Source: a bacterium (lineage in GTDB: Bacteria > Bacteroidota > Ignavibacteria > Kapaibacteriales > UBA2268). Taken from it: a stretch of DNA of 64,000 nt. Where the stretch lies: contig JANJTB010000032.1 of NCBI GenBank assembly GCA_024711295.1, forward strand, positions 124,001 through 188,000, read 5' to 3'. Shown here piece after piece: positions 1 to 64,000 of this stretch. The notes under the pieces are model-generated. The model made no database searches, was not told the DNA's origin, and saw only the letters and a list, made by a program, of their open reading frames with translations. How positions within the stretch are numbered: the stretch's first letter is position 1; each line of letters starts with the position of its first letter. A program made the position numbers and the translations under genes.

Positions 1-1067
1 CCGGCAGTAATAATGAAAATACCAGAATCAAAATCGTCAGATTTACTTATGATGGCAATAGACTTATTAGCCCTACTACAATAATTGACAATATGAAAGG
101 TTGGTGGAATCATAACGGATCAAGACTTCATATCGATAATAACCTTAAGCTTTGGTTCACAATTGGAGATGCAGCTATTAAAGAATTGGCCCAAGACCTC
201 AGGAATGTAAACGGAAAACTTTGTAGAGCCGAGCTTGACGGTTCTATCCCGCTGGATAATCCATTCGAGGATTCATATATTTGGAGTTACGGTCACCGAA
301 ATCAACAAGGCTTAGTCTTTGTAGGTGACAAAATTTACACCAGTGAGCATGGAGCTTCGACCAACGACGAGATTAATCTAATCTACAAAGGTCGAAATTA
401 TGGCTGGCCTTTTGTCGAAGGCATGTGTAACACTGCTCAGGAAATTGATTTTTGCCAAAAGAATAGTGTTGTTGAACCTATCATTCCAATTAATCCGACA
501 TCAACAATGGCAATTGCAGGAATTGATTATTACAATCATAATTTATTTCCTGAGTGGAATAATTCATTGTTAATTACATCTCTAAAATCAGAAACATTAA
601 TTGTTACAAAACTTAATGAAAATGGAGATTCTGTTATTCAGAGAAATGAGTATTTTCAAAATGAGTATGGTCGATTACGTGATGTATGTGTTTCTCCCGA
701 TGGTAGAGTTTTTTTGGGTACTAGCAACAGAGATGGCAGAGGTTCATCAAAGTTTGCTAATTCTATGGATAAAATAATAATGTTAAAACCCAAATTATCT
801 AACATAATTGATGATACCAAAGAATTTATTATATCACCAAATCCGGCAAGCGACGTCTTGACAATTCAATTTAATTCCTTATTTGATAAAACAGAGATAA
901 ATCAGGAAAGTATCAGAATTTTTAATACTCTGGGTACCGATGTGAGCGGACTTGCCAGTACGACCAATATTCTAGATGATACATTAAATTTAAACATCAC
1001 AGATTTACCTAACGGTTTTTACTTTATAACAATTGGGAATCAAATTTCAAAATTTGTCAAGATTTAA
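1..1067 (+). CDS. Glucose/sorbosone dehydrogenase-like secreted protein with T9SS sorting domain (5' partial)
   Basis: The reading frame is open from base 3 to the left edge, so the start and signal peptide lie outside the window. The ATG at 93 is internal. Visible family features are a HNGSRLH segment, the stretch HGASTNDEINL, and NYGWPFVEGMC. These match the YliI/PQQ-type aldose sugar dehydrogenase beta-propeller (GSDH), which oxidises sugars outside the cytoplasm. The last ~85 residues, beginning ISPNPASDVL and ending FVKI, form a type A T9SS C-terminal sorting domain, so the protein is probably exported through the outer membrane and surface-anchored or released. Oxidation by this copy is inferred from family only. 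No terminator is obvious after it. Confidence 0.82.
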   Translation, partial: GSNNENTRIKIVRFTYDGNRLISPTTIIDNMKGWWNHNGSRLHIDNNLKLWFTIGDAAIKELAQDLRNVNGKLCRAELDGSIPLDNPFEDSYIWSYGHRNQQGLVFVGDKIYTSEHGASTNDEINLIYKGRNYGWPFVEGMCNTAQEIDFCQKNSVVEPIIPINPTSTMAIAGIDYYNHNLFPEWNNSLLITSLKSETLIVTKLNENGDSVIQRNEYFQNEYGRLRDVCVSPDGRVFLGTSNRDGRGSSKFANSMDKIIMLKPKLSNIIDDTKEFIISPNPASDVLTIQFNSLFDKTEINQESIRIFNTLGTDVSGLASTTNILDDTLNLNITDLPNGFYFITIGNQISKFVKI

Positions 1068-1212
1068 AACTATCATTTTAAGATTAATAAATTATGTTGA
1101 TTCAGTTAGATAACTTTATGATAATATGTCATTAAGAAATTTGATTTGTTATTGGATTAAAAATCAATTAAATTTGTATTTTGCCTTAGATATGTAATGA
1201 AAAGAGATATTT

Positions 1213-2337
1213 ATGAAATTAAAACTTTTAGTATCTGTTTTAGTATTTACTTTTTTCCAATTTTTGAGCTCATGCAGTGATGACGGGATTTCTACCCCAT
1301 TAAACGACATAAAACTTGAGCAGGAAATTGACAGAATTTGTGACTCTGTTATTTCAAATACAAAACTACCGGGTATGCTTGTTGGTGTTTGGGACAAAAA
1401 ACATAGATTGAACTACCTTAAAGGTCATGGTTTGGCTAATAAAGAAAACTCGACACCAATGACTTCTGATTTGCTTTTTAGAATTGGCAGCAATACTAAA
1501 TCATTTGTTATCACAAGAATTCTTCAACTTGTTGATGAGAAAAAAATATCTTTGTATGATAAACTGAGCAAGTATTATCCTGATTTCCCGAAATCAGATT
1601 TGATAACTGTAAAAATGCTCTGCGACATGAGCAGCGGTATTTACAATTATACAGAAAGCTCTGAATTTGCAAATATTATTGAAAATAACCCCCTACACAA
1701 ATGGACAATAGAAGAATATCTTGATATTGCAAAAAAATATAACTTTTACTTCGAGCCCGGTAGTGGTATCAAATACAGTAACACGAATACAGTTTTACTT
1801 GAAGGGATAGTTGAGAAATTAGATAATGACAAGCTCAGGAATGTGCTAAAAAACAAGATTTTCGATAAATATGGTTTGAGCAACACTTATTTCCCATCTG
1901 ATAACAAGATGCCATCACAACATTATGTGCATGGTTATGCTAACTATACTGATACATTGAAATTCGATGATGATGTTTCTGAATCATTTGATTTATCATG
2001 GTGTAGCGGTGCCGGAGCAATAATTTCTGATATTAATGACGTTAGAAAGTGGGTTACACTTCTGATTGATGGCGGATTGATTTCAGATTCTTTACAAACC
2101 CAAAGGTTTGAGGGTACAAATCTACAAGGTAATAATGCAAAATATGCACAAGGAATATTCACATACTTAGGTACTGACATGTGGGGTCACAATGGTGGGC
2201 TTCCCGGTTATACTTCTGTAATGATGCGCCACAAAACTTTAGACAGAACTATAGTCATTTTTTATAATATGCAAGGGAAACCCACTCCGGACGATCTATT
2301 TCGCAGACTTAACAAATTATTGGAATCTTGGGAATAA
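1213..2337 (+). CDS. Serine hydrolase of the beta-lactamase (class C / PBP4*) family, lipoprotein
   Basis: 374 aa. The N-terminus is a lipoprotein signal with lipobox LSSC, Cys21 being the lipidated residue, so the enzyme should sit on a membrane facing the periplasm or outside. Family catalytic motifs are present: SxxK at S93-K96 (SNTK), YxN at Y188-N190 (YSN), and an HNG motif at H326 in place of the KTG triad. This set fits PF00144 D-alanyl-D-alanine carboxypeptidases and esterases rather than true class C beta-lactamases, many of which carry KTG. The natural substrate cannot be read from sequence. Convergent with the next gene, with a 33-base gap. Confidence 0.88.
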   Translation: MKLKLLVSVLVFTFFQFLSSCSDDGISTPLNDIKLEQEIDRICDSVISNTKLPGMLVGVWDKKHRLNYLKGHGLANKENSTPMTSDLLFRIGSNTKSFVITRILQLVDEKKISLYDKLSKYYPDFPKSDLITVKMLCDMSSGIYNYTESSEFANIIENNPLHKWTIEEYLDIAKKYNFYFEPGSGIKYSNTNTVLLEGIVEKLDNDKLRNVLKNKIFDKYGLSNTYFPSDNKMPSQHYVHGYANYTDTLKFDDDVSESFDLSWCSGAGAIISDINDVRKWVTLLIDGGLISDSLQTQRFEGTNLQGNNAKYAQGIFTYLGTDMWGHNGGLPGYTSVMMRHKTLDRTIVIFYNMQGKPTPDDLFRRLNKLLESWE

Positions 2338-2370
2338 GAAAAACTCTATAAAAAAGTAATGAGTCCTTAA

Positions 2371-2886
2371 TTATTCTTTTAAAGATTTTGCGATTTTCAA
2401 AAAATCAGGTTTCAGAGAATCTTTGTACTCATCAAGAGTCCAGCATAGTATTTTGTAAAAATGTGTTTTTGATTCAACAACCGTTACAAGCATATAAAAT
2501 CTGTTACCTTCTTGATCCCATGTCATTTCGAGTTGAGCATGCTTGTTAGAGTTTTCTTCGAATGAGCTGAGCGATTTTGTTTTTCGGTTTTCTGCATCCA
2601 CCATGTAACTCTCAATAAAATTTTTGAGAAAATCGTCGGCATCAACAAATTTAATACCCAAAAATTCTAAGTGCTCCTTGTTATCCTCAATGACAATTGT
2701 ATAAGCTTCCTTGTGAATATTGTGATATTGAAGCGAGGCAACATCATTTAGATTGAAAGTCTTTGTCATATAGGCCGGTATGTCTAGAGTAAAGCAATTT
2801 CCACCCTTTTGTGGAGTCATTTTTTGCGCAAATAGCCCTGAAATCATTACAAAAAACAACGCAGTTAAAATAGTAAATAGTCTCAT
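2371..2886 (-). CDS. Hypothetical secreted protein
   Basis: 171 aa with a clear N-terminal signal peptide (hydrophobic residues 4-20, likely cleavage after LFA before QK). The mature part is a mixed alpha/beta sequence with no motif I recognise. It ends without a sorting domain, so it is probably periplasmic. It has one Cys before and one near the end of the mature chain. It stands alone on the minus strand, convergent with the serine hydrolase and divergent from the next gene. No function is proposed. Confidence 0.75.
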   Translation of the reverse strand: MRLFTILTALFFVMISGLFAQKMTPQKGGNCFTLDIPAYMTKTFNLNDVASLQYHNIHKEAYTIVIEDNKEHLEFLGIKFVDADDFLKNFIESYMVDAENRKTKSLSSFEENSNKHAQLEMTWDQEGNRFYMLVTVVESKTHFYKILCWTLDEYKDSLKPDFLKIAKSLKE

Positions 2887-3039
2887 AAAACCCCATTTAT
2901 TTAAAAATTATCAATTTTTAGTTGTTTAACGAATTAGCATTTTAAATGTTTAAGGTTATATAAGAAATATTTTATAATTTTAACGTCCATATTTGAGATA
3001 AATTAATTTATTATTCAAGTCTAATTAAAAAGATAGGAT

Positions 3040-4416
3040 ATGAGAATTTTATATATTTCTTTGATTTTCATGACCGCATACATCAATTTACTATCTGATG
3101 AAATTGTCACGGATAGTTTAATTGACTTAAGATCCTATTTCAATTCTAATGCCGGTATCTTTATCCGAACTATCAATTATTCTGGTGGCAACTTATACCT
3201 CACAGTCAATTACGATAACGCGGAAGATTATTTACTTATTAGTACCAACTTCGGAAGGAGTTTTACTACGGTTGCTTACGATACAACTCCTTACAAGATA
3301 TATCAAGATTCTTTTGGTCCTATAGTCAGAATTTATGACTATGACAGTAGAAGTCCTTTTAGCAGAGGCACCTGTATTGTAGATTCAAAGATATTCATTT
3401 CGAAAACAAAGGGAATAATCAGTACACCTGATTATGAATCAGGCAAATTTATAAATGATACAATTGCTTCTCAAAACAGTAATTTTAATTTTATTGAGAA
3501 TAATTCAAATCAGCTTCTGACATGCTCTGAAAAAAATGTAATGCTCTCAACAAACTTGAATGATAAATGGAATGTTATCACTCCCCTACCCCATAAATAT
3601 ATTGACACGTCATTATTTGACCTAATTTACAGAAAGGCAATATTTTCAGGAATTAATAATCTATATTTATTGGGAATTATTCAAACAAAAAATGCTGTCC
3701 GACTGGACAATATTATTTTAAAATCAACTGATAATGGTGCAAGTTGGAATACCCACAGTAAGATTCCGATGAGTGCGGCAACAGTAAATGACATTTTTAT
3801 TAAGAAAGATGGCACTTTGTATGTATGCGGATTCAAAGAATATGATTCAGACAGACCCGTCAAAAATCAATATGAATGGTTAAGCAGATTCGATTTGCAA
3901 AGCAACCAATGGATTGACTTAATCAGTGATTCAACAAATATTCACTTTACACTAAATAGAGTCAAGTTTAGAAACGATAAATTTGGCATAGCACACGGTA
4001 GCTCCAACTTGTATTACACATTTGACGGAGGTGATAAATGGAGCAGAATTTTTGCCCCTGATGAATTTGATATGGGAGTCATAGCTTCTGAATTTATAGA
4101 TGACCGTTCATTAATGCTAGCAAGTTTTCGCACCGGAATATTGAAAAAGGTTACTCTTAAAACCCCAACCAATGTAGAAATTGAAAAATCGGATTTGATA
4201 TTATACCCTAACCCTGTAACTGATTTTATTAATATTGACTTAAGCAATTTATACATTCATAGCACTCAAGTTTCTATCTTTAATCTAATGGGTGATCTAT
4301 TAATGACTGAAAATCTTAATGATAATAAGATTTTGAGACTAAATGTCAGTAAACTAAAAAGCGGATTTTATACAATTAACGTTGGCAAATACAGTACATT
4401 TTTCATAAAGGATTGA
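3040..4416 (+). CDS. Secreted Asp-box (BNR/sialidase-like propeller) protein with T9SS sorting domain
   Basis: 458 aa. It starts with a short signal peptide (MRILYISLIFMTAYINLLS). The body contains Asp-box-like repeats of the SxDxGxxW type: STNFGRSF, STDNGASWN and TFDGGDKW. These are typical of beta-propeller domains in sialidase- or photosystem-assembly-like folds. The C-terminal ~80 residues, from LILYPNPVTDF to FFIKD, are a type A T9SS sorting domain, so export to the cell surface is expected. No sialidase Arg triad or catalytic residues can be assigned, so it is more likely a binding or structural surface protein. A weak terminator-like hairpin follows the stop. Confidence 0.75.
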   Translation: MRILYISLIFMTAYINLLSDEIVTDSLIDLRSYFNSNAGIFIRTINYSGGNLYLTVNYDNAEDYLLISTNFGRSFTTVAYDTTPYKIYQDSFGPIVRIYDYDSRSPFSRGTCIVDSKIFISKTKGIISTPDYESGKFINDTIASQNSNFNFIENNSNQLLTCSEKNVMLSTNLNDKWNVITPLPHKYIDTSLFDLIYRKAIFSGINNLYLLGIIQTKNAVRLDNIILKSTDNGASWNTHSKIPMSAATVNDIFIKKDGTLYVCGFKEYDSDRPVKNQYEWLSRFDLQSNQWIDLISDSTNIHFTLNRVKFRNDKFGIAHGSSNLYYTFDGGDKWSRIFAPDEFDMGVIASEFIDDRSLMLASFRTGILKKVTLKTPTNVEIEKSDLILYPNPVTDFINIDLSNLYIHSTQVSIFNLMGDLLMTENLNDNKILRLNVSKLKSGFYTINVGKYSTFFIKD

Positions 4417-4422
4417 ATTATT

Positions 4423-4443
4423 AAATGAAAAGCAGTTTCATTT
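4423..4443 (+). terminator. Weak AT-rich hairpin after the Asp-box protein
   Basis: A perfect 8-bp inverted repeat, AAATGAAA / TTTCATTT with a 5-base loop, lies 7 bases after the stop and is followed by CGTTTTAAT. The stem is only A/T plus one G-C pair, so termination would be weak. rsfS starts 47 bases further on. Confidence 0.4.
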
Positions 4444-4489
4444 CGTTTTAATATAATTAATATGTGTAATTTAATCGGATATAAAAATT

Positions 4490-4924
4490 TTGTCTAAATA
4501 TGTTAAGCCACGCTCAACAAAAGGTTTAGCCACATTGTGCGCTAGGCTTGCCGATGATAAACTTGCAACAGACATAGTATTAATTAACCTATCAAAATTA
4601 GAATATGCACCAGCAGATTTTTTTGTGATTTGCTCATGCGATTCTGAACCACAAGTAGAGGCAGTAGTTTCCAACATTGACCGTTCATTCCGTAATATGG
4701 GCCTGATACCACCAAGAATAGAGGGTTTAGGTGCTAAAGATTGGGTATTATTGGATTTTTTTGATGTTGTTGTCCATGTCTTTCTCAAAGATACTCGTAA
4801 TTATTACAAATTGGAAAAGCTCTGGGGTGACGGAAGTTTTTTTGGATTAAATAATGAAGGTGAGCTCAAAAAAATTACGGATAAACAATTTCTTCAAATG
4901 ATAAAAGATAAGGTTCTTGATTAA
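4490..4924 (+). CDS. rsfS: Ribosomal silencing factor RsfS
   Basis: 144 aa RsfS/YbeB/iojap family protein, which binds ribosomal protein L14 and blocks subunit joining when nutrients are short. Family hallmarks are visible in order: LADDKLATDIVLINL, the DFFVICSC strand, the DWVLLDFFDVVVHVF block, and YYKLEKLWGD near the end. The start is TTG; an in-frame stop lies at 4472 and no ATG occurs before residue 69, so TTG is the only sensible choice. The stop is directly followed by argS (ATG at 4926), suggesting one transcript. Confidence 0.93.
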   Translation: MSKYVKPRSTKGLATLCARLADDKLATDIVLINLSKLEYAPADFFVICSCDSEPQVEAVVSNIDRSFRNMGLIPPRIEGLGAKDWVLLDFFDVVVHVFLKDTRNYYKLEKLWGDGSFFGLNNEGELKKITDKQFLQMIKDKVLD

Positions 4925-4925
4925 G

Positions 4926-6557
4926 ATGTTAAAAGAAAAAGTAATTTTAATACTTGAAAATACACTAAATAAGTTATATCCTGAAATTCCTTTAGAAATT
5001 ATTTGTGATACTCCAAAAAATCTGCAACATGGTGATATTTCAGTTAATGTTGCAATGCAGTTAGCTAAGCCATTAGGCAAGCCACCCCGCTTAATTGCCG
5101 AAGAAATCATCGAAAATATTCAGAGTGACTCACAAGTAATTGAAAATATCGAAATAGCAGGTCCGGGTTTCATTAATTTCAAATTCAATAAATCTTTCAT
5201 TAACAGTTCTTTATCTAAAATACTTGAACTGGGTGTAAATTACGGCAGACAAAATATCGGTACCGGAAAGAATGTAAATGTTGAATATGTCAGTGCCAAC
5301 CCTACCGGACTTTTACATTTAGGACATGGCAGAAATGCAGTTATAGGAGATACAGTAGCTAATTTGTATCAATGGCTTGGATTTAACGTCACACGTGAGT
5401 ACTATTTCAATAATGCCGGAAATCAGATGAATAATTTGGCAAAATCAATTTTTGCCAGATATATGCAGATCGAAAATCCTGATTATGACTTTCCTGAGGA
5501 CGGATATCACGGTGAATATATTAAACTTATCGCTGAAGACTTAAAAAAAGAATTCCCAATCGAACTCAAGGGCGAAGAAAAAGAAGTTTTAGAATTATGC
5601 AGGAAAAAAGGCGAGGAATGGTGTTTTGCAAAAATTAAACAAACACTTCAACGCATGCAAATATCCCAAGACATTTTTTATAATGAAGACTCGTTGTATA
5701 AAGATGGAAAAATTGAAGAAGTAATTCAAATATTCAAAAACCTTGGTTTAGCATACGAAAAAGATGGCGCTCTATGGCTTAAATTATCTGAAATGGGGCT
5801 TGAGAACGATAGAGTAATTGTTAAGTCAAGCGGTGAACCGACTTACAGACTACCGGATATAGCATATCACAGGGAAAAATTCCGCCGTGGATACGACCTC
5901 ATTGTTGATGTATTCGGTGCCGACCATATCGCAACTGTACCGGATGTAATAGCAGGTGTAAAAGCATTGGGCTATGAACCGGATAAAGTTAAAGTGTTGA
6001 TACACCAATTCGTAAGCTTAACAGAGAATGGCGAACTTGTTAAAATGAGTAAAAGAACCGGGAAGTCATATACACTTGACGACCTACTTGAAGAAGTTGG
6101 TGAAGATGTTGTAAGGTTTTTCCTTTTGATGCGTGGTATTGGCACACATCTTGAGTTTGACTTGTCGTTGGCTCGTGAGCAAAGTGACAAAAATCCGGTA
6201 TTTTATCTTCAGTATGCTCATGCTCGCATTTGTTCAATTTTTGATAAAGCTGGTGAGATTGATTTAAAAAATGTCGATTTATCTTTACTAAACAGCGAAG
6301 AAGAACAAAACCTTATTAAAAAAATATTCTTATTTCCCGAAACCATAAGAGCTTCGGCGAATAAATTCGAAGCACAGATACTTACTGAGTATTTGAGAGA
6401 TTTAGCAGGATTATTCCATGTATTTTACCACAATTGCAGGATTATCGGCACTGAGCATAATTTAGCAAATGCCAGATTATCATTAGCTTTGGCTACCAGG
6501 AATGTGTTAAGCAATGGTCTAAAAATACTTGGAATTTCGGCACCGGAAAGAATGTAA
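4926..6557 (+). CDS. argS: Arginyl-tRNA synthetase
   Basis: 543 aa from the ATG at 4926. A TTG at 4917 would add three residues and overlap rsfS. Class Ia synthetase that charges tRNA-Arg. Signatures: the N-terminal Arg-tRNA-synthetase domain (residues 1-85), the HIGH-type motif HLGH at 131-134 within SANPTGLLHLGHGRN, and KMSKR at 373-377. A DALR anticodon-binding domain fills the last ~120 residues and the chain ends in the usual Met (APERM). Length is normal for a compact bacterial ArgS. It probably shares a transcript with rsfS. Confidence 0.97.
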   Translation: MLKEKVILILENTLNKLYPEIPLEIICDTPKNLQHGDISVNVAMQLAKPLGKPPRLIAEEIIENIQSDSQVIENIEIAGPGFINFKFNKSFINSSLSKILELGVNYGRQNIGTGKNVNVEYVSANPTGLLHLGHGRNAVIGDTVANLYQWLGFNVTREYYFNNAGNQMNNLAKSIFARYMQIENPDYDFPEDGYHGEYIKLIAEDLKKEFPIELKGEEKEVLELCRKKGEEWCFAKIKQTLQRMQISQDIFYNEDSLYKDGKIEEVIQIFKNLGLAYEKDGALWLKLSEMGLENDRVIVKSSGEPTYRLPDIAYHREKFRRGYDLIVDVFGADHIATVPDVIAGVKALGYEPDKVKVLIHQFVSLTENGELVKMSKRTGKSYTLDDLLEEVGEDVVRFFLLMRGIGTHLEFDLSLAREQSDKNPVFYLQYAHARICSIFDKAGEIDLKNVDLSLLNSEEEQNLIKKIFLFPETIRASANKFEAQILTEYLRDLAGLFHVFYHNCRIIGTEHNLANARLSLALATRNVLSNGLKILGISAPERM

Positions 6558-6590
6558 TAATATTGATTTATAAATAAAAAGGCAGGAAAA

Positions 6591-6833
6591 ATGGAATTAC
6601 CGATTATTGTACAAAGACACTCTTACAAATTAGAATTAGAACCAGGTTCTTATTGGTGGTGTGCCTGTGGCAAATCATCCAATCAACCCTTTTGTGATGG
6701 TTCTCATAAAGGTTCAGGATTCAACCCCAAAGAATTGATCATAAGCGAAAAGAAAATTTATTCAGTTTGTGGTTGTAAGCATTCTCAAAAGGGTGCTTTA
6801 TGTGACGGCACACACCGTAACCTACCCGAATAA
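6591..6833 (+). CDS. CDGSH iron-sulfur domain protein (two tandem motifs)
   Basis: 80 aa with two CDGSH clusters. The first is CACGKSS...PFCDGSH and the second CGCKHS...LCDGTH. Each gives the three Cys and one His that bind a [2Fe-2S] cluster in mitoNEET/Miner-type proteins. Tandem CDGSH proteins of this size are common in bacteria and are thought to take part in Fe-S or redox handling; the exact role here is unknown. It is preceded by a purine-rich site (aggaaaa) 34 bases after argS and followed by a terminator-like hairpin at 6853-6880. Confidence 0.93.
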   Translation: MELPIIVQRHSYKLELEPGSYWWCACGKSSNQPFCDGSHKGSGFNPKELIISEKKIYSVCGCKHSQKGALCDGTHRNLPE

Positions 6834-6852
6834 ACATGTAATTATTAGCTAG

Positions 6853-6880
6853 GCTCCATATTTATATTTTAATGTGGAGC
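6853..6880 (+). terminator. Terminator-like hairpin after the CDGSH gene
   Basis: GCTCCATA pairs with TGTGGAGC (8 pairs, one G-U) around a 12-base T-rich loop and is followed by TTACTATTTA. It overlaps the first possible ATG of the next frame (6872), which argues for the later start at 6920 for that gene. Confidence 0.5.
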
Positions 6881-6919
6881 TTACTATTTAATCAAAAATT
6901 ATACTTTAGAAAAAGAAAG

Positions 6920-7459
6920 ATGTATTTTGGCTTTAATTTTGAAAGCTTATATGCTCCGGCATTATCGGTATTAGTTACTGAAACAATCAACTTTGCAGGT
7001 AGAAAAATTGCCCAGAAACAACAGTCTCAAATCGGCAAAATAAATGAAAAAATTGTTCTAAGAGGAAGTAGTCCCAAAGTAAAATATTTTAAGTATGGAA
7101 TGATAGCATTTGGTTCAATTGTTGGACTATTGAGCATAAGCGCTGGTATAATTTCAGGCGATTTTTCATTGATGAGCAAAGGGGTTGGATATGGTTTTGG
7201 ATTTGCATATTTCCCTTCAAGATTAGACCAGGGTAATACTCTTTTCATAGGCACAGATGGTTTTATGCTAAGGGATATGATTTGCAAATGGAGTGATTTC
7301 GACCGGTTTGAATGGGACAGTGATATCGGACAAAAAAGTTGGGGTGTGAAATTCTATAAAAAGAATCAAAAAGCTTACACAAAGGCTTATATTAATAGAA
7401 AACATAAAGATGAAATCAATTCTATCCTAAGTAAAATTTTTCATGATTTTCATAATTAA
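6920..7459 (+). CDS. Small membrane protein with C-terminal PH-like (DUF5673-like) region
   Basis: 179 aa from the ATG at 6920, chosen because the upstream ATG at 6872 lies inside a hairpin and the 6920 start has a purine-rich leader (agaaaaagaaag). One or two hydrophobic segments (GMIAFGSIVGLLSISAGII and a Gly-rich GVGYGFGFAYF) lie in the middle. The C-terminal ~75 residues (FIGTDGFML..., WSDFDRFEWD, ..INSIL) resemble the bacterial PH-like/DUF5673 fold of small membrane proteins. I do not recognise a specific family and propose no function. Confidence 0.65.
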   Translation: MYFGFNFESLYAPALSVLVTETINFAGRKIAQKQQSQIGKINEKIVLRGSSPKVKYFKYGMIAFGSIVGLLSISAGIISGDFSLMSKGVGYGFGFAYFPSRLDQGNTLFIGTDGFMLRDMICKWSDFDRFEWDSDIGQKSWGVKFYKKNQKAYTKAYINRKHKDEINSILSKIFHDFHN

Positions 7460-7470
7460 TTAATCATATC

Positions 7471-7501
7471 TTTAATTATTGCTCAAAATTTGTTACTTTC
7501 G
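7471..7501 (+). promoter_or_regulatory. Possible Bacteroidota-type promoter of tryptophanase
   Basis: TTTA-N19-TACTTTCG partly matches the Bacteroidota consensus TTTG-N19/20-TAnnTTTG. It lies 46 bases upstream of the tnaA ATG. An 8-bp inverted repeat (TGCTCAAA at 7480-7487 and TTTGAGCA at 7534-7541) brackets the presumed transcription start and could fold in the leader. Confidence 0.35.
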
Positions 7502-7547
7502 TAAGTAGATAATTAACAATAACGTACATTTTATTTGAGCATTAATA

Positions 7548-8924
7548 ATGAAAACTTTAATCGAACCATTCAAGATAAAAACCGTTGAAGAAATTCCGAT
7601 TACTACACGTGAGCAGCGTGAAAAATATTTAAAAGATGCTTTTTATAACCCATTTTTTCTAAGATCAGAGCATGTAACAATTGACTTGCTGACAGATAGC
7701 GGAACAACTGCAATGAGCAGCAAACAATGGGCAGGATTAATGGACGGTGACGAAGCTTATGCAGGAAGTCGCAGTTATTACAAATTCGAGAATATTGTAA
7801 AAGAAATAACAGGTTTTAAAAATATTATACCTACCCATCAAGGTAGAGCAGCCGAAAAAATCTTATTCACGTTAGTCGCAAAACCAGGAATAACAATACC
7901 CTCAAATTCTCATTTCGACACTACCAGAGGTAATATCGAATACGCAGGGGCTGATGCAGTTGATAACTTAGTTGACGTAGGTATGCAACCGGAGATTGAA
8001 GCAGACTTCAAAGGTAATATGGACGTCGAGAAATTAAGAAAATTAATTCTAGAAAGAGGACCTCAGAATATTCCTTTGTGCATGCTAACTGTTACCAACA
8101 ATACAGCCGGCGGTCAACCAGTCTCAATGCAAAACATAAGAGATACTAAATCAGTACTCAAAGAGTTTGGTATTCCACTCATACTTGACGCTTGCAGATT
8201 TGCAGAGAATGCTTACTTCATTAAGAAAAGAGAGCCCGGTTATCAAAATAAAACAATTAAAGAAATTGCACAGGAAATGTTTTCCTACGCAGATGGTGCT
8301 ACAATGTCAGCGAAAAAAGACGGATTATCTAATACCGGAGGCTTCCTTGCATTAAATAATGATGAGCTTGCAGAACAGGCAAAAGTATTGCTAATTATAA
8401 CAGAAGGATTTTTGACCTATGGCGGAATGACACGCCGCGACCTTGAAGCTTTGGCTCAGGGATTTGTAGAAGTACTCGAAGAAAGTTATCTGGAACTGCG
8501 AATTGGTCAAATTCAGTACTTAGGTAATAAGCTTCTCGAAGCCGGAGTACCGATTTTACAACCTACAGGTGGACATGCTGTTTATCTTGATGCAAAAAGA
8601 TTTGCTCCACATATTCCACCACACCAGTTCCCTGGTCAGAGCGTACTATGCGAGCTTTATCTGGTTTCGGGCGTTCGCTCTGTCGAAATTGGCTCATTAA
8701 TGTTTGGTAAAGAAGACGCTGCCGGAAACCCTCTAGCACCACCAATGGAATTAGTGCGTATGGCAATACCAAGAAGGGTTTACACACAGGCACATACTGA
8801 TTACGTGGCGGAAGCATGTATCGAAACATACCAGAATAGAAGCAAGCTCAGAGGCATGAAAATAGTTCACGAAGCAAAATATTTACGACATTTTACTATC
8901 AAATTGGACTATGTAGGTAATTAA
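7548..8924 (+). CDS. tnaA: Tryptophanase
   Basis: 458 aa PLP-dependent beta-eliminating lyase: L-tryptophan to indole, pyruvate and ammonia. The PLP lysine is the second Lys of SAKKD (K257). Two sites separate tryptophanase from its sister tyrosine phenol-lyase. Here the residue before TTR is Asp (D124 in HFDTTRGN), as in E. coli TnaA, where tyrosine phenol-lyase has Thr. The loop reads SVEIGS, where tyrosine phenol-lyase has the substrate-binding Arg. The segments ARFAENAYF-like (CRFAENAYF), GGHAVYLDA and RVYTQAH agree. No TnaC-like leader peptide or transporter is visible next to it. A tyrosine phenol-lyase paralogue lies at 62.3 kb. Confidence 0.93.
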   Translation: MKTLIEPFKIKTVEEIPITTREQREKYLKDAFYNPFFLRSEHVTIDLLTDSGTTAMSSKQWAGLMDGDEAYAGSRSYYKFENIVKEITGFKNIIPTHQGRAAEKILFTLVAKPGITIPSNSHFDTTRGNIEYAGADAVDNLVDVGMQPEIEADFKGNMDVEKLRKLILERGPQNIPLCMLTVTNNTAGGQPVSMQNIRDTKSVLKEFGIPLILDACRFAENAYFIKKREPGYQNKTIKEIAQEMFSYADGATMSAKKDGLSNTGGFLALNNDELAEQAKVLLIITEGFLTYGGMTRRDLEALAQGFVEVLEESYLELRIGQIQYLGNKLLEAGVPILQPTGGHAVYLDAKRFAPHIPPHQFPGQSVLCELYLVSGVRSVEIGSLMFGKEDAAGNPLAPPMELVRMAIPRRVYTQAHTDYVAEACIETYQNRSKLRGMKIVHEAKYLRHFTIKLDYVGN

Positions 8925-8941
8925 AATTAATACAAAATAAA

Positions 8942-8966
8942 AGGGAGGCATGTTCAGTGCCTCCCT
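8942..8966 (-). terminator. Rho-independent terminator between convergent genes
   Basis: A perfect 9-bp GC-rich stem (AGGGAGGCA / TGCCTCCCT) with a 7-base loop. Read on the minus strand it is followed by TTTTATTTTG, so it mainly ends the DUF4397 gene. It may also slow readthrough from tnaA on the plus strand. Confidence 0.8.
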
Positions 8967-8996
8967 AATGTGTATTATGGATACAGGGAAATGAAA

Positions 8997-10718
8997 TTAT
9001 TTGATAACATTTATAGCTTTAAAAATAGTTTTTTTACCGGTATCAATTCTAACATAATAAACTCCTGATGACAAACCACTTAAGCTTACCGGTAAATTCC
9101 TTACATCACTATTCATTTTTCCGTTATATAAATTCCTAATTTTTAATCCAGTTTGATCAAACAAATCCATGTTTAGATAATCCAATTCTGTATTAATTTC
9201 TATATTAACATTATCATTAGCCGGATTAGGATAAACATTGATTTGATTTAATGAGAAATCGTCTTCAACATTAGCTGTAACAGATTGCAGCATAAGAACT
9301 GTTCCGTCTGGCAAAGCTGCATATAACCCAAAATCATCACCTTCACTATTGTTTGCAGGATTCAAAAAACCACTGGCAAATACGTTTATTCCCAAGCCAC
9401 CTGCATTTAAGTTTTGCAATGGAACCTCATAGGTTGCAACTGTTGCAGTACCGGTTTCGTCTCTTACTTCAATTACATAATTATTGACAGGAAGGCTTAA
9501 ATTGCCCGAAAATTCACCAAAGCCGAGATTATCAATCAAAGTGCCGGCTCCTATACCAGTTTCGACAACATCTACGTCCGGAGCATCAGTTGCACCATGG
9601 AACACATTCACAACTACATTATTAGGACTTTCAGAGCTTTCAACACTACCCTTAAACATGTGAAGATTAAACGGAACTCTTGGCTCATAACCATTCTGGC
9701 TAACTATTCCTGATGCTATTACAGTGTAAGTGTCTGGTTCTAAATTTACAACAAACAAAGCTAATGGATTCTCAGCGCTCTCACTATCTGACGGTTGAAT
9801 AGCGATTTCCAAATCAACACCGGAAGGTAATTCAGTATATGGTGTAGCCTTTCTGAACTCAAAATTATCAAATGCCAAAATTCCATTAACATAAATGTCA
9901 ACTTGTTGAGCTGCTTTGTCTGCTGAATTGTGGATTATTTGTACCTTTGCTTTAGAGACTTCTTCATTATACAATGGTATTTCGATAACTGTACCATCAG
10001 CAGCAGCTGCAAATAATCCAAATGACTGACCATCACTATTAACTCCGGGATTTAAGAAACCGCTTGCAAAAACATTCAAAGCAGTACCACCGGCTTTCAA
10101 AGTTTTCAATGGAACACTATACCTTGCCACAATAGTTTCACCAGTTTCGTCTCTAATATCAATAATATAGTCTTCAGCTGGTAACGATAAATATCCAGAG
10201 AATTGCCCATAACCCAAGTCATTAATAATGGTTCCTGCTCCTACTCCACTTTCGACAACATCAACTTTTGGCGCGTCTGTGGAACCATGAAAAACATTTA
10301 TATCTACAAAATTTGGGTCTGTGGCAATATCTCTGGAATTGGGATAAACAATTAAATCAAAAGGAATAGTAGGTTCGTAACCAGAGTCGCTTACAATTCC
10401 GGATGCAATAACAGTATAGGAAACATTAGGTTCAAGATTGAACTTAAACAACGCTAATGGATTTTCTGCATTCGTGCTGTTTGATGGTTGTATTGCAACA
10501 AAAATATCAGTCTGAGAAGGTAATTCAATAAATGGAGTTGCCTCTCTGAAACCAAAGTCGTCAAACTCTAAAGTTCCATTTACATAAATATCTACCTTAT
10601 CTGCTAGTTTATCAGCAGAATTATGAATTATTTGAACTTTAGCATTGTTTGAAAAGGCATGGCTGCTCAAAAAAGAGACAAACAATGCAACTATAGCGAA
10701 AAATTTATACAATGTCAT
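8997..10718 (-). CDS. Secreted tandem DUF4397 protein with T9SS sorting domain
   Basis: 573 aa. Signal peptide at residues 1-21. Two near-identical blocks at about 27-250 and 258-478, offset 231 residues, each start AKVQIIHNSAD. Within each block there is a second, diverged unit (NVFHG.TDAP.VDVVE at 139 and 369), so the protein carries four DUF4397-like units of ~110 residues. The last ~85 residues (NVYPNPANDNV to NVIK) are a type A T9SS sorting domain. DUF4397 is found in extracellular proteins with no firm biochemical role; a surface or matrix function is inferred. It is divergent from the B12-binding regulator across a 231-base region with repeated TTGTATAA sites. Confidence 0.88.
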   Translation of the reverse strand: MTLYKFFAIVALFVSFLSSHAFSNNAKVQIIHNSADKLADKVDIYVNGTLEFDDFGFREATPFIELPSQTDIFVAIQPSNSTNAENPLALFKFNLEPNVSYTVIASGIVSDSGYEPTIPFDLIVYPNSRDIATDPNFVDINVFHGSTDAPKVDVVESGVGAGTIINDLGYGQFSGYLSLPAEDYIIDIRDETGETIVARYSVPLKTLKAGGTALNVFASGFLNPGVNSDGQSFGLFAAAADGTVIEIPLYNEEVSKAKVQIIHNSADKAAQQVDIYVNGILAFDNFEFRKATPYTELPSGVDLEIAIQPSDSESAENPLALFVVNLEPDTYTVIASGIVSQNGYEPRVPFNLHMFKGSVESSESPNNVVVNVFHGATDAPDVDVVETGIGAGTLIDNLGFGEFSGNLSLPVNNYVIEVRDETGTATVATYEVPLQNLNAGGLGINVFASGFLNPANNSEGDDFGLYAALPDGTVLMLQSVTANVEDDFSLNQINVYPNPANDNVNIEINTELDYLNMDLFDQTGLKIRNLYNGKMNSDVRNLPVSLSGLSSGVYYVRIDTGKKTIFKAINVIK

Positions 10719-10757
10719 GAGAACCTCATTATTATGTTTGTAAATTGTTTGTATTGA

Positions 10758-10932
10758 TTTTGTATAATATCTAATTTACAATTGAAAAATTTAAAACATC
10801 TCATTAATACAGCAATATAGACAATTTCATTTTATATTTATTTTAGATTATTTTTCTGATAATAATTATTTTTATACAATTATTTATACAATTTCTTTAC
10901 AACAATAATTTTATTCATTTATTTTGTATAAA
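10758..10932. promoter_or_regulatory. Repeated TTATACAA / TTGTATAA sites in the divergent regulator region
   Basis: Two direct copies of TTTATACAATT start at 10871 and 10883 (12-base period). An inverted copy TTGTATAAA lies at 10924-10932, and a further TTGTATAA-like copy (TTGTATAAT) at 10760-10768. They sit between the DUF4397 gene and the MerR/B12 regulator. The repeats are seen directly; operator function is inferred from the position next to a MerR-type regulator. Confidence 0.45.
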
Positions 10933-10949
10933 TTTATTATTTTTGAATT

Positions 10950-11834
10950 ATGAAAAATGCACTAAAATATTCAATTGATTTAACATCAAAGAAAACAGGA
11001 CTCAGCAAGAATATCATCAGAGCCTGGGAAAATCGTTTTAATATTCTTACACCTGATAGAACTGAGACAAACCGAAGGTTATATTCAGATAAAGATATTG
11101 AAAAACTAAAATTGCTTGCCGAAGCAACTCGGGCAGGGCACAAAATCGGCAACATTCACTCATTAAGTAATGATGAACTTAGAAAGCTAATTTATTCTGA
11201 TGGTGAAATTCCTTCTTTACTTAATGATGACGCACTAAAGGTAATTATTGATTCAATTAAGAAGTTTGATGAGGCGACATTAAGGAAGAAAATTGGAGAT
11301 TTTCTTGTAAATAACTCCAAGCCCGGATTTATTTTCAATTTTATGATACCTTTAGTAGAGAAGATTGGCAATATGTGGAAATCTGGTGAGCTGAGAATTT
11401 CCCATGAACATTTTGCAACCTCAATAATCACAAGCATACTAATTAGAATGCGCGAAATTGAGTCAAGGGATAATCTGGCGCGAAGAATTATTGTTTGTAC
11501 TCCTTCGGGTCAACGCCACGAAACCGGTGCATTGATTGCAAGTGTACTTCTCGCCTCGATGGGGTGGGTTCCAATTTATTTGGGTGTGGACTTGCCTGCC
11601 GAAGAAATTGCATTTGCCGCTAAAGCCACAAATGCTAATGCTGTGGCAATGAGTGTTATTTTTCCTTCCAACGAATCAATGCTTCTTACCGAAATTGAGA
11701 AGTTAAGTACATACCTACCTGACGGCTTGATTATTATTGGTACAAAATTCAGATTTAATGAAGATAACATTAAATTTATGAATGTCAACTTTGTGGCCGA
11801 CTTCGATGCACTTTATGATTTGTTGGAAAAATAA
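10950..11834 (+). CDS. MerR-type regulator with B12-binding domain, CarH/LitR-like
   Basis: 294 aa. An N-terminal MerR winged helix (YSIDLTSKKTGLSKNIIRAWENRF, then NRRLYSDKDI) is followed by a four-helix B12-cap region and a Rossmann-type cobalamin-binding domain. The cap carries the Wx9EH signature of light-sensing CarH proteins: W143, then nine residues, then E153-H154. The B12 loop reads GQRHETG, with His190 and Gly193 of the DxHxxG motif kept and Gln188 in the acidic position. Known relatives bind adenosylcobalamin in the dark and release DNA in light. Residue 144 is Lys, whereas I recall Thermus CarH having the light-state ligand His right after the Trp. No carotenoid, photolyase or sigma gene is adjacent. 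Confidence 0.88.
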   Translation: MKNALKYSIDLTSKKTGLSKNIIRAWENRFNILTPDRTETNRRLYSDKDIEKLKLLAEATRAGHKIGNIHSLSNDELRKLIYSDGEIPSLLNDDALKVIIDSIKKFDEATLRKKIGDFLVNNSKPGFIFNFMIPLVEKIGNMWKSGELRISHEHFATSIITSILIRMREIESRDNLARRIIVCTPSGQRHETGALIASVLLASMGWVPIYLGVDLPAEEIAFAAKATNANAVAMSVIFPSNESMLLTEIEKLSTYLPDGLIIIGTKFRFNEDNIKFMNVNFVADFDALYDLLEK

Positions 11835-11934
11835 TTACCTGTAAGCATTAAAACTACTGTATGTTTATTTTTTTTGTTATTTTTAACTTTATAAAATGTA
11901 AATTTCAAAATTTAATAATTAAAGGGATAAAATA

Positions 11935-12372
11935 ATGAAAAAAATAGTTTATTTGCTTTTACTGCTTCCAATTTTATTTTTGTTTTCTTGCTCTGACGAT
12001 AACCCGGTAAACCCTGAAAATTCAGACTTAAATGGTACATGGTCTACTGAGCTTATTCAAGGATATGATACAGTAAGATGCACTGTAGTAATAACAGAAT
12101 CCAAAGGTAAAATATCAGGCACAGGTGATTTGTACATATTCCATAAGATTGTTTCAGGAAGCTCATCTACAAGTGAGTCTTCAACCAACAAAGGTAATAT
12201 AACAGGCACATACGAGGGAGGAGTAGTTAAAATTAATTTCTCAAGCACAGATTTTGATAAATTCGAAGGTGTGCTGAGTGAAGATAAAACATCAATTAGC
12301 GGAAAGGTAAGCACAATACTATTACTCTCACAAAACAAAGTTGAATATAATATTACTCTTTTAAAGAATTAA
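11935..12372 (+). CDS. Small lipoprotein, lipocalin-like
   Basis: 145 aa with a lipoprotein signal (MKKIVYLLLL... lipobox LFSC, Cys19). A serine-rich stretch (SGSSSTSESS) lies in the middle, and alternating beta-strand segments such as LNGTWSTEL, GKISGTGDLY, GNITGTYEGG and ISGKVST suggest a small lipocalin or META-like barrel. The purine-rich AAAGGGA upstream of the ATG is a plausible ribosome binding site. It starts 100 bases after the regulator and ends 21 bases before recG, so some cotranscription is possible. Function unknown. Confidence 0.75.
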   Translation: MKKIVYLLLLLPILFLFSCSDDNPVNPENSDLNGTWSTELIQGYDTVRCTVVITESKGKISGTGDLYIFHKIVSGSSSTSESSTNKGNITGTYEGGVVKINFSSTDFDKFEGVLSEDKTSISGKVSTILLLSQNKVEYNITLLKN

Positions 12373-12393
12373 TTCCATTAAATCAATTAATTC

Positions 12394-14646
12394 TTGACTG
12401 AGATAAGCTCACATATCGAAACTGAAAAGAGGAATCTGCTCGATAAACTGCAATACATCAAAGGTGTTGGTCCTAAAAGAGCAGAAGCATTCATCAATGA
12501 AGGCATTCGCAACACTTTTGATTTATTGACTTACTTTCCAAGAGCCTACATAGATAGAACTGGTGCAAGTTCTATTCGTCATGCACTATTAACTCTTAAA
12601 AAACTTGAAAATATTGAGTCAGAAAATTCTATAGCTGATTTTGTACTAACACCGGAAGTAACTATTATTGGAAGAATAATTTCAATTAGTGAACATAACT
12701 TTGCCGGTAGAAAGAAGCTTTTAAAAATTATCCTGAACGATGGTAGCGGAACCTCAGCCAACATCTTATTTTGGAACAGAATAAACATCTTCAAGTCAAT
12801 CTATAAAGAGGGAATGGTATTATCAGTTTCTGGTAAGCCACAACAAGATAAATATAATTCCATAACATATAGCCATCCTGAGATTGATATCCTAGATGAA
12901 GAAGATGAACAGGTTTATAAAGCAGGCGGTATATTACCAAAGTATAGAATAAGCGAAAAGATGGCAGCTGCACATATCAATCTCAAGGTAATGAGAATGA
13001 TAATAAAAAACCTCATCGCTTCGGATTTGAAATTCATAAATGAGACCTTACCAAATCATATTATTGAAATTAGTAAACTTCAAGATATAAAGTCAGCAAT
13101 CAGCAATTTACACTTTCCAACTGACAATGATGCACTTAATTATGCAAGATACAGGATTAAGTTTGAAGAAATATTCTATTTTTTGATGAAAGTTGAATTG
13201 AGCAGAAAATCGGTGAAGGTTAGAGAAAATGGAGTATTGATTGATCCTAAAAGCAGCCTGGCACGTCAATTATACGATACGCTACCATTCGAACTTACTG
13301 CTGACCAAAAAAAATTCCTTTGGGATGCTGCCGCGGACATGAAATCGGGTTGTCCAATGAACCGTTTACTTCAAGGGGATGTTGGCTCTGGAAAAACTAT
13401 CGTTTCATTGCTACTGATACTAATGGTAGTTGATTCAGGGTATCAATGCGCCTTTATGGCACCTACAGAGATCCTAGCTGAGCAGCACTTCAAAAGTATT
13501 TCAAAATACCTCGAACCATATAATATTAAAATTGTGCAGCTTGTTGGTGGACAAAAGAACAGAATACGAAACCAAATACTTCAGGATATTGTAGACGGCT
13601 CAGCCAGAATAGTTGTTGGTACGCATGCACTATTCCAATCCAATATTGAATACAACAACCTGGCATTAGTTGTTATTGACGAACAACATCGATTTGGTGT
13701 TGAACAAAGAGGAAACCTGATTAAGCTGAGTAAAAAATCTCACGAAGGAAAACCTGTTACACCACATGTATTAGTAATGTCAGCTACTCCAATACCGAGA
13801 ACACTTACCATGACAGCTTATGGTGACTTGGATGTTTCAATTATTAAAACAATGCCAAAAAATCGAAAACCTATTATTACAAAAGTAGCCTTTGACAGTA
13901 ACCGTGAGCAAATAAATTCTTTTTTGAGAAATGAAGTGAATTCAGGACGGCAGGCATACATTGTCTATCCTTTAGTAGAAAAATCAGAAAAACTTGAGTT
14001 AAAAGCAGCAACCGAGCATTATGAATACCTCAAAACTGAAGTCTTTCCGGATTTGAAGTGTGGATTACTTCATGGACAAATGTTTTGGTACGAGAAAGAA
14101 GAAGCCATGAATTCATTTCTTAATAAGGAATATGATATTCTTATAGCCACCACTGTAATCGAAGTCGGAATAGATATCCCGAACGCAAGTATAATGATAA
14201 TTGAAGATGCCGAGAGATTTGGATTATCTCAGTTGCATCAGTTGAGAGGTCGTGTTGGAAGAGGAACAGACCAGTCTTACTGCTTTCTGATGACAAAAGA
14301 TAAATTCAAATACAATATGAAGCATGGGAATAGTGAAACCGAAGAGCGAACTGCTGCAATTATTCGTCTAAAGACCATGGAAGAAACAAGCGACGGATTT
14401 AAAATCGCCGAAGTTGATCTTAGATTAAGAGGTCCTGGTGATATTTTGGGTACAAGACAATCAGGAATGCCAGAATTTAAATATATTGATTTGATTAACG
14501 ATGCTGAGGTTATCTCTCATGCTAAAAATACAGTGATTGATACTATCGAAAAAGATGCAAATTTAAAGTTACCCCAAAATAGTATAATTCGTTCTCAATT
14601 AATAAACAGATTCGGAAGCGAAAACTCATTTTTGAGTATTGCATAA
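12394..14646 (+). CDS. recG: ATP-dependent DNA helicase RecG
   Basis: 750 aa branch-migrating helicase that reverses stalled replication forks. An N-terminal extension and wedge (OB) domain comes first (LQYIKGVGPKRAEAF, then the OB fold around VTIIGRIIS). The superfamily 2 core carries Walker A GDVGSGKT at 328-335, Walker B DEQH at 429-432, and the RecG-specific QLHQLRGRVGRG near the C-terminus. The start is TTG at 12394, and the helix-hairpin-helix-like LQYIKGVGPKRA follows shortly after. Slightly longer than E. coli RecG (~690), as is usual in this phylum. Confidence 0.96.
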   Translation: MTEISSHIETEKRNLLDKLQYIKGVGPKRAEAFINEGIRNTFDLLTYFPRAYIDRTGASSIRHALLTLKKLENIESENSIADFVLTPEVTIIGRIISISEHNFAGRKKLLKIILNDGSGTSANILFWNRINIFKSIYKEGMVLSVSGKPQQDKYNSITYSHPEIDILDEEDEQVYKAGGILPKYRISEKMAAAHINLKVMRMIIKNLIASDLKFINETLPNHIIEISKLQDIKSAISNLHFPTDNDALNYARYRIKFEEIFYFLMKVELSRKSVKVRENGVLIDPKSSLARQLYDTLPFELTADQKKFLWDAAADMKSGCPMNRLLQGDVGSGKTIVSLLLILMVVDSGYQCAFMAPTEILAEQHFKSISKYLEPYNIKIVQLVGGQKNRIRNQILQDIVDGSARIVVGTHALFQSNIEYNNLALVVIDEQHRFGVEQRGNLIKLSKKSHEGKPVTPHVLVMSATPIPRTLTMTAYGDLDVSIIKTMPKNRKPIITKVAFDSNREQINSFLRNEVNSGRQAYIVYPLVEKSEKLELKAATEHYEYLKTEVFPDLKCGLLHGQMFWYEKEEAMNSFLNKEYDILIATTVIEVGIDIPNASIMIIEDAERFGLSQLHQLRGRVGRGTDQSYCFLMTKDKFKYNMKHGNSETEERTAAIIRLKTMEETSDGFKIAEVDLRLRGPGDILGTRQSGMPEFKYIDLINDAEVISHAKNTVIDTIEKDANLKLPQNSIIRSQLINRFGSENSFLSIA

Positions 14647-14747
14647 TTCAAATATTTTTACATTTTTAGTATAAACATTAAATAACTTACTTATAATTAC
14701 GTTTAATAATACTTGTATGTTATCTAATACAATAGGATTTCGAAGAA

Positions 14748-15683
14748 TTGGAGTTTCAGGATTATTATAGCACACTTGGTGTTAGTAAATCAGCATCAGC
14801 GGAGGAGATTAAAAAAGCTTACCGAAAGCTTGCTAAGGAATATCATCCTGATTCGAACAAAAGTCCAGATGCTGAAAAGAAATTCAAGCAGATAAGTGAG
14901 GCATATACTGTTTTGAGTGATGCAGATAAACGTGCAAAGTATGACCGTTTAGGTGCGAACTGGAACAAACATCGTGAAACAGGCGGCTCTTACGATGATT
15001 TTAACTGGAGCGATTATTTCAACCAGGGTGCCGGTAGAAAAAGTACAGGCACCAGACAAAGGGTTGGTGATGTATTTGGTGAGGGTGCCGGTATATCAGA
15101 CTTTTTTGAAAGAATATTTGGAGGAGGTTTTGGTTCTTCATCAAAATCTGCCAAACAATCAACTTCGAAACAGAAAGGTGAAAATTTTAAGACTGAAGTT
15201 GAAGTATCGCTCGAAGAAGCTTATTCTGGAATAAATAAAGTACTTAATATTAATGGTGAAAAGCTCGAAATAAAAATCAAACCCGGTACATCTGATGGTC
15301 TTGTAATGAAAATATCCGGCAAAGGTATGCCTAATTATGACGGCTCCGGTAAGGGAGACCTTCTAATAACGGTTAGAGTAAAAGAGCATCCGGTTTTTAA
15401 GAGAGTTGCCAATGATTTATATTGTGATATTGAGGTAAATTATCTAGATGCAGTTTTGGGTGGTAAAGCTGCAGTATCAACATTGTCAGGTAAACTGCAG
15501 GTAAACATTGCACCTAACTCAAGATCTGGAAAAGTACTTAAATTAAAGGGTATGGGTATGCCCGATTATAAGCATAAAGATGTTAAGGGCGATTTGTATA
15601 TTAAATTAATTATACAAATTCCTGAAAAATTAAGTGATGAAGTTATTGAATTATTTAAGCAAATAAAAAAAATTGCTAAATAA
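14748..15683 (+). CDS. cbpA: CbpA/DnaJ-type Hsp40 co-chaperone
   Basis: 311 aa. J domain at residues 4-70 with the DnaK-stimulating HPD motif at 33-35 (YHPDSN), then a Gly-rich linker (~75-130). Two C-terminal substrate-binding domains (from ~145) follow without the CxxCxGxG zinc finger of DnaJ proper, so it belongs to the CbpA/class II group. It should deliver clients to DnaK. Start is TTG at 14748 in a purine-rich context; no nearer ATG fits. It follows recG by 100 bases. The exact symbol is chosen on architecture, not orthology. Confidence 0.88.
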
Positions 15684-15813
15684 CAACAAATTGTATTTTT
15701 TTTAAAATAAATATTTTACTAATCTGTTTAAAATTTTATCAAATAAATAAAATGAAAATTTGTAAAATTAATAAACCAATTGTGTTAAGTAAAAATTAAT
15801 TAGAGTAGTTATC

Positions 15814-17349
15814 ATGGGATTTAGAACCTTAGAACTAAAAATGAAGACCGATTATGGTCCGGATGACCTAAAAAACGTTATCCGTAAGATTTGCCGTGTA
15901 AGAGATTTTGATTATGTAATCGAAAAGCAAAGTCTCGATGGCAGAAATCCAATGGAAATTCACTGGCTGGTGCGCCTTACTGTCATCTCTCCTGAGATAA
16001 AAGGAGGTACGGAGCCTGATATATCTTCAATAAAAGTTCCTTTTAAAAGAACTACTAAGAAAGTACTGGTAATTGGCTCGGGACCTGCAGGTTTTTTTGC
16101 TGCTTACGTATGTTTGATGGGTGGACTCGATGTCACATTAGTCGAAATGGGTCCAGATGTTTACCAAAGAACTAAAGACCTAAAAGAGTTCGAGAGAACC
16201 GGCGTTTTGAATGAAAGAAGTAATTACGCCTATGGTGAGGGTGGTGCTGGTACTTTTTCTGATGGTAAACTTACTTCACGCACCAAATCAATAATGCGCG
16301 AAAAGAGATTTATCTTCGAACAATATGTAAAAGCAGGTGCACCTGAAGAAATACTCTATCTGGCTAAACCACACCTTGGTAGCAATATATTGACGAAGGT
16401 TGTCAAGAATTTACGTCAAGAATTTATTGATCGGGGTGGAAATCTTATTTTCAATAACAAGTTATTGGATATAAAGTTCAAAAATGGTAGAGCAGTTTCA
16501 GCAGAGACTGAGCAAGGTGTGATTGATGCAGACTATTTTATAGTTGCAGTTGGTCATAGTTCTTATGATACTTACAGAATGTTGATTAATAATGGTGTTC
16601 AGTTTATTACTAAGAATTTTGCCATCGGAACCAGGGTTGAGCACTATCAGGAAATAATAAACAGAGCAAAATGGCGTACTCCATCATTACCGGGTGTAAA
16701 AGCCGCTGATTATTCATTGACTTATAACTTTGACCAAATGTTCTCTGTATATTCATTCTGTATGTGTCCGGGCGGCAAGGTAGTTCCTGCTCCGCCAATA
16801 GCAGGACTGAATATAGTGAATGGTATGAGCAATTATAAAAGGAATTATCCTTTCGCAAATTCTGCAATAGTTGCAGGTATCAATATTGCTGACTTAGCAG
16901 GAAGAGAACTTGAACCACTTGAATCTTTAGACTGGTTACTTACATTAGAGCGCAAATTCTATGAATTTTCAAATAGTTATAATGCACCTGCTGTCAAAGT
17001 ATCAGACTTTTTAAAGGGACGTACTACGGCGTCCTTCGGAAAGCACTCTTATCCATTCGAGTTAATGACCGCTGATTTTAGAGAGCTTTTCCCACAAAAA
17101 ATTACTGATTCTATGGCATTAGCTCTAAAAGATTTTATGCATAAAATTTGGGGATTTGAAGAAGGAACAATGATGGGACTCGAAAGTCGTACAAGTTCAC
17201 CAATTCAACTCGTCAGAGATGGAATGCTATGCGCAGGATTCGAAAACCTTTACTTTGCCGGTGAAGGCTCAGGCTTAGCAGGAGGTATAGTAAGCTCTGC
17301 AGCTGATGGAATTAAATGCGCTATGGATGTTGTTGATTCAATTGTTTAA
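15814..17349 (+). CDS. FAD-dependent oxidoreductase (COG2509 family)
   Basis: 511 aa. An N-terminal ~75-residue domain (FRTLELKMKTDYGPDDL) precedes a Rossmann FAD-binding site at VIGSGPAG (GxGxxG, residues 88-93) ending in an acidic residue (VTLVE). Other hallmarks are the Gly-rich block YGEGGAGTFSDGKLTSR and a C-terminal FAD-contacting segment LYFAGEGSGLAGGIVSSAADG. This is the widespread, still uncharacterised COG2509 dehydrogenase family, so no substrate is named. An ATG start with a good spacer is used. It is monocistronic and ends in a strong bidirectional terminator shared with the suf operon. Confidence 0.87.
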   Translation: MGFRTLELKMKTDYGPDDLKNVIRKICRVRDFDYVIEKQSLDGRNPMEIHWLVRLTVISPEIKGGTEPDISSIKVPFKRTTKKVLVIGSGPAGFFAAYVCLMGGLDVTLVEMGPDVYQRTKDLKEFERTGVLNERSNYAYGEGGAGTFSDGKLTSRTKSIMREKRFIFEQYVKAGAPEEILYLAKPHLGSNILTKVVKNLRQEFIDRGGNLIFNNKLLDIKFKNGRAVSAETEQGVIDADYFIVAVGHSSYDTYRMLINNGVQFITKNFAIGTRVEHYQEIINRAKWRTPSLPGVKAADYSLTYNFDQMFSVYSFCMCPGGKVVPAPPIAGLNIVNGMSNYKRNYPFANSAIVAGINIADLAGRELEPLESLDWLLTLERKFYEFSNSYNAPAVKVSDFLKGRTTASFGKHSYPFELMTADFRELFPQKITDSMALALKDFMHKIWGFEEGTMMGLESRTSSPIQLVRDGMLCAGFENLYFAGEGSGLAGGIVSSAADGIKCAMDVVDSIV

Positions 17350-17365
17350 CAATTTTGATTTTAAT

Positions 17366-17406
17366 AAAAAAATGGGTAATATCTTTAAGAAATTACCCAT
17401 TTTTTT
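17366..17406. terminator. Bidirectional rho-independent terminator
   Basis: AAAAAAATGGGTAAT pairs with ATTACCCATTTTTTT around an ~11-base loop. A-tract on one side and T-tract on the other make it usable on both strands, between the convergent COG2509 gene and the suf operon. Confidence 0.88.
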
Positions 17407-17419
17407 TTAAACTTTTAGT

Positions 17420-18505
17420 TTAGTCATAGTCTATTACAACATCATCAGTCAAAGGATGTGCCTGGCAAGTCAGTACATATCCTTCTTCAATTTCATCATC
17501 TGTAAGAGAATCGCGCTCATCCATAAATACTTTTCCGGATATTAGTTTTGCTCTGCAAGTTGAACAGGCACCAATCTGGCAACTAAATGGTGGGTCGTGC
17601 CCCTCACTTAGGGCAGCTGTAAGGACAGTATCATCGGGCGATACTTCAAATTCCAATTCCTCACTGTAAAGTATAATCTTAACTTTACGGGTTACAATGT
17701 CCGAGTCAGATGATTGTAAAATAATATTGTCCTGAACTTTTTCTGTATTATCAAGAGCAACCGTAAATACTTCTTTGTGAATTTGATAAGAAGCTACTTT
17801 TGTATCCTTTAAAGCCAATTCTGCTTCAGTCATCAGACCATCAGGTCCACAAAGGAAAAATTCAGCTTTGAATACATCATCTTTTAGATTGTTTCTCAAA
17901 TACCCACTTATAAATTCTTTGTCAATTCTTCCTTTTGCACCCTGCCAGTTTTCAGTTGGGATGCTCAAACAGTTTACCAAAGTAAACCTATCAGAATATT
18001 CAGATGATAATTGCTTTAATTCATCAGCAAAAATAATAGTTTCTTCGTATCTGTTCTGATAAAGAAGAAATATTCTGCTCAATGGCTCTACAGAAAGAAC
18101 AGATTTTAAAATTGACATCAAAGGTGTTATTCCGCTACCTCCACCAACCAAAAAATATGTTTTTTGATTATTTTGATTTAGCTCAATAGTAAAATTACCC
18201 AATGGAGGCATAACTTGTAAGATATCACCAATTTTTAAGGTTTCATTTAAATATTTGGATACTATGCCATCATCAACCTTTTTGACAGTGATGGTGATTC
18301 TTTTGTCAAATATAGGGCTCGAAGATATTGAATACGCCCGACGATTATCGTCAGAATTAACAGGAACTCTGACTGTTACATATTGACCATGTTTATAATC
18401 AAATGTTTCCTTCAAATCTTCGGGGATGTCAAATGTTACAGAAACAGCATCTGCTGTTTCTTTTTTAATGTTTCTAACCTTCAAATCGTAAAATTTAATA
18501 GCCAT
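17420..18505 (-). CDS. PaaE-like flavin/[2Fe-2S] oxidoreductase, last gene of the suf operon
   Basis: 361 aa. An FNR-type module binds FAD (RAYS motif at 56-59) and NAD(P)H (GGGSGITPL). A plant-type ferredoxin domain is fused at the C-terminus, with ligands C309, C314, C317 and C347 (CxxxxCxxC...C). The order is that of PaaE, the reductase of phenylacetyl-CoA epoxidase. No paaABC oxygenase genes are nearby. It lies 18 bases after the DUF59 gene in the suf operon, so it may pass electrons from NAD(P)H to cluster assembly or another Fe-S partner; that role is inference. Confidence 0.85.
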   Translation of the reverse strand: MAIKFYDLKVRNIKKETADAVSVTFDIPEDLKETFDYKHGQYVTVRVPVNSDDNRRAYSISSSPIFDKRITITVKKVDDGIVSKYLNETLKIGDILQVMPPLGNFTIELNQNNQKTYFLVGGGSGITPLMSILKSVLSVEPLSRIFLLYQNRYEETIIFADELKQLSSEYSDRFTLVNCLSIPTENWQGAKGRIDKEFISGYLRNNLKDDVFKAEFFLCGPDGLMTEAELALKDTKVASYQIHKEVFTVALDNTEKVQDNIILQSSDSDIVTRKVKIILYSEELEFEVSPDDTVLTAALSEGHDPPFSCQIGACSTCRAKLISGKVFMDERDSLTDDEIEEGYVLTCQAHPLTDDVVIDYD

Positions 18506-18523
18506 AGATTCAATTTATTAATA

Positions 18524-18847
18524 TTAAAATAATCCTAATTCCAGAGCTGCAGCATCGCTCATCATTGACTTATCCCAGGGTGGATTGAAAGTAAGTATTA
18601 CTTTTACGTCCGTAATTTCTTGAATTTCTTTAATTGCTGTTTCGACCATTCCTGGGAGCTGTCCGGCTTCCGGACATGCAGGTGAAGTAAGAGTCATTAG
18701 CACAACAGCTTCGTTCTGAGCAGTTATACTAATATCATATATAAGACCTAAGTCATAGATATTTACAGGTATTTCAGGGTCAAAAACTGTTCTGATTTTG
18801 TCAACAATTTTATCTTCAAGCTCTAGGGGTGAAATATTATCGCTCAT
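18524..18847 (-). CDS. sufT: DUF59/MIP18-family Fe-S assembly protein (SufT/PaaD-like)
   Basis: 107 aa. Conserved DUF59 features: VFDPEIPVNIYDLGLIYDI near the N-terminus and TSPACPEAGQLPGM with the conserved Cys in the middle. Family members (SufT, PaaD, eukaryotic MIP18/Fam96) help mature Fe-S proteins. Its place between sufU and a PaaE-like reductase in the suf operon supports a Fe-S role. It lacks the Cys-rich C-terminal tail seen in PaaD of phenylacetate operons. It begins 2 bases after the sufU stop, so translation is probably coupled. Confidence 0.87.
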   Translation of the reverse strand: MSDNISPLELEDKIVDKIRTVFDPEIPVNIYDLGLIYDISITAQNEAVVLMTLTSPACPEAGQLPGMVETAIKEIQEITDVKVILTFNPPWDKSMMSDAAALELGLF

Positions 18848-18849
18848 TA

Positions 18850-19314
18850 TTAATTCAAATTATTATCAGTTACTTCATTATTTTGTGAGCTCTCTAAGGC
18901 ACTCACCATGGTATGCCAAGCTAAACTGGCACATTTAACACGCGCCGGAAATTCTCTTACACCACAAAAAACTGCCATTTTTCCGAGTTCAAGTGTCTCA
19001 ACTTTATCGTCGAAATCTGCTGTTACAATTCTATGAAATTCATCAAAAAGTGTCTTAGCTTCTTCGACAGACTTACCTACAACAAGCGTGGTCATAATCG
19101 AGGCGGATGCTTTCGAAATAGCACAACCCGAACCACTGAATTTTAATTCTTTGATAATTCCATCCTCAACAACAGCATATACATCTACCTGATCGCCGCA
19201 TAAGGGATTGTGACCTGCTGCATAATTAGTATATTGAGGCAAAGGTCCGAAGTTTCTGGGATTCTTGTTGTGGTCGAGAATGACCTGCTGATATAGTTCT
19301 TTTAACTCGTGCAT
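18850..19314 (-). CDS. sufU: Fe-S assembly scaffold/sulfur-transfer protein SufU
   Basis: 154 aa U-type protein that takes persulfide sulfur from SufS, with a zinc site, and feeds SufBCD. The conserved ligands are visible: C39 and D41 (NPLCGD), C64 (GSGCAIS) and C128 (RVKCASLAW). The SufU-type spacing, with an insert before the third Cys, separates it from IscU. It starts 7 bases after the sufS stop on the minus strand. No sufE or sufA is present, which is the usual arrangement when SufU is used. Confidence 0.95.
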   Translation of the reverse strand: MHELKELYQQVILDHNKNPRNFGPLPQYTNYAAGHNPLCGDQVDVYAVVEDGIIKELKFSGSGCAISKASASIMTTLVVGKSVEEAKTLFDEFHRIVTADFDDKVETLELGKMAVFCGVREFPARVKCASLAWHTMVSALESSQNNEVTDNNLN

Positions 19315-19321
19315 CTTGGTG

Positions 19322-20536
19322 CTATTTAAACATATTAATAACTTTTATCAAAGAATTATGTAAAACGTTTATCTCATCTGTAGTATTGTAAAAAGAGAAG
19401 GATGCCCTTGATGTCGCAGGGACGTTGAATCTTCGCATAAGTGGCTCAGTACAATGATGCCCTGTGCGAATTGCTACCCCATCCATATCTACCATTGTAC
19501 CAATATCATGAGGGTGTATATCACGCAAAACAAAAGATACAACTGCAGCTTTACTCTTTGCCGTACCAATTATCCTAAGCTCAGTTATTTCCGACAATTT
19601 CTCGGTTGCATAATTAAGTAATTCCTTTTCATAATCAATTATTGCGTCTAAACCTATGCTGCGTATATAATTAAGCGCTTCTGCAAGACCAATTGCGCCT
19701 GCAATATTTGGCGTACCGGCTTCGAATTTATATGGCAAATCATTAAAAAGAGTTTTTTCGAAAGTTACTGAACGAATCATATCTCCCCCTGTCTGGTAAG
19801 GAGGTAACTTGTCCAATATCTTTTTCTTGCCGTAAAGAACACCGATACCGGTTGGAGCATAAATTTTATGACCTGAAAAAACTAAAAAATCACAATCTAG
19901 TTTTTTTACATCAATATGAGAATGATGTATTGATTGTGAGGCGTCAATCAAAGTCAAAGCATTAAATTCTTTTGCTTTGGAAATGATTTGTTCAATAGGG
20001 TTAATCGTACCAAGAGTATTTGAAATATGAACAATTGATACAACTTTGGTTTTGGAACTAATCAGTTTCTCATACTCCTCAAAGATAATCTCACCATCAT
20101 CATTGATAGGTATAACCTTCAGAATTATTCCCTTTTCTTGCCTGATCATTTGCCAAGGTACGATATTAGCATGGTGCTCCATGTGAGAAATGATTACTTC
20201 ATCACCTTCATTGAGGCTTTTTCCTAAAGTAGCAGCAACCAAATTAATTGCCTCGGTAGCACCCCTCGTAAAAATAATCTCTTCAGTACTTGAAGCAGAA
20301 ATATATTCTTTAACAACCGAACGGGCATTTTCGTAAGCAGTTGTTGATAGTTGGCTTAGCTTATGAACACCTCTGTGAATATTACTATTGTACTCGCGGT
20401 AATACTCATTCATTGCTTCAATTACTTTTAATGGTTTTTGAGTAGTAGCAGCATTATCCAAGTATATCAATGGCTTACCATGTACTGATTGTGACAATAC
20501 AGGGAAGTCTTTTCTAATTTCATTTACTCTAAACAT
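19322..20536 (-). CDS. sufS: Cysteine desulfurase SufS
   Basis: 404 aa class V PLP enzyme that converts cysteine to alanine and a protein-bound persulfide. PLP lysine K224 lies in SGHKIYAPTG; the catalytic Cys is C362 in RTGHHCTEP. The N-terminus (YLDNAATTQKP) and GATEAINLVA are typical. The short loop around C362 places it in group II (SufS) rather than group I (IscS/NifS). It sits between sufD and sufU in the operon, with gaps of 15 and 7 bases. Confidence 0.97.
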   Translation of the reverse strand: MFRVNEIRKDFPVLSQSVHGKPLIYLDNAATTQKPLKVIEAMNEYYREYNSNIHRGVHKLSQLSTTAYENARSVVKEYISASSTEEIIFTRGATEAINLVAATLGKSLNEGDEVIISHMEHHANIVPWQMIRQEKGIILKVIPINDDGEIIFEEYEKLISSKTKVVSIVHISNTLGTINPIEQIISKAKEFNALTLIDASQSIHHSHIDVKKLDCDFLVFSGHKIYAPTGIGVLYGKKKILDKLPPYQTGGDMIRSVTFEKTLFNDLPYKFEAGTPNIAGAIGLAEALNYIRSIGLDAIIDYEKELLNYATEKLSEITELRIIGTAKSKAAVVSFVLRDIHPHDIGTMVDMDGVAIRTGHHCTEPLMRRFNVPATSRASFSFYNTTDEINVLHNSLIKVINMFK

Positions 20537-20551
20537 AATAATCCGTTATTA

Positions 20552-21880
20552 CTAGATATTCAATAGTTTCTCTTCAATTCTCAAATCAATCAGTTCGCGT
20601 AATTGTTCAATTTTTATTTCGTTAACTACTTCATTTACAAACGCAAATAATAGCAATCGTTCCGCCACTTTCTTTTCGATACCACGCTGACGGAGATAAA
20701 ACATTGATGTTTTGTCAATACTACCTGATGTCGCCCCATGACTACATTTAACATCATCAGCGTAAATCTCAAGTTCAGGTTTTGTATTTATGGTAGCACT
20801 ATCACTCAGCAATACATTTTTGTTAGATTGATAAGCATTTGTCTTTTGTGCATCCCGCCTAACCATTATTTTTCCGTTAAATACTCCTGTACCCTTGTCG
20901 AATGCAACACCACGATAATTCTCATTGCTGTATGAGTTAGGTTTGGCATGGTCAACAAAAGTATGATTATCAACAAAGTCGTTTGCACCTACAATAAAAA
21001 TCCCATAATAATGAGATTCAATATTTTCACCATCAAGAGTAGAGCGTAAATCGTTGCGAACGAATTTTCCATTAATTGAAATAGCTGCTTCGTCTAAATG
21101 AGAATCTCTTTTTTGCTCGGCATGTGTAAAGTCAAATAAATGAGAATTATTGCTATCATCTTGTATTTTATAATAGTTAAGATGAGCATTTTCCTCAAGA
21201 TAAAATTCTTTTACCAAATTTCTGACTACTGGGAAATCTCCAAGAGTATAATTATTTTCAACAATCTTTGCTGATGATGACTTTCCTGAGATTACTAAAA
21301 TTCTTGGATTTGTAAGCAAAGCACCTTCGTTAGAGATATTAATATTGATGATTTGCAATATATCTTCAATTATTACTCCCGGGCTAATGTTTACTACAAG
21401 TAAATTATCAGCAAGAGCAGTATTAATATTTGCAAAAGGATGCTCTGACATCGATGTCAATTTACCATAATAATTAGCATAATCACCGACACCATTGATT
21501 GAAATATTTTCAAAATACTCGATTTTTAATCCATTGACTGAGTTAAAATTAGATGAAAGATTTTCATCTAATTTTCCGTTAATCAAATATATTTTATGTG
21601 ACTTAAGACTATTGTAAAACAATTTACTTGTTTCTAATTTGCTTAAATCAACATTTGAATAACTGTCAGTAAATGATAGTTTATTTAAAAATGCAAGATT
21701 TGTATATTTCCAATTCTCAGATTTTAAAGTAGGTAATCCTGACAAAAAAAACTTGTCAAAAGCATTTTTCCTTAACAAATTCAACTCACTCCCAACACTT
21801 CCATTTAATGTGCTTTGAAGTTTTTCGAATTGTGATTTTACGTACTCTTTAAAATCATATTTAATAGTTGTGTTTTCCAT
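20552..21880 (-). CDS. sufD: Fe-S cluster assembly protein SufD
   Basis: 442 aa beta-helical partner of SufB in the SufBC2D scaffold. The C-terminal core is recognisable: RRDAQKTNAYQSNKN, then KPELEIYADDVKCSHGATSG with the conserved His, and YLRQRGI. The N-terminal half is divergent, as is normal for SufD. It lies between sufC and sufS with 23- and 15-base gaps. The pairing with sufB and sufC in the same operon confirms identity. Confidence 0.95.
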   Translation of the reverse strand: MENTTIKYDFKEYVKSQFEKLQSTLNGSVGSELNLLRKNAFDKFFLSGLPTLKSENWKYTNLAFLNKLSFTDSYSNVDLSKLETSKLFYNSLKSHKIYLINGKLDENLSSNFNSVNGLKIEYFENISINGVGDYANYYGKLTSMSEHPFANINTALADNLLVVNISPGVIIEDILQIININISNEGALLTNPRILVISGKSSSAKIVENNYTLGDFPVVRNLVKEFYLEENAHLNYYKIQDDSNNSHLFDFTHAEQKRDSHLDEAAISINGKFVRNDLRSTLDGENIESHYYGIFIVGANDFVDNHTFVDHAKPNSYSNENYRGVAFDKGTGVFNGKIMVRRDAQKTNAYQSNKNVLLSDSATINTKPELEIYADDVKCSHGATSGSIDKTSMFYLRQRGIEKKVAERLLLFAFVNEVVNEIKIEQLRELIDLRIEEKLLNI

Positions 21881-21903
21881 TTAAATTAATTCCAATCAAT
21901 TTC

Positions 21904-22665
21904 TTATAATTCATCTATATGGTCTTTGACCCAGTCATAACCTTGTTCTTCGAGTTTAAGAGCCAATTCTTTTCCACCAGTTTTAACAATTTTTCCATCA
22001 ACCAAAACGTGAACAAAATCGGGAACTATATAGTTAAGAAGTCTTTGGTAGTGAGTAATAACAACAAAAGCGTTGTTTGGATTTCTAAGTTTGTTTACAC
22101 CACCGGAAACAATTCTAAGAGCATCAATATCCAATCCTGAGTCAGTTTCATCAAGGATAGCCAATTTTGGTTCGAGCATTGCCATCTGGAAAATTTCGTT
22201 TCGCTTTTTCTCGCCACCCGAAAAGCCCTCATTGACAGAACGACTCAAAAATGATTGCTCAATTTCTACAAGTTTTGCTTTTTCCCGCATCAATTGAAGA
22301 AAATCCATTGCATCAAGAGGTTCAATGCCACGATACTTCCTAATTTCATTGACTGATGTTTTAATAAAATTCGCATTTGATACACCGGGGATTTCTACAG
22401 GATATTGAAATGCCAGGAATAATCCCTCACGAGCTCGGTCTTCAGGACTCATGTCGAGCAAATCCTTTCCATCAAATTCCACTTTGCCTTCTGTTACTTC
22501 GTAATCTTCTTTTCCAGCCAGGACTGACGCAAGAGTACTTTTACCCGAGCCGTTCGGACCCATAATTGCATGAACTTCGCCGGCGTTAACAGTAAGATTC
22601 AGACCATGCAGAATCTCAGTACCGTTAATATTTGCTTTTAAATTTTCAATACTTAATAAAGCCAT
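21904..22665 (-). CDS. sufC: SUF system ABC ATPase SufC
   Basis: 253 aa ABC-type ATPase that drives conformational change of the SufBCD scaffold. Walker A GPNGSGKST at 36-44, ABC signature FSGGEKKR and Walker B LAILDETDSGLD are present. The Asp-rich DETDSGLDIDALRIV is typical of SufC, which lacks a transmembrane partner. It follows sufB with a 50-base gap. Confidence 0.97.
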   Translation of the reverse strand: MALLSIENLKANINGTEILHGLNLTVNAGEVHAIMGPNGSGKSTLASVLAGKEDYEVTEGKVEFDGKDLLDMSPEDRAREGLFLAFQYPVEIPGVSNANFIKTSVNEIRKYRGIEPLDAMDFLQLMREKAKLVEIEQSFLSRSVNEGFSGGEKKRNEIFQMAMLEPKLAILDETDSGLDIDALRIVSGGVNKLRNPNNAFVVITHYQRLLNYIVPDFVHVLVDGKIVKTGGKELALKLEEQGYDWVKDHIDEL

Positions 22666-22715
22666 TTTATTTTCTATTTCCTAAATTATAATAATTATCA
22701 AATTTATTAATTTTA

Positions 22716-24176
22716 TTATCCGACACTGCCTTCGAGACTAATCGCAAGCAATTTTTGAGCTTCTACTGCAAATTCCATTGGTAACTGATTAAGTACTTCT
22801 TTTGCATAACCATTCACAATTAATGCAATAGCGTCTTCGGTGGCAATACCCCTTTGATTCAGATAAAAAATGATATCTTCAGAGATTTTGGAAGTAGTCG
22901 CCTCGTGCTCTACAGTTGCAGATTTGTTTTTAATTTCTAAGTAGGGAAAAGTGTGAGCACCACATTTATCACCAAGCAATAATGAATCACATTGAGAAAA
23001 ATTACGTGCATTATCTGCATTTTTGGTAATGTTGACTAGACCACGGTAGCTGTTGTCACTTTTTCCTGCAGAGATACCCTTCGAAACAATACGACTTCTT
23101 GTATTTTTGCCAAGATGAATCATTTTGGTGCCTGTATCTGCCTGTTGAAGATTATTTGTCATTGCTACGGAGTAAAACTCACCTACAGAATTGTCTCCTT
23201 TAAGGACACAACTCGGGTATTTCCAGGTAATTGATGAGCCGGTCTCGACCTGTGTCCAGCTTATTTTGGAGTTATCACCTTCGCAAATACCACGCTTAGT
23301 AACAAAGTTATAAATACCACCCTTTCCGTCTTTGTCGCCAGGATACCAATTTTGTACTGTCGAATACTTAATTTCGGCATTTTTGTGAGCAACAAGCTCA
23401 ACAACAGCAGCATGAAGTTGATTTTCGTCCCTCATAGGAGCAGTACAACCTTCGAGATAGCTTACATAACTACCTTCGTCAGCAATTATTAATGTTCTTT
23501 CAAACTGTCCTGTTGATTGAGCATTTATTCTGAAGTATGTAGATAGTTCCATCGGACATCTGACACCTTTAGGAATATAAACAAATGACCCATCACTAAA
23601 AACAGCTGAATTAAGCGCTGCATAATAATTATCTGTCATAGGTACAACTGAACCAAGGTACTTTTCTACCAAGTCAGGGTGACTATGCACTGCTTCGCTT
23701 ATAGGGCAAAATATTATACCCATCTCACTTAATTTGTCTTTAAAAGTTGTAGCTACTGAAACGCTATCCATAACCGCATCTACTGCAATTCCCTGAAGTC
23801 TTTTTTGCTCGGTAAGCGGTATCCCGAGTTTCTCATAAGTTTTCAGAATTTCAGGATCAACATCCTCAAGTGTTTGTTTGTTGCCTTGCTTTTTAGGAGC
23901 CGCATAATAATAAGAATCCTGATAATCAATTTGAGGAAAGTTAACTTTTGCCCACAAGGGGTCTTTCATATTCAACCAGAATTTATAGGCTTTTAGACGC
24001 CAGTTAAGCATGAACTCAGGCTCATTCTTTTTTGCAGAAATAAATCTGATAATATCCTCATTTAGCCCCTTAGGTGCATATTCTTGCTCGATATCCGTAA
24101 CAAAACCGTATTTATATTCCTGATTTGCAAGCTCTTCAATGAGCAATTGGTCATTGTCTTTTACTTCTTCAGCCAT
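22716..24176 (-). CDS. sufB: Fe-S cluster assembly protein SufB
   Basis: 486 aa scaffold subunit on which nascent clusters are built. Conserved segments: [22 protein letters not shown] with one conserved Cys, and [23 protein letters not shown] with the C405-type Cys. Then YLNQRGI comes near the C-terminus. Length is standard. It is the first enzymatic gene after the Rrf2 regulator, 15 bases downstream of it. Confidence 0.97.
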
Positions 24177-24191
24177 TTTTAAATTTACCTT

Positions 24192-24659
24192 TTAAACAAT
24201 TTTTTTTATTTCAATTAAATTCTTTGAAAAGCCGTTTGTGTGTTTTGAGATACGAATATCATGCACTAAGTCGGCTATTGATGTATTTATGAAGACATCG
24301 TCTATCAATTTTTGAATCTTTGACATAGGATTCTTTATCGAACAATGCTGATATCTAGAACATTCTTCATCATTATTATTCATACAATCAACTATTCCAA
24401 TTTTTTCGTCAGTAGCATTAATTATTTCCATCAAAGATATATCACCAGAGGATTTAGTAATACTATAACCCCCTTTCACACCTTGAACAGAATCAACTAA
24501 GCCTGATTTCATCAAAGATTGCATAGTTTTTGACAAAAACTCAAAAGATAACCCCAAAGAACTTGCTATTTCTTTTGCATTTAGCTTGTTCCCCGGATTC
24601 TCAGCAAGAAATTGCATAGCCAATATTGCATATTCGGCTTTTTTTGAGAGCTTGAGCAT
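24192..24659 (-). CDS. Rrf2-family Fe-S regulator of the suf operon
   Basis: 155 aa winged-helix Rrf2 protein (IscR/SufR-like). The DNA-binding part is KAEYAILAMQFLAENPG...LNAKEIASSLGLSFEFLSKTMQSLMKSGLV. Three Cys, C92, C100 and C106 (C-x7-C-x5-C), sit where IscR binds its [2Fe-2S] cluster, so it likely senses Fe-S status or oxygen. It is the first gene of the operon, and a perfect 8-bp palindrome lies just upstream (24674-24696), giving a simple autoregulation model. Whether the cluster is [2Fe-2S] is inferred. Confidence 0.9.
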   Translation of the reverse strand: MLKLSKKAEYAILAMQFLAENPGNKLNAKEIASSLGLSFEFLSKTMQSLMKSGLVDSVQGVKGGYSITKSSGDISLMEIINATDEKIGIVDCMNNNDEECSRYQHCSIKNPMSKIQKLIDDVFINTSIADLVHDIRISKHTNGFSKNLIEIKKIV

Positions 24660-24673
24660 GTTATACTGTGATT

Positions 24674-24696
24674 GTCAATAAATACAGATTATTGAC
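24674..24696. promoter_or_regulatory. Palindromic operator candidate of the suf operon
   Basis: GTCAATAA-N7-TTATTGAC, a perfect 8-bp dyad, ends 15 bases upstream of the Rrf2 regulator start. Position and symmetry suit binding of an Rrf2 dimer. Binding itself is inference. Confidence 0.55.
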
Positions 24697-24703
24697 GGTA
24701 ATT

Positions 24704-24728
24704 AAATACGACTATTGTAATCGTATTT
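24704..24728 (-). terminator. Hairpin between the TPR gene and the suf regulator
   Basis: AAATACGA / TCGTATTT, an 8-bp stem with a 9-base loop, 12 bases downstream of the TPR gene stop and followed on the minus strand by AATTACC. It could be a weak terminator or a second operator half; the lack of a run of T makes termination uncertain. Confidence 0.4.
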
Positions 24729-24740
24729 TAAAACTTAGAA

Positions 24741-26555
24741 TTAAATCTTATCTTTTCTTATAATTCTAATTTTTTTTCTCGCTTCTTGCAAATAAATTGA
24801 TTCCGGATATTTTGTTATTAACTCAGTATAGAATTTTAAAGCTTCTCCGTTGTTTTCTTCTGCAAAGTAAGAGTCTGCTGTCATCATTGTATATTTATCT
24901 GCCTGTCTTGAAGCAGGAAATTTTTGAGAGAGTTTTATTAAGAACTCTCTAGATGAAGAATATTTTCCTGTTCGGTATTCAATTTCTGCTGCCTTCTGAA
25001 GTGCTTGCTCAGAGAGCGGAGTAGATTCAGCTAATGAGGATACTTCATCCAAAATCTTTATAGCTTCTGAATAATTCTTTTGATACTCTCTGAATTCTGC
25101 TTTGGCATATAATTGCAATGCTGCTACGTACTGTTCTCCTGACTTGATTAAAAATAATTTTTGAAGAACATCATTTGCTATGTCGGTATCAGGATTTAGA
25201 GATAATGATTCAAACACAGTTTTGGATTTTTCGATATTACCAGAGAAGTAAATAATGAGTGCCTGATGATACTTAACTTTATCTTTTTGCTCGGGTGATG
25301 CGAATCTTATCAACTCGTTAACTTTATTGAAAGACTTTTCAGCATCTTCAAGTTCATCTTTCTGAAGAAAAATTGAACCAAGCTCTATATAAGCTGCAAC
25401 ACTATACTGCGAACGTGGAAATTCAGAAATAAGCTTCTCGAGCTCATTTATTGCCTTATCGTAATCCATATAATATGTTTCATATATTTCAGCAAGCCGG
25501 ATACGAGAATCGGCAGAATTGGCAGTTTTAGGATAATCTGATATAATCTTTTCGTAAGAATCAACAATTTCCTGTATCTCTTTCTTATTTATTTTGCCCT
25601 TTTCAACTCTCATTTTTTCTTCCATAGTTCTGGTGAGTCCAAAAAGTGCTGAAGGCGAATAAGGATTTTTCTTACCCATTTCAATTATCTTGTTAAATGC
25701 TTTAATTGCAGTTTCATAATCACCATCTCGGGATGTAGAATTTGCGAAGTTAAGTATTTCCAAACCATTTGAGTTTTTTAATTTATCAATCTTAACAATT
25801 AAATCAAGTGCATCAGCAAGTTTTCCCGTAGTACGTAAATACCATGAAAATGCTTCCTGGTAAATAATATTATCGCTATTACCGGATGATAGTCGTTTCA
25901 GTTCATCACCAATATACTCCCGAGCTTCATCATTAATCATAAGTGCAAAAAGACGACCTTGAGCCTGCGGTAAATTGTAATCATAAGACAAAAGACTAAA
26001 TATTTCTCCAGTTCCACTTCTATAGTCACCTATTGCTATGTAAAGTTTAATCAAAGGGTCAGAAAATCCATAATTGTTTTTGAAATAGCTTTTCCCAAGC
26101 TTAAGTGTAGAAATAGCTTTTTCGAACAATCTAAGATTTATTTGTGTTTGTGAAACAGTAAAATAGGTATTGATGCTGCTTTCGAATTTTGATAAAATTT
26201 TAGTCCAGGTTTTATTTGATTCATCAGGGTTGCCAGTTCTCCAGCATAATTCTGCATACAAGTCAAGCATTTCTAATGATTCATTTGCAGGAAGCCTTTC
26301 TCTTACGACTTTAAGCAAATCACCATAATTGTTGAGAGCTTTCATTACTCTGACATAGCCGTCAAAAAAAACTTCTACTTTTGGCTCGTCCTGCATTAAT
26401 TCGGAATATAATCTTAATGCCCCCTGAAGATCACCATTTTGTTCAAAACTCTCGGCAAGCCGAAATTTTTGGTCATTAACATTCTGAGAATAAGCTGATA
26501 ATCCGGCTAATAGCAATATAAGTACAATGATTTTGATGAATATTGGTGAATACAT
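24741..26555 (-). CDS. Secreted tetratricopeptide-repeat protein
   Basis: 604 aa. Signal peptide (residues 1-22, cleavage near AYS-QN), then TPR-type helical repeats throughout, for example LAESFEQNGDLQGALRLYSEL, YETAIKAFNKIIEM, YDKAINELEKLISEFP and NGEALKFYTELITKYPES. The last repeats, with the pattern FP.S..A, resemble YbgF/BamD-type TPRs that work in the periplasm. No enzymatic domain is seen. A role as a periplasmic assembly or scaffold protein is inferred. It is transcribed toward the suf operon. Confidence 0.82.
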   Translation of the reverse strand: MYSPIFIKIIVLILLLAGLSAYSQNVNDQKFRLAESFEQNGDLQGALRLYSELMQDEPKVEVFFDGYVRVMKALNNYGDLLKVVRERLPANESLEMLDLYAELCWRTGNPDESNKTWTKILSKFESSINTYFTVSQTQINLRLFEKAISTLKLGKSYFKNNYGFSDPLIKLYIAIGDYRSGTGEIFSLLSYDYNLPQAQGRLFALMINDEAREYIGDELKRLSSGNSDNIIYQEAFSWYLRTTGKLADALDLIVKIDKLKNSNGLEILNFANSTSRDGDYETAIKAFNKIIEMGKKNPYSPSALFGLTRTMEEKMRVEKGKINKKEIQEIVDSYEKIISDYPKTANSADSRIRLAEIYETYYMDYDKAINELEKLISEFPRSQYSVAAYIELGSIFLQKDELEDAEKSFNKVNELIRFASPEQKDKVKYHQALIIYFSGNIEKSKTVFESLSLNPDTDIANDVLQKLFLIKSGEQYVAALQLYAKAEFREYQKNYSEAIKILDEVSSLAESTPLSEQALQKAAEIEYRTGKYSSSREFLIKLSQKFPASRQADKYTMMTADSYFAEENNGEALKFYTELITKYPESIYLQEARKKIRIIRKDKI

Positions 26556-26668
26556 AAACTAACCAATCACGTTTTAAATTATGTTGAGAATGAAATAATT
26601 AAAAAAAATGACGCAAAATTTCGTCTGATGTTGTTAAATTGCATATTTTATTTGTACAAATGTAGAAA

Positions 26669-27208
26669 ATGAATTTTATTAAGAAAGGGCTTTTAGCATT
26701 TTTTGCTACACTGTTTTTGATTTTCATAGTAGGGTTATTCCTTCCCGGAGAATATAAAATTATCCGGACTCATGATTATAAATGTGCTCCAGAATATGTA
26801 TTTGATTACATCTCTAACATCAACAACATGGATGATTGGTTTTATATAAGCAAGTCATTGGATTCCACATTGCAATATAAATATAAGAATGATTCTCTCG
26901 GTGGTCTTAGTTCTGTTGAATGGAATGGTGAAGCCATGGGACAGGGAGTATTAAAGATTGATAATCTTATAAAGCACAAACTTATCAAAATGGATTTAGC
27001 TTTTCAGAATAATTCTGTTAGTAAAAGCAGTAAATTTGAAATAATGTTTGATAATGGTATAACTACCGTAAAATGGACGGACTATGGCGAACATGGCTGG
27101 AATCCGGTACATAGAATCTTTGGCTTGTTCATAGATGGATTTCTGGGTCCGGACATGGAAAAAAGCCTTCAAAAAATTGAAAAGAAATTGGAATGTAAGA
27201 ATGTATAA
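26669..27208 (+). CDS. Membrane-anchored SRPBCC (START-like) domain protein
   Basis: 179 aa. One N-terminal membrane anchor (residues 5-26, GLLAFFATLFLIFIVGLFL) precedes an SRPBCC/polyketide-cyclase-like domain. Diagnostic are HDYKCAPEYVFDYISNINNMDDWF and the C-terminal helix PDMEKSLQKIEKKL. Members bind hydrophobic ligands; none can be named here. Its last 8 bases overlap wecB, so it is translationally coupled to the sugar-nucleotide operon, although it has no obvious step in that pathway. Confidence 0.78.
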   Translation: MNFIKKGLLAFFATLFLIFIVGLFLPGEYKIIRTHDYKCAPEYVFDYISNINNMDDWFYISKSLDSTLQYKYKNDSLGGLSSVEWNGEAMGQGVLKIDNLIKHKLIKMDLAFQNNSVSKSSKFEIMFDNGITTVKWTDYGEHGWNPVHRIFGLFIDGFLGPDMEKSLQKIEKKLECKNV

Positions 27209-28304
27209 AATTATTAACGTAGTTGGAGCAAGACCAAATTTCATGAAAATTGCTCCTATTATGAAGCAAATGAACGGAAGCAACCTAATAGAGCCCATAC
27301 TTGTTCATACAGGTCAGCACTACGATGAAAAAATGTCGGATTTATTCTTTAATGAGCTTGAAATCCCAAGGCCTTCAGTGAATTTAGAAGTAGGATCTGA
27401 TTCGCAGGCAAAACAGGTTGCAAAAATTATGGAAAGATTTGATGATATCTGCAATGAAGTCAAACCTGATGCCATACTTGTAGTAGGAGATGTAAATTCT
27501 ACCATGGCTTGTTCACTGGTTGCAAGTAAATTAGGGATAAAAGTAATTCACATGGAAGCGGGATTAAGGAGTTATGACAGATCAATGCCTGAGGAAATCA
27601 ATAGGTTAGTAACTGATTCTATTGCTGATTTGCTTCTTACACCATCGGCTGATGGAACTGAAAATTTACTAAAAGAGGGTATTGCTACAGACAAGATTTT
27701 CTTTGTTGGGAACATAATGATTGATACACTTTTTCATTTTTTGCCTAAAGCAAATAAAACCAATATTCTCGAAAAACTAAATATTGAAAGTAATGATTAT
27801 GCTGCAATTACTTTGCACAGACCATCAAATGTTGACAACCCTCTAAACCTTGAGAATATCCTTAAAACATTTAATATTTTGCAAAAAGATATCAAGATTG
27901 TATTTCCTATTCATCCTCGCACAATAAAGAATATTAAAACTTTCGGACTTGGCCACCTTATAGATGATTCCCCAAATCTGTTACTCACAGAGCCACTTGG
28001 ATATTTGGAATTTCAGAAATTAATGTCTAATTCAAAATTTGTAATTACTGATAGTGGTGGAGTTCAGGAAGAAACTACAGCACTAAAAATACCTTGCATT
28101 ACTGTAAGAGAAAATACAGAAAGACCTGTTACTATAACTGAAGGGTCAAATGAATTGGTTGGCTTTGATATGGAAAAGCTTCTTTATTATTCTCATAAAG
28201 CAATGAATAACCAATGGAAAGAAAGCAAAATACCTGTCTATTGGGATGGGAATACTGCCGTAAGAGTGATTGATATTATTGAAAAATATTTTGGATTAAA
28301 ATGA
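27201..28304 (+). CDS. wecB: UDP-N-acetylglucosamine 2-epimerase (non-hydrolysing)
   Basis: 367 aa from the ATG at 27201; an upstream ATG at 27135 lies in the preceding gene. The enzyme interconverts UDP-GlcNAc and UDP-ManNAc for surface polysaccharide. Signatures are VVGARPNFMKIAPI at the N-terminus, HTGQHYD, VVGDVNSTMA, HMEAGLRSYD with the conserved Glu-Ala-Gly-Leu-Arg, and the C-terminal DSGGVQEE. It starts inside the end of the SRPBCC gene (8-base overlap) and overlaps the next gene by ATGA. No ManNAc dehydrogenase (wecC) is in the window. Confidence 0.96.
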   Translation: MYKIINVVGARPNFMKIAPIMKQMNGSNLIEPILVHTGQHYDEKMSDLFFNELEIPRPSVNLEVGSDSQAKQVAKIMERFDDICNEVKPDAILVVGDVNSTMACSLVASKLGIKVIHMEAGLRSYDRSMPEEINRLVTDSIADLLLTPSADGTENLLKEGIATDKIFFVGNIMIDTLFHFLPKANKTNILEKLNIESNDYAAITLHRPSNVDNPLNLENILKTFNILQKDIKIVFPIHPRTIKNIKTFGLGHLIDDSPNLLLTEPLGYLEFQKLMSNSKFVITDSGGVQEETTALKIPCITVRENTERPVTITEGSNELVGFDMEKLLYYSHKAMNNQWKESKIPVYWDGNTAVRVIDIIEKYFGLK

Positions 28305-28939
28305 AAATTATAGAAGTTAAAAATTTAGCCATTAAGGGATGCAAAGTCATCAAATATCAAAGATTTGATGACGAACGCGGATTTTTTGCAGAGAGCTATC
28401 GTAAAAATGATTTTGACACTCATTCCGATACCACCGATTTGAGAAATAAAAACTTCACTCAAATGAACGAATCATTTTCCAAAGCCGGCACTATCCGAGG
28501 CTTACATTTTCAATGGAATCCTTTTATGGCAAAATTAGTTCGTTGCATTAGCGGTCGGATGATTGATTTGTTACTGGATATAAGGGTAGATTCACCTACC
28601 TATGGCAAAATAATTGCATACGATACTAGAAATTCTTTTAGTCATAACACAGGTGAATGGGTTTATGCTCCGGTTGGAATTGCCCACGGAGTATTCTTAC
28701 CCGAAGATACACTAATTGAATACTTTTGCACCGGGCAGTGGAATCCTGATTGTGAAACCGGAATTTCTCCTTTAGCTAATGATATTAGCTGGGACTTGTG
28801 TGATACTGAGGTTTTTGAACTATTGCATAAAACAATTAATTCAGGAAAATTAATAATTAAAGACAAAGACAAAAATGGACATAGTCTTGGTTCGTGGTCT
28901 AAATTGTCAGAATCTAAATTGTTTAAGTTTGAGGCATAA
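28301..28939 (+). CDS. rmlC: RmlC-like dTDP-sugar epimerase with atypical active site
   Basis: 212 aa cupin. RmlC-family hallmarks are DERGFFAESY, RGLHFQ with catalytic His69, KLVRCISG and APVGIAHGV. RmlC epimerises dTDP-4-keto-6-deoxyglucose at C3 and C5. The active site departs from the canon: Tyr141 is kept, but the second Tyr of the usual YY(A)P motif is Trp147 (QWNPD). The usual DPxL segment carrying the His-partner Asp is shortened (GISPLANDISW). It may be a 3- or 5-epimerase variant or act on another dTDP sugar. It sits in order wecB-rmlC-rmlA-rmlB-rmlD, so a rhamnose-type role is the first guess. Confidence 0.8.
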   Translation: MKIIEVKNLAIKGCKVIKYQRFDDERGFFAESYRKNDFDTHSDTTDLRNKNFTQMNESFSKAGTIRGLHFQWNPFMAKLVRCISGRMIDLLLDIRVDSPTYGKIIAYDTRNSFSHNTGEWVYAPVGIAHGVFLPEDTLIEYFCTGQWNPDCETGISPLANDISWDLCDTEVFELLHKTINSGKLIIKDKDKNGHSLGSWSKLSESKLFKFEA

Positions 28940-28941
28940 TC

Positions 28942-29817
28942 ATGAAATCAACTAAAGGAATAATCTTAGCAGGTGGCAAGGGAACACGGCTTTATCCAAT
29001 GACTTATGTATTCAGCAAACAGTTACAACCTGTTTACGACAAACCGATGGTTTATTATCCGTTATCAACACTTATGCTGGCAGGAATAAAAGACATCTTG
29101 ATTATTTCTACCCCGGATGATACACCAAATTTTCAAAAGCTTCTTGGTGATGGCTCTCAATGGGGAATAAATCTGAGTTATATAGTTCAGCAAAATCCTG
29201 CCGGACTTCCACAAGCTTTTATCCTAGGTGAAGAATTCATTGCCAATGATCAGTCTTGCTTAATCCTTGGAGATAATCTTTTTTATGGTAAATTAGATTT
29301 TCTGAGAAAAGGTTTAAACGAAAATTCCGGTGGAACAGTGTTTGCTTATAAAGTTGATAATCCACAAGATTACGGTGTAGTTGAGTTTGATAAAGAAAAC
29401 AAAGTAATCAGTATAGAAGAAAAGCCTAATATACCTAAATCAAACTTTGCGATACCCGGACTATATATTTTTGATAACAGAGCTTCTTTATTTTCAAAAG
29501 AATTAAAACCCAGTCAACGTGGGGAACTGGAAATTACTGACCTCCAAAAATGTTATTTGCAAAATTCAGAACTCAATGTTCAACAAATTGGCAGAGGTGT
29601 TGCCTGGCTGGATACCGGAACACCCGAAGCTTTGCTTGATGCAGCTAATTTTATTCAAGCAATCGAAAAGCGTCAAGGTCTAAAAATTGCATGTTTGGAA
29701 GAAATTGCATTAATCATGAACTTTATAGATGAAAACACTTTTGAAATAGTCGTAAATAATCTTCCAAATTGCGAATACAAAAATTACTGTTTGAAGATTT
29801 TGAAAGAGAGGAAATAA
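28942..29817 (+). CDS. rmlA: Glucose-1-phosphate thymidylyltransferase
   Basis: 291 aa nucleotidyltransferase that makes dTDP-glucose from dTTP and glucose-1-phosphate. Signature LAGGKGTRLYPMT at the N-terminus, then KPMVYYPLS, LGDNLFYG (metal-binding Asp), VEEK-type IEEKPN and GRGVAWLDTGTPEALLDA near the C-terminus. Length matches the short RmlA class. It begins 2 bases after rmlC and its stop overlaps the rmlB start by one base (TAATG). Confidence 0.96.
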   Translation: MKSTKGIILAGGKGTRLYPMTYVFSKQLQPVYDKPMVYYPLSTLMLAGIKDILIISTPDDTPNFQKLLGDGSQWGINLSYIVQQNPAGLPQAFILGEEFIANDQSCLILGDNLFYGKLDFLRKGLNENSGGTVFAYKVDNPQDYGVVEFDKENKVISIEEKPNIPKSNFAIPGLYIFDNRASLFSKELKPSQRGELEITDLQKCYLQNSELNVQQIGRGVAWLDTGTPEALLDAANFIQAIEKRQGLKIACLEEIALIMNFIDENTFEIVVNNLPNCEYKNYCLKILKERK

Positions 29818-30809
29818 TGAAACTGCTTACAACTGGTACTGCAGGCTTTATAGGAAGTGAATTTGTACGACAAGCTGTTGCAAAAGGTTACGATGTCGTA
29901 GTCGTTGATTGCCTGACCTATGCAGGTGACCTTGAAAGGCTGAAATCAGTTAATGGAAATTTTAAATTTTATAACACAGATGTGTCGAACTCAGAAGAAG
30001 TTGACAACATTTTCAAAATTGAGAATCCGGATGCTGTGGTACACTGGGCAGCCGAGACACATGTTGACAGGAGTATTCTTGATGCTTCTCCTTTTATGAA
30101 AACGAATGTATTTGGTACACATGTTCTATTGGATGCTTCAAAAAAATATGGGATCCAAAAATTTATTAATATAGCTACTGATGAAGTATATGGAGAACTT
30201 GGAGAAACAGGCTCATTTTTTGAAAATACTCCTCTCGAACCAAATTCCCCTTACAGTGTAAGTAAAACAAGTGCAGATATGCTTGGCAGAGCGTATTACC
30301 GTACTTATGGGGTACCCGTAGTGACTGCCAGACCGTCAAATAATTACGGACCATGGCAATTCCCTGAGAAACTTGTACCTGTAGTTATACTTAAATCACT
30401 GAATAATGAAAAAATACCCGTCTATGGACAAGGATTAAACGTAAGAGAGTGGCTTTATGTTTCGGACTGTGCAGAAGCAGTGATGACCTTGCTTGAAAAA
30501 GCAGACCCGGGAAGCATTTATAATATCGGAAGCGGGCAGGAACAAAAAAATATTGACGTGGTTAAGAAAATATTAAACCTTCTCGGAAAAGATGATAGTT
30601 CCATTGAATATGTTCAAGATAGGCCCGGTCATGATTTCAGATATTCTCTGAATTATGATAAAATCACAAATGAGTTGGGTTGGAAACCTAAAGTACATTT
30701 TCAAGAAGGTATTGAATCAACAGTTAGGTGGTATCTGGAAAATTTGAAATGGGCAGAGAAAAAGCTAGACTTTCTGAGGGATTACTGGAGTTCAGTATAT
30801 AAGAAATAA
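29817..30809 (+). CDS. rmlB: dTDP-glucose 4,6-dehydratase
   Basis: 330 aa from the ATG at 29817, which overlaps the rmlA stop; the upstream ATG at 29769 is within rmlA. Short-chain dehydrogenase fold: NAD motif TGTAGFIGS, catalytic DEVYGE and YSVSK (Tyr and Lys of YxxxK), plus RPSNNYGPWQFPEKLVP. It converts dTDP-glucose to dTDP-4-keto-6-deoxyglucose. The first motif reads TGTAGFIG instead of the usual TGGAGFIG, a mild change. Confidence 0.96.
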   Translation: MKLLTTGTAGFIGSEFVRQAVAKGYDVVVVDCLTYAGDLERLKSVNGNFKFYNTDVSNSEEVDNIFKIENPDAVVHWAAETHVDRSILDASPFMKTNVFGTHVLLDASKKYGIQKFINIATDEVYGELGETGSFFENTPLEPNSPYSVSKTSADMLGRAYYRTYGVPVVTARPSNNYGPWQFPEKLVPVVILKSLNNEKIPVYGQGLNVREWLYVSDCAEAVMTLLEKADPGSIYNIGSGQEQKNIDVVKKILNLLGKDDSSIEYVQDRPGHDFRYSLNYDKITNELGWKPKVHFQEGIESTVRWYLENLKWAEKKLDFLRDYWSSVYKK

Positions 30810-30830
30810 TTTTTTAATATTTGGAGAATT

Positions 30831-31667
30831 ATGAAGTTCTTGATATTTGGTGATAAAGGACAGTTAGGAAGCTGTTTTAAAGAGATTTTTGAAAAGAATA
30901 GAACAAGGTTTTATGGAGTTGACATAGACCATTGCGATATTAGCGATAAAGAACAAGTCCGCATTTATGTTAAGTCTGAGAAACCAACTGTAATACTTAA
31001 TTGTGCAGCATATAACCTTGTAGATGATGCAGAAACTAACAATGCTCCTGCCTACTCAGCAAATAAGATAGGCACTAAAAACATTGCATTAGTGGCAAAA
31101 GAATTCGGTGCATTTTTTGTTCACTATAGCACTGACTACGTGTTTGACGGTACTAAAGGGAAATTATATGTAGAATCGGATAAAGAAAACCCCGTAAATG
31201 AATATGGTAGAAGTAAATTGGAAGGTGAGATTGCCATAAAAGAAGTTTTGGATGATTATCTGATTTTTAGACTTAGTTGGGTATATGGTAATGGTAAACA
31301 AAATTTCATCCATAAATTCACAGAATGGGCATCCAAAAGTGCTGAGCTAAATATATCTAATGATGAATACTCAATACCAACTTCTGTTGATCTTATAGCT
31401 CAGGCAACTTTAAAAGCTCTTGATCTTAGGCTGTCTGGATTGTTTCATCTAACTGCAAGTGGTTTGGCAAGCCGATTTGATTGGGCTAAAGAAATTGCGA
31501 ATTTATACAAGCTTGAAGTTTCCATAAACCCAGTATCAATTAATACCTTCAATTTGCCTGCAAAACGTCCTCTCAATTCATCAATGTCGAATGAGCTGTT
31601 AAGTACATATATTGGTAAGTTCCCAAACTGGAAGGAAGATTTAGCAAGATTTATCAATAAAAAGTGA
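30831..31667 (+). CDS. rmlD: dTDP-4-dehydrorhamnose reductase
   Basis: 278 aa short-chain reductase that finishes dTDP-L-rhamnose. NAD(P) motif FGDKGQLG at the N-terminus, STDYVFDG, and YxxxK catalytic pair in NEYGRSKLEGE are the family signatures; the C-terminal RPLNSSMSN is also typical. It follows rmlB by 21 bases and ends the operon, convergent with hydC. A short imperfect inverted repeat spans the stop codon (AGTGACTC / GAGCCACT) and could help end transcription. Confidence 0.95.
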   Translation: MKFLIFGDKGQLGSCFKEIFEKNRTRFYGVDIDHCDISDKEQVRIYVKSEKPTVILNCAAYNLVDDAETNNAPAYSANKIGTKNIALVAKEFGAFFVHYSTDYVFDGTKGKLYVESDKENPVNEYGRSKLEGEIAIKEVLDDYLIFRLSWVYGNGKQNFIHKFTEWASKSAELNISNDEYSIPTSVDLIAQATLKALDLRLSGLFHLTASGLASRFDWAKEIANLYKLEVSINPVSINTFNLPAKRPLNSSMSNELLSTYIGKFPNWKEDLARFINKK

Positions 31668-31722
31668 CTCCCGAAATAAATCAAGAGCCACTACCTTATG
31701 TCAATTAACTACATCAAAAATT

Positions 31723-32214
31723 TTAGTCAGTATCCTTAATATCGTGAAGAATTTTTGGTACCTGACCTGGTGATACATTACTGAATACTCGTTCGTTGAT
31801 AGTTACAACAGGTGCTAAAGCACACACACCAATACATCTGGTACCTTCGATTGAAAATAAGCCATCACTGGTTGTTTCACCCATTTCTATACCGAGCTCA
31901 CTCTTGAAAGCTCCAAGTACAGAATCAGCACCTTTAACAAAACAAGCTGTGCCTAAGCAGACAGATACTGAGTATTTGCCACGAGGTTTTAGCTTGAAGT
32001 AATGGTAAAAAGTTGCTACTCCATATACAGTTGCAGTCGGGACTTCGAGGATATGAGCGACTTCATCAATATGAATCTCTGACAAAAAACCATATCTTCC
32101 CTGAACTTTATGAAGCACTGCAATAAGGTATGATTCAGGATGTTCTTCTTTTTTACATTCTTCAATATATTCAATTATATCGTTTTCGAGTGTATATTTT
32201 ACTTCGCAACACAT
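31723..32214 (-). CDS. hydC: [FeFe]-hydrogenase subunit HydC (NuoE-like)
   Basis: 163 aa thioredoxin-like [2Fe-2S] protein of the NuoE/HydC family. The four ligands lie in CLGTACF and CIGVC. The HGRYGFL-like segment (QGRYGFLSEIHIDEVA) and GVATFYHYF are family marks. It overlaps hydA by one base and is the last gene of hydB-hydA-hydC. In the trimeric hydrogenase this subunit helps wire HydB to HydA. Confidence 0.94.
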   Translation of the reverse strand: MCCEVKYTLENDIIEYIEECKKEEHPESYLIAVLHKVQGRYGFLSEIHIDEVAHILEVPTATVYGVATFYHYFKLKPRGKYSVSVCLGTACFVKGADSVLGAFKSELGIEMGETTSDGLFSIEGTRCIGVCALAPVVTINERVFSNVSPGQVPKILHDIKDTD

Positions 32215-33974
32215 TATTTTATCCCCCTTGGTGATTTTGCCTGATAGCTGGTATGCAATAACTCATGAGAGATATGGCTTCCAGGCTTTTCTAAATATTC
32301 ATTATAAATTTGTTTAATAGCAGGATTTTCATGAGATTTACGCAGAGTCTTACCTGAGTCAATATTGTATAAAGCCTGCTGACGAAGTTTGATTATTTCT
32401 TTATCTAAAGGATAAATGTATTTTTCTACATGGCTCAATGGTTGACCACCACCGGCAACACAACCACCCGGACATGCCATTATCTCGATCAAATGGTACT
32501 GCTTATCACCTTTTTTAACTTTTTCGAGAATTGTCTTGGCATTATTTAACCCATTAGCAACCGCAACATTGATTTGAGTACCCTTAATATCTATTGTTGC
32601 TTCTTTTAGTCCTTCAATTGCACGAACATTTTTAAACTCAAGGTTTTCAATAGATTCACCGGTAATCAGTTCGTAAGAGGTACGAAGTGCAGCTTCCATT
32701 ACGCCACCGGTTGAACCAAAAATATCACCAGCACCTGAGGCAATACCCATAGGATTATCAAAATCTTCATCGGGTAAATTCGGGAAATCAACACCGTATG
32801 CTTTGAGCATCCATATTAATTCTCTGGTAGTAAGTACTGCATCAGTATATGGATATCCCGCTTCAGCCTGATGTTCAGGTCGCTTTGCTTCAAACTTTTT
32901 AGCAACACAAGGCATAATGGCAACCATGAATATATCTTTAGGATCCTTGCCTGTTTTCTCTGCATAATAAGTTTTGCTCAAAGTAGATAACATTTGCATT
33001 GGAGACTTACATGTTGAAACATTTGGCAATAATTCAGGGTAGAAATGCTCAACAAAATTTATCCAACCAGGAGAACAAGAAGTAATCAATGGCAACCCTT
33101 CACCACTTTTAATTCTTTGAATAAATTCGTGGCTTTCTTCCATAATTGTAAGATCAGCAGTAAAATCTGTATCAAAAACTGCATCGAAGCCTATTCTTCG
33201 AAGAGCAGCTACCGTTTTTCCTGTGACATGTGTTCCATGAGGTATATCCCAACCTTCACCAATTGCAGCCCTGATTGCAGGAGCAGTTTGAACAACCACA
33301 AACTTATTTCTGTCCTTTAGGGCTTCCCATACAACATCAGTATCATTCTTTTCGATAAATGCAGCAGTTGGACAAACATTTATACACTGGCCACACTTTA
33401 TACAGACAGATTCATCCATAGGAGCCTGGAATGCAGGGGTTACTACAGTGTTGACACCTCTAAACATCTGACTTAGGTTGTGAACACCCTGAATTTCAGA
33501 ACATACTCTTACACATCTGCGGCATAAAATACATTTCTCAGCATCTCTAACTACTGATACATTCGAAAAGTCGATTGGAAATCTTTTTCGAGCACCATCA
33601 AATACTCTATGACGTACACCAAGTTTGTAAGACAAATTTTGAAGCTCACAATTTCCATCTCTTTCACAGGTTAGACAAGCACGCGGGTGATTATCCAGAA
33701 GCAATTCAACTAAATCTCGTCGAGTTTCTCTAATTTCAGGAGAGTTCGTTGTAACTTTCATACCTTCTTGAATTTTTGTTGCACAGGCAGGCAAAAGATT
33801 TCCAAATCCCTCAACCTTGACAGAGCAAATTCTGCACGAACCTTCCGTAGATAAGAAAGGATGATAGCATAACCTTGGTACATGAGCACCAATACTATCA
33901 GCCGCTTCCATAATTGTTTTACCTTCTTCAACAGATACATTTATATCATCTATTATTGCATTTATATATTTCAT
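32214..33974 (-). CDS. hydA: [FeFe]-hydrogenase catalytic subunit HydA (NAD-linked, trimeric type)
   Basis: 586 aa. An N-terminal plant-type [2Fe-2S] domain (C36, C47, C50, C64) and His-Cys [4Fe-4S] site (H96, C100, C103, C109) come first. Two 4Fe-4S clusters follow (CILCRRCVRVC and CIKCGQCINVCP), then the H-cluster domain. L2 is MPCVAKKFE (C356) and L3 is ACPGGCVAGGG (C501, C505). L1 is TSCSPGW at 298-304, not TSCCPxW: S301 replaces the second Cys, and a Cys (C322, STCKSP) occurs where Clostridium CpI has Ala. With hydB and hydC it should couple H2 to NADH, possibly with ferredoxin bifurcation. HydEFG maturases are not in the window. Confidence 0.94.
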   Translation of the reverse strand: MKYINAIIDDINVSVEEGKTIMEAADSIGAHVPRLCYHPFLSTEGSCRICSVKVEGFGNLLPACATKIQEGMKVTTNSPEIRETRRDLVELLLDNHPRACLTCERDGNCELQNLSYKLGVRHRVFDGARKRFPIDFSNVSVVRDAEKCILCRRCVRVCSEIQGVHNLSQMFRGVNTVVTPAFQAPMDESVCIKCGQCINVCPTAAFIEKNDTDVVWEALKDRNKFVVVQTAPAIRAAIGEGWDIPHGTHVTGKTVAALRRIGFDAVFDTDFTADLTIMEESHEFIQRIKSGEGLPLITSCSPGWINFVEHFYPELLPNVSTCKSPMQMLSTLSKTYYAEKTGKDPKDIFMVAIMPCVAKKFEAKRPEHQAEAGYPYTDAVLTTRELIWMLKAYGVDFPNLPDEDFDNPMGIASGAGDIFGSTGGVMEAALRTSYELITGESIENLEFKNVRAIEGLKEATIDIKGTQINVAVANGLNNAKTILEKVKKGDKQYHLIEIMACPGGCVAGGGQPLSHVEKYIYPLDKEIIKLRQQALYNIDSGKTLRKSHENPAIKQIYNEYLEKPGSHISHELLHTSYQAKSPRGIK

Positions 33975-33990
33975 TTTTTATCTCCTATAT

Positions 33991-36174
33991 TTAAATTTTC
34001 TCAATTGCATCAAATTTACAGGAATTGAAGCACTCACCGCATTTAATACAATCCTGTTGTATAATTTCATGTACCTGTTTACGTGCGCCGGTTATACAAG
34101 ATACCGGACATCTGCGGGCACATACCGTACAACCGGTACATTTATCCGGAATAATATAGAAGCTGATAAGTTTCTGGCACTTCTGAGTCGGACATCTATG
34201 CTCTTTGATATGAGTTTCGAATTCCTCCTTGAAGTTGGCAATCATACTTAGTACAGGGTTTGGCGCAGTCTGACCTAAGCCGCAAAGCGAAGTACTTCTG
34301 ATAATTTTGCCAAGTCTTTCAAGCTTTTCCAATGCATCGGGTTCAGCATTACCATTAGTAATTCTTTCCAAAATTTCGAGCATTCTGAAGGTACCTTCTC
34401 TGCAAGGCAAACACTTACCGCAAGACTCATCTTTGGTAAATTCAAGGAAGAATTTTGCAGTCTGAACCATACAATCGGTATCATCAAGAACAATCATACC
34501 TCCTGAACCCATCATCGAACCGATTTCTTTCAGTGTCTCATAATCAATAGGTGTATCTACCCTATGTGCAGGAATGCAACCACCTGATGGACCTCCGGTT
34601 TGGATTGCTTTTAGTTCCTTATCATTAAAAATACCTCCGCCAATATCATAAATTACTTCTCTGAGTGTAGTGCCCATTGGTACTTCTATCAATCCTGTAT
34701 TCTTTACTTTTCCGGCAAGAGCAAAAACCTTCGTTCCTTTACTTCCTTTTGTACCAATTCTGTTGAACCACTCAGATCCATATAACATAATAGCAGGAAC
34801 ATTTGCCCATGTTTCGACATTATTGATACATGTTGGATGCCCCCATAATCCTGATAAAGATGGATATGGCGGACGAATTCTTGGCTGACCTCTTTTACCC
34901 TCAATGGAGTGAATCAGAGCAGTTTCTTCGCCACAGACAAATGCACCGGCACCAAGCCGTATTTCCATATCAAAACTGAAGTCTGATCCAAGTATATTTT
35001 TCCCTAATAAGTTATGTTCTCTTGCCAATTTTAAAGCTTTTTCAATTCTTTCGATAGCTAATGGATATTCAGCACGAATATAAAAATATCCCTTTGTACA
35101 TCCCATAGCATAAGCACCGATAGTCATACCTTCTATGATAGAAAAAGGATCACCTTCGAGTGCGCTTCTATCCATAAATGCACCAGGATCACCCTCGTCT
35201 GCATTACAAATTACGTATTTAACTGGATCATTGCTCAAGGTTGCGGTATTTCGCCATTTAAATCCAGTAGGGAATCCACCACCACCCCTGCCTCTCAGAC
35301 CTGATTTTAGAATTTCGTCAATAATAAAGTTCTTGTCACCTTTGTCTAGAAGAGTTGCGAGAGCTTTATACCCTTGTGCATGTATGTAATCTGCAATATT
35401 TTCTGGGTCTAAAATTCCACAATTCCTGAGTGTTATTCGCGATTGTTTATTAAAAAATGATACATCTCCGTAAAATCTCATATAATCTTCAGTCAGCTGC
35501 TCAGTTTCGATAAGATACTTGTCACATACGATTTTATTCATCAGGTGACTTTCGATAATCTCATCCATAGCTTCTTCAGTTTCGTACCTATAGATTACAT
35601 TTTCGGGAAATACTATCATTACCGCATGTTTATCATCATCTTCGAATTTTGACAAGCCAATATTACCCCCACTTAGAACTCTTATCGAGTCAGAGTGAAA
35701 CCCGTGATTAATCAACTTCTCAATGAATAATTCTCTGAGGTCAATGTGGTCAGGGCGCTTTTCATAGTTAGTTTCGCAGAATGTTACTACATGCTCATAA
35801 AGTATTTCGGTTCTCTTGTCTAACATTAGACTTGGAACCGGTTTGTTTCCAATAATATGTTTTTGAAATATCTCTGCAACCTTGTCAATGGTAACTTTTT
35901 GATACTTCACCGGGAAGTGATCAGGTGCAAATACACCTACAATAGGCTCTTGCGAGCATCTTCCTGTACAACCGGTTTGCTTGATTAATATATCATTTCG
36001 TCCTGATGCTGCAATGAGTTTGTTGAATTCATTACGCACAAGTTCGGCGCCGGCAGCATTTTCACATGTTGCAGAGCCTACCTGAATTATTATTTTATCC
36101 TGCGACTTGGCATCAGTAGAGGCAAAATCCAATTTGCTGACTAAATGATTAAAGTTTTCAAGTATTGATGGCAT
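33991..36174 (-). CDS. hydB: [FeFe]-hydrogenase subunit HydB (NuoF-like) with extra N-terminal domain
   Basis: 727 aa; about 100 residues longer than Thermotoga HydB. The NuoF core holds the FMN/NADH site (SGLRGRGGGGFPTG, GAGAYVCGEE-like GAGAFVCGEETAL) and the N3-type cluster (ESCGKCLPCREGT). The C-terminus adds two 4Fe-4S motifs (CTGCTVCARRCP, CIKCGECFNSC). The N-terminal thioredoxin-like domain has only three of the four [2Fe-2S] Cys (C37, C69, C73). Residues ~125-215 look like a second thioredoxin-like ferredoxin copy without its ligands. It should oxidise or reduce NAD(H). First gene of the operon, with a good Bacteroidota-type promoter upstream. Confidence 0.93.
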   Translation of the reverse strand: MPSILENFNHLVSKLDFASTDAKSQDKIIIQVGSATCENAAGAELVRNEFNKLIAASGRNDILIKQTGCTGRCSQEPIVGVFAPDHFPVKYQKVTIDKVAEIFQKHIIGNKPVPSLMLDKRTEILYEHVVTFCETNYEKRPDHIDLRELFIEKLINHGFHSDSIRVLSGGNIGLSKFEDDDKHAVMIVFPENVIYRYETEEAMDEIIESHLMNKIVCDKYLIETEQLTEDYMRFYGDVSFFNKQSRITLRNCGILDPENIADYIHAQGYKALATLLDKGDKNFIIDEILKSGLRGRGGGGFPTGFKWRNTATLSNDPVKYVICNADEGDPGAFMDRSALEGDPFSIIEGMTIGAYAMGCTKGYFYIRAEYPLAIERIEKALKLAREHNLLGKNILGSDFSFDMEIRLGAGAFVCGEETALIHSIEGKRGQPRIRPPYPSLSGLWGHPTCINNVETWANVPAIMLYGSEWFNRIGTKGSKGTKVFALAGKVKNTGLIEVPMGTTLREVIYDIGGGIFNDKELKAIQTGGPSGGCIPAHRVDTPIDYETLKEIGSMMGSGGMIVLDDTDCMVQTAKFFLEFTKDESCGKCLPCREGTFRMLEILERITNGNAEPDALEKLERLGKIIRSTSLCGLGQTAPNPVLSMIANFKEEFETHIKEHRCPTQKCQKLISFYIIPDKCTGCTVCARRCPVSCITGARKQVHEIIQQDCIKCGECFNSCKFDAIEKI

Positions 36175-36222
36175 TTTTTTCTCCGCCTTACATTTCTTTG
36201 TTATCTTTTTATCAATTATTTG

Positions 36223-36239
36223 TTATGTTTTTCACATAA
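36223..36239. promoter_or_regulatory. Dyad in the hydB leader
   Basis: TTATGT-N5-ACATAA, perfect 6-bp arms, lies 49-65 bases upstream of hydB and just downstream of its predicted start of transcription. The position suits a repressor operator; the protein that binds is unknown. Confidence 0.35.
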
Positions 36240-36255
36240 TACGTACTTTCAGTTA

Positions 36256-36286
36256 CAAAAATAATAAATTATTATGTCACAACAAA
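36256..36286 (-). promoter_or_regulatory. Bacteroidota-type promoter of hydBAC
   Basis: On the minus strand TTTG-N19-TATTTTTG matches the Bacteroidota housekeeping consensus (TTTG at -33, TAnnTTTG at -7) exactly. Predicted start of transcription is about 75 bases before the hydB ATG. This lies in the 331-base hydB-cydA gap, which holds no gene. Confidence 0.65.
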
Positions 36287-36352
36287 TAAAAATCGTATTA
36301 TTTTGTGATTTTTCAGTAGTTTAGATTTGCTATTAATATTTATTAGTCAAAG

Positions 36353-36389
36353 CTAATTATTCAGAATCTAACGTAATCTGAATTATTAG
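36353..36389. promoter_or_regulatory. Long imperfect palindrome upstream of cydA
   Basis: CTAAT-t-ATTCAGA, 11 bases, then TCTGAAT-t-ATTAG: twelve paired positions with one T-T mismatch. It lies 117 bases upstream of cydA and ~180 bases upstream of hydB, between two operons of opposite redox logic. It could be an operator or a hairpin; no T run follows, so a terminator is less likely. Confidence 0.45.
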
Positions 36390-36505
36390 TAACTTATTAA
36401 TGACTGAAACATATTTTTTTCTGTCACTTCTACCCATATTTAATCAATATAATCGTCACTTATTGATATATTTCAGGTATTGAAAATAATATAAGGTTAA
36501 TATAG

Positions 36506-37858
36506 ATGGATGTAGAATTATTGTCAAGGATACAATTCGCATTTACGATTATGTTCCATTATATATATCCTCCAATGAGTATTGGAATTGGAATACTATT
36601 GATATTTATGGAGGGAATGTATCTTAAAACAAAAAACCCTATGTATCACAACATGACAAGATTTTGGGTAAAGATTTTTGCACTTACATTTGCAATGGGT
36701 GTCGCAACAGGGATAGTAATGGAATTTGAGTTCGGTACAAATTGGTCCACATATTCCAGATTTGTAGGCGATGTATTTGGGAGTGCTTTGGCTGCAGAGG
36801 GTATTTTTGCTTTTTTCTTAGAATCAGGGTTTCTTGCTATTCTGGTATTTGGTTGGGATAAAGTTGGTCCTAAAATGCACTTTTTTTCAACAATTATGGT
36901 AGCCCTTGGAGCACATCTAAGCGCAGTATGGATTGTTGTTGCAAATTCATGGATGCAAACACCTGCTGGATATAAAATTGTTGGAGAAGGTCTGATGGCA
37001 AGAGCAGAAATAACTGATTTCTGGGCTATGGTTTTTAACCCTTCTTCAGTTGAGCGCCTCTCGCACACAATTGGAGGTGCCTGGATTACCGGTGCTTTTC
37101 TTGTGATAAGTGTCAGTGCATACTATATTATCAAGAATAAGCATTTGGATATGGCCAAAGCATCATTCAAAATTGCTTTGCTATTTTTGGCAATGGCTTC
37201 TTTTCTTCAATTGTTTACCGGACACAGCAGTGCTGTTCAGGTAGGAGAATATCAACCTGCCAAGCTGGCTGCATTCGAAGGTCATTATAATACAGCCCCG
37301 GGAGACCTTTACTTAGCAGGATGGGTTTTTGATGATGAAGAAAAAGTTATCGGTATAAAAATTCCCGGAATGCTCTCATTCCTCATGTACTACGATAATG
37401 CTAAGCCTGTAAAAGGACTAAACGAGTTTGACAGAAAAGACCGTCCACCGGTTAACATTGTGTTCCAGACCTATCATTTAATGGTTGCTATAGGGATGTT
37501 TTTTATAGCATATTCTATACTTGCTTTATTTCTGTTATGGCAAGGAAAATTGTTTAGTTATAAGTGGTTCATGCAGCTTTCAATTTTCTCTGTTGTACTA
37601 CCTCACATAGCAAATCAAGTAGGCTGGATATCTGCAGAAGTTGGAAGGCAACCCTGGATAGTATATAATTTGATGAGAACCAGCGATGGATTGTCAAAAG
37701 TAGTATCAGCTGAGAATGTTCTTTTTTCTCTAATTCTCTTTACTTTAATTTATATATTACTTTTTATATTATTCATTTTCCTATTGGATAAAAAAATCAA
37801 AGTGGGACCCGAACATAAAAATATTGAAACATCAACCAAGCAATTCATAGAGGCATAG
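36506..37858 (+). CDS. cydA: Cytochrome bd oxidase subunit I
   Basis: 450 aa multi-pass membrane protein of the quinol oxidase that reduces O2 to water with high affinity. Conserved features include His18 (FHYIYPP), a haem ligand. FEFGTNW and GRQPWIVYNLMRT are the CydA signatures; the MEFEFGTNWS block and FAFFLESGF carry the conserved Glu residues. The Q-loop is short (non-E. coli type). It is followed 9 bases later by cydB. No cydX or cydDC is visible. Oxygen-scavenging or microaerobic respiration is the likely role. Confidence 0.96.
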   Translation: MDVELLSRIQFAFTIMFHYIYPPMSIGIGILLIFMEGMYLKTKNPMYHNMTRFWVKIFALTFAMGVATGIVMEFEFGTNWSTYSRFVGDVFGSALAAEGIFAFFLESGFLAILVFGWDKVGPKMHFFSTIMVALGAHLSAVWIVVANSWMQTPAGYKIVGEGLMARAEITDFWAMVFNPSSVERLSHTIGGAWITGAFLVISVSAYYIIKNKHLDMAKASFKIALLFLAMASFLQLFTGHSSAVQVGEYQPAKLAAFEGHYNTAPGDLYLAGWVFDDEEKVIGIKIPGMLSFLMYYDNAKPVKGLNEFDRKDRPPVNIVFQTYHLMVAIGMFFIAYSILALFLLWQGKLFSYKWFMQLSIFSVVLPHIANQVGWISAEVGRQPWIVYNLMRTSDGLSKVVSAENVLFSLILFTLIYILLFILFIFLLDKKIKVGPEHKNIETSTKQFIEA

Positions 37859-37867
37859 GAGGAAAAA

Positions 37868-38896
37868 ATGTACGAAGGATTAGATTTAAATACTATATGG
37901 TTTGTTCTTGTAGGAGTACTTTTAGCAGGTTATGCCGTTCTTGATGGATTTGACTTAGGAGTAGGTGCTTTACATCTTTTTGTAAAAGGGGATACAAACC
38001 GCAGATTAATGATAAACTCAATAGGACCTGTTTGGGATGGTAACGAAGTGTGGCTCGTTACAGGCGGGGGAGCTATTTTTGCAGCATTCCCACATGTTTA
38101 TGCCACAGTATTCTCAGCTTTCTATCCCGCTATTATGCTTATTCTGGTTGGAATTATATTCAGAGCTGTTGCTATCGAATTCAGGAGTAAGGGAGAGTCA
38201 GTAAGATGGAGGCAAAACTGGGATATTGCATTCAGCATCTCCAGTATCCTGATTTCTCTATTATTTGGTATTGCACTCGGCAACATAATTCAAGGAATAC
38301 CTGTAGGAGCAGACAAAGAAGCCTACATCAGTTTTATGAGTCTTATCAATCCATACTCCTTAATGTTGGGAGTTACTACGGTAGCACTATTCATGATGCA
38401 TGGCTCAATTTATGCTGCAATGAAAACTGAAGGTGAGTTACAGGATCAAATCAGAACCTGGATAAATAATACTATCATTTTTTTTGTAATTTGTTATATC
38501 ACTGTCACAATGTACACGCTTATTTATCTGGAACACATGGTTGTAGTTTTCCGTCAGAATCCTGAATACTTCCTGTTGGCACTTTTGAATATGTTGGCTA
38601 TTGCAAATATCCCAAGAGAAATTTATAAAAAGAGGGAACATTTAGCATTTTTATCATCAAGTTTTAGCATTCTAGCATTGCTTGGACTGTTTGCATTGGG
38701 TATGTTTCCAAATTTTGTACCATCTACAATTGATCCAGAATATAGCTTGACTGCTTTCAATTCAGCGTCATCTCGCAAAACTCTTGAAGTAATGTTTACT
38801 ATGGCATTAATAGGGATACCATTTGTATTGGCTTATACAATCAGCATTTATTGGGTGTTTAGAGGCAAAGTTAAACTAAACGAGATGAGTTACTAA
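37868..38896 (+). CDS. cydB: Cytochrome bd oxidase subunit II
   Basis: 342 aa, about eight to nine membrane segments. The N-terminal stretch WFVLVGVLLAGYAVLDGFDLGVGALH is diagnostic of CydB, as are GPVWDGNEVWLVTGGGAIFAAFP and RAVAIEFR. It forms a heterodimer with CydA. It starts 9 bases after cydA (AGGAGG-like ggaggaaaa leader) and is the last gene of the operon, followed by a poly-G run, an IS-like remnant and a strong hairpin. Confidence 0.96.
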   Translation: MYEGLDLNTIWFVLVGVLLAGYAVLDGFDLGVGALHLFVKGDTNRRLMINSIGPVWDGNEVWLVTGGGAIFAAFPHVYATVFSAFYPAIMLILVGIIFRAVAIEFRSKGESVRWRQNWDIAFSISSILISLLFGIALGNIIQGIPVGADKEAYISFMSLINPYSLMLGVTTVALFMMHGSIYAAMKTEGELQDQIRTWINNTIIFFVICYITVTMYTLIYLEHMVVVFRQNPEYFLLALLNMLAIANIPREIYKKREHLAFLSSSFSILALLGLFALGMFPNFVPSTIDPEYSLTAFNSASSRKTLEVMFTMALIGIPFVLAYTISIYWVFRGKVKLNEMSY

Positions 38897-38904
38897 GTAT
38901 AATT

Positions 38905-38947
38905 GGGGGGGGGCTGGAAATTGATCTGACCCCAAAAAGTTGGACAG
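38905..38947. mobile_element. Probable IS3-family terminal remnant
   Basis: A run of nine G (38905-38913) is followed by TGACCCCAAAAAGTTGGACA (from 38927), which looks like the terminal inverted repeat of IS3-family (IS150-like) elements as I remember them. No transposase frame and no second end are seen between cydB and terC, so this would be a solo end or decayed remnant. The similarity is from memory and unverified. Confidence 0.4.
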
Positions 38948-38966
38948 TTAATAAAAAGTGATTTAC

Positions 38967-39003
38967 AAGGACTGAGTTCGGAACTTAACCGGACTTAGTC
39001 CTT
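38967..39003 (+). terminator. Strong hairpin after cydAB / IS remnant
   Basis: AAGGACT-G-AGTTCGG, a 7-base loop, then CCGGACT-T-AGTCCTT. Two 7-bp arms are interrupted by G-T and T-G/C mismatches, and TTTAGTTT follows. It can end cydAB transcription, or may be part of the IS-like remnant just before it. Confidence 0.6.
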
Positions 39004-39085
39004 TTAGTTTAGATTATAATTAAGCCATTTCCGTTATCACTCTGTTATTTGTTACATTTTCTATTTATTTGGATTTTAGATTACG

Positions 39086-40048
39086 ATGGATGAAAATTTG
39101 CTTCTTGCGGTTTTTGGTGTAATTGTAGTGATAATGCTTTTGCTCGATTTGGGTGTATTCAATAAAAATCCTCACAAGGTAAGCTCGAAGGAGGCATTGA
39201 TCTGGACTATTGTTTGGATTGTTATTGCACTGGCTTTTTCTTATTTCATTTATGCCAATTATGGTTGGCAAAAAACATCACAGTATTTGGCAGCATATTT
39301 TGTTGAGAAGTCCTTATCTGTTGATAATCTATTTGTATTTGTATTAGTTTTTTCATTTTTCAAAGTTCCGGGTGAGTTTCAGCATAAAGTTCTTTATTGG
39401 GGTATAATCGGAGCAATTTTATTTAGGGCAATCTTCATTTTTACCGGCATTTGGCTGATTGAACTTACATATTTGCCTGAAATGAATATTTTAGGAAAGC
39501 TGGTTGAGCTGAATCCTATATTGATATTATTTGGAATTATCTTGTTGTTTGCAGGTATTAAGACTTTTTCGAAAAATGAAGAAGATTCCGACTTTTCTGA
39601 GAATTGGACATTTAAATTAATAAAAAAAATAATGCCAGTATCGGAGAAGTATGAAGGTGGTAAGTTTCTCACAAAAATCAATGGTAAAACATTTGCTACG
39701 CCATTATTGGCATGTATAGCTGTCATTGAACTTACAGATTTAGTATTTGCTGTAGATTCAATCCCGGCTATTTTTGGTATATCCCGAGATCCAATAATTC
39801 TATATACCTCAAATATTTTTGCTATACTTGGGTTACGAGCTTTATATTTCTTATTAGCAAATTCTATGAACATGTTCTCCTATTTGCATTATGGATTAGG
39901 AGTAATCCTGTCGTATATTGGTGTAAAGATGATTGTTTCTGATTTCTATCATATCAATTCTACACTTTCGTTGGTTATAGTATTATCAATTTTAGCGCTA
40001 TCAATTATATTCTCAATAATCAAAACTAAGAAAGAAGCTTCTGCGTGA
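39086..40048 (+). CDS. TerC/Alx-family integral membrane protein
   Basis: 320 aa, seven to nine membrane segments. The family signature FVEKSLSVDNLFVFVLVFSFF and the later AVIELTDLVFAVDSIPAIFGIS carry conserved acidic residues thought to bind or move metal. Relatives (Alx, YceF/MeeF/MeeY) export manganese and serve metalation of secreted proteins. The region before it has no obvious yybP-ykoY riboswitch fold that I can see. It overlaps anmK by GTGA, so the two are coupled. Confidence 0.93.
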   Translation: MDENLLLAVFGVIVVIMLLLDLGVFNKNPHKVSSKEALIWTIVWIVIALAFSYFIYANYGWQKTSQYLAAYFVEKSLSVDNLFVFVLVFSFFKVPGEFQHKVLYWGIIGAILFRAIFIFTGIWLIELTYLPEMNILGKLVELNPILILFGIILLFAGIKTFSKNEEDSDFSENWTFKLIKKIMPVSEKYEGGKFLTKINGKTFATPLLACIAVIELTDLVFAVDSIPAIFGISRDPIILYTSNIFAILGLRALYFLLANSMNMFSYLHYGLGVILSYIGVKMIVSDFYHINSTLSLVIVLSILALSIIFSIIKTKKEASA

Positions 40049-41184
40049 GTCAAACTCATACATTCATTGGAATAATGACAGGTACTTCACTGGATGGTAT
40101 TGACCTGGCAATAGTTGATTTCAACTATGATGGGTCAACATTTACTTTCAGAGAAAAATACTTTAATACTTATGAATATCCGCCAGATTTAAAGAAGGAA
40201 GTTCTGGATTTAATAGCAGCTCCGGCGAATATCTACAAAGTATCACAGCTTAATTTTGCTATAGCTATGGTTTATTCAGAATGTGTAGATAAAGCACTAT
40301 TTGAGTCAGGCATTTTCAAAGCAGATATCACCGGGCTATCTGTTCATGGCCAGACAGTTTGGCACCAACCATACAAAAAAACAATCGGTACCAGAAAAAT
40401 TACCTCTACGTTTCAATTATGTGATTTATCCGTATTGAACCAATTATCAGGCATTCCGGTATATGGTAATTTTAGAACTGCCGATATGGCTTTAGGAGGT
40501 CAGGGTGCTCCTCTTGTACCGATTTTTGATTATTATTTCCTAAGTGAAAAGGATTTGGATGTTGTAGCACTAAATATCGGTGGAATATCAAATATGACAT
40601 ATCTACCTTCTTCAGGACTAAAGGAAAGAGTAATTGGATTTGATACAGGACCCGGAAATGTTTTGATTGATATAGCTATGCGAAAATACTTTAACAAAGA
40701 GTTTGATAATTTCGGTAATACCGCCCGAAAAGGCAAATTGATCTCCAAAATATTGGACGAGCTAATGCAATTTGATTATATCAGTAAACCTTACCCTAAA
40801 TCTACAGGAAGAGAGATTTTCAATGTTATGTTTTTTAATAAGTATTTTTCTGATGAATTCGAGCCCGAGGATGTTCTTTGCACCCTATCGCATTTTACAG
40901 CTAAAAGTATAGCCCATAATATTATTCAAAATAAATTATCGGTTAATAAGATAGTTGTAACAGGAGGAGGGGCTCACAATATTTTTCTTTTGGAATTATT
41001 AAGCCACTACATGAAAAACGTTGATATTATACAAGGTAATGCATTAGGTATAGGAATTGATTCTAAAGAAGCGGTTTGTTTTGCATTTTTAGGATTATTA
41101 AACAAACTAGGATTATCAGGAAATATTCCCTCAGTCACAGGTGCAAGCCGGGAATGTATTCTTGGAGTTAGAGCAGGTAATTAA
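40045..41184 (+). CDS. anmK: Anhydro-N-acetylmuramic acid kinase
   Basis: 379 aa sugar kinase that phosphorylates anhydro-MurNAc during peptidoglycan recycling. Diagnostic GIMTGTSLDGID at the N-terminus, SVHGQTVWHQP, ALNIGGISNMTYLP, GFDTGPGNVLID and VTGGGAHN near the C-terminus. The start is GTG at 40045 inside the terC stop (GTGA). It converges with the RsbW-like gene; the two stop regions overlap by 4 bases. No other recycling genes lie nearby. Confidence 0.96.
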   Translation: MSQTHTFIGIMTGTSLDGIDLAIVDFNYDGSTFTFREKYFNTYEYPPDLKKEVLDLIAAPANIYKVSQLNFAIAMVYSECVDKALFESGIFKADITGLSVHGQTVWHQPYKKTIGTRKITSTFQLCDLSVLNQLSGIPVYGNFRTADMALGGQGAPLVPIFDYYFLSEKDLDVVALNIGGISNMTYLPSSGLKERVIGFDTGPGNVLIDIAMRKYFNKEFDNFGNTARKGKLISKILDELMQFDYISKPYPKSTGREIFNVMFFNKYFSDEFEPEDVLCTLSHFTAKSIAHNIIQNKLSVNKIVVTGGGAHNIFLLELLSHYMKNVDIIQGNALGIGIDSKEAVCFAFLGLLNKLGLSGNIPSVTGASRECILGVRAGN

Positions 41185-41612
41185 TTATCATTATAAGTAT
41201 AGAACATTTCTATTGTCGTACCATGTGCATTTGATTCAATATTAACCGTGCTCATCAATTCACGAATTATGAAGATTCCTCTTCCACTCGATTTTAGCAG
41301 GTTCTCAGGTTCGAGGCAATCAGCAACTTGTGTCGGGTCAAAGCCGGCACCTTCGTCTTTTACTTTTACAAATATTGTATTGTTGTCTGCTTGAACTACA
41401 AAGTCAACTTTTTTTGACGGATTAAGCTTGTTGCCATGATTAATAGCATTATTCACAGCTTCGGTAACTGCGATCATTACATTATAAAAATTCTCATCTT
41501 TAATTCCTAAAATCTGACGTAAGTTCTCTAATATTGGCTCTACAAGTGCAAGTGAAGACTTGTCGCTTCTTAGCTTACTTTCAGAATTGAATATCAGTTC
41601 ATTCATCAACAA
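41181..41612 (-). CDS. RsbW/SpoIIAB-like anti-sigma factor kinase
   Basis: 143 aa HATPase_c protein. Bergerat-fold motifs are AVNNAINHGN (N box), VKDEGAGFD (G1) and SGRGIFIIREL (G2), as in RsbW-type serine kinases that bind sigma factors or anti-anti-sigma proteins. Neither a sigma, STAS nor PP2C gene is adjacent, so its partner is unknown. The stop overlaps the anmK stop region. It is cotranscribed with, and 3 bases downstream of, the predicted outer-membrane protein. Confidence 0.85.
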   Translation of the reverse strand: MLMNELIFNSESKLRSDKSSLALVEPILENLRQILGIKDENFYNVMIAVTEAVNNAINHGNKLNPSKKVDFVVQADNNTIFVKVKDEGAGFDPTQVADCLEPENLLKSSGRGIFIIRELMSTVNIESNAHGTTIEMFYTYNDN

Positions 41613-41615
41613 AAC

Positions 41616-43502
41616 TCAAAGATTAATAAATGTATTTATTATTATGTTTGGAATTTCATTTCTGCCGGTATCATTAATAATTTGAAATTCGTACCAGCCA
41701 TTCAGTAATATCTTTCCAAACTTTCCTAAATCAGCGCTTACTACAACTTCGGGAGCATAAGACTCTGTTTTGTAATCAGAATTTATAAACGTTGTTGCTT
41801 TGAAATTCTTTTGCGTTAAATTAAAGTACCTAAAACCAATAGCTGCATTATATTTTTCATCACTGATTCCAACAAAGAACTTAGAAAAAAACTTCAGGTT
41901 TCCATTTACCGGTGTTTCTTTAAAATCACTCCAAAGTAAAATACCTGTCTCTTTATAAATCAAATCAATTCTCGTGCCTAAATATATATTTTTATCAATA
42001 AAAATGGTCAGAGAATCATTATAACCAATCTGCCTTAGACTAAAACTGCGAATACCCGGGGCAACTCCTTCAAAATCATAAACAGTATAATTAGCCAAGA
42101 CATAAGGTTGTGGACGCATAAAAAAGTTTTTTGTTTGAATAATTACACCGGGAGCTAATTTAATACTTCTCATCCAAAAGTTTGAAGCACTTCGTGAGGC
42201 TTTCAAATTAACCTGATGGTTAAACTGAGATTCTGCATCTAATCTAAAATTAAGCATATCCGACATGCGTCTGCTGTAATTAACATTGATGATTCCTAGA
42301 AAATTATCCCTGTCAGAATTGTTATTTGAACTTGGTGTATCAAATCTTGTTATTGAAGATATTCCAGAAATATTGAGAGTATCATTTCTGGTAAATAAAA
42401 TTGATGTGCGCGACAAAATTCTAAAGTCTGACGTGATATTATCGAGATCAAAAGATCTCGCTCTTAAAATATTCAATTCTGCATCGCTAATTGAATTAAT
42501 TTTTGATACTGTATTAATATCACTGTCATAAGAGTATGAAAAGCTAAAATATTGATTCAACTTTTCACTTCTGTATTCAAGTTCAGGTGCTACTGTAATT
42601 CTTAACTGCTCTCTGTTTTGCTGGATTGAAGTCCTTGTATCATTCGGGACATACTCTTTGAAAGACCTGCTGATATTATTGTTCGAGAAATGCAATCGCA
42701 CCATACCGTTTAAATCATTGCTGACACCAAATCTCAAATTTATATCACTTACAACCATATCATTAAATCTTGACTCAAGTGAATAATCAAAATTAAGTCC
42801 ATTGTCAATTATATATTGTTGCTCACGCCTTAGCGCATTAAATCTGTCTAGATATTTATAGCTGAAATTTGCTGTCAAACTATTTGTTTCATCATAAGAT
42901 TTATCTATACTTCCTGAAAAATTAACATTTTTATTAGTTCTACCAAGATTTAATGACAATACCTCACCGTCAAGCTTACCATTAAATTTATAACCTTCGA
43001 CATCATAATGATTCATTAATCCTTTGATTTTAAATATTGTCCCTATACTGTTTATTGACATTTGAGTATTATCTTCGATACCACCCAAAATATCGACATT
43101 TAGATTTTCTGATATATTTGCCCTGGCACCTGCCAATAGGTTTAATCTTCGGAGTTGGTTAAGCTCGTTTGAACCTAAATTACTGACTATTACAGCATCG
43201 CTCTCACTAAGAATTGACAAATAATCTAAAACTCTGTAATCATAATTCAATCGGAGAAATTCATCATCCTGAAGAATGATTTCAGCTGAGCGATAAGCTG
43301 TTCCAATATATTTTTGATTAACAAGGAAATTACCAAAATTACTGCTAGTAGTATAATTTAAAAGTAAATTAAATGTATAAATATTTAATTGCTTGTCGAG
43401 GCCGTATGATAACTGATTAGGCACCATTAAAAGAATATCGCTGGTATCAGTCTGAGATTTTAAGGAATTTGCACTCACAAAAATTAATGCGATACAAATC
43501 AT
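41616..43502 (-). CDS. Predicted outer-membrane beta-barrel protein
   Basis: 628 aa from the ATG at 43502, whose first 17 residues (MICIALIFVSANSLKSQ) form a signal peptide; the frame runs 27 codons further upstream but without a signal-like start. The mature chain is rich in alternating Tyr/Phe/Asn strands (FNFSYKYLDRFNALRREQQYI region, and so on) and ends in INTFINL, fitting a large barrel with aromatic C-terminus. There is no TonB box or plug domain. Nothing specific is recognised. Its neighbour downstream is the RsbW-like kinase. Confidence 0.62.
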   Translation of the reverse strand: MICIALIFVSANSLKSQTDTSDILLMVPNQLSYGLDKQLNIYTFNLLLNYTTSSNFGNFLVNQKYIGTAYRSAEIILQDDEFLRLNYDYRVLDYLSILSESDAVIVSNLGSNELNQLRRLNLLAGARANISENLNVDILGGIEDNTQMSINSIGTIFKIKGLMNHYDVEGYKFNGKLDGEVLSLNLGRTNKNVNFSGSIDKSYDETNSLTANFSYKYLDRFNALRREQQYIIDNGLNFDYSLESRFNDMVVSDINLRFGVSNDLNGMVRLHFSNNNISRSFKEYVPNDTRTSIQQNREQLRITVAPELEYRSEKLNQYFSFSYSYDSDINTVSKINSISDAELNILRARSFDLDNITSDFRILSRTSILFTRNDTLNISGISSITRFDTPSSNNNSDRDNFLGIINVNYSRRMSDMLNFRLDAESQFNHQVNLKASRSASNFWMRSIKLAPGVIIQTKNFFMRPQPYVLANYTVYDFEGVAPGIRSFSLRQIGYNDSLTIFIDKNIYLGTRIDLIYKETGILLWSDFKETPVNGNLKFFSKFFVGISDEKYNAAIGFRYFNLTQKNFKATTFINSDYKTESYAPEVVVSADLGKFGKILLNGWYEFQIINDTGRNEIPNIIINTFINL

Positions 43503-43667
43503 AAATATACGAATGAAATTTTCTTTGTAATTGACTACATTACAACAATAAATAATTTCAATATGACATCTAAAGTTAAACAATAAATTTTCTCAGGCTT
43601 ACGACTTTTTTTTAAGATTTTATGAATTAAAAAATTTAAATATAAGAAAAAATCATTCTAATGAACA

Positions 43668-43711
43668 ATCGAAAAACAAAAAACCTTCCTAAGCTTAACT
43701 TAAGAAGGTTT
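43668..43711 (-). terminator. Terminator of rpoBC
   Basis: AAACCTTC-c-TAAG, a 5-base loop, then CTTA-a-GAAGGTTT; on the minus strand it is followed by TTTGTTTTTC. It ends 26 bases downstream of the rpoC stop, the right place for an intrinsic terminator. Confidence 0.8.
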
Positions 43712-43736
43712 TTGTTTGTTAGTGCGATTTGAAAAA

Positions 43737-46700
43737 CTACAACGTGATATTGCTAGCTTCCATCTCTTCTTCCATATCCAGAGGAGTACTTTCAGCTTTT
43801 GAATCTTGTTGTTTTTCAAAATTATTTTTACCAAAAATATTTCCTACATCTGTTGTAACTGTCATCTCCTGATAGGAACGTAATCCGGTACCGGCAGGAA
43901 TCAACTGACCGAGGATGATATTCTCTTTCAACCCTTCTAAATTATCAACTTTAGCAGCAACTGATGCTTCAGATAATACTCTGGTAGTTTCCTGGAATGA
44001 TGCAGCTGATAACCAACTTTCGGTAGTAAGTGATGCTTGAGTAATACCTAAAAGAATAGATTCACCGATTGCAGGCTCTGCAGGAACAAATTCAGCAATT
44101 CTCAAACCTTTTTTCTTCATTTCATTATTAATTTCTCTTACTTTCTTTTTGGATACTAAATAGCCTTCGCTGAATTTTGTATCACCCTTGTCGCTGATTA
44201 CAACCATATTTTTGATAAGGTTATTTTCATCATTGAATTTCTGACGGTCAACATTATCATTTTCTAACAATGAAGAATCACCTGATTCAATAATTCTTAC
44301 TTTTTGAAGCATTTGGCGGACGATTACTTCAATATGCTTGTCGTTAATCTTCACACCCTGCATACGGTAAACTTCCTGGATTTCATTTACAAGATATTCC
44401 TGAACAGCGTTAGCACCTTTTATTCTCAAAATGTCATGCGGATTTATTGAACCTTCGGTTAATCTGTCACCTGTTCTCACAAAGTCACCCTCTTGAACTA
44501 AAATGTAGCGTCCAACAGGCACACTATACTCAATTCTTGTTTTCTCATCCTGTGAAGTAACAACAATCACTCTTTGGCCACGCTTCATCTTGTCGAAAGA
44601 AACATTACCGTCAATGTCAGAAACAATTGCAGGATTTTGTGGAGACCTGGCTTCGAACAACTCGGTTACTCGAGGCAAACCTCCCGTGATATCTCTTGTA
44701 CGTCCTAAGTCACGTGGTATCTTAACCAAAGAAGAACCAACACCAACCATATCATTATCGTCAACTCTCAACTGAGCTCTTGATGGAATATTGTATGACT
44801 TAAGAACCATACCTGCATCATCAATAATTTCTATGGTAGGAATCTTTGTTCTGTCTTTTGAATCAATTACAATCTTAGTGATGTGACCTGTTTGCTCATC
44901 GTTTACTTCACGATAAGTAACATTTTGTAGAAGGTCACGGTATCTGATCCTTCCTGCAAATTCAGTTATGATAGTAGCATTGTATGGATCCCATTCATAA
45001 ATAGTATCACCTTTCTTAACATGTTTACCATCATAAACAGAAAGCACAGCTCCATAAGTAACATCATATTTTGTTAATGACCTGTTGCTGTCCGGATCAT
45101 AAATATGTATCGTACCACTTCGGCTTACAGCAATTGTTACTGTTCCCTCGTCACCTTCATAACTTATTGTTCGAATGTTCTCGAAGCTGATTACACCTTC
45201 AAATTTAGCAACTACTGAAGATTGAGATGCAACCAATGCCGCAGTACCACCGGTGTGGAACGTACGAAGAGTAAGCTGTGTACCGGGTTCACCGATTGAC
45301 TGTGAAGCAATAGTTCCTACAGCTTCACCGATATCAACCATCTTTCCTGTCGCTAAGTTTCTTCCATAACATTTAGCACAAACACCACGTCTTGATTCGC
45401 AAGTCAATACCGAACGAATTAGCACGGACTCAATAGAAGTTGTTTCAATTTTACCTGTAATACTTTCATCAATAATTTCACTGCCTTTGAGAATTAACTC
45501 ATCTGTCAGCGGATCAACGATGTCTCTTAATGCAGTACGACCAACAATTCTTTCTGCTAAAGGCTCTTTTACTTCTTCCCCATCTTTTAAAGCAGTCATT
45601 TCTACGCCACGGATAGTACCGCAGTCCGGTTCAGAAATAATAACGTCTTGAGCAACATCATGCAAACGACGTGTTAAGTAACCTGCATCAGCTGTTTTTA
45701 ACGCAGTATCTGCAAGACCTTTTCTAGCACCGTGTGTAGAAATAAAATATTCAAGAATCGAAAGACCTTCTTTAAAGTTTGAAATAATCGGGTTCTCGAT
45801 TAATTCACCAGTGGAGCCGGACAAAGATTTTTTAGGCTTAGCCATAAGACCACGCATACCTGCAAGCTGACGAATTTGCTCTTTAGAACCTCTGGCTTTA
45901 GAGTCAAGCATCATCCAGAAAGTATTGAATCCCTGCTTGTCTTTTTGCATTTCGGAATAAAGCTTGTCTGCCACTACGTTTGTAGCTGTTGACCAGGTAT
46001 CAATGATTTTGTTGTATCTCTCGCCTGAGCTGATAACACCGTTACGATAAGCTTCTTCAATCTTATCAACTTTGCCCTGAGCGTTCAAAATAATATTACG
46101 TTTCAGATCTGGAATTACAACATCATGAATACTTACGGACAGACCACCCTTAGTAGCATAAGTAAACCCTAAATCTTTCATTTCATCCAGGAATTCTACC
46201 GTTTTGGCAAGTCCTGCATGTCGGAAACAAATACCAATGATTTGACGTAATCTGTTCTTAGTAAGCAATTCATTAATATAGCCTAACTCTTCAGGAACAA
46301 TTTTATTAAGAATTACTCTACCAACAGTAGTTTCAATTAACTCACCATTGATTCTGACTTTAATTTTAGCGTGTAATTCAACTTTTTTCTGGTCATAAGC
46401 TATCGTTAGCTCATCAACACTCGAAAATACCTTACCTTCACCCAGGCATCCGGATTTTTGTTTAGTTAGATAATACACACCCAGAACCATGTCCTGTGAA
46501 GGCACAGTGATAGGGTCACCATTTTGTGTATGCATGATATTATGAGGAGCAAGCATCAAGAGCATAGCTTCGAGCTGAGCTTCATAACTAATAGGCACAT
46601 GCACTGCCATCTGGTCACCGTCAAAGTCAGCGTTGAATGCTGTACACACAAGAGGGTGCAACTGTATAGCTTTACCTTCAATCAATCTTGGTTGAAATGC

Positions 46701-48029
46701 CTGAATACCAAGTCTGTGAAGAGTTGGAGCTCTGTTGAGCATTACTGGATGTCCGTCAATTACTTTCTCAAGGATATCCCATACCTCATTTGTTTTCCTT
46801 TCAACCATTTTTTTGGCACTCTTAACGGTCTTGACATGGCCTCTTTCGATAAGCCTTCTGATAATGAATGGCTTAAATAATTCAACAGCCATATCTTTAG
46901 GAAGCCCACATTCATGAATTCTTAACTCTGGACCAACAACGATTACTGAACGCCCCGAATAGTCAACACGTTTACCGAGCAAGTTTTGACGGAAGCGGCC
47001 TGTTTTACCTTTTAAAGTATCAGCCAAAGATTTCAAAGCTCTTTGAGATTCACTTCTAACCGAACGTCTGCTATTGTCGAATAAAGCATCGACAGCTTCC
47101 TGAAGCATTCTCTTTTCGTTACGCAAGATAACTTCAGGTGCCTTGATATCAATAAGTCTTTTCAATCGGTTATTACGAATAATAACACGTCTGTAAAGGT
47201 CATTCAAGTCAGAGGTAGCAAACCTTCCACCTTCAAGCGGAACCAAAGGCCTCAAGTCAGGTGGAGTAACAGGAATTACATCTAGCACCATCCAGCTTGG
47301 TTCGTTGGGATAGTTACCTTTAACACTGTTTTTGAATGCATCCAAGACACGAAGTCTCTTCAGTAAGTCAGCTTTCTTTTGCTGTGAAGTTTCGACTTTA
47401 AGCGCTTCTTTTAATTCTATATATTGTTTTTCTGGATTAACTCTCTTGAGCATTTCTTTGATAGCTTCTCCACCAATCAATGCGATGAACTTATTAGGAT
47501 CTTCATCATCTAAAAGATGGTCATCTTTTGGTAAGCTGTCAAGAACATCAAGATATTGCTCTTCAGTCAATAAATCTTTTGTTTGAAGTCCGGTTCTGCC
47601 GGGTTGAACTACTATATATGATTCGTAATATACAATTCTTTCAATATCCTTGGTAGGCATACCAAGAATAGAGCTGATTTTACTTGGTAAAGTTCTTAGA
47701 AACCAAATATGAACAACAGGTACAGCAAGCATAATATGCCCCATTCTTTCACGACGAACTGATTTTTGAGTCACCTCTACACCACATCTGTCACAAACTA
47801 TACCTTTATATCTGATTCTTTTGTATTTTCCGCAAGCGCATTCCCAGTCGCGAATAGGACCAAATATTTTCTCGCAGAACAAGCCGTCTTTTTCCGGGCG
47901 GAATGACCTGTAATTAATCGTTTCAGGTTTTGTAACTTCACCGTGTGAACGATTTAGTATATCATCCGGCGAGGCGATTTTTATGGATATTTTAGTAAAT
48001 CCTCTCCTCGGAATTGACATTGATTGCAT
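43737..48029 (-). CDS. rpoC: RNA polymerase beta' subunit
   Basis: 1430 aa. The N-terminal zinc finger ([35 protein letters not shown]) and the catalytic NADFDGD motif at 466-472 (three Mg-binding Asp) are clear. So is the second zinc site ([13 protein letters not shown]). The C-terminus ends in the acidic tail typical of Bacteroidota ([21 protein letters not shown] region). Start chosen at 48029, with AGGAGT 8 bases upstream. It follows rpoB by 94 bases and ends with an intrinsic terminator. No split or large insertion is seen. Confidence 0.98.
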
Positions 48030-48123
48030 GGAAATACTCCTTTATCTATGAGTTTTTATATTATTTACTTAATTATTAAACAATCATACCGGGCAAAAAC
48101 CCGGCGGCAAAGCATGAAGATTA

Positions 48124-51100
48124 TTACTCGATATGAATATCAAGGCACAAACCTTGAAGTTCACGTACAAGAACATTAAATGATTCAGGAATATTAGGAT
48201 CAGGCATATTTTCACCCTTTACAATAGCTTCGTACATTTTTGCACGTCCCTGAACATCATCACTTTTCATTGTAAGCATTTCTTGTAGTGTATGAGCAGC
48301 ACCGTAAGCTTCGAGTGCCCACACTTCCATCTCTCCTAATCTTTGACCACCGAACTGGGCTTTACCACCTAGCGGCTGCTGTGTGATTAAGCTGTACGGT
48401 CCTATAGAACGAGCATGCAATTTATCCGCCACAAGGTGAGCAAGTTTAAGCATATAAATAACACCTACTGTTACCTCTTCATCAAATTTATCACCTGATC
48501 TGCCATCATAGAGTACGGTTTTTCCGCTTCGAGGTAAACCAGCTCTCTCGAGATAGTCACCTACTTGATCCCATGTAGCACCATCAAAAATTGGTGTTGC
48601 AAAGTATGTACCCAGTTTCAAACCGGCCCATCCCAAAGCTGTTTCGTAAAGCTGACCTAAGTTCATACGGGAAGGTACACCTAAAGGATTTAAAACTATA
48701 TCTACGGGTGTACCATCAGGTAAGTAAGGCATGTCTTCAGGATTAACTATCTTGGATACGATACCCTTGTTACCATGGCGACCAGCCATTTTATCACCAA
48801 CCTGAAGTTTACGTTTCTTAGCTACATAAACTTTTGCCATCTGTAGAATTCCGGGTTGCAATTCATCACCGGCAGCGAGTTTATTCTTTTCAGCTCTGTA
48901 ATTGCTCTTGTCGTCGTTACGTTTTGCTAAATAATTGTTTATAATTGTAATAAGTTTAGAGTTTTTGTCGTTATCAGCTAATATTGCCTGTTCAACATCC
49001 AACAGGTCAGGTTTGAGAATTCCTTCTTCATATTTGGCAAAAATATCTTTGGATGTTATTTTGCTGCCTGCTCTGAATACTGAAACTCCGTTGTTAAGTC
49101 TTAAACCTAATATTTTTTCTCCGTCAAGCAGATTAGCCATTCTGTTAACACAGTCGTTATCCAAAGCTTTTAAAGTATCTTTTTCAAGCTTTGCAATTTG
49201 ATCTTGACGCTTCTTCTCTTGTGCTCTTGTATCTTTGTCCATAGTTAGCAATCTACGGGTAAAGAGCTTAGTATTGATTACTACTCCTTTCAAGCCGGGT
49301 GTTGCCTTAAGAGAAACATCTTTAACATCACCTGCTTTATCACCAAAAATTGCACGGAGTAGTTTTTCTTCAGGAGTAGGATCGGTTTCTCCTTTAGGAG
49401 TAATCTTACCAATAAGAATATCACCCTCGTTAATTTTAGCACCAACACGAACTATACCACTTTCGTCAAGGTCTTTTGTAGCTTCTTCACTGACGTTTGG
49501 AATTTCTCTGGTAAATTCTTCCTCACCGCGTTTTGTATCGCGCACCTGAAGTGTAAATTCTTCAATGTGAATTGAAGTAAAAATATCTTCTGCAACCATT
49601 CTGCGTGAGATGATAATCGCATCCTCAAAGTTATAACCTCTCCAAGGCATGAATGCTACCAAAACATTCTGACCCAAAGCTAATTCGCCTCTATCAGTAG
49701 AAGCGCCATCAGCAAGTGGTTGACCTTTGATAACTCTCTGTCCTTTCTTGACAATAGGTCTTTGATTGATACTTGTATCCTGATTTGTACGGAAGAACTT
49801 CATCAATTTGTATGTTACAACATCTCTGTAATCAAATGTAACTAATTTTTCATCTTCAGAACGGGTATCATCGTATCTTACAGTAATAAAGTCAGCACAT
49901 ACGTACTCTACAGTTCCATTTCTTTCTGCTAAAATCAAAGTTCTTGAATCTTTGGCAACTTTAGCTTCCATGCCTGTACCTACTATAGGAGAATATGCCT
50001 TAAGTAATGGTACTGCTTGACGTTGCATGTTCGAGCCCATAAGAGCTCTATTCGCATCGTCATGCTCTAAGAATGGAATTAATGAAGACGCAGGGCTTGT
50101 GATTTGGTCGGTAGAAATATCGATATAATCTACTTGAGTAGCGTCAACAAGCACAAAGTCACCTGAACGGCGTGCTCTAAGTTTTTCACCAATCAAATTA
50201 TTGTCTTGGTCAACAGGTGTTGACGCTGGAACAATAATCAATCCGTCTTCCTTATCAGCTGGCAAATATTCAATTGTATCAGTAACTTTACCATTAACAA
50301 CTTTACGATAAGGAGTTTCGATAAAGCCAAGGTAATTGATACGTGCATGCATAGCAAGAGAAGATATAAGACCAATGTTCGGACCTTCGGGTGTTTCGAT
50401 TGGACACAATCTTCCATAATGAGTATAGTGAACGTCACGCACTTCGAAACCTGCTCTTTCCCTTGTAAGACCACCGGGACCAAGTGCAGAAGTACGGCGC
50501 TTGTGGGTTAATTCAGATAATGGATTTGTTTGGTCCATGAACTGAGAAAGTTGGTTTGTGCCAAAGAATTGATTAACCACTGAGCTTATAGTACGAGCAT
50601 TTACCAATTCCGAAGGAGTAAGATTTTCACCATCGTGAATACTTAATCTCTCTCGGATTGTTCTTGCCATACGTGACAAACCTACATTAAATTGAGCATT
50701 TAACTGCTCACCTACTGAGCGAACACGACGATTACCAAGGTGGTCAATGTCATCACCGCTAATTTTGTTATCATGTAAATAAATCAAATGCTTGATGATA
50801 GATACAAAATCTTCGGTAGTTAATGTAGTTTCTTCAATAGGAATTTTTAAACTTAATTTCTCATTAATTCTAAATCTACCTACCAGACCTAAATCATATC
50901 TCTTTGGATTGAAGAACAATTTATCCAACAAACCTTCGGCAGTTTCGATATCCGGTGGTTCGCTCGAACGCAACTGGCGGTAAATCACTTCTAACGCATC
51001 TTCACGATTACGTGCAGTATCTTTTGTCAAGGTCTTTGCAATTACAGGCTCTTCAGTAGGGTCATATTCTTTAAATACACGCAAAGGTAATATTTCAGTT

Positions 51101-52023
51101 GCCTGGATTTGCTCCAGAAATTCACGAGTAATTACCATATCACGGTTGGCGATAATTTCACCTGTATTCATATCAACAACGTCAGAGGCTATTCTTCTGT
51201 CAATGAAGCTCTCATCAATTTTTGATGATTCAACATCTTCTGCTAAATCAAACAATTGAAGTATATCTTCATCCGAAGAGAATCCAATAGCTCTTAGTAA
51301 TGTAGTAACCGGGAATTTTTTCTTTCTGTCAATGTATGCATACATAACATCATGAATGTCTGTTGTAAACTCGATCCATGATCCACGGAAAGGAATAATT
51401 CTGGCAGTATAAATTCTGGTTCCATTCGGGTGCATCGCATCATCAAAGAACACACCGGGCGATCTGTGAATCTGGCTTACAATAACACGCTCGGCACCAT
51501 TAATAATAAATGTGCCTCTTGGAGTCATAGCAGGTATATTACCAAGGTAAACTTCCTGCTCAACTGCTTCGATGTAATCTTCAGAACCTTTTTCTGCTTT
51601 GCTGGATAGTCTGAGCTTAGCTTTCAATGGTTTTGCAAATGTAAGCTCACGCTCGCGACATTCGTCTTCACTATATTTTGGTTTTTCGATAGAATATTCA
51701 ATAAAATCCAACTGGAATATCGAGGAAGCATCTTCAATTGGGAAATTGATATTGAATGCTGCTTGCAAACCTACGTTAAGCCTTTTTGAAGGAGTAACGT
51801 CCTCTTGCAAAAACTCTCTATATGAATCCAATTGAATACTAAGTAAATCGGGATAATCCGAAGTAGCTTTTGACCTTGAGAAATTGATACGCCTTCTAAG
51901 CCGAACAATTCCGTCGTCAGATTCAAGAAGTCTTAATTCACCGCTGTTGTGGTCTTTGTAGTTGTCCAACAAAGCACTGGTGCTGACATTTTCTAATTCT
52001 TCCGGGTTAATGCCGTTATCCAC
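48124..52023 (-). CDS. rpoB: RNA polymerase beta subunit
   Basis: 1299 aa. The rifampicin-binding region reads [38 protein letters not shown]. The Asp, His and Ser positions that commonly mutate to resistance (E. coli D516, H526, S531) keep the sensitive-type residues. The C-terminal [22 protein letters not shown] is typical. The start is GTG with a perfect AGGAGG seven bases before it, unusual in this window where most leaders are weak. A U-tract hairpin lies 30 bases upstream and another terminator separates it from rplL. Confidence 0.98.
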
Positions 52024-52052
52024 GGAGCACCTCCTGTAAATGCATGGAATAT

Positions 52053-52105
52053 AAAAAAAAGATTTTATGACTTGTCTTTGAACTTGAAAGAAAAGTCATA
52101 AAATC
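52053..52105 (-). terminator. Attenuator-like hairpin directly upstream of rpoB
   Basis: Perfect 13-bp arms (GATTTTATGACTT / AAGTCATAAAATC) enclose a second 5-bp stem (TCTTT / AAAGA). On the minus strand eight T follow at once, then 29 bases to the rpoB GTG. This is a textbook intrinsic terminator shape in a leader position. Confidence 0.7.
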
Positions 52106-52220
52106 CCTTAAATTGTGTTTTTTTATCATTAATAAATTTTGTAAATTGCAAATTTGACTAAACAAAATTTAGGTAAAATAAGTTTCGTTAATGTGAGCGT
52201 AAAATCTAAAAACAACAAAA

Positions 52221-52248
52221 GGGGCTGGCGGTTTTAGCCGCCTTCCCC
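52221..52248 (-). terminator. Terminator downstream of rplL
   Basis: GGGG-ct-GGCGG, a 6-base loop, then CCGCC-tt-CCCC; on the minus strand TTTTGTTGTTTTT follows. It lies 22 bases after the rplL stop, so most transcripts of the ribosomal-protein genes should end here. Confidence 0.75.
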
Positions 52249-52269
52249 GATTGTAAGTATAAACCAAAA

Positions 52270-52656
52270 TTACTTAAGTGTAACTTTAGCGCCTGCTTCT
52301 TCAAGTTTCTTCTTAATGTCGTTAGCTTCGTCTTTACCGGCAGCTTCTTTAACAACTTTAGGAGCAGCTTCTACTAAGTCTTTAGCTTCTTTCAAGCCAA
52401 TACCTGTAATTTCGCGAACAACTTTGATAACATTCAATTTGTTACCACCGATGTCAGTTAATTCAACATCGAATTCTGTTTGTTCTTCAGCCGCAGGTGC
52501 TTCAGCAGCAGCAGCAGCAGGCATCATACCGCCCATCATCATAGGTGCAGCAGCAGTTACGCCAAATTTTTCTTCAAGTGCTTTCTTTAATTCAGCAGCT
52601 TCTACTAATGTTAATGAAGAAATTTCTTCTACTAATTTTTCTACTTTTTCTGACAT
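52270..52656 (-). CDS. rplL: Ribosomal protein bL12 (L7/L12)
   Basis: 128 aa stalk protein that recruits translation factors. The N-terminal dimerisation segment ([32 protein letters not shown]) is joined to the conserved C-terminal domain ([36 protein letters not shown]) by an Ala/Met-rich hinge ([15 protein letters not shown]). Sequence is ordinary. It follows rplJ by 43 bases; two terminator-like hairpins follow it before rpoB. Confidence 0.98.
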
Positions 52657-52699
52657 TTTATATCTCTCAAAATAATAATTTACAAATTAATTAAATAAA

Positions 52700-53230
52700 C
52701 TAAGCCGCATTGTTTTGTTTTTTGGCGACTTCTTCGATTACTGACGCTACATCACGCATCAATGAATTGATTGCACCCACGATACCTGATACCGGAGCAT
52801 CAAGGCTACCGAGGATACCTGCAACCATTTCGGCGCGAGTTGGAAGCGAAGCGATAGTCTTAAGTTCAGAACCATCATAGAACTGACCTTCGATAAATGC
52901 CGCTTTTAAGCGTGGCTTTTCACCTTTGTCGAAAAATTCCTTAATGACTTTTGCAGGTGCTGTTGGATCATCATAGCTGATTACTAATCCTGTCTGACCG
53001 AACAAATTCGCTGAAGGAATACTATACTTACCTATTTGCTCAACGGCACGTTCGATAAGAGTATTCTTTGCAACTCTATATACAAGATTCTTTGCGTGTA
53101 CTTCTGTACGGAACTTGTATGTTTCGGCAACTGTCATTTTGGAAAAATCAACAAGGTAAACGCCGGAAGCATTATCTAGCAATCCTACTAGTTCGTTCAC
53201 TATATCTTGTTTTCTTTCTCTTGTTATCAT
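52700..53230 (-). CDS. rplJ: Ribosomal protein uL10
   Basis: 176 aa stalk base protein. The N-terminal rRNA-binding domain has YLVDFSKMTVAET and VAKNTLIERA; the C-terminal helix that holds L7/L12 dimers is FIAS..-type (MRDVASVIEEVAKKQ). It lies between rplA and rplL. The 103-base leader can fold into stems that could be the L10 autoregulatory site. Confidence 0.97.
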   Translation of the reverse strand: MITRERKQDIVNELVGLLDNASGVYLVDFSKMTVAETYKFRTEVHAKNLVYRVAKNTLIERAVEQIGKYSIPSANLFGQTGLVISYDDPTAPAKVIKEFFDKGEKPRLKAAFIEGQFYDGSELKTIASLPTRAEMVAGILGSLDAPVSGIVGAINSLMRDVASVIEEVAKKQNNAA

Positions 53231-53259
53231 TATATAACCATTTTTAATTTATTTTAAAC

Positions 53260-53310
53260 ACTCATTCGCAACTTTCGCGAGCAGCAAAAGTAGAAGCTTG
53301 CAAATGTAAT
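53260..53310 (-). promoter_or_regulatory. Possible L10 leader (autoregulatory RNA) upstream of rplJ
   Basis: In the 103-base rplA-rplJ gap the minus strand can form TCGC-GAAAGTT-GCGA, flanked by CTC/GAG, and a second stem GCAA...TTGC just before it. Many bacteria control rplJL through L10(L12)4 binding to such a leader. The match to the published motif is not verified. Confidence 0.3.
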
Positions 53311-53333
53311 GTGCGTAATAGTCGTTAGAAAAA

Positions 53334-54032
53334 TCAGTCTATTTTGAATGAACCGTCTTTTACAATTACTGCAGGGCTCATTGTTGAGCTAAACACTACA
53401 TTTTTGATATATTTACCTTTAGCTGTAGATGGTTTAGCCTTTACAATGCTGCTAAAGAAAATATTAGCATTATCGAGTAATTTGTCTGCAGTAAATGAGC
53501 ATTTACCTATTGCAGCATGAATATTACCTGTTTTGTCAACACGATATTCAATTTTACCTGCTTTTAATTCTTTAACAGTTTTAGCTATATCAAAAGTAAC
53601 TGTACCGACTTTAGGGTTAGGCATCAAACCACGTGGACCCAAAATCCTTCCGAGTTTACCAACTTCGCCCATAACATCAGGAGTTGCTACCACAACATCA
53701 ACATCAGCCCATCCGCCTTTAATTTTTTCGATGTATTCGTCAAGCCCTGCATAGTCTGCACCGGCTTCTAACGCTTCCTGATCTTTTGGTGTTTTTGCAA
53801 GTACCAATACTCTTACATCTTTACCGGTACCATGAGGTAATGATACAGTACCACGTACCATCTGGTCGGCTTTGCGGGGGTCAACGCCTAAATTGATAGC
53901 AATTTCGAAAGATTCGTCGAATTTTGCTACAGCATTTTTCTTTACGATATTAATAGCTTCAGCAATTTCGTACTGAGCGTCAATGTCATAACTTTTTACT
54001 AATGCTGCGTATCTTTTACCAACTTTCTTCAT
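53334..54032 (-). CDS. rplA: Ribosomal protein uL1
   Basis: 232 aa, L1 stalk of the large subunit. The signature [33 protein letters not shown] is complete, with [22 protein letters not shown] in the first domain. Length is normal. It follows rplK by 31 bases. Confidence 0.98.
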
Positions 54033-54063
54033 TTTAATTCAATATTTAAATGTAATAAATTTC

Positions 54064-54489
54064 TTAACCTTCAACAACAAGACCGATACTTCTTGCAGTA
54101 CCTGCAATCATACTTACTGCTGCTTCTTTATCAAAAGCATTTAGGTCTTCTTTTTTGATTTCTACAATTTCTTCGAGTTGTTTTCTTGTAACAGTACCAA
54201 CTTTTACTTTATTTGATTCTTTCGAACCACTCTTAATGCCCGATGCTTGTTTGAGTAACACGGCTGCAGGCGGAGATTTTATGATAAATGTAAAAGATTT
54301 GTCACTGAAGAATGTAACTAAAACAGGAAAAATTGTTCCCTGTTGTTTGGCAGTCTTAGCATTAAACTGCTTGACGAATTCCATACCATTCAAACCTCTC
54401 TGACCAAATGCAGGACCAACAGGAGGAGCCATAGTAGCTTCGCCCGCTTTGAGCTGTAATTTGAATGAACCTAATACTTTTTTTGCCAT
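54064..54489 (-). CDS. rplK: Ribosomal protein uL11
   Basis: 141 aa, GTPase-associated centre protein. [34 protein letters not shown] at the N-terminus and the C-terminal rRNA-binding half ([33 protein letters not shown]) are diagnostic. The [11 protein letters not shown] signature is intact. It lies 26 bases after nusG. Confidence 0.98.
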
Positions 54490-54515
54490 GATAATTCAAC
54501 TATTTAAATTTATAA

Positions 54516-55085
54516 TTATATCTCTAGCTCAACTTGGTTAAAATCTAACTCTACCGGAGTTTTTCTTCCTAAGATGCCGACTTCAACTTTCAGCTTTTGT
54601 TTTTCGTAATTTACTTCTTTAACTGTACCGTTAAATGTATTGAAAGGACCTTCGATTACTCTGATTGGGTCGCCGACAGCAAAGGTTGTTTCGACGGTTG
54701 CAATGTCTTTTCGTTCTTCTACTCTACCGATAATTCTTTCTATTTCGCTCAGCTGTAATGGAACGGGCTCGTTCCGACGTCCAACAAAACTGACTATAGA
54801 AGGAATTTGTGAGATTACGTCTTTGGTTTTTCTGTCAAGGATGGCATGGATAATAATGTATCCGGGCAAGAAATTTTTTACACGTGTGCGACGCTTACCA
54901 TTTCTAACTTCGAAAACAGTTTCCTGAGGAATAATAACTTCCAGAATTTTATCCTCGAGGTGTAAACGCTTAGCCTCAGCTTCGATATTCTGCTTTACTT
55001 TAGCTTCGTGCGAAGTAAAAGTTCTGATAGCGTACCACTTAGGCTCGTGACTTTCGTACTGCGATATGTTTTCTGCTTCTGCCAT
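54516..55085 (-). CDS. nusG: Transcription factor NusG
   Basis: 189 aa elongation factor. The NGN domain starts WYAIRTFTSHEAKVK and holds NFLPGYIII. The C-terminal KOW domain GDPIRVIEGPFNTFNGTVKEVN carries the pattern that contacts Rho or NusE. It is between secE and rplK with short gaps. Confidence 0.97.
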   Translation of the reverse strand: MAEAENISQYESHEPKWYAIRTFTSHEAKVKQNIEAEAKRLHLEDKILEVIIPQETVFEVRNGKRRTRVKNFLPGYIIIHAILDRKTKDVISQIPSIVSFVGRRNEPVPLQLSEIERIIGRVEERKDIATVETTFAVGDPIRVIEGPFNTFNGTVKEVNYEKQKLKVEVGILGRKTPVELDFNQVELEI

Positions 55086-55111
55086 TAGAAATTATTTTTT
55101 GTCCGTAACAA

Positions 55112-55294
55112 TTAAAAAATTGATTTTATTAGCACAGTCATCAACTCATCAATTATGAAGGTAAATCCGGTAATGATTCCGGTAACTACAATCACAACAA
55201 CTGTTGATTCTCTCAACTGGTCTCTGCTAGGCCAGGAGACTTTTTTCATTTCTGCCACTACTTCGTTAGAAAATTTCTTTATCTTAGCAACCAT
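55112..55294 (-). CDS. secE: Protein translocase subunit SecE
   Basis: 60 aa, the short single-membrane-span form. The cytoplasmic amphipathic helix EVVAEMKKVSWPSRDQLRESTVVV contains the KKVSWPSR signature, followed by one transmembrane segment (VVIVVTGIITGFTFIIDELM). First protein gene of the nusG-rpl-rpo block, 63 bases after tRNA-Trp. Confidence 0.94.
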   Translation of the reverse strand: MVAKIKKFSNEVVAEMKKVSWPSRDQLRESTVVVIVVTGIITGFTFIIDELMTVLIKSIF

Positions 55295-55357
55295 GATATA
55301 CAGTTATGTTTTTAGAAAAAAAAGGCATCACCATAATTTGTAATACCGCTTCTGTTG

Positions 55358-55430
55358 CACGAGTGGCAGGACTCGAACCCGCAACCAATGGTTTTGGAGA
55401 CCACTACTCTACCAATTGAGCTACACTCGT
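55358..55430 (-). tRNA. trnW: tRNA-Trp (CCA)
   Basis: 73 nt. Acceptor ACGAGTG / CACTCGT, discriminator G, anticodon loop CTCCAAA with anticodon CCA. The T arm reads GCGGGTTCGAGTCCTGC. No CCA encoded at the 3' end. Confidence 0.95.
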
Positions 55431-55451
55431 ATTAACATCACTATTTGAGCG

Positions 55452-55524
55452 AGCTGATGACGGGACTTGAACCCGTGACCTCGTCCTTACCAAGGACGTG
55501 CTCTACCAGCTGAGCTACATCAGC
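55452..55524 (-). tRNA. trnT: tRNA-Thr (GGT)
   Basis: 73 nt. Acceptor GCTGATG / CATCAGC, anticodon loop TTGGTAA with anticodon GGT, T arm ACGGGTTCAAGTCCCGT. It lies only 21 bases before tRNA-Trp, leaving no room for tuf. Confidence 0.95.
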
Positions 55525-55614
55525 ATTCTGCAATTTCGATTATTTCAAATTACAAATTGCACAATCAAGTTCCCCCTGATTATGCTTAATGCCTAATGCC
55601 GACCGACTCATCAG

Positions 55615-55687
55615 AGCGGGAGACGAGACTCGAACCCGCAACCCTCAGCTTGGAAGGCTGATGCTCTACCAATTGAGCTACTCCCGC
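55615..55687 (-). tRNA. trnG: tRNA-Gly (TCC)
   Basis: 73 nt. Acceptor GCGGGAG / CTCCCGC, discriminator U, anticodon loop CTTCCAA with anticodon TCC. T arm GCGGGTTCGAGTCTCGT. CCA not encoded. Confidence 0.95.
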
Positions 55688-55730
55688 ATTGATTGTCAAA
55701 GTTCACCATTTATATCTTTGCAAATATAAG

Positions 55731-55814
55731 TGGGCAGAGAAGGATTCGAACCTCCGTAGGGATGCACCCAGCAGATTTACAGTCTGCCCCGTTTGGCCGC
55801 TTCGGTATCTGCCC
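55731..55814 (-). tRNA. trnY: tRNA-Tyr (GTA)
   Basis: 84 nt with the long variable arm of class II tRNAs. Acceptor GGGCAGA / TCTGCCC, discriminator A, anticodon GTA in CTGTAAA. It is first in the leftward tRNA-secE-nusG-rpl-rpo block. Confidence 0.95.
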
Positions 55815-55828
55815 CTTAATAGAGCTTA

Positions 55829-55860
55829 CAAAAGTAAATATTTTTTGTTTAATAGCCAAA
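55829..55860 (-). promoter_or_regulatory. Bacteroidota-type promoter of the tRNA/secE block
   Basis: Minus strand TTTG-N20-TACTTTTG is an exact fit to the Bacteroidota housekeeping promoter (TTTG ... TAnnTTTG). It ends 14 bases before tRNA-Tyr, so transcription would start almost at the tRNA. Confidence 0.72.
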
Positions 55861-55916
55861 TTATTTTTTATATATTTCAAAAAATATTTTCAATTTATTT
55901 CTATTTTGTTCAAAAT

Positions 55917-55947
55917 TTCGTTTTCTCGATATTTGAAGTTATTTTTG
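55917..55947 (+). promoter_or_regulatory. Bacteroidota-type promoter of the lysC operon
   Basis: TTCG-N19-TATTTTTG on the plus strand, with an exact -7 element (TAnnTTTG) and one mismatch in the -33 element. It lies 32 bases upstream of the orphan gene that heads the lysC operon. Confidence 0.5.
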
Positions 55948-55979
55948 AATATAATAAATTTTACATTTATCCGAAAGAA

Positions 55980-56576
55980 ATGAACGAAATAGATTTTAAT
56001 AAATGGTATCAAAGTAATTTACCTGTAAATCATATACTTGAAATACCAGATTTTATTTATGACGAAATTGAACAAAGTCAAGCCCAATTTTTAGCTGATT
56101 TTTACTCAAATGATACTTTGTTCAAGTTACCTGGCAAGGAAGTCATTTTCTTTGAGTGGCTTAAGGAAAATGATATTGATGTTTGGACAGACCTGTGGGA
56201 TGATGAACTTAACTCCCCTTATATTATTTCCCTATCATTTTTACCTTTACTGAAAAGGAATGGATACAGAGGTTTTCCAATTTGCGACCTAGTAACACAA
56301 ACAAATTACTATTTTGCACCTGCACATTTAGCTGATAAAGAGTCAGAACTTTTTGTAGAGTCTGCCAAAACTATTTTTATGAATAAACAACCTATGACTT
56401 TACCTCAACTATTAGCTATGGAAATATCACTTGAGCCTATTGACATTTGGCATTTTGCATACAAGCATAATGTAAGTATAGCTGATGCTAAAAAAGCAGT
56501 TCATGATTTAGTCAATGATGAGTTACTTGTTCATCTCAAAGATGCTGAACACTTATCTACATTTATAGATTTTTAG
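55980..56576 (+). CDS. Hypothetical acidic protein heading the lysC operon
   Basis: 198 aa from the ATG at 55980. The same frame extends back to 55689, but that part runs through tRNA-Tyr antisense and a low-complexity Phe/Ile stretch, so it is rejected. No signal peptide or membrane segment. Visible features: YDEIEQSQAQFL, an internal WLKENDIDVWTDLWDDELN acidic segment, and a C-terminal helical part (DIWHFAYKHNVSIADAKKAVHDLVND) that resembles a small winged-helix or DNA-binding-like fold, though this is weak. It ends 10 bases before lysC. I do not recognise the family. Confidence 0.7.
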   Translation: MNEIDFNKWYQSNLPVNHILEIPDFIYDEIEQSQAQFLADFYSNDTLFKLPGKEVIFFEWLKENDIDVWTDLWDDELNSPYIISLSFLPLLKRNGYRGFPICDLVTQTNYYFAPAHLADKESELFVESAKTIFMNKQPMTLPQLLAMEISLEPIDIWHFAYKHNVSIADAKKAVHDLVNDELLVHLKDAEHLSTFIDF

Positions 56577-56586
56577 GCATAATCCT

Positions 56587-57933
56587 TTGAAAATACTAAA
56601 ATTTGGTGGAACTTCTGTTGGTAGTCCTAATGCATTTTTAAAAGTTTTTGATGCTATAATATCCAATACTGATGGAAAATGTGTGGTAGTTTTGTCAGCT
56701 GTTACCGGAACAACAGATAAGCTATTAGAGGCAACCAATCAATCTATCAAGAATCTTGAGCAGTCATTTAAAATCCTGTCAGAAGTCAAAAATAAGCATT
56801 TGGATATCGTAAATAAACTTTTTGAAGATAACATAAATCTTGATAATTTTGTTAATTCAATTTTTAATGACATTAACAATAGAATTACGGCTTATAATAA
56901 TCTTGGTGAATTGACTTCATATAACATATCATCTGTGGTATCTTACGGAGAAATTTTATCAAGCAGAATACTTTTTGAATTATTACAATCAAAAGGAGTA
57001 CCCTCCCAATTATTAGATTCAAGGGAATTAATTGCAACAGATAACAATTATAAAGAATCGAAAGTTGACTACCAGCTAACCTATGAGAGATTTGTATCGA
57101 AATCTCATATTTTTGAAACCAAGAATGTGTTTATTACTCAGGGTTTTCTTGGCTCTTGCAATAAAGGCAAAGTTAGTTTATTAGGAAGAGGGGGTTCTGA
57201 TTATTCAGCATCTCTGTTTGGTTTTTTTCTTAACAAGATGGGCCATAATATTGAAGAAATACAAATTTGGACTGATGTATCAGGTGTTTTGAGTGCAGAT
57301 CCCAGAATAGTGACAAGCTCTAAAACCATTAAGTCCATGAGTTATGATGAGATACGAATTTTGTCCTACCTTGGAGCTAAAGTATTGCATCCTGATACTA
57401 TCAAACCTGCAATTTCAGCAAATATTCCTCTTAGAGTGATGAATACCTTCAGTCATGATAATTCGCTTAATACGTTGATACTTGGCAGTGATAAACTTGT
57501 CACCCCTTCAATCAATTCACTAATCTTGATTGATAATTGCTATGAATTAAAAATTTTCCCTGATTCAACAGAGAACGGCTTTTCAACTTGCGAAAGAATT
57601 TATAATTTATTAAGAAATTCTGGCAACAAAATATATCTAAAAATTGCTTCTGAAGAGGTGATTAAAGTTTATCTGAAAGAAAATCCGGCACCATTGTTAA
57701 ATATTACCGACAATATAAGTTTTAGCGTTAATTCTATATCTTTATTAGCATTTACTGGATATAATGTTAGCAAAATGATAAACATTATTTACAATTCTTT
57801 AGATATTTTTAATTTATCAATTGTTGCTTATACAGATAATTGCTGTTATTTAAAATGTTCTGAGAAGTTCGAAATAGAGAAGTTGAATCGTCTTCATAAT
57901 TTTGTATTCGACAATTATTCACAAAAAGAGTAA
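56587..57933 (+). CDS. lysC: Aspartate kinase
   Basis: 448 aa monofunctional aspartokinase, first step of lysine, threonine and methionine synthesis. KFGGTSVGSP near the N-terminus and LLGRGGSDYSASL and VLSADPR are kinase motifs. ACT-type regulatory domains follow from ~310 and presumably bind the feedback amino acid. The start is TTG at 56587, since KFGGTSVG must lie within ~5 residues of the N-terminus. It lies between the orphan gene and the aminotransferase; gaps are 10 and 8 bases. Confidence 0.93.
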   Translation: MKILKFGGTSVGSPNAFLKVFDAIISNTDGKCVVVLSAVTGTTDKLLEATNQSIKNLEQSFKILSEVKNKHLDIVNKLFEDNINLDNFVNSIFNDINNRITAYNNLGELTSYNISSVVSYGEILSSRILFELLQSKGVPSQLLDSRELIATDNNYKESKVDYQLTYERFVSKSHIFETKNVFITQGFLGSCNKGKVSLLGRGGSDYSASLFGFFLNKMGHNIEEIQIWTDVSGVLSADPRIVTSSKTIKSMSYDEIRILSYLGAKVLHPDTIKPAISANIPLRVMNTFSHDNSLNTLILGSDKLVTPSINSLILIDNCYELKIFPDSTENGFSTCERIYNLLRNSGNKIYLKIASEEVIKVYLKENPAPLLNITDNISFSVNSISLLAFTGYNVSKMINIIYNSLDIFNLSIVAYTDNCCYLKCSEKFEIEKLNRLHNFVFDNYSQKE

Positions 57934-57941
57934 AAAAACAA

Positions 57942-59039
57942 ATGGTTAAATTTTTGGATTTAAAAAAGCAATACCTTTCAATAAAAGGTGAAATCAATAA
58001 TGCTATAAATTCAGTGATAGAAGATACTGCATTTGTTGGAGGTAAATATGTAAAACTGTTCGAAGAGGCATTTGCAGAATATGTTGGTGTAAATCATTGC
58101 ATAGGGGTTGCAAATGGTACTGATGCTCTCGAAATTGCAATTGAATCGCTTCGATTGCCTAAAGGTTCGGAAATCATTGTACCTGCAAATTCATTTATCG
58201 CAACATCAGAAGCAGTCACCAGGGCAGGTCACAAAGTCAGGTTTTGCGACAATAACGAATATTATACTTTAGATATTGAGGATTTGAGGAAACAAATAAG
58301 TAAGGATACATCAGCTATCATAGCAGTACACCTATATGGACAACCCTGTATGATGGATGAGATTCTGTCAATTGCAGCTGAATACAAACTCAAAGTTATA
58401 GAAGATGCTGCACAAGCTCATGGTGCAAAATATAAAAACAAAAGAGTCGGTACATTCGGCGATGTAGCTTGTTTTAGTTTTTACCCCGGAAAAAATTTAG
58501 GTGCTTATGGTGATGGTGGAGCGATAGTTACATATAATGACGAAATTGCTTTCAGATGCAGAATGATATCAAACCATGGGTCAAAAGAGAAATATTTGCA
58601 TGAATTTGAAGGTCGTAACTCAAGGCTTGATGCCATTCAGGCTTCAATTTTATTTGCAAAATTACCCCATCTCGAAAAGTGGAATCATATTCGAAACGAA
58701 GCTGCATACTATTACAATACTACACTTTCGAATATCACAGGAATTGAGACTCCAAAAATAATGAATGACGTTTTTCATGTCTTTCATTTATTTGTTTTGA
58801 GACTGCAAAATCGGGATAATTTAGCAAAATATTTGAAAGAAAATGATATCGATACCGGAATACACTATCCGATTAGTTTACCTAAACTAAACGCTTACAG
58901 TTATATCAACCAGGAAACTCATTATATGAATGCAGTTAAATGGGATTCTTTGTTATTGAGTCTTCCGATGGGAGATCATCTTACAAATGCAGATTGTGAT
59001 GAGGTAGTTGACTCAATCAAAAGATATTTCGAAAAATAA
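57942..59039 (+). CDS. DegT/DnrJ/EryC1/StrS-family sugar aminotransferase
   Basis: 365 aa PLP enzyme. PLP lysine K184 is in FYPGKNLGAYGDGG; the cofactor Asp is D155 in EDAAQAHG. The stretch VANGTDALEIAI is the phosphate-binding part. Family members make amino sugars from keto-sugar nucleotides; the sequence is closest in feel to 3-amino-3,6-dideoxyhexose makers (FdtB/DesV-type), which would use the dTDP-4-keto-6-deoxyglucose of the rml pathway, but the acceptor is not proven. It is cotranscribed with lysC. Confidence 0.88.
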   Translation: MVKFLDLKKQYLSIKGEINNAINSVIEDTAFVGGKYVKLFEEAFAEYVGVNHCIGVANGTDALEIAIESLRLPKGSEIIVPANSFIATSEAVTRAGHKVRFCDNNEYYTLDIEDLRKQISKDTSAIIAVHLYGQPCMMDEILSIAAEYKLKVIEDAAQAHGAKYKNKRVGTFGDVACFSFYPGKNLGAYGDGGAIVTYNDEIAFRCRMISNHGSKEKYLHEFEGRNSRLDAIQASILFAKLPHLEKWNHIRNEAAYYYNTTLSNITGIETPKIMNDVFHVFHLFVLRLQNRDNLAKYLKENDIDTGIHYPISLPKLNAYSYINQETHYMNAVKWDSLLLSLPMGDHLTNADCDEVVDSIKRYFEK

Positions 59040-59045
59040 TTAATA

Positions 59046-59112
59046 ATCCCATAATTATTATCTTAAATTTTTATTCTTTTAGATGTAACATTCAGGATGC
59101 TAATTATGGGAT
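59046..59112. repeat. 12-bp perfect inverted repeat between convergent genes
   Basis: ATCCCATAATTA at 59046-59057 and TAATTATGGGAT at 59101-59112, separated by 43 bases that are T-rich on the plus strand. It fills the gap between the aminotransferase and the THUMP methyltransferase. A long-loop hairpin or protein-binding dyad; a terminator is possible but atypical. Confidence 0.5.
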
Positions 59113-59116
59113 AAAT

Positions 59117-60289
59117 TTATTGAAATTTATCAAAGCTCATATTTTCCTTTCTCGAACCTGTATAAAGGTCGTATCTGTTAAACTTACATTCTATTTTACC
59201 ATTTAACAGATTAATTTTCTTTGATGGTTTAAGTCCAATGAATTTTACAGATTCAGGATTACCGCTAAGAATCCAGCAGTTGAAGTCAGGATAATCAAAT
59301 TTAAGCTTATCACCTATTCTTTTATAAAAATCCTTGTTGTCATCGAGCGAAATTCTTTCACCGTAGGGTGGGTTAAGCATGATCATTCCACTTTTGGCTT
59401 GCGGCAGTGTTTCGAAAAAATCCTTTTGTGAGATGTGAACTTTTTTTCGCATATCAGGATTTCTCATGTTTGTCTTTGTTACAGCCACAGCTTTTGCAGA
59501 AATATCGGAAGTAAAAAATCTTGATTTAACATCAACAATAGACTTTTTAGCATCGTCAATTACTTTTTTAAACAGGTCAGGTTCGTAATCCTTCCATTTT
59601 AAAAAGCTAAAATTACCATGGATGTTGGGTGCAGTATTCGAAGCTATCGAGAATGCTTCAGTGGTAAAAGTGCCACTTCCACACATCAAGTCATAAAAAT
59701 CAATTCCATTTTCCCAGCCACTCATCAAAATCATTCCTGCAGCCAGGCATTCATTCAAAGGAGCATCGGTCTGTGCCTGTCGGTAACCACGCTTATGCAA
59801 GGAATATCCTGATGTATCGAGTGAAAGAGTACAGTTATTTTTAAAAATGTGTACATTAACTCTCAGCACCGGATTCTCTACATCAACCGACGGACGTGAA
59901 TTGTAGTGCTCACGCATTTTGTCAACTATTGCATCTTTCACTTTCAGGGCAACGTAATTTGTATGGTTGAATGGAGAATTACTAATAAAGCTATCAACTG
60001 CTATTGTTGATGAAGGTGTAATCAAATCTTGCCATGGAAATGATTTTGTATGCTTGTACAGGTCATTCTCGTTAAAAACATCAAAATCGGATATGGGTAT
60101 AAGTACCCTAAGTGCAGTCCGAAGTTTAACATTAGCTGCATAAACAGACTCTTTATTTCCGGAGAATAATACGGCTCTATTAAGAACCTCAATGTCCCTG
60201 CCTCCAATTTTCTCAATTTCTGAGGCAAGGACATCTTCGAGACCTTGAAAGGTTTTTACAATTACTTTGTTATAATTTATTGAGTACAA
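59117..60289 (-). CDS. THUMP-domain rRNA guanine-N2 methyltransferase (RlmL-like)
   Basis: 390 aa. An N-terminal THUMP RNA-binding domain (residues ~1-165) is followed by a Rossmann methyltransferase with SAM motif DLMCGSGTFTTEA and the catalytic NPPYGER of N2-guanine and N6-adenine enzymes. It corresponds to the N-terminal half of E. coli RlmL (m2G2445 of 23S rRNA); the second RlmK half is missing. Target is inferred. It is followed downstream on the minus strand by nothing but the 12-bp inverted repeat. Confidence 0.9.
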   Translation of the reverse strand: MYSINYNKVIVKTFQGLEDVLASEIEKIGGRDIEVLNRAVLFSGNKESVYAANVKLRTALRVLIPISDFDVFNENDLYKHTKSFPWQDLITPSSTIAVDSFISNSPFNHTNYVALKVKDAIVDKMREHYNSRPSVDVENPVLRVNVHIFKNNCTLSLDTSGYSLHKRGYRQAQTDAPLNECLAAGMILMSGWENGIDFYDLMCGSGTFTTEAFSIASNTAPNIHGNFSFLKWKDYEPDLFKKVIDDAKKSIVDVKSRFFTSDISAKAVAVTKTNMRNPDMRKKVHISQKDFFETLPQAKSGMIMLNPPYGERISLDDNKDFYKRIGDKLKFDYPDFNCWILSGNPESVKFIGLKPSKKINLLNGKIECKFNRYDLYTGSRKENMSFDKFQ

Positions 60290-60295
60290 TTTGCT

Positions 60296-61207
60296 TTACT
60301 GTTTAATGAATTTTGAAAATTTATTTCCAACTTTGATATTATAAACACCTGAGGATAAATCGCTAATGTTAATTTGATTGTTACCTTCATTAGTTTGTTG
60401 CGATATTATCAACCTGCCGTATATATCAAATATACTAATTTCTGAGCCATCGGTATTTGTTGTGACATTTACATTTAGAAAATCACTTGCAGGATTAGGA
60501 TAAACCTCAAAGTCGAGATTCGAATAATTTTCTACGCCTGATATAACCGGCGAGCAAAACGTTTGACCATTTACAGCATGAACTGTGCAGAATTTTTGAT
60601 AATCATCGTTAGCAAGACTGATTCCCCAAACAGGACTAATCCCTGACTCAGGATCAGCAGGATTAATACCTACAAATAATCCAACAAAAACCTGAGTAAA
60701 TGGTTTATTTTCATTATAAAATGTCATAAAATCAGCATCAGCGAGCAACTTTGCAGCCATCAAATCGCTATCCATCCAATTATAATCACTGATATAAGCA
60801 CCTTCTTCAATTTCAAGCCCCATACCACCAAAATCTAATCCCGGTATTTCGAAAATAAGGTAATCACCGATTATCGGTTTAATTGCAAAATACGCTGCAC
60901 TTTTTGTTGTATCAGAAGCATCAACTACAACATAGAGCCAGCCTGAAGAAGTGCCTTGAGCAGGGTCAAATTCTATTGTAATTTCGAGCTGTTCGAATGG
61001 AATTGTTTGATTAGTAGTACCTATAACCTGAAGTTTGGGGTTACTCATTCCGCCTGTAACTTTTGCATATTCTTCAACTTTTACAAAACCGGCTTTAGCT
61101 TTGTACTTTGTAAATAATTGAGCATCAGCATCTTGTTGAGAAACAACAAAGATAAAAAATGATATTGCAATAAAATAGAATAATTTAAGCATTAACAAAC
61201 TCCTCAA
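60296..61207 (-). CDS. Secreted protein with T9SS sorting domain
   Basis: 303 aa. Signal peptide (FYFIAISFFIFVVS), then a ~200-residue region of unknown fold (GTSSGWLYVVVDASDTTKSAAYFAIKP...). The last ~75 residues (FEVYPNPASDFLN to SKFIKQ) are a type A T9SS sorting domain. It lies 6 bases upstream of the methyltransferase start, so cotranscription is possible but probably incidental. A GAGGAG site precedes the ATG. Function unknown. Confidence 0.82.
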   Translation of the reverse strand: MRSLLMLKLFYFIAISFFIFVVSQQDADAQLFTKYKAKAGFVKVEEYAKVTGGMSNPKLQVIGTTNQTIPFEQLEITIEFDPAQGTSSGWLYVVVDASDTTKSAAYFAIKPIIGDYLIFEIPGLDFGGMGLEIEEGAYISDYNWMDSDLMAAKLLADADFMTFYNENKPFTQVFVGLFVGINPADPESGISPVWGISLANDDYQKFCTVHAVNGQTFCSPVISGVENYSNLDFEVYPNPASDFLNVNVTTNTDGSEISIFDIYGRLIISQQTNEGNNQINISDLSSGVYNIKVGNKFSKFIKQ

Positions 61208-61261
61208 GTAATATATTGTAAATTTTAACTTATTACGTTTGATTTTGAAAATAGTTTAATT

Positions 61262-62101
61262 TTATTTTATTGGCTTATCTGAGGAATCATTTACCAACTC
61301 TTTCCAAGCAATTCCAATCCTTACAGGTCCCACAGCATAAGGAGCTACCTGGTAAACATCAAACGTAAGTACAAGACTGTCGTTTTTGATATTAAAGTTC
61401 CTGAAATTTTCCCAAACCGGCAAAGTACCATTTACTATCCAGTTAGAGTCGGAAACTTTGAGCTTGTTAATTTTTTGAAAAGATTTTTGCGAAATATTTT
61501 CAAGCAACATACTATCCTGAATATAATAGGTATAACGTTGCAAATCAACAGGCTCACCGTTGTTCATGTCAATATTAAGAGTCCGGTGATATGATATTGG
61601 GTGCGCATTAAATGCCATATAATGCTCAACATTGAAAATCATACTCATCATACTTGTAGAGTTATTTATAATTTCATAGTTGATAAATAAGTAACTGTTT
61701 TTACTCTCCCATAAATCATAATCTTCGGGTAGTCGTGCTTTTGATGAATCCGAATTTTCGATTTCCTGTCCCATAACAAACATATCTATCACATCACGAA
61801 TTTGATTAACTATTGTATAATTAACTTTTCTTTTCAAAATTTCATTTTCGAAATGTATCAATTCGGGATAATTACAAGAGTAATAATACCTTAGCTCTTT
61901 ATTTGTGTCGGATATTTCTTTATTAATAAAGAATAGGGTATCAGATTTTGGCATTGATGAAGCAATAGAGTCAAGATTCAGTCTTGGGTCACGTGATTGT
62001 CTGGCTGATTCGGTACAAGATGACAATCCCAAAACATAAGTTATGGCAATTATCAAAATGCTGATTTTAGTTAAACTTGATATAATTTTATTGATTGACA
62101 A
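61262..62101 (-). CDS. DUF3298/RsiV-like lipoprotein
   Basis: 279 aa with a lipoprotein signal (lipobox LSSC, Cys29). The C-terminal half matches the DUF3298 domain: TLPVWENFRNFNIKNDSLVLTFDVYQVAPYAVGPVRIGIAWKEL. This domain occurs in the lysozyme-sensing anti-sigma factor RsiV and in many secreted proteins of unknown role. There is no anti-sigma helix or sigma gene here, so anti-sigma function is not supported. It is divergent from tyrosine phenol-lyase. Confidence 0.85.
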   Translation of the reverse strand: MSINKIISSLTKISILIIAITYVLGLSSCTESARQSRDPRLNLDSIASSMPKSDTLFFINKEISDTNKELRYYYSCNYPELIHFENEILKRKVNYTIVNQIRDVIDMFVMGQEIENSDSSKARLPEDYDLWESKNSYLFINYEIINNSTSMMSMIFNVEHYMAFNAHPISYHRTLNIDMNNGEPVDLQRYTYYIQDSMLLENISQKSFQKINKLKVSDSNWIVNGTLPVWENFRNFNIKNDSLVLTFDVYQVAPYAVGPVRIGIAWKELVNDSSDKPIK

Positions 62102-62144
62102 ATCTATTTAACAGAGTCTAAATTTATAAAATATAAAAATAATG

Positions 62145-62170
62145 AATATTGACGGTTTAGTCAAAATATT
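62145..62170. promoter_or_regulatory. Imperfect dyad at the tpl promoter
   Basis: AATATTGAC-GGTTTA-GTCAAAATATT has a 9-bp palindrome with one extra base. It overlaps the first base of the predicted -33 element of the tpl promoter, so it could be a regulator site. Confidence 0.4.
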
Positions 62171-62200
62171 TGTTCAAAAAAACATAATTCCATATATTTG
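62169..62200 (+). promoter_or_regulatory. Bacteroidota-type promoter of tyrosine phenol-lyase
   Basis: TTTG-N20-TATATTTG on the plus strand, a full match to the Bacteroidota consensus. It lies 70 bases upstream of the tpl start. Confidence 0.65.
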
Positions 62201-62270
62201 AATAGTTTTATGAATGCAAATTTAAAAATTTAATTTTAATAATGATTTTTTAAAAAAAATAAGGAATTAG

Positions 62271-63656
<1,386 letters not shown>

Positions 63657-63676
63657 TAATCCGATTTTTTTTTGAG

Positions 63677-63710
63677 AAGCTCCTGATTTTATTTCAGGAG
63701 CTTTTTTTTT
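63677..63710 (+). terminator. Rho-independent terminator of tpl
   Basis: AAGCTCCTGA, 7-base loop, TCAGGAGCTT, then a run of T. Perfect 10-bp stem starting 21 bases after the stop. Confidence 0.92.
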
Positions 63711-63808
63711 GGGTAGAATTAGAGCTTTTGACCGGGTATAGAGATTATTTAGAAAATTAATATTCAAAGATTTCGAAGTGAAAATTCAAAATAACAAGGA
63801 ATTTATCG

Positions 63809-63892
63809 ATGACAATTTTAAAGATAATCATATTTATTATTGTTTTGGACCAATTTTGGTATGTAATTTTTACGGATTTCATACTCAACTAG
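63809..63892 (+). CDS. Possible small hydrophobic peptide, ended by an in-frame TAG
   Basis: 27 codons, ATG at 63809 after an AACAAGGAA leader, encoding an almost fully hydrophobic peptide (residues 3-13 are Ile/Leu/Phe rich; contains VLDQFWYVIF). The frame continues sense for 25 more codons after the TAG at 63890 and stops at 63968, so it may be a broken 52-codon membrane protein. The only other content of the 344 bases after tpl is the terminator and an edge hairpin. Confidence 0.3.
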   Translation: MTILKIIIFIIVLDQFWYVIFTDFILN

Positions 63893-63979
63893 GCCTTGGA
63901 TTTTGATTGGAGCAAATACCTTCTGTTCCTATTTTTTATCAAATTGGATATACATTCAGATGGTAAATGAAAAAGAAAA

Positions 63980-64000
63980 GCCCACTTTCAATAAGTGGGC
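63980..64000. terminator. Hairpin at the right edge of the window
   Basis: GCCCACTT-TCAAT-AAGTGGGC, a perfect 8-bp stem preceded by AAAAAGAAAA. It looks like one half of a bidirectional terminator, but the downstream T run lies outside the window. Confidence 0.55.

Follow-up and report, generated by a model that had tools for sequence, protein, structure and literature searches.

Among described regulators, Thermus thermophilus CarH (LitR; PDB 5c8d/5c8e/5c8f) combines a MerR domain with helical and Rossmann B12 domains, in that order, and lies next to phytoene synthase and photolyase genes. Its Arg176–Asp201 pair forms part of the dimer interface, and its H132A variant is reported to stay largely tetrameric after illumination (PMC10442372). 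The published CarH operator consists of tandem 11-bp direct repeats with the consensus nAnnTnnACAn (PMC8156234); in the Thermus record, located in a divergent promoter region, these read TGTACA, TTGACA and TATACA at 11-bp steps. Many myxobacterial CarH proteins have the His that ligates cobalt after illumination, while the related CarA lacks the Trp of the Wx9EH motif (PMC9304148). The SignatureFinder study defines GxxW, EH, GxxH and GxxxP as the light-response signature of B12 domains, and describes CtMerR of Chloracidobacterium thermophilum (PDB 8jbs/8jbt) as experimentally light-responsive with Arg after the Trp, its anaerobic light structure lacking bis-His ligation, and SasPcob and AbDPcob as light-responsive with Gln and Tyr at the same place (PMC11796333). 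Class II LitR proteins of Pseudomonas (PplR/PmlR) use T(G/A)TACA half-sites reminiscent of those below, but with N12 spacing, a LOV partner and only the four-helix B12 domain, and photolyase, FolE and UfaM are among the light-induced targets of the LitR family in that genus (PMC9758184).

Here we analyze a CarH/LitR-like regulator encoded in a 64-kb stretch of DNA (hereafter the window; genome G000), divergent from a gene for a secreted DUF4397 protein. The locus comprises the following features:

8997–10718, minus strand: secreted protein in which Pfam recognizes four DUF4397 stretches, with a Por_Secre_tail sorting domain at the C terminus; divergent to the regulator
10719–10949: shared intergenic region, with two operator-like clusters recognized from the sequence
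10739–10766: operator-like cluster 1, by the DUF4397 gene start; TGTAAA (10739), TGTATT (10750) and TGTATA (10761) in 11-bp steps
10873–10901: operator-like cluster 2, by the regulator start; TATACA (10873), TATACA (10885) and TTTACA (10896) in steps of 12 and 11 bp
10925–10930: lone extra TGTATA element, 19 bp upstream of the start codon of the regulator
10950–11834, plus strand: CarH/LitR-like regulator, identified by its open reading frame, Pfam, alignment and structure matches

The regulator gene begins with ATG and encodes 294 residues, arranged as a MerR helix-turn-helix (residues 7–72), a helical B12-binding_2 domain (99–164) and a Rossmann B12-binding domain (179–264). This is the architecture of CarH and class I LitR, and the Rossmann domain sets the protein apart from class II LitR. 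Pfam recognized MerR_1 (E 1.1e-13) and B12-binding_2 (E 5.1e-7), and the Rossmann model matched at E 8.8e-5 and 22.8 bits, below its 32.1-bit cut-off. The closest solved structures are the T. thermophilus CarH/LitR entries 3whp and 5c8d (E ~2e-22), at 25% identity for Thermus CarH, and the closest named relatives are two Candidatus Kapaibacterium/Kapabacteria proteins (40 and 42% identity). An AlphaFold2 model built with four relatives (mean pLDDT 82.6, pTM 0.66) retrieved full-length TtCarH as matches 1–12 in a PDB comparison, with CtMerR lower in the list (18–19% identity in the structural match). The B12 part of the model agrees with TtCarH at a TMt of ~0.83 and ~3 Å, and with CtMerR at up to 0.75; full-length TM-scores against TtCarH are moderate (~0.5–0.6, rmsd >10 Å), indicating that the domain arrangement is poorly reproduced. 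The CarH equivalog of NCBIfam (NF052513) was the best-scoring family, at 101.1 bits against a cut-off of 400.

Residue numbering was checked by alignment with TtCarH and nine other proteins. W143, E153, H154 and H190 align with TtCarH W131, E141, H142 and H177, the last being the lower axial His, so the Wx9EH spacing noted in the initial annotation reflects homology rather than chance. All four elements of the light-response signature are present: G140xxW143, E153–H154, G187–Q188–R189–H190 (GxxH) and G212xxxP216. The alignment also upheld the two substitutions pointed out there: Lys144 lies opposite TtCarH H132, the upper axial His that occurs in some CarH/class I LitR members without defining them, and Gln188 lies opposite the Glu of TtCarH GERH, leaving the D/ExHxxG motif without its acidic residue. 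R189 and D214 correspond to the Arg176 and Asp201 dimer pair, which is present in the window protein and its sister in G067 and absent from the orthologues in G085, G043 and G044. On the grounds of its architecture, Wx9EH motif, lower His and operator design (below), we describe the protein as CarH/LitR-like, with CarH-like working, as part of a variant clade whose conserved target is new; we do not call it CarH in the strict sense, since the acidic residue of the B12 motif is absent and the equivalog cut-off is missed.

To place the Lys144 substitution in context, the window protein was compared with 38 further rows, among them order-, class- and phylum-level relatives and TtCarH. Conservation is high for the Trp (36 of 38 rows) and for EH and the lower His (35 rows each), and all five orthologues of the order retain these residues together with GxxxP. 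Far more variation is seen directly after the Trp: this residue is K, K, K, R and R in the five order orthologues (the window protein included) and H, R, K, E, K, E, S, N, R and R in the class-level rows L072–L081, while phylum-level rows have Q, L, T, G, I or D. His occupies this position in three of the 38 (TtCarH, L072 and a homologue from Gemmatirosa in which the Trp is missing), suggesting that few related regulators share the His ligand that Thermus CarH uses after illumination. The initial annotation had singled out the changed ligand; given this variation, and the light response of CtMerR, SasPcob and AbDPcob with Arg, Gln and Tyr, we no longer regard it as a special feature of this regulator. 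Gln188 is common to all five order orthologues and nine of the ten rows L072–L081, and occurs in 14 of the 38 further rows overall. Two homologues have lost the core residues themselves: the class-level homologue L083 (in G325), possibly a B12-independent derivative, lacks the Trp, EH and lower His, and the Gemmatirosa homologue, encoded on a plasmid, lacks the W, E and lower His. Separately, a CarH-like gene from a planctomycete (Planctomycetota; L019:7956-8852) has Ala after the Trp and, by eye, a divergent photolyase-like gene at 6345-7904.

Regulator matches at E 1e-10 or better were found in 6 of 123 genomes of the order, five of them full-length (G000, G067, G085, G043 and G044) and the sixth covering the B12 part only; such B12-part-only matches, in contig C11 of G000 and in G069, were not counted as orthologues. 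With a cut-off of E 1e-30, a profile of the five orthologues matched 67 of 395 genomes of the phylum. A quick tree of 38 rows grouped the five together (SH-aLRT 98) among class-level rows; it contains several long-branched rows, and its deeper placements are unsure. All five orthologue genomes encode a cobalamin adenosyltransferase, on contig C13 in the window's genome.

The secreted DUF4397 neighbor named in the initial annotation proved to be more than a local feature: a divergent gene for a DUF4397 and Por_Secre_tail protein lies beside the regulator in all five full-length orthologues, which form one clade and are not independent instances. DUF4397 is found in 96 of the 123 order genomes, so a DUF4397 match by itself says little; its strictly divergent placement next to the regulator in five genomes is more telling. 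G068, from the same genus, has neither a regulator nor a DUF4397 match. We regard the DUF4397 gene as the regulator's likely conserved target rather than an incidental neighbor. Directly downstream of the regulator lies a small lipoprotein-like open reading frame (11935-12372) with no Pfam match, which is absent from this position in G067.

Homologues occur at 12 class-level places, and wide neighborhoods were compiled for ten, leaving out G293, which shares its signature residues with G461, and G325, which holds L083. The regulators of L100, L102–L107 and L109 resemble the window protein in the Trp, EH and lower His, in GQxH for the most part, and in the 11-bp operator design; unlike it, several adjoin genes for photolyase, crtI, folE, fatty-acid-modifying enzymes or ECF sigma factors. 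DUF4397 is divergent to the regulator in two of the ten neighborhoods, L100 and L102, which come from orders other than the window's. Behind DUF4397, L100 carries an SRPBCC-like gene (by eye), fasciclin and crtI, with a photolyase nearby, and L102 combines DUF4397 with fasciclin and an ECF sigma gene. The L100 regulator, from G419, retains His at the position of Lys144. Elsewhere we found (partly by eye) folE in L105, ECF sigma genes in L104 and L106, a photolyase in L106, and CMAS-family, desaturase or DUF1295 genes beside the regulator in L103, L107 and L109; light-type genes were not seen by eye in L101 and L108. Those neighborhoods that do contain light-type genes, together with the signature and the operator design, lend good support to the initial suggestion of a cobalamin-dependent light switch.

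The operator design was assessed by counting spaced elements. Cluster 2 contains the sole exact TnTACA pair at 11-bp spacing in the window, and the middle element of cluster 1, TGTATT, is one base off TGTAnA. In the 350 bp upstream of 15 regulators, TnTACA and TnGACA elements formed 18 pairs at 11 bp and at most two at any other spacing from 7 to 23. At least one exact 11-bp pair of either element lies upstream of the regulator in 12 of the 15 loci, such a pair not being found in G067, G180 C144 and G461; the remaining 271,323 bp of these loci contained four pairs, one of which overlaps the start codon predicted for the G479 regulator. The TnGACA half-site, which also occurs in the Thermus operator, was added to the pattern after the sites of L100 and L102 had been seen; TnTACA alone gives 12 pairs in 10 of 15 loci, against two in the rest. 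Across the five orthologue intergenic regions, six exact TnTACA pairs occur at spacing 11, compared with a shuffle mean of 0.04 and none of 2000 shuffles reaching six. Taken alone, the window's locus is modest in this respect, with one exact pair, a count reached in 19 of 2000 shuffles, and G067 has no exact pair, only one-mismatch pairs. Seven exact pairs were found in the ten class-level loci (~158 kb), all between the regulator and its divergent neighbor, the G479 pair among them.

Relaxing the pattern to at most one mismatch gave 25 sites in 11 genomes versus 12 for a reversed control, and 11 of the 25, spread over 8 of the 11 genomes, map either to the stretch preceding the regulator or to its start codon. 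One such site, at G000 C10:51531, falls within a coding open reading frame and was regarded as a chance occurrence. When three consecutive elements were required, each with one mismatch allowed, only G000 and G067 among the five matched. Judged by sequence, the locus carries a putative operator of the tandem 11-bp direct-repeat type of CarH and class I LitR. The operators at L100:7331-7508 and L102:8449-8681, both at loci with DUF4397, keep the 11-bp spacing with TnGACA in place of TnTACA. A promoter scan returned five promoter-like sites versus 5.0 expected, and no promoter was located by it.

We next consider candidate targets elsewhere in the genome. The initial annotation had held that the usual targets, carotenoid and photolyase genes, are absent. 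This is correct for the neighborhood, as none was seen by eye beside the regulator in the order orthologues, but not for the genome: contig C6 of G000 carries a crtI-family gene above the NCBIfam cut-off next to a phytoene/squalene-synthase-family gene, C19 has two more genes of the latter family, and C34 encodes a photolyase above the phr2 cut-off. In stretches of 12–18 kb, an exact 11-bp pair was absent from the crtI, photolyase, squalene/phytoene-synthase and adenosyltransferase loci; we accordingly rejected the crtI, photolyase and squalene/phytoene-synthase loci, which lack an operator, as targets. The regulon appears decoupled from the crtI and photolyase genes, although sites too degenerate for the scan are possible.

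A second candidate site is the double repeat TGTATAATATTTGTATA, shared by G000 and G067, which lies between a PTPS/queD-like gene followed by folE and a DUF4292 lipoprotein–NAGPA pair. The double 11-bp repeat is identical in the two genomes (L031:7585-7678 and L032 near 7140), and a further copy of the repeat lies ~850 bp on, at the NAGPA gene start. Exact double TGTATA occurs at ten places in the five genomes versus five for the reversed control, with three in regulator intergenic regions, four at the DUF4292 locus and three elsewhere. Of 19 genomes carrying a DUF4292 orthologue, five have the regulator and 14 do not; the site occurs in two of the former and in none of the latter, which include G068 of the same genus. 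Loci L171 and L172 in this comparison are cut by contig ends.

Collectively, the domain order, signature residues, conserved operator-like repeats and conserved gene pair, all read directly from the sequence, point to a probable function: we consider it rather likely that the regulator is an adenosylcobalamin (AdoCbl)-dependent dark repressor of its own gene and of the DUF4397 gene, released by light. In the dark, the regulator would bind AdoCbl as an oligomer, with His190 as the lower cobalt ligand and W143 and E153 holding the adenosyl group. The AdoCbl-bound oligomer would grip the tandem 11-bp direct repeats in the shared promoter region and, from there, shut off both its own gene and the divergent DUF4397 gene. 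Upon illumination, the Co–C bond would break and the adenosyl group leave, and loss of the oligomer or of its grip on DNA would allow both genes to be expressed. With Lys at position 144, the light state is probably not bis-His; instead, the Glu of the EH motif would swing towards cobalt, as in CtMerR, which resembles the regulator in its full signature and in having a basic residue, Arg, at this place. The behavior of TtCarH H132A, mostly tetrameric in light, suggests that the output step may differ from that of Thermus. AdoCbl binding, the light response, repression, the direction of regulation and the role of DUF4397 are all inferred here; the DUF4397 protein could perhaps contribute to a surface layer made under light.

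Alternative readings accept parts of this evidence. The regulator might bind AdoCbl and the repeats yet respond to AdoCbl supply or cobalamin form rather than light, Lys144 and Gln188 making the photolysed state unproductive. The missing bis-His ligand, with the H132A precedent in TtCarH (PMC10442372), fits such a cobalamin-level sensor, as do the lack of carotenoid or photolyase neighbors in the order orthologues (by eye) and the presence of the adenosyltransferase. This reading is nevertheless unlikely, as class relatives with K, E, S or N at this position adjoin photolyase, folE, fatty-acid-modifying, fasciclin and sigma genes, and the proposed ligand is itself photolabile, as AdoCbl is in general; CtMerR, moreover, responds to light with Arg here (PMC11796333). 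A more distant prospect is a CarA-like, B12-independent regulator, whose B12 domains would serve as a scaffold under control of another signal or partner. Gln in place of Asp/Glu in the B12 motif could be read in this way, and motif loss in L083 and the Gemmatirosa plasmid homologue illustrates that such loss does occur; W143, the residue that CarA lacks, is present, however, and conservation of W, EH, the lower His and GxxxP in every order orthologue makes this quite improbable.

Least probable of all, and in our judgment very improbable, is that the repeats are not an operator but −10 promoter elements (TGTATAAT-like) arrayed in tandem within an AT-rich intergenic region. The element does resemble TATAAT, the region is very AT-rich and CarH operators overlap promoters. 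Against this, the window contains no excess of TTTGTATA (5 copies versus 6.5 expected), the exact pair occurs once in 64 kb, pair spacing has its peak at 11 bp, and the design holds with TnGACA elements in L100 and L102; within the genus, moreover, both genomes that carry the regulator have the DUF4292-locus site, and the one that does not carry it lacks the site. We therefore rejected the notion that the operator is a general promoter motif.

Returning to light-released repression, a broader and more tentative proposal, which we hold somewhat below even, is that in this lineage the control exerted by a B12 photoreceptor has shifted from pigment and DNA-repair genes to the cell surface, such that light turns on DUF4397 (and, in this genus, also the DUF4292 lipoprotein/phosphodiester glycosidase or queD-folE-like unit via the second operator) through a light state without bis-His ligation. 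If true, DUF4397 would for the first time be assigned a function, that of a surface protein of the light response. The regulator itself places an under-studied bacterial group among those with likely B12-based light sensing. The locus offers a concrete operator and target, and makes a light-response role for DUF4397 testable. Three papers in one open-access library name DUF4397, none of them dealing with light as judged by title and opening abstract lines, and pairing of a CarH-type regulator with a DUF4397 or surface gene was likewise not described in the titles and opening abstract lines of papers in that library; as far as these searches show, the regulator is of a known kind and its target wiring is new.

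The window's genome encodes a second Wx9EH B12 protein on contig C11 (L013:7932-8579, minus strand), a stand-alone domain pair of 215 residues with Glu after the Trp and an NEQHQIG loop. The stretch scanned around it contains no exact 11-bp pair. It is followed on the same strand by a 153-residue open reading frame without a Pfam match and a histidine kinase (6309-7490), raising the possibility that this protein provides B12-linked sensor input to the kinase.
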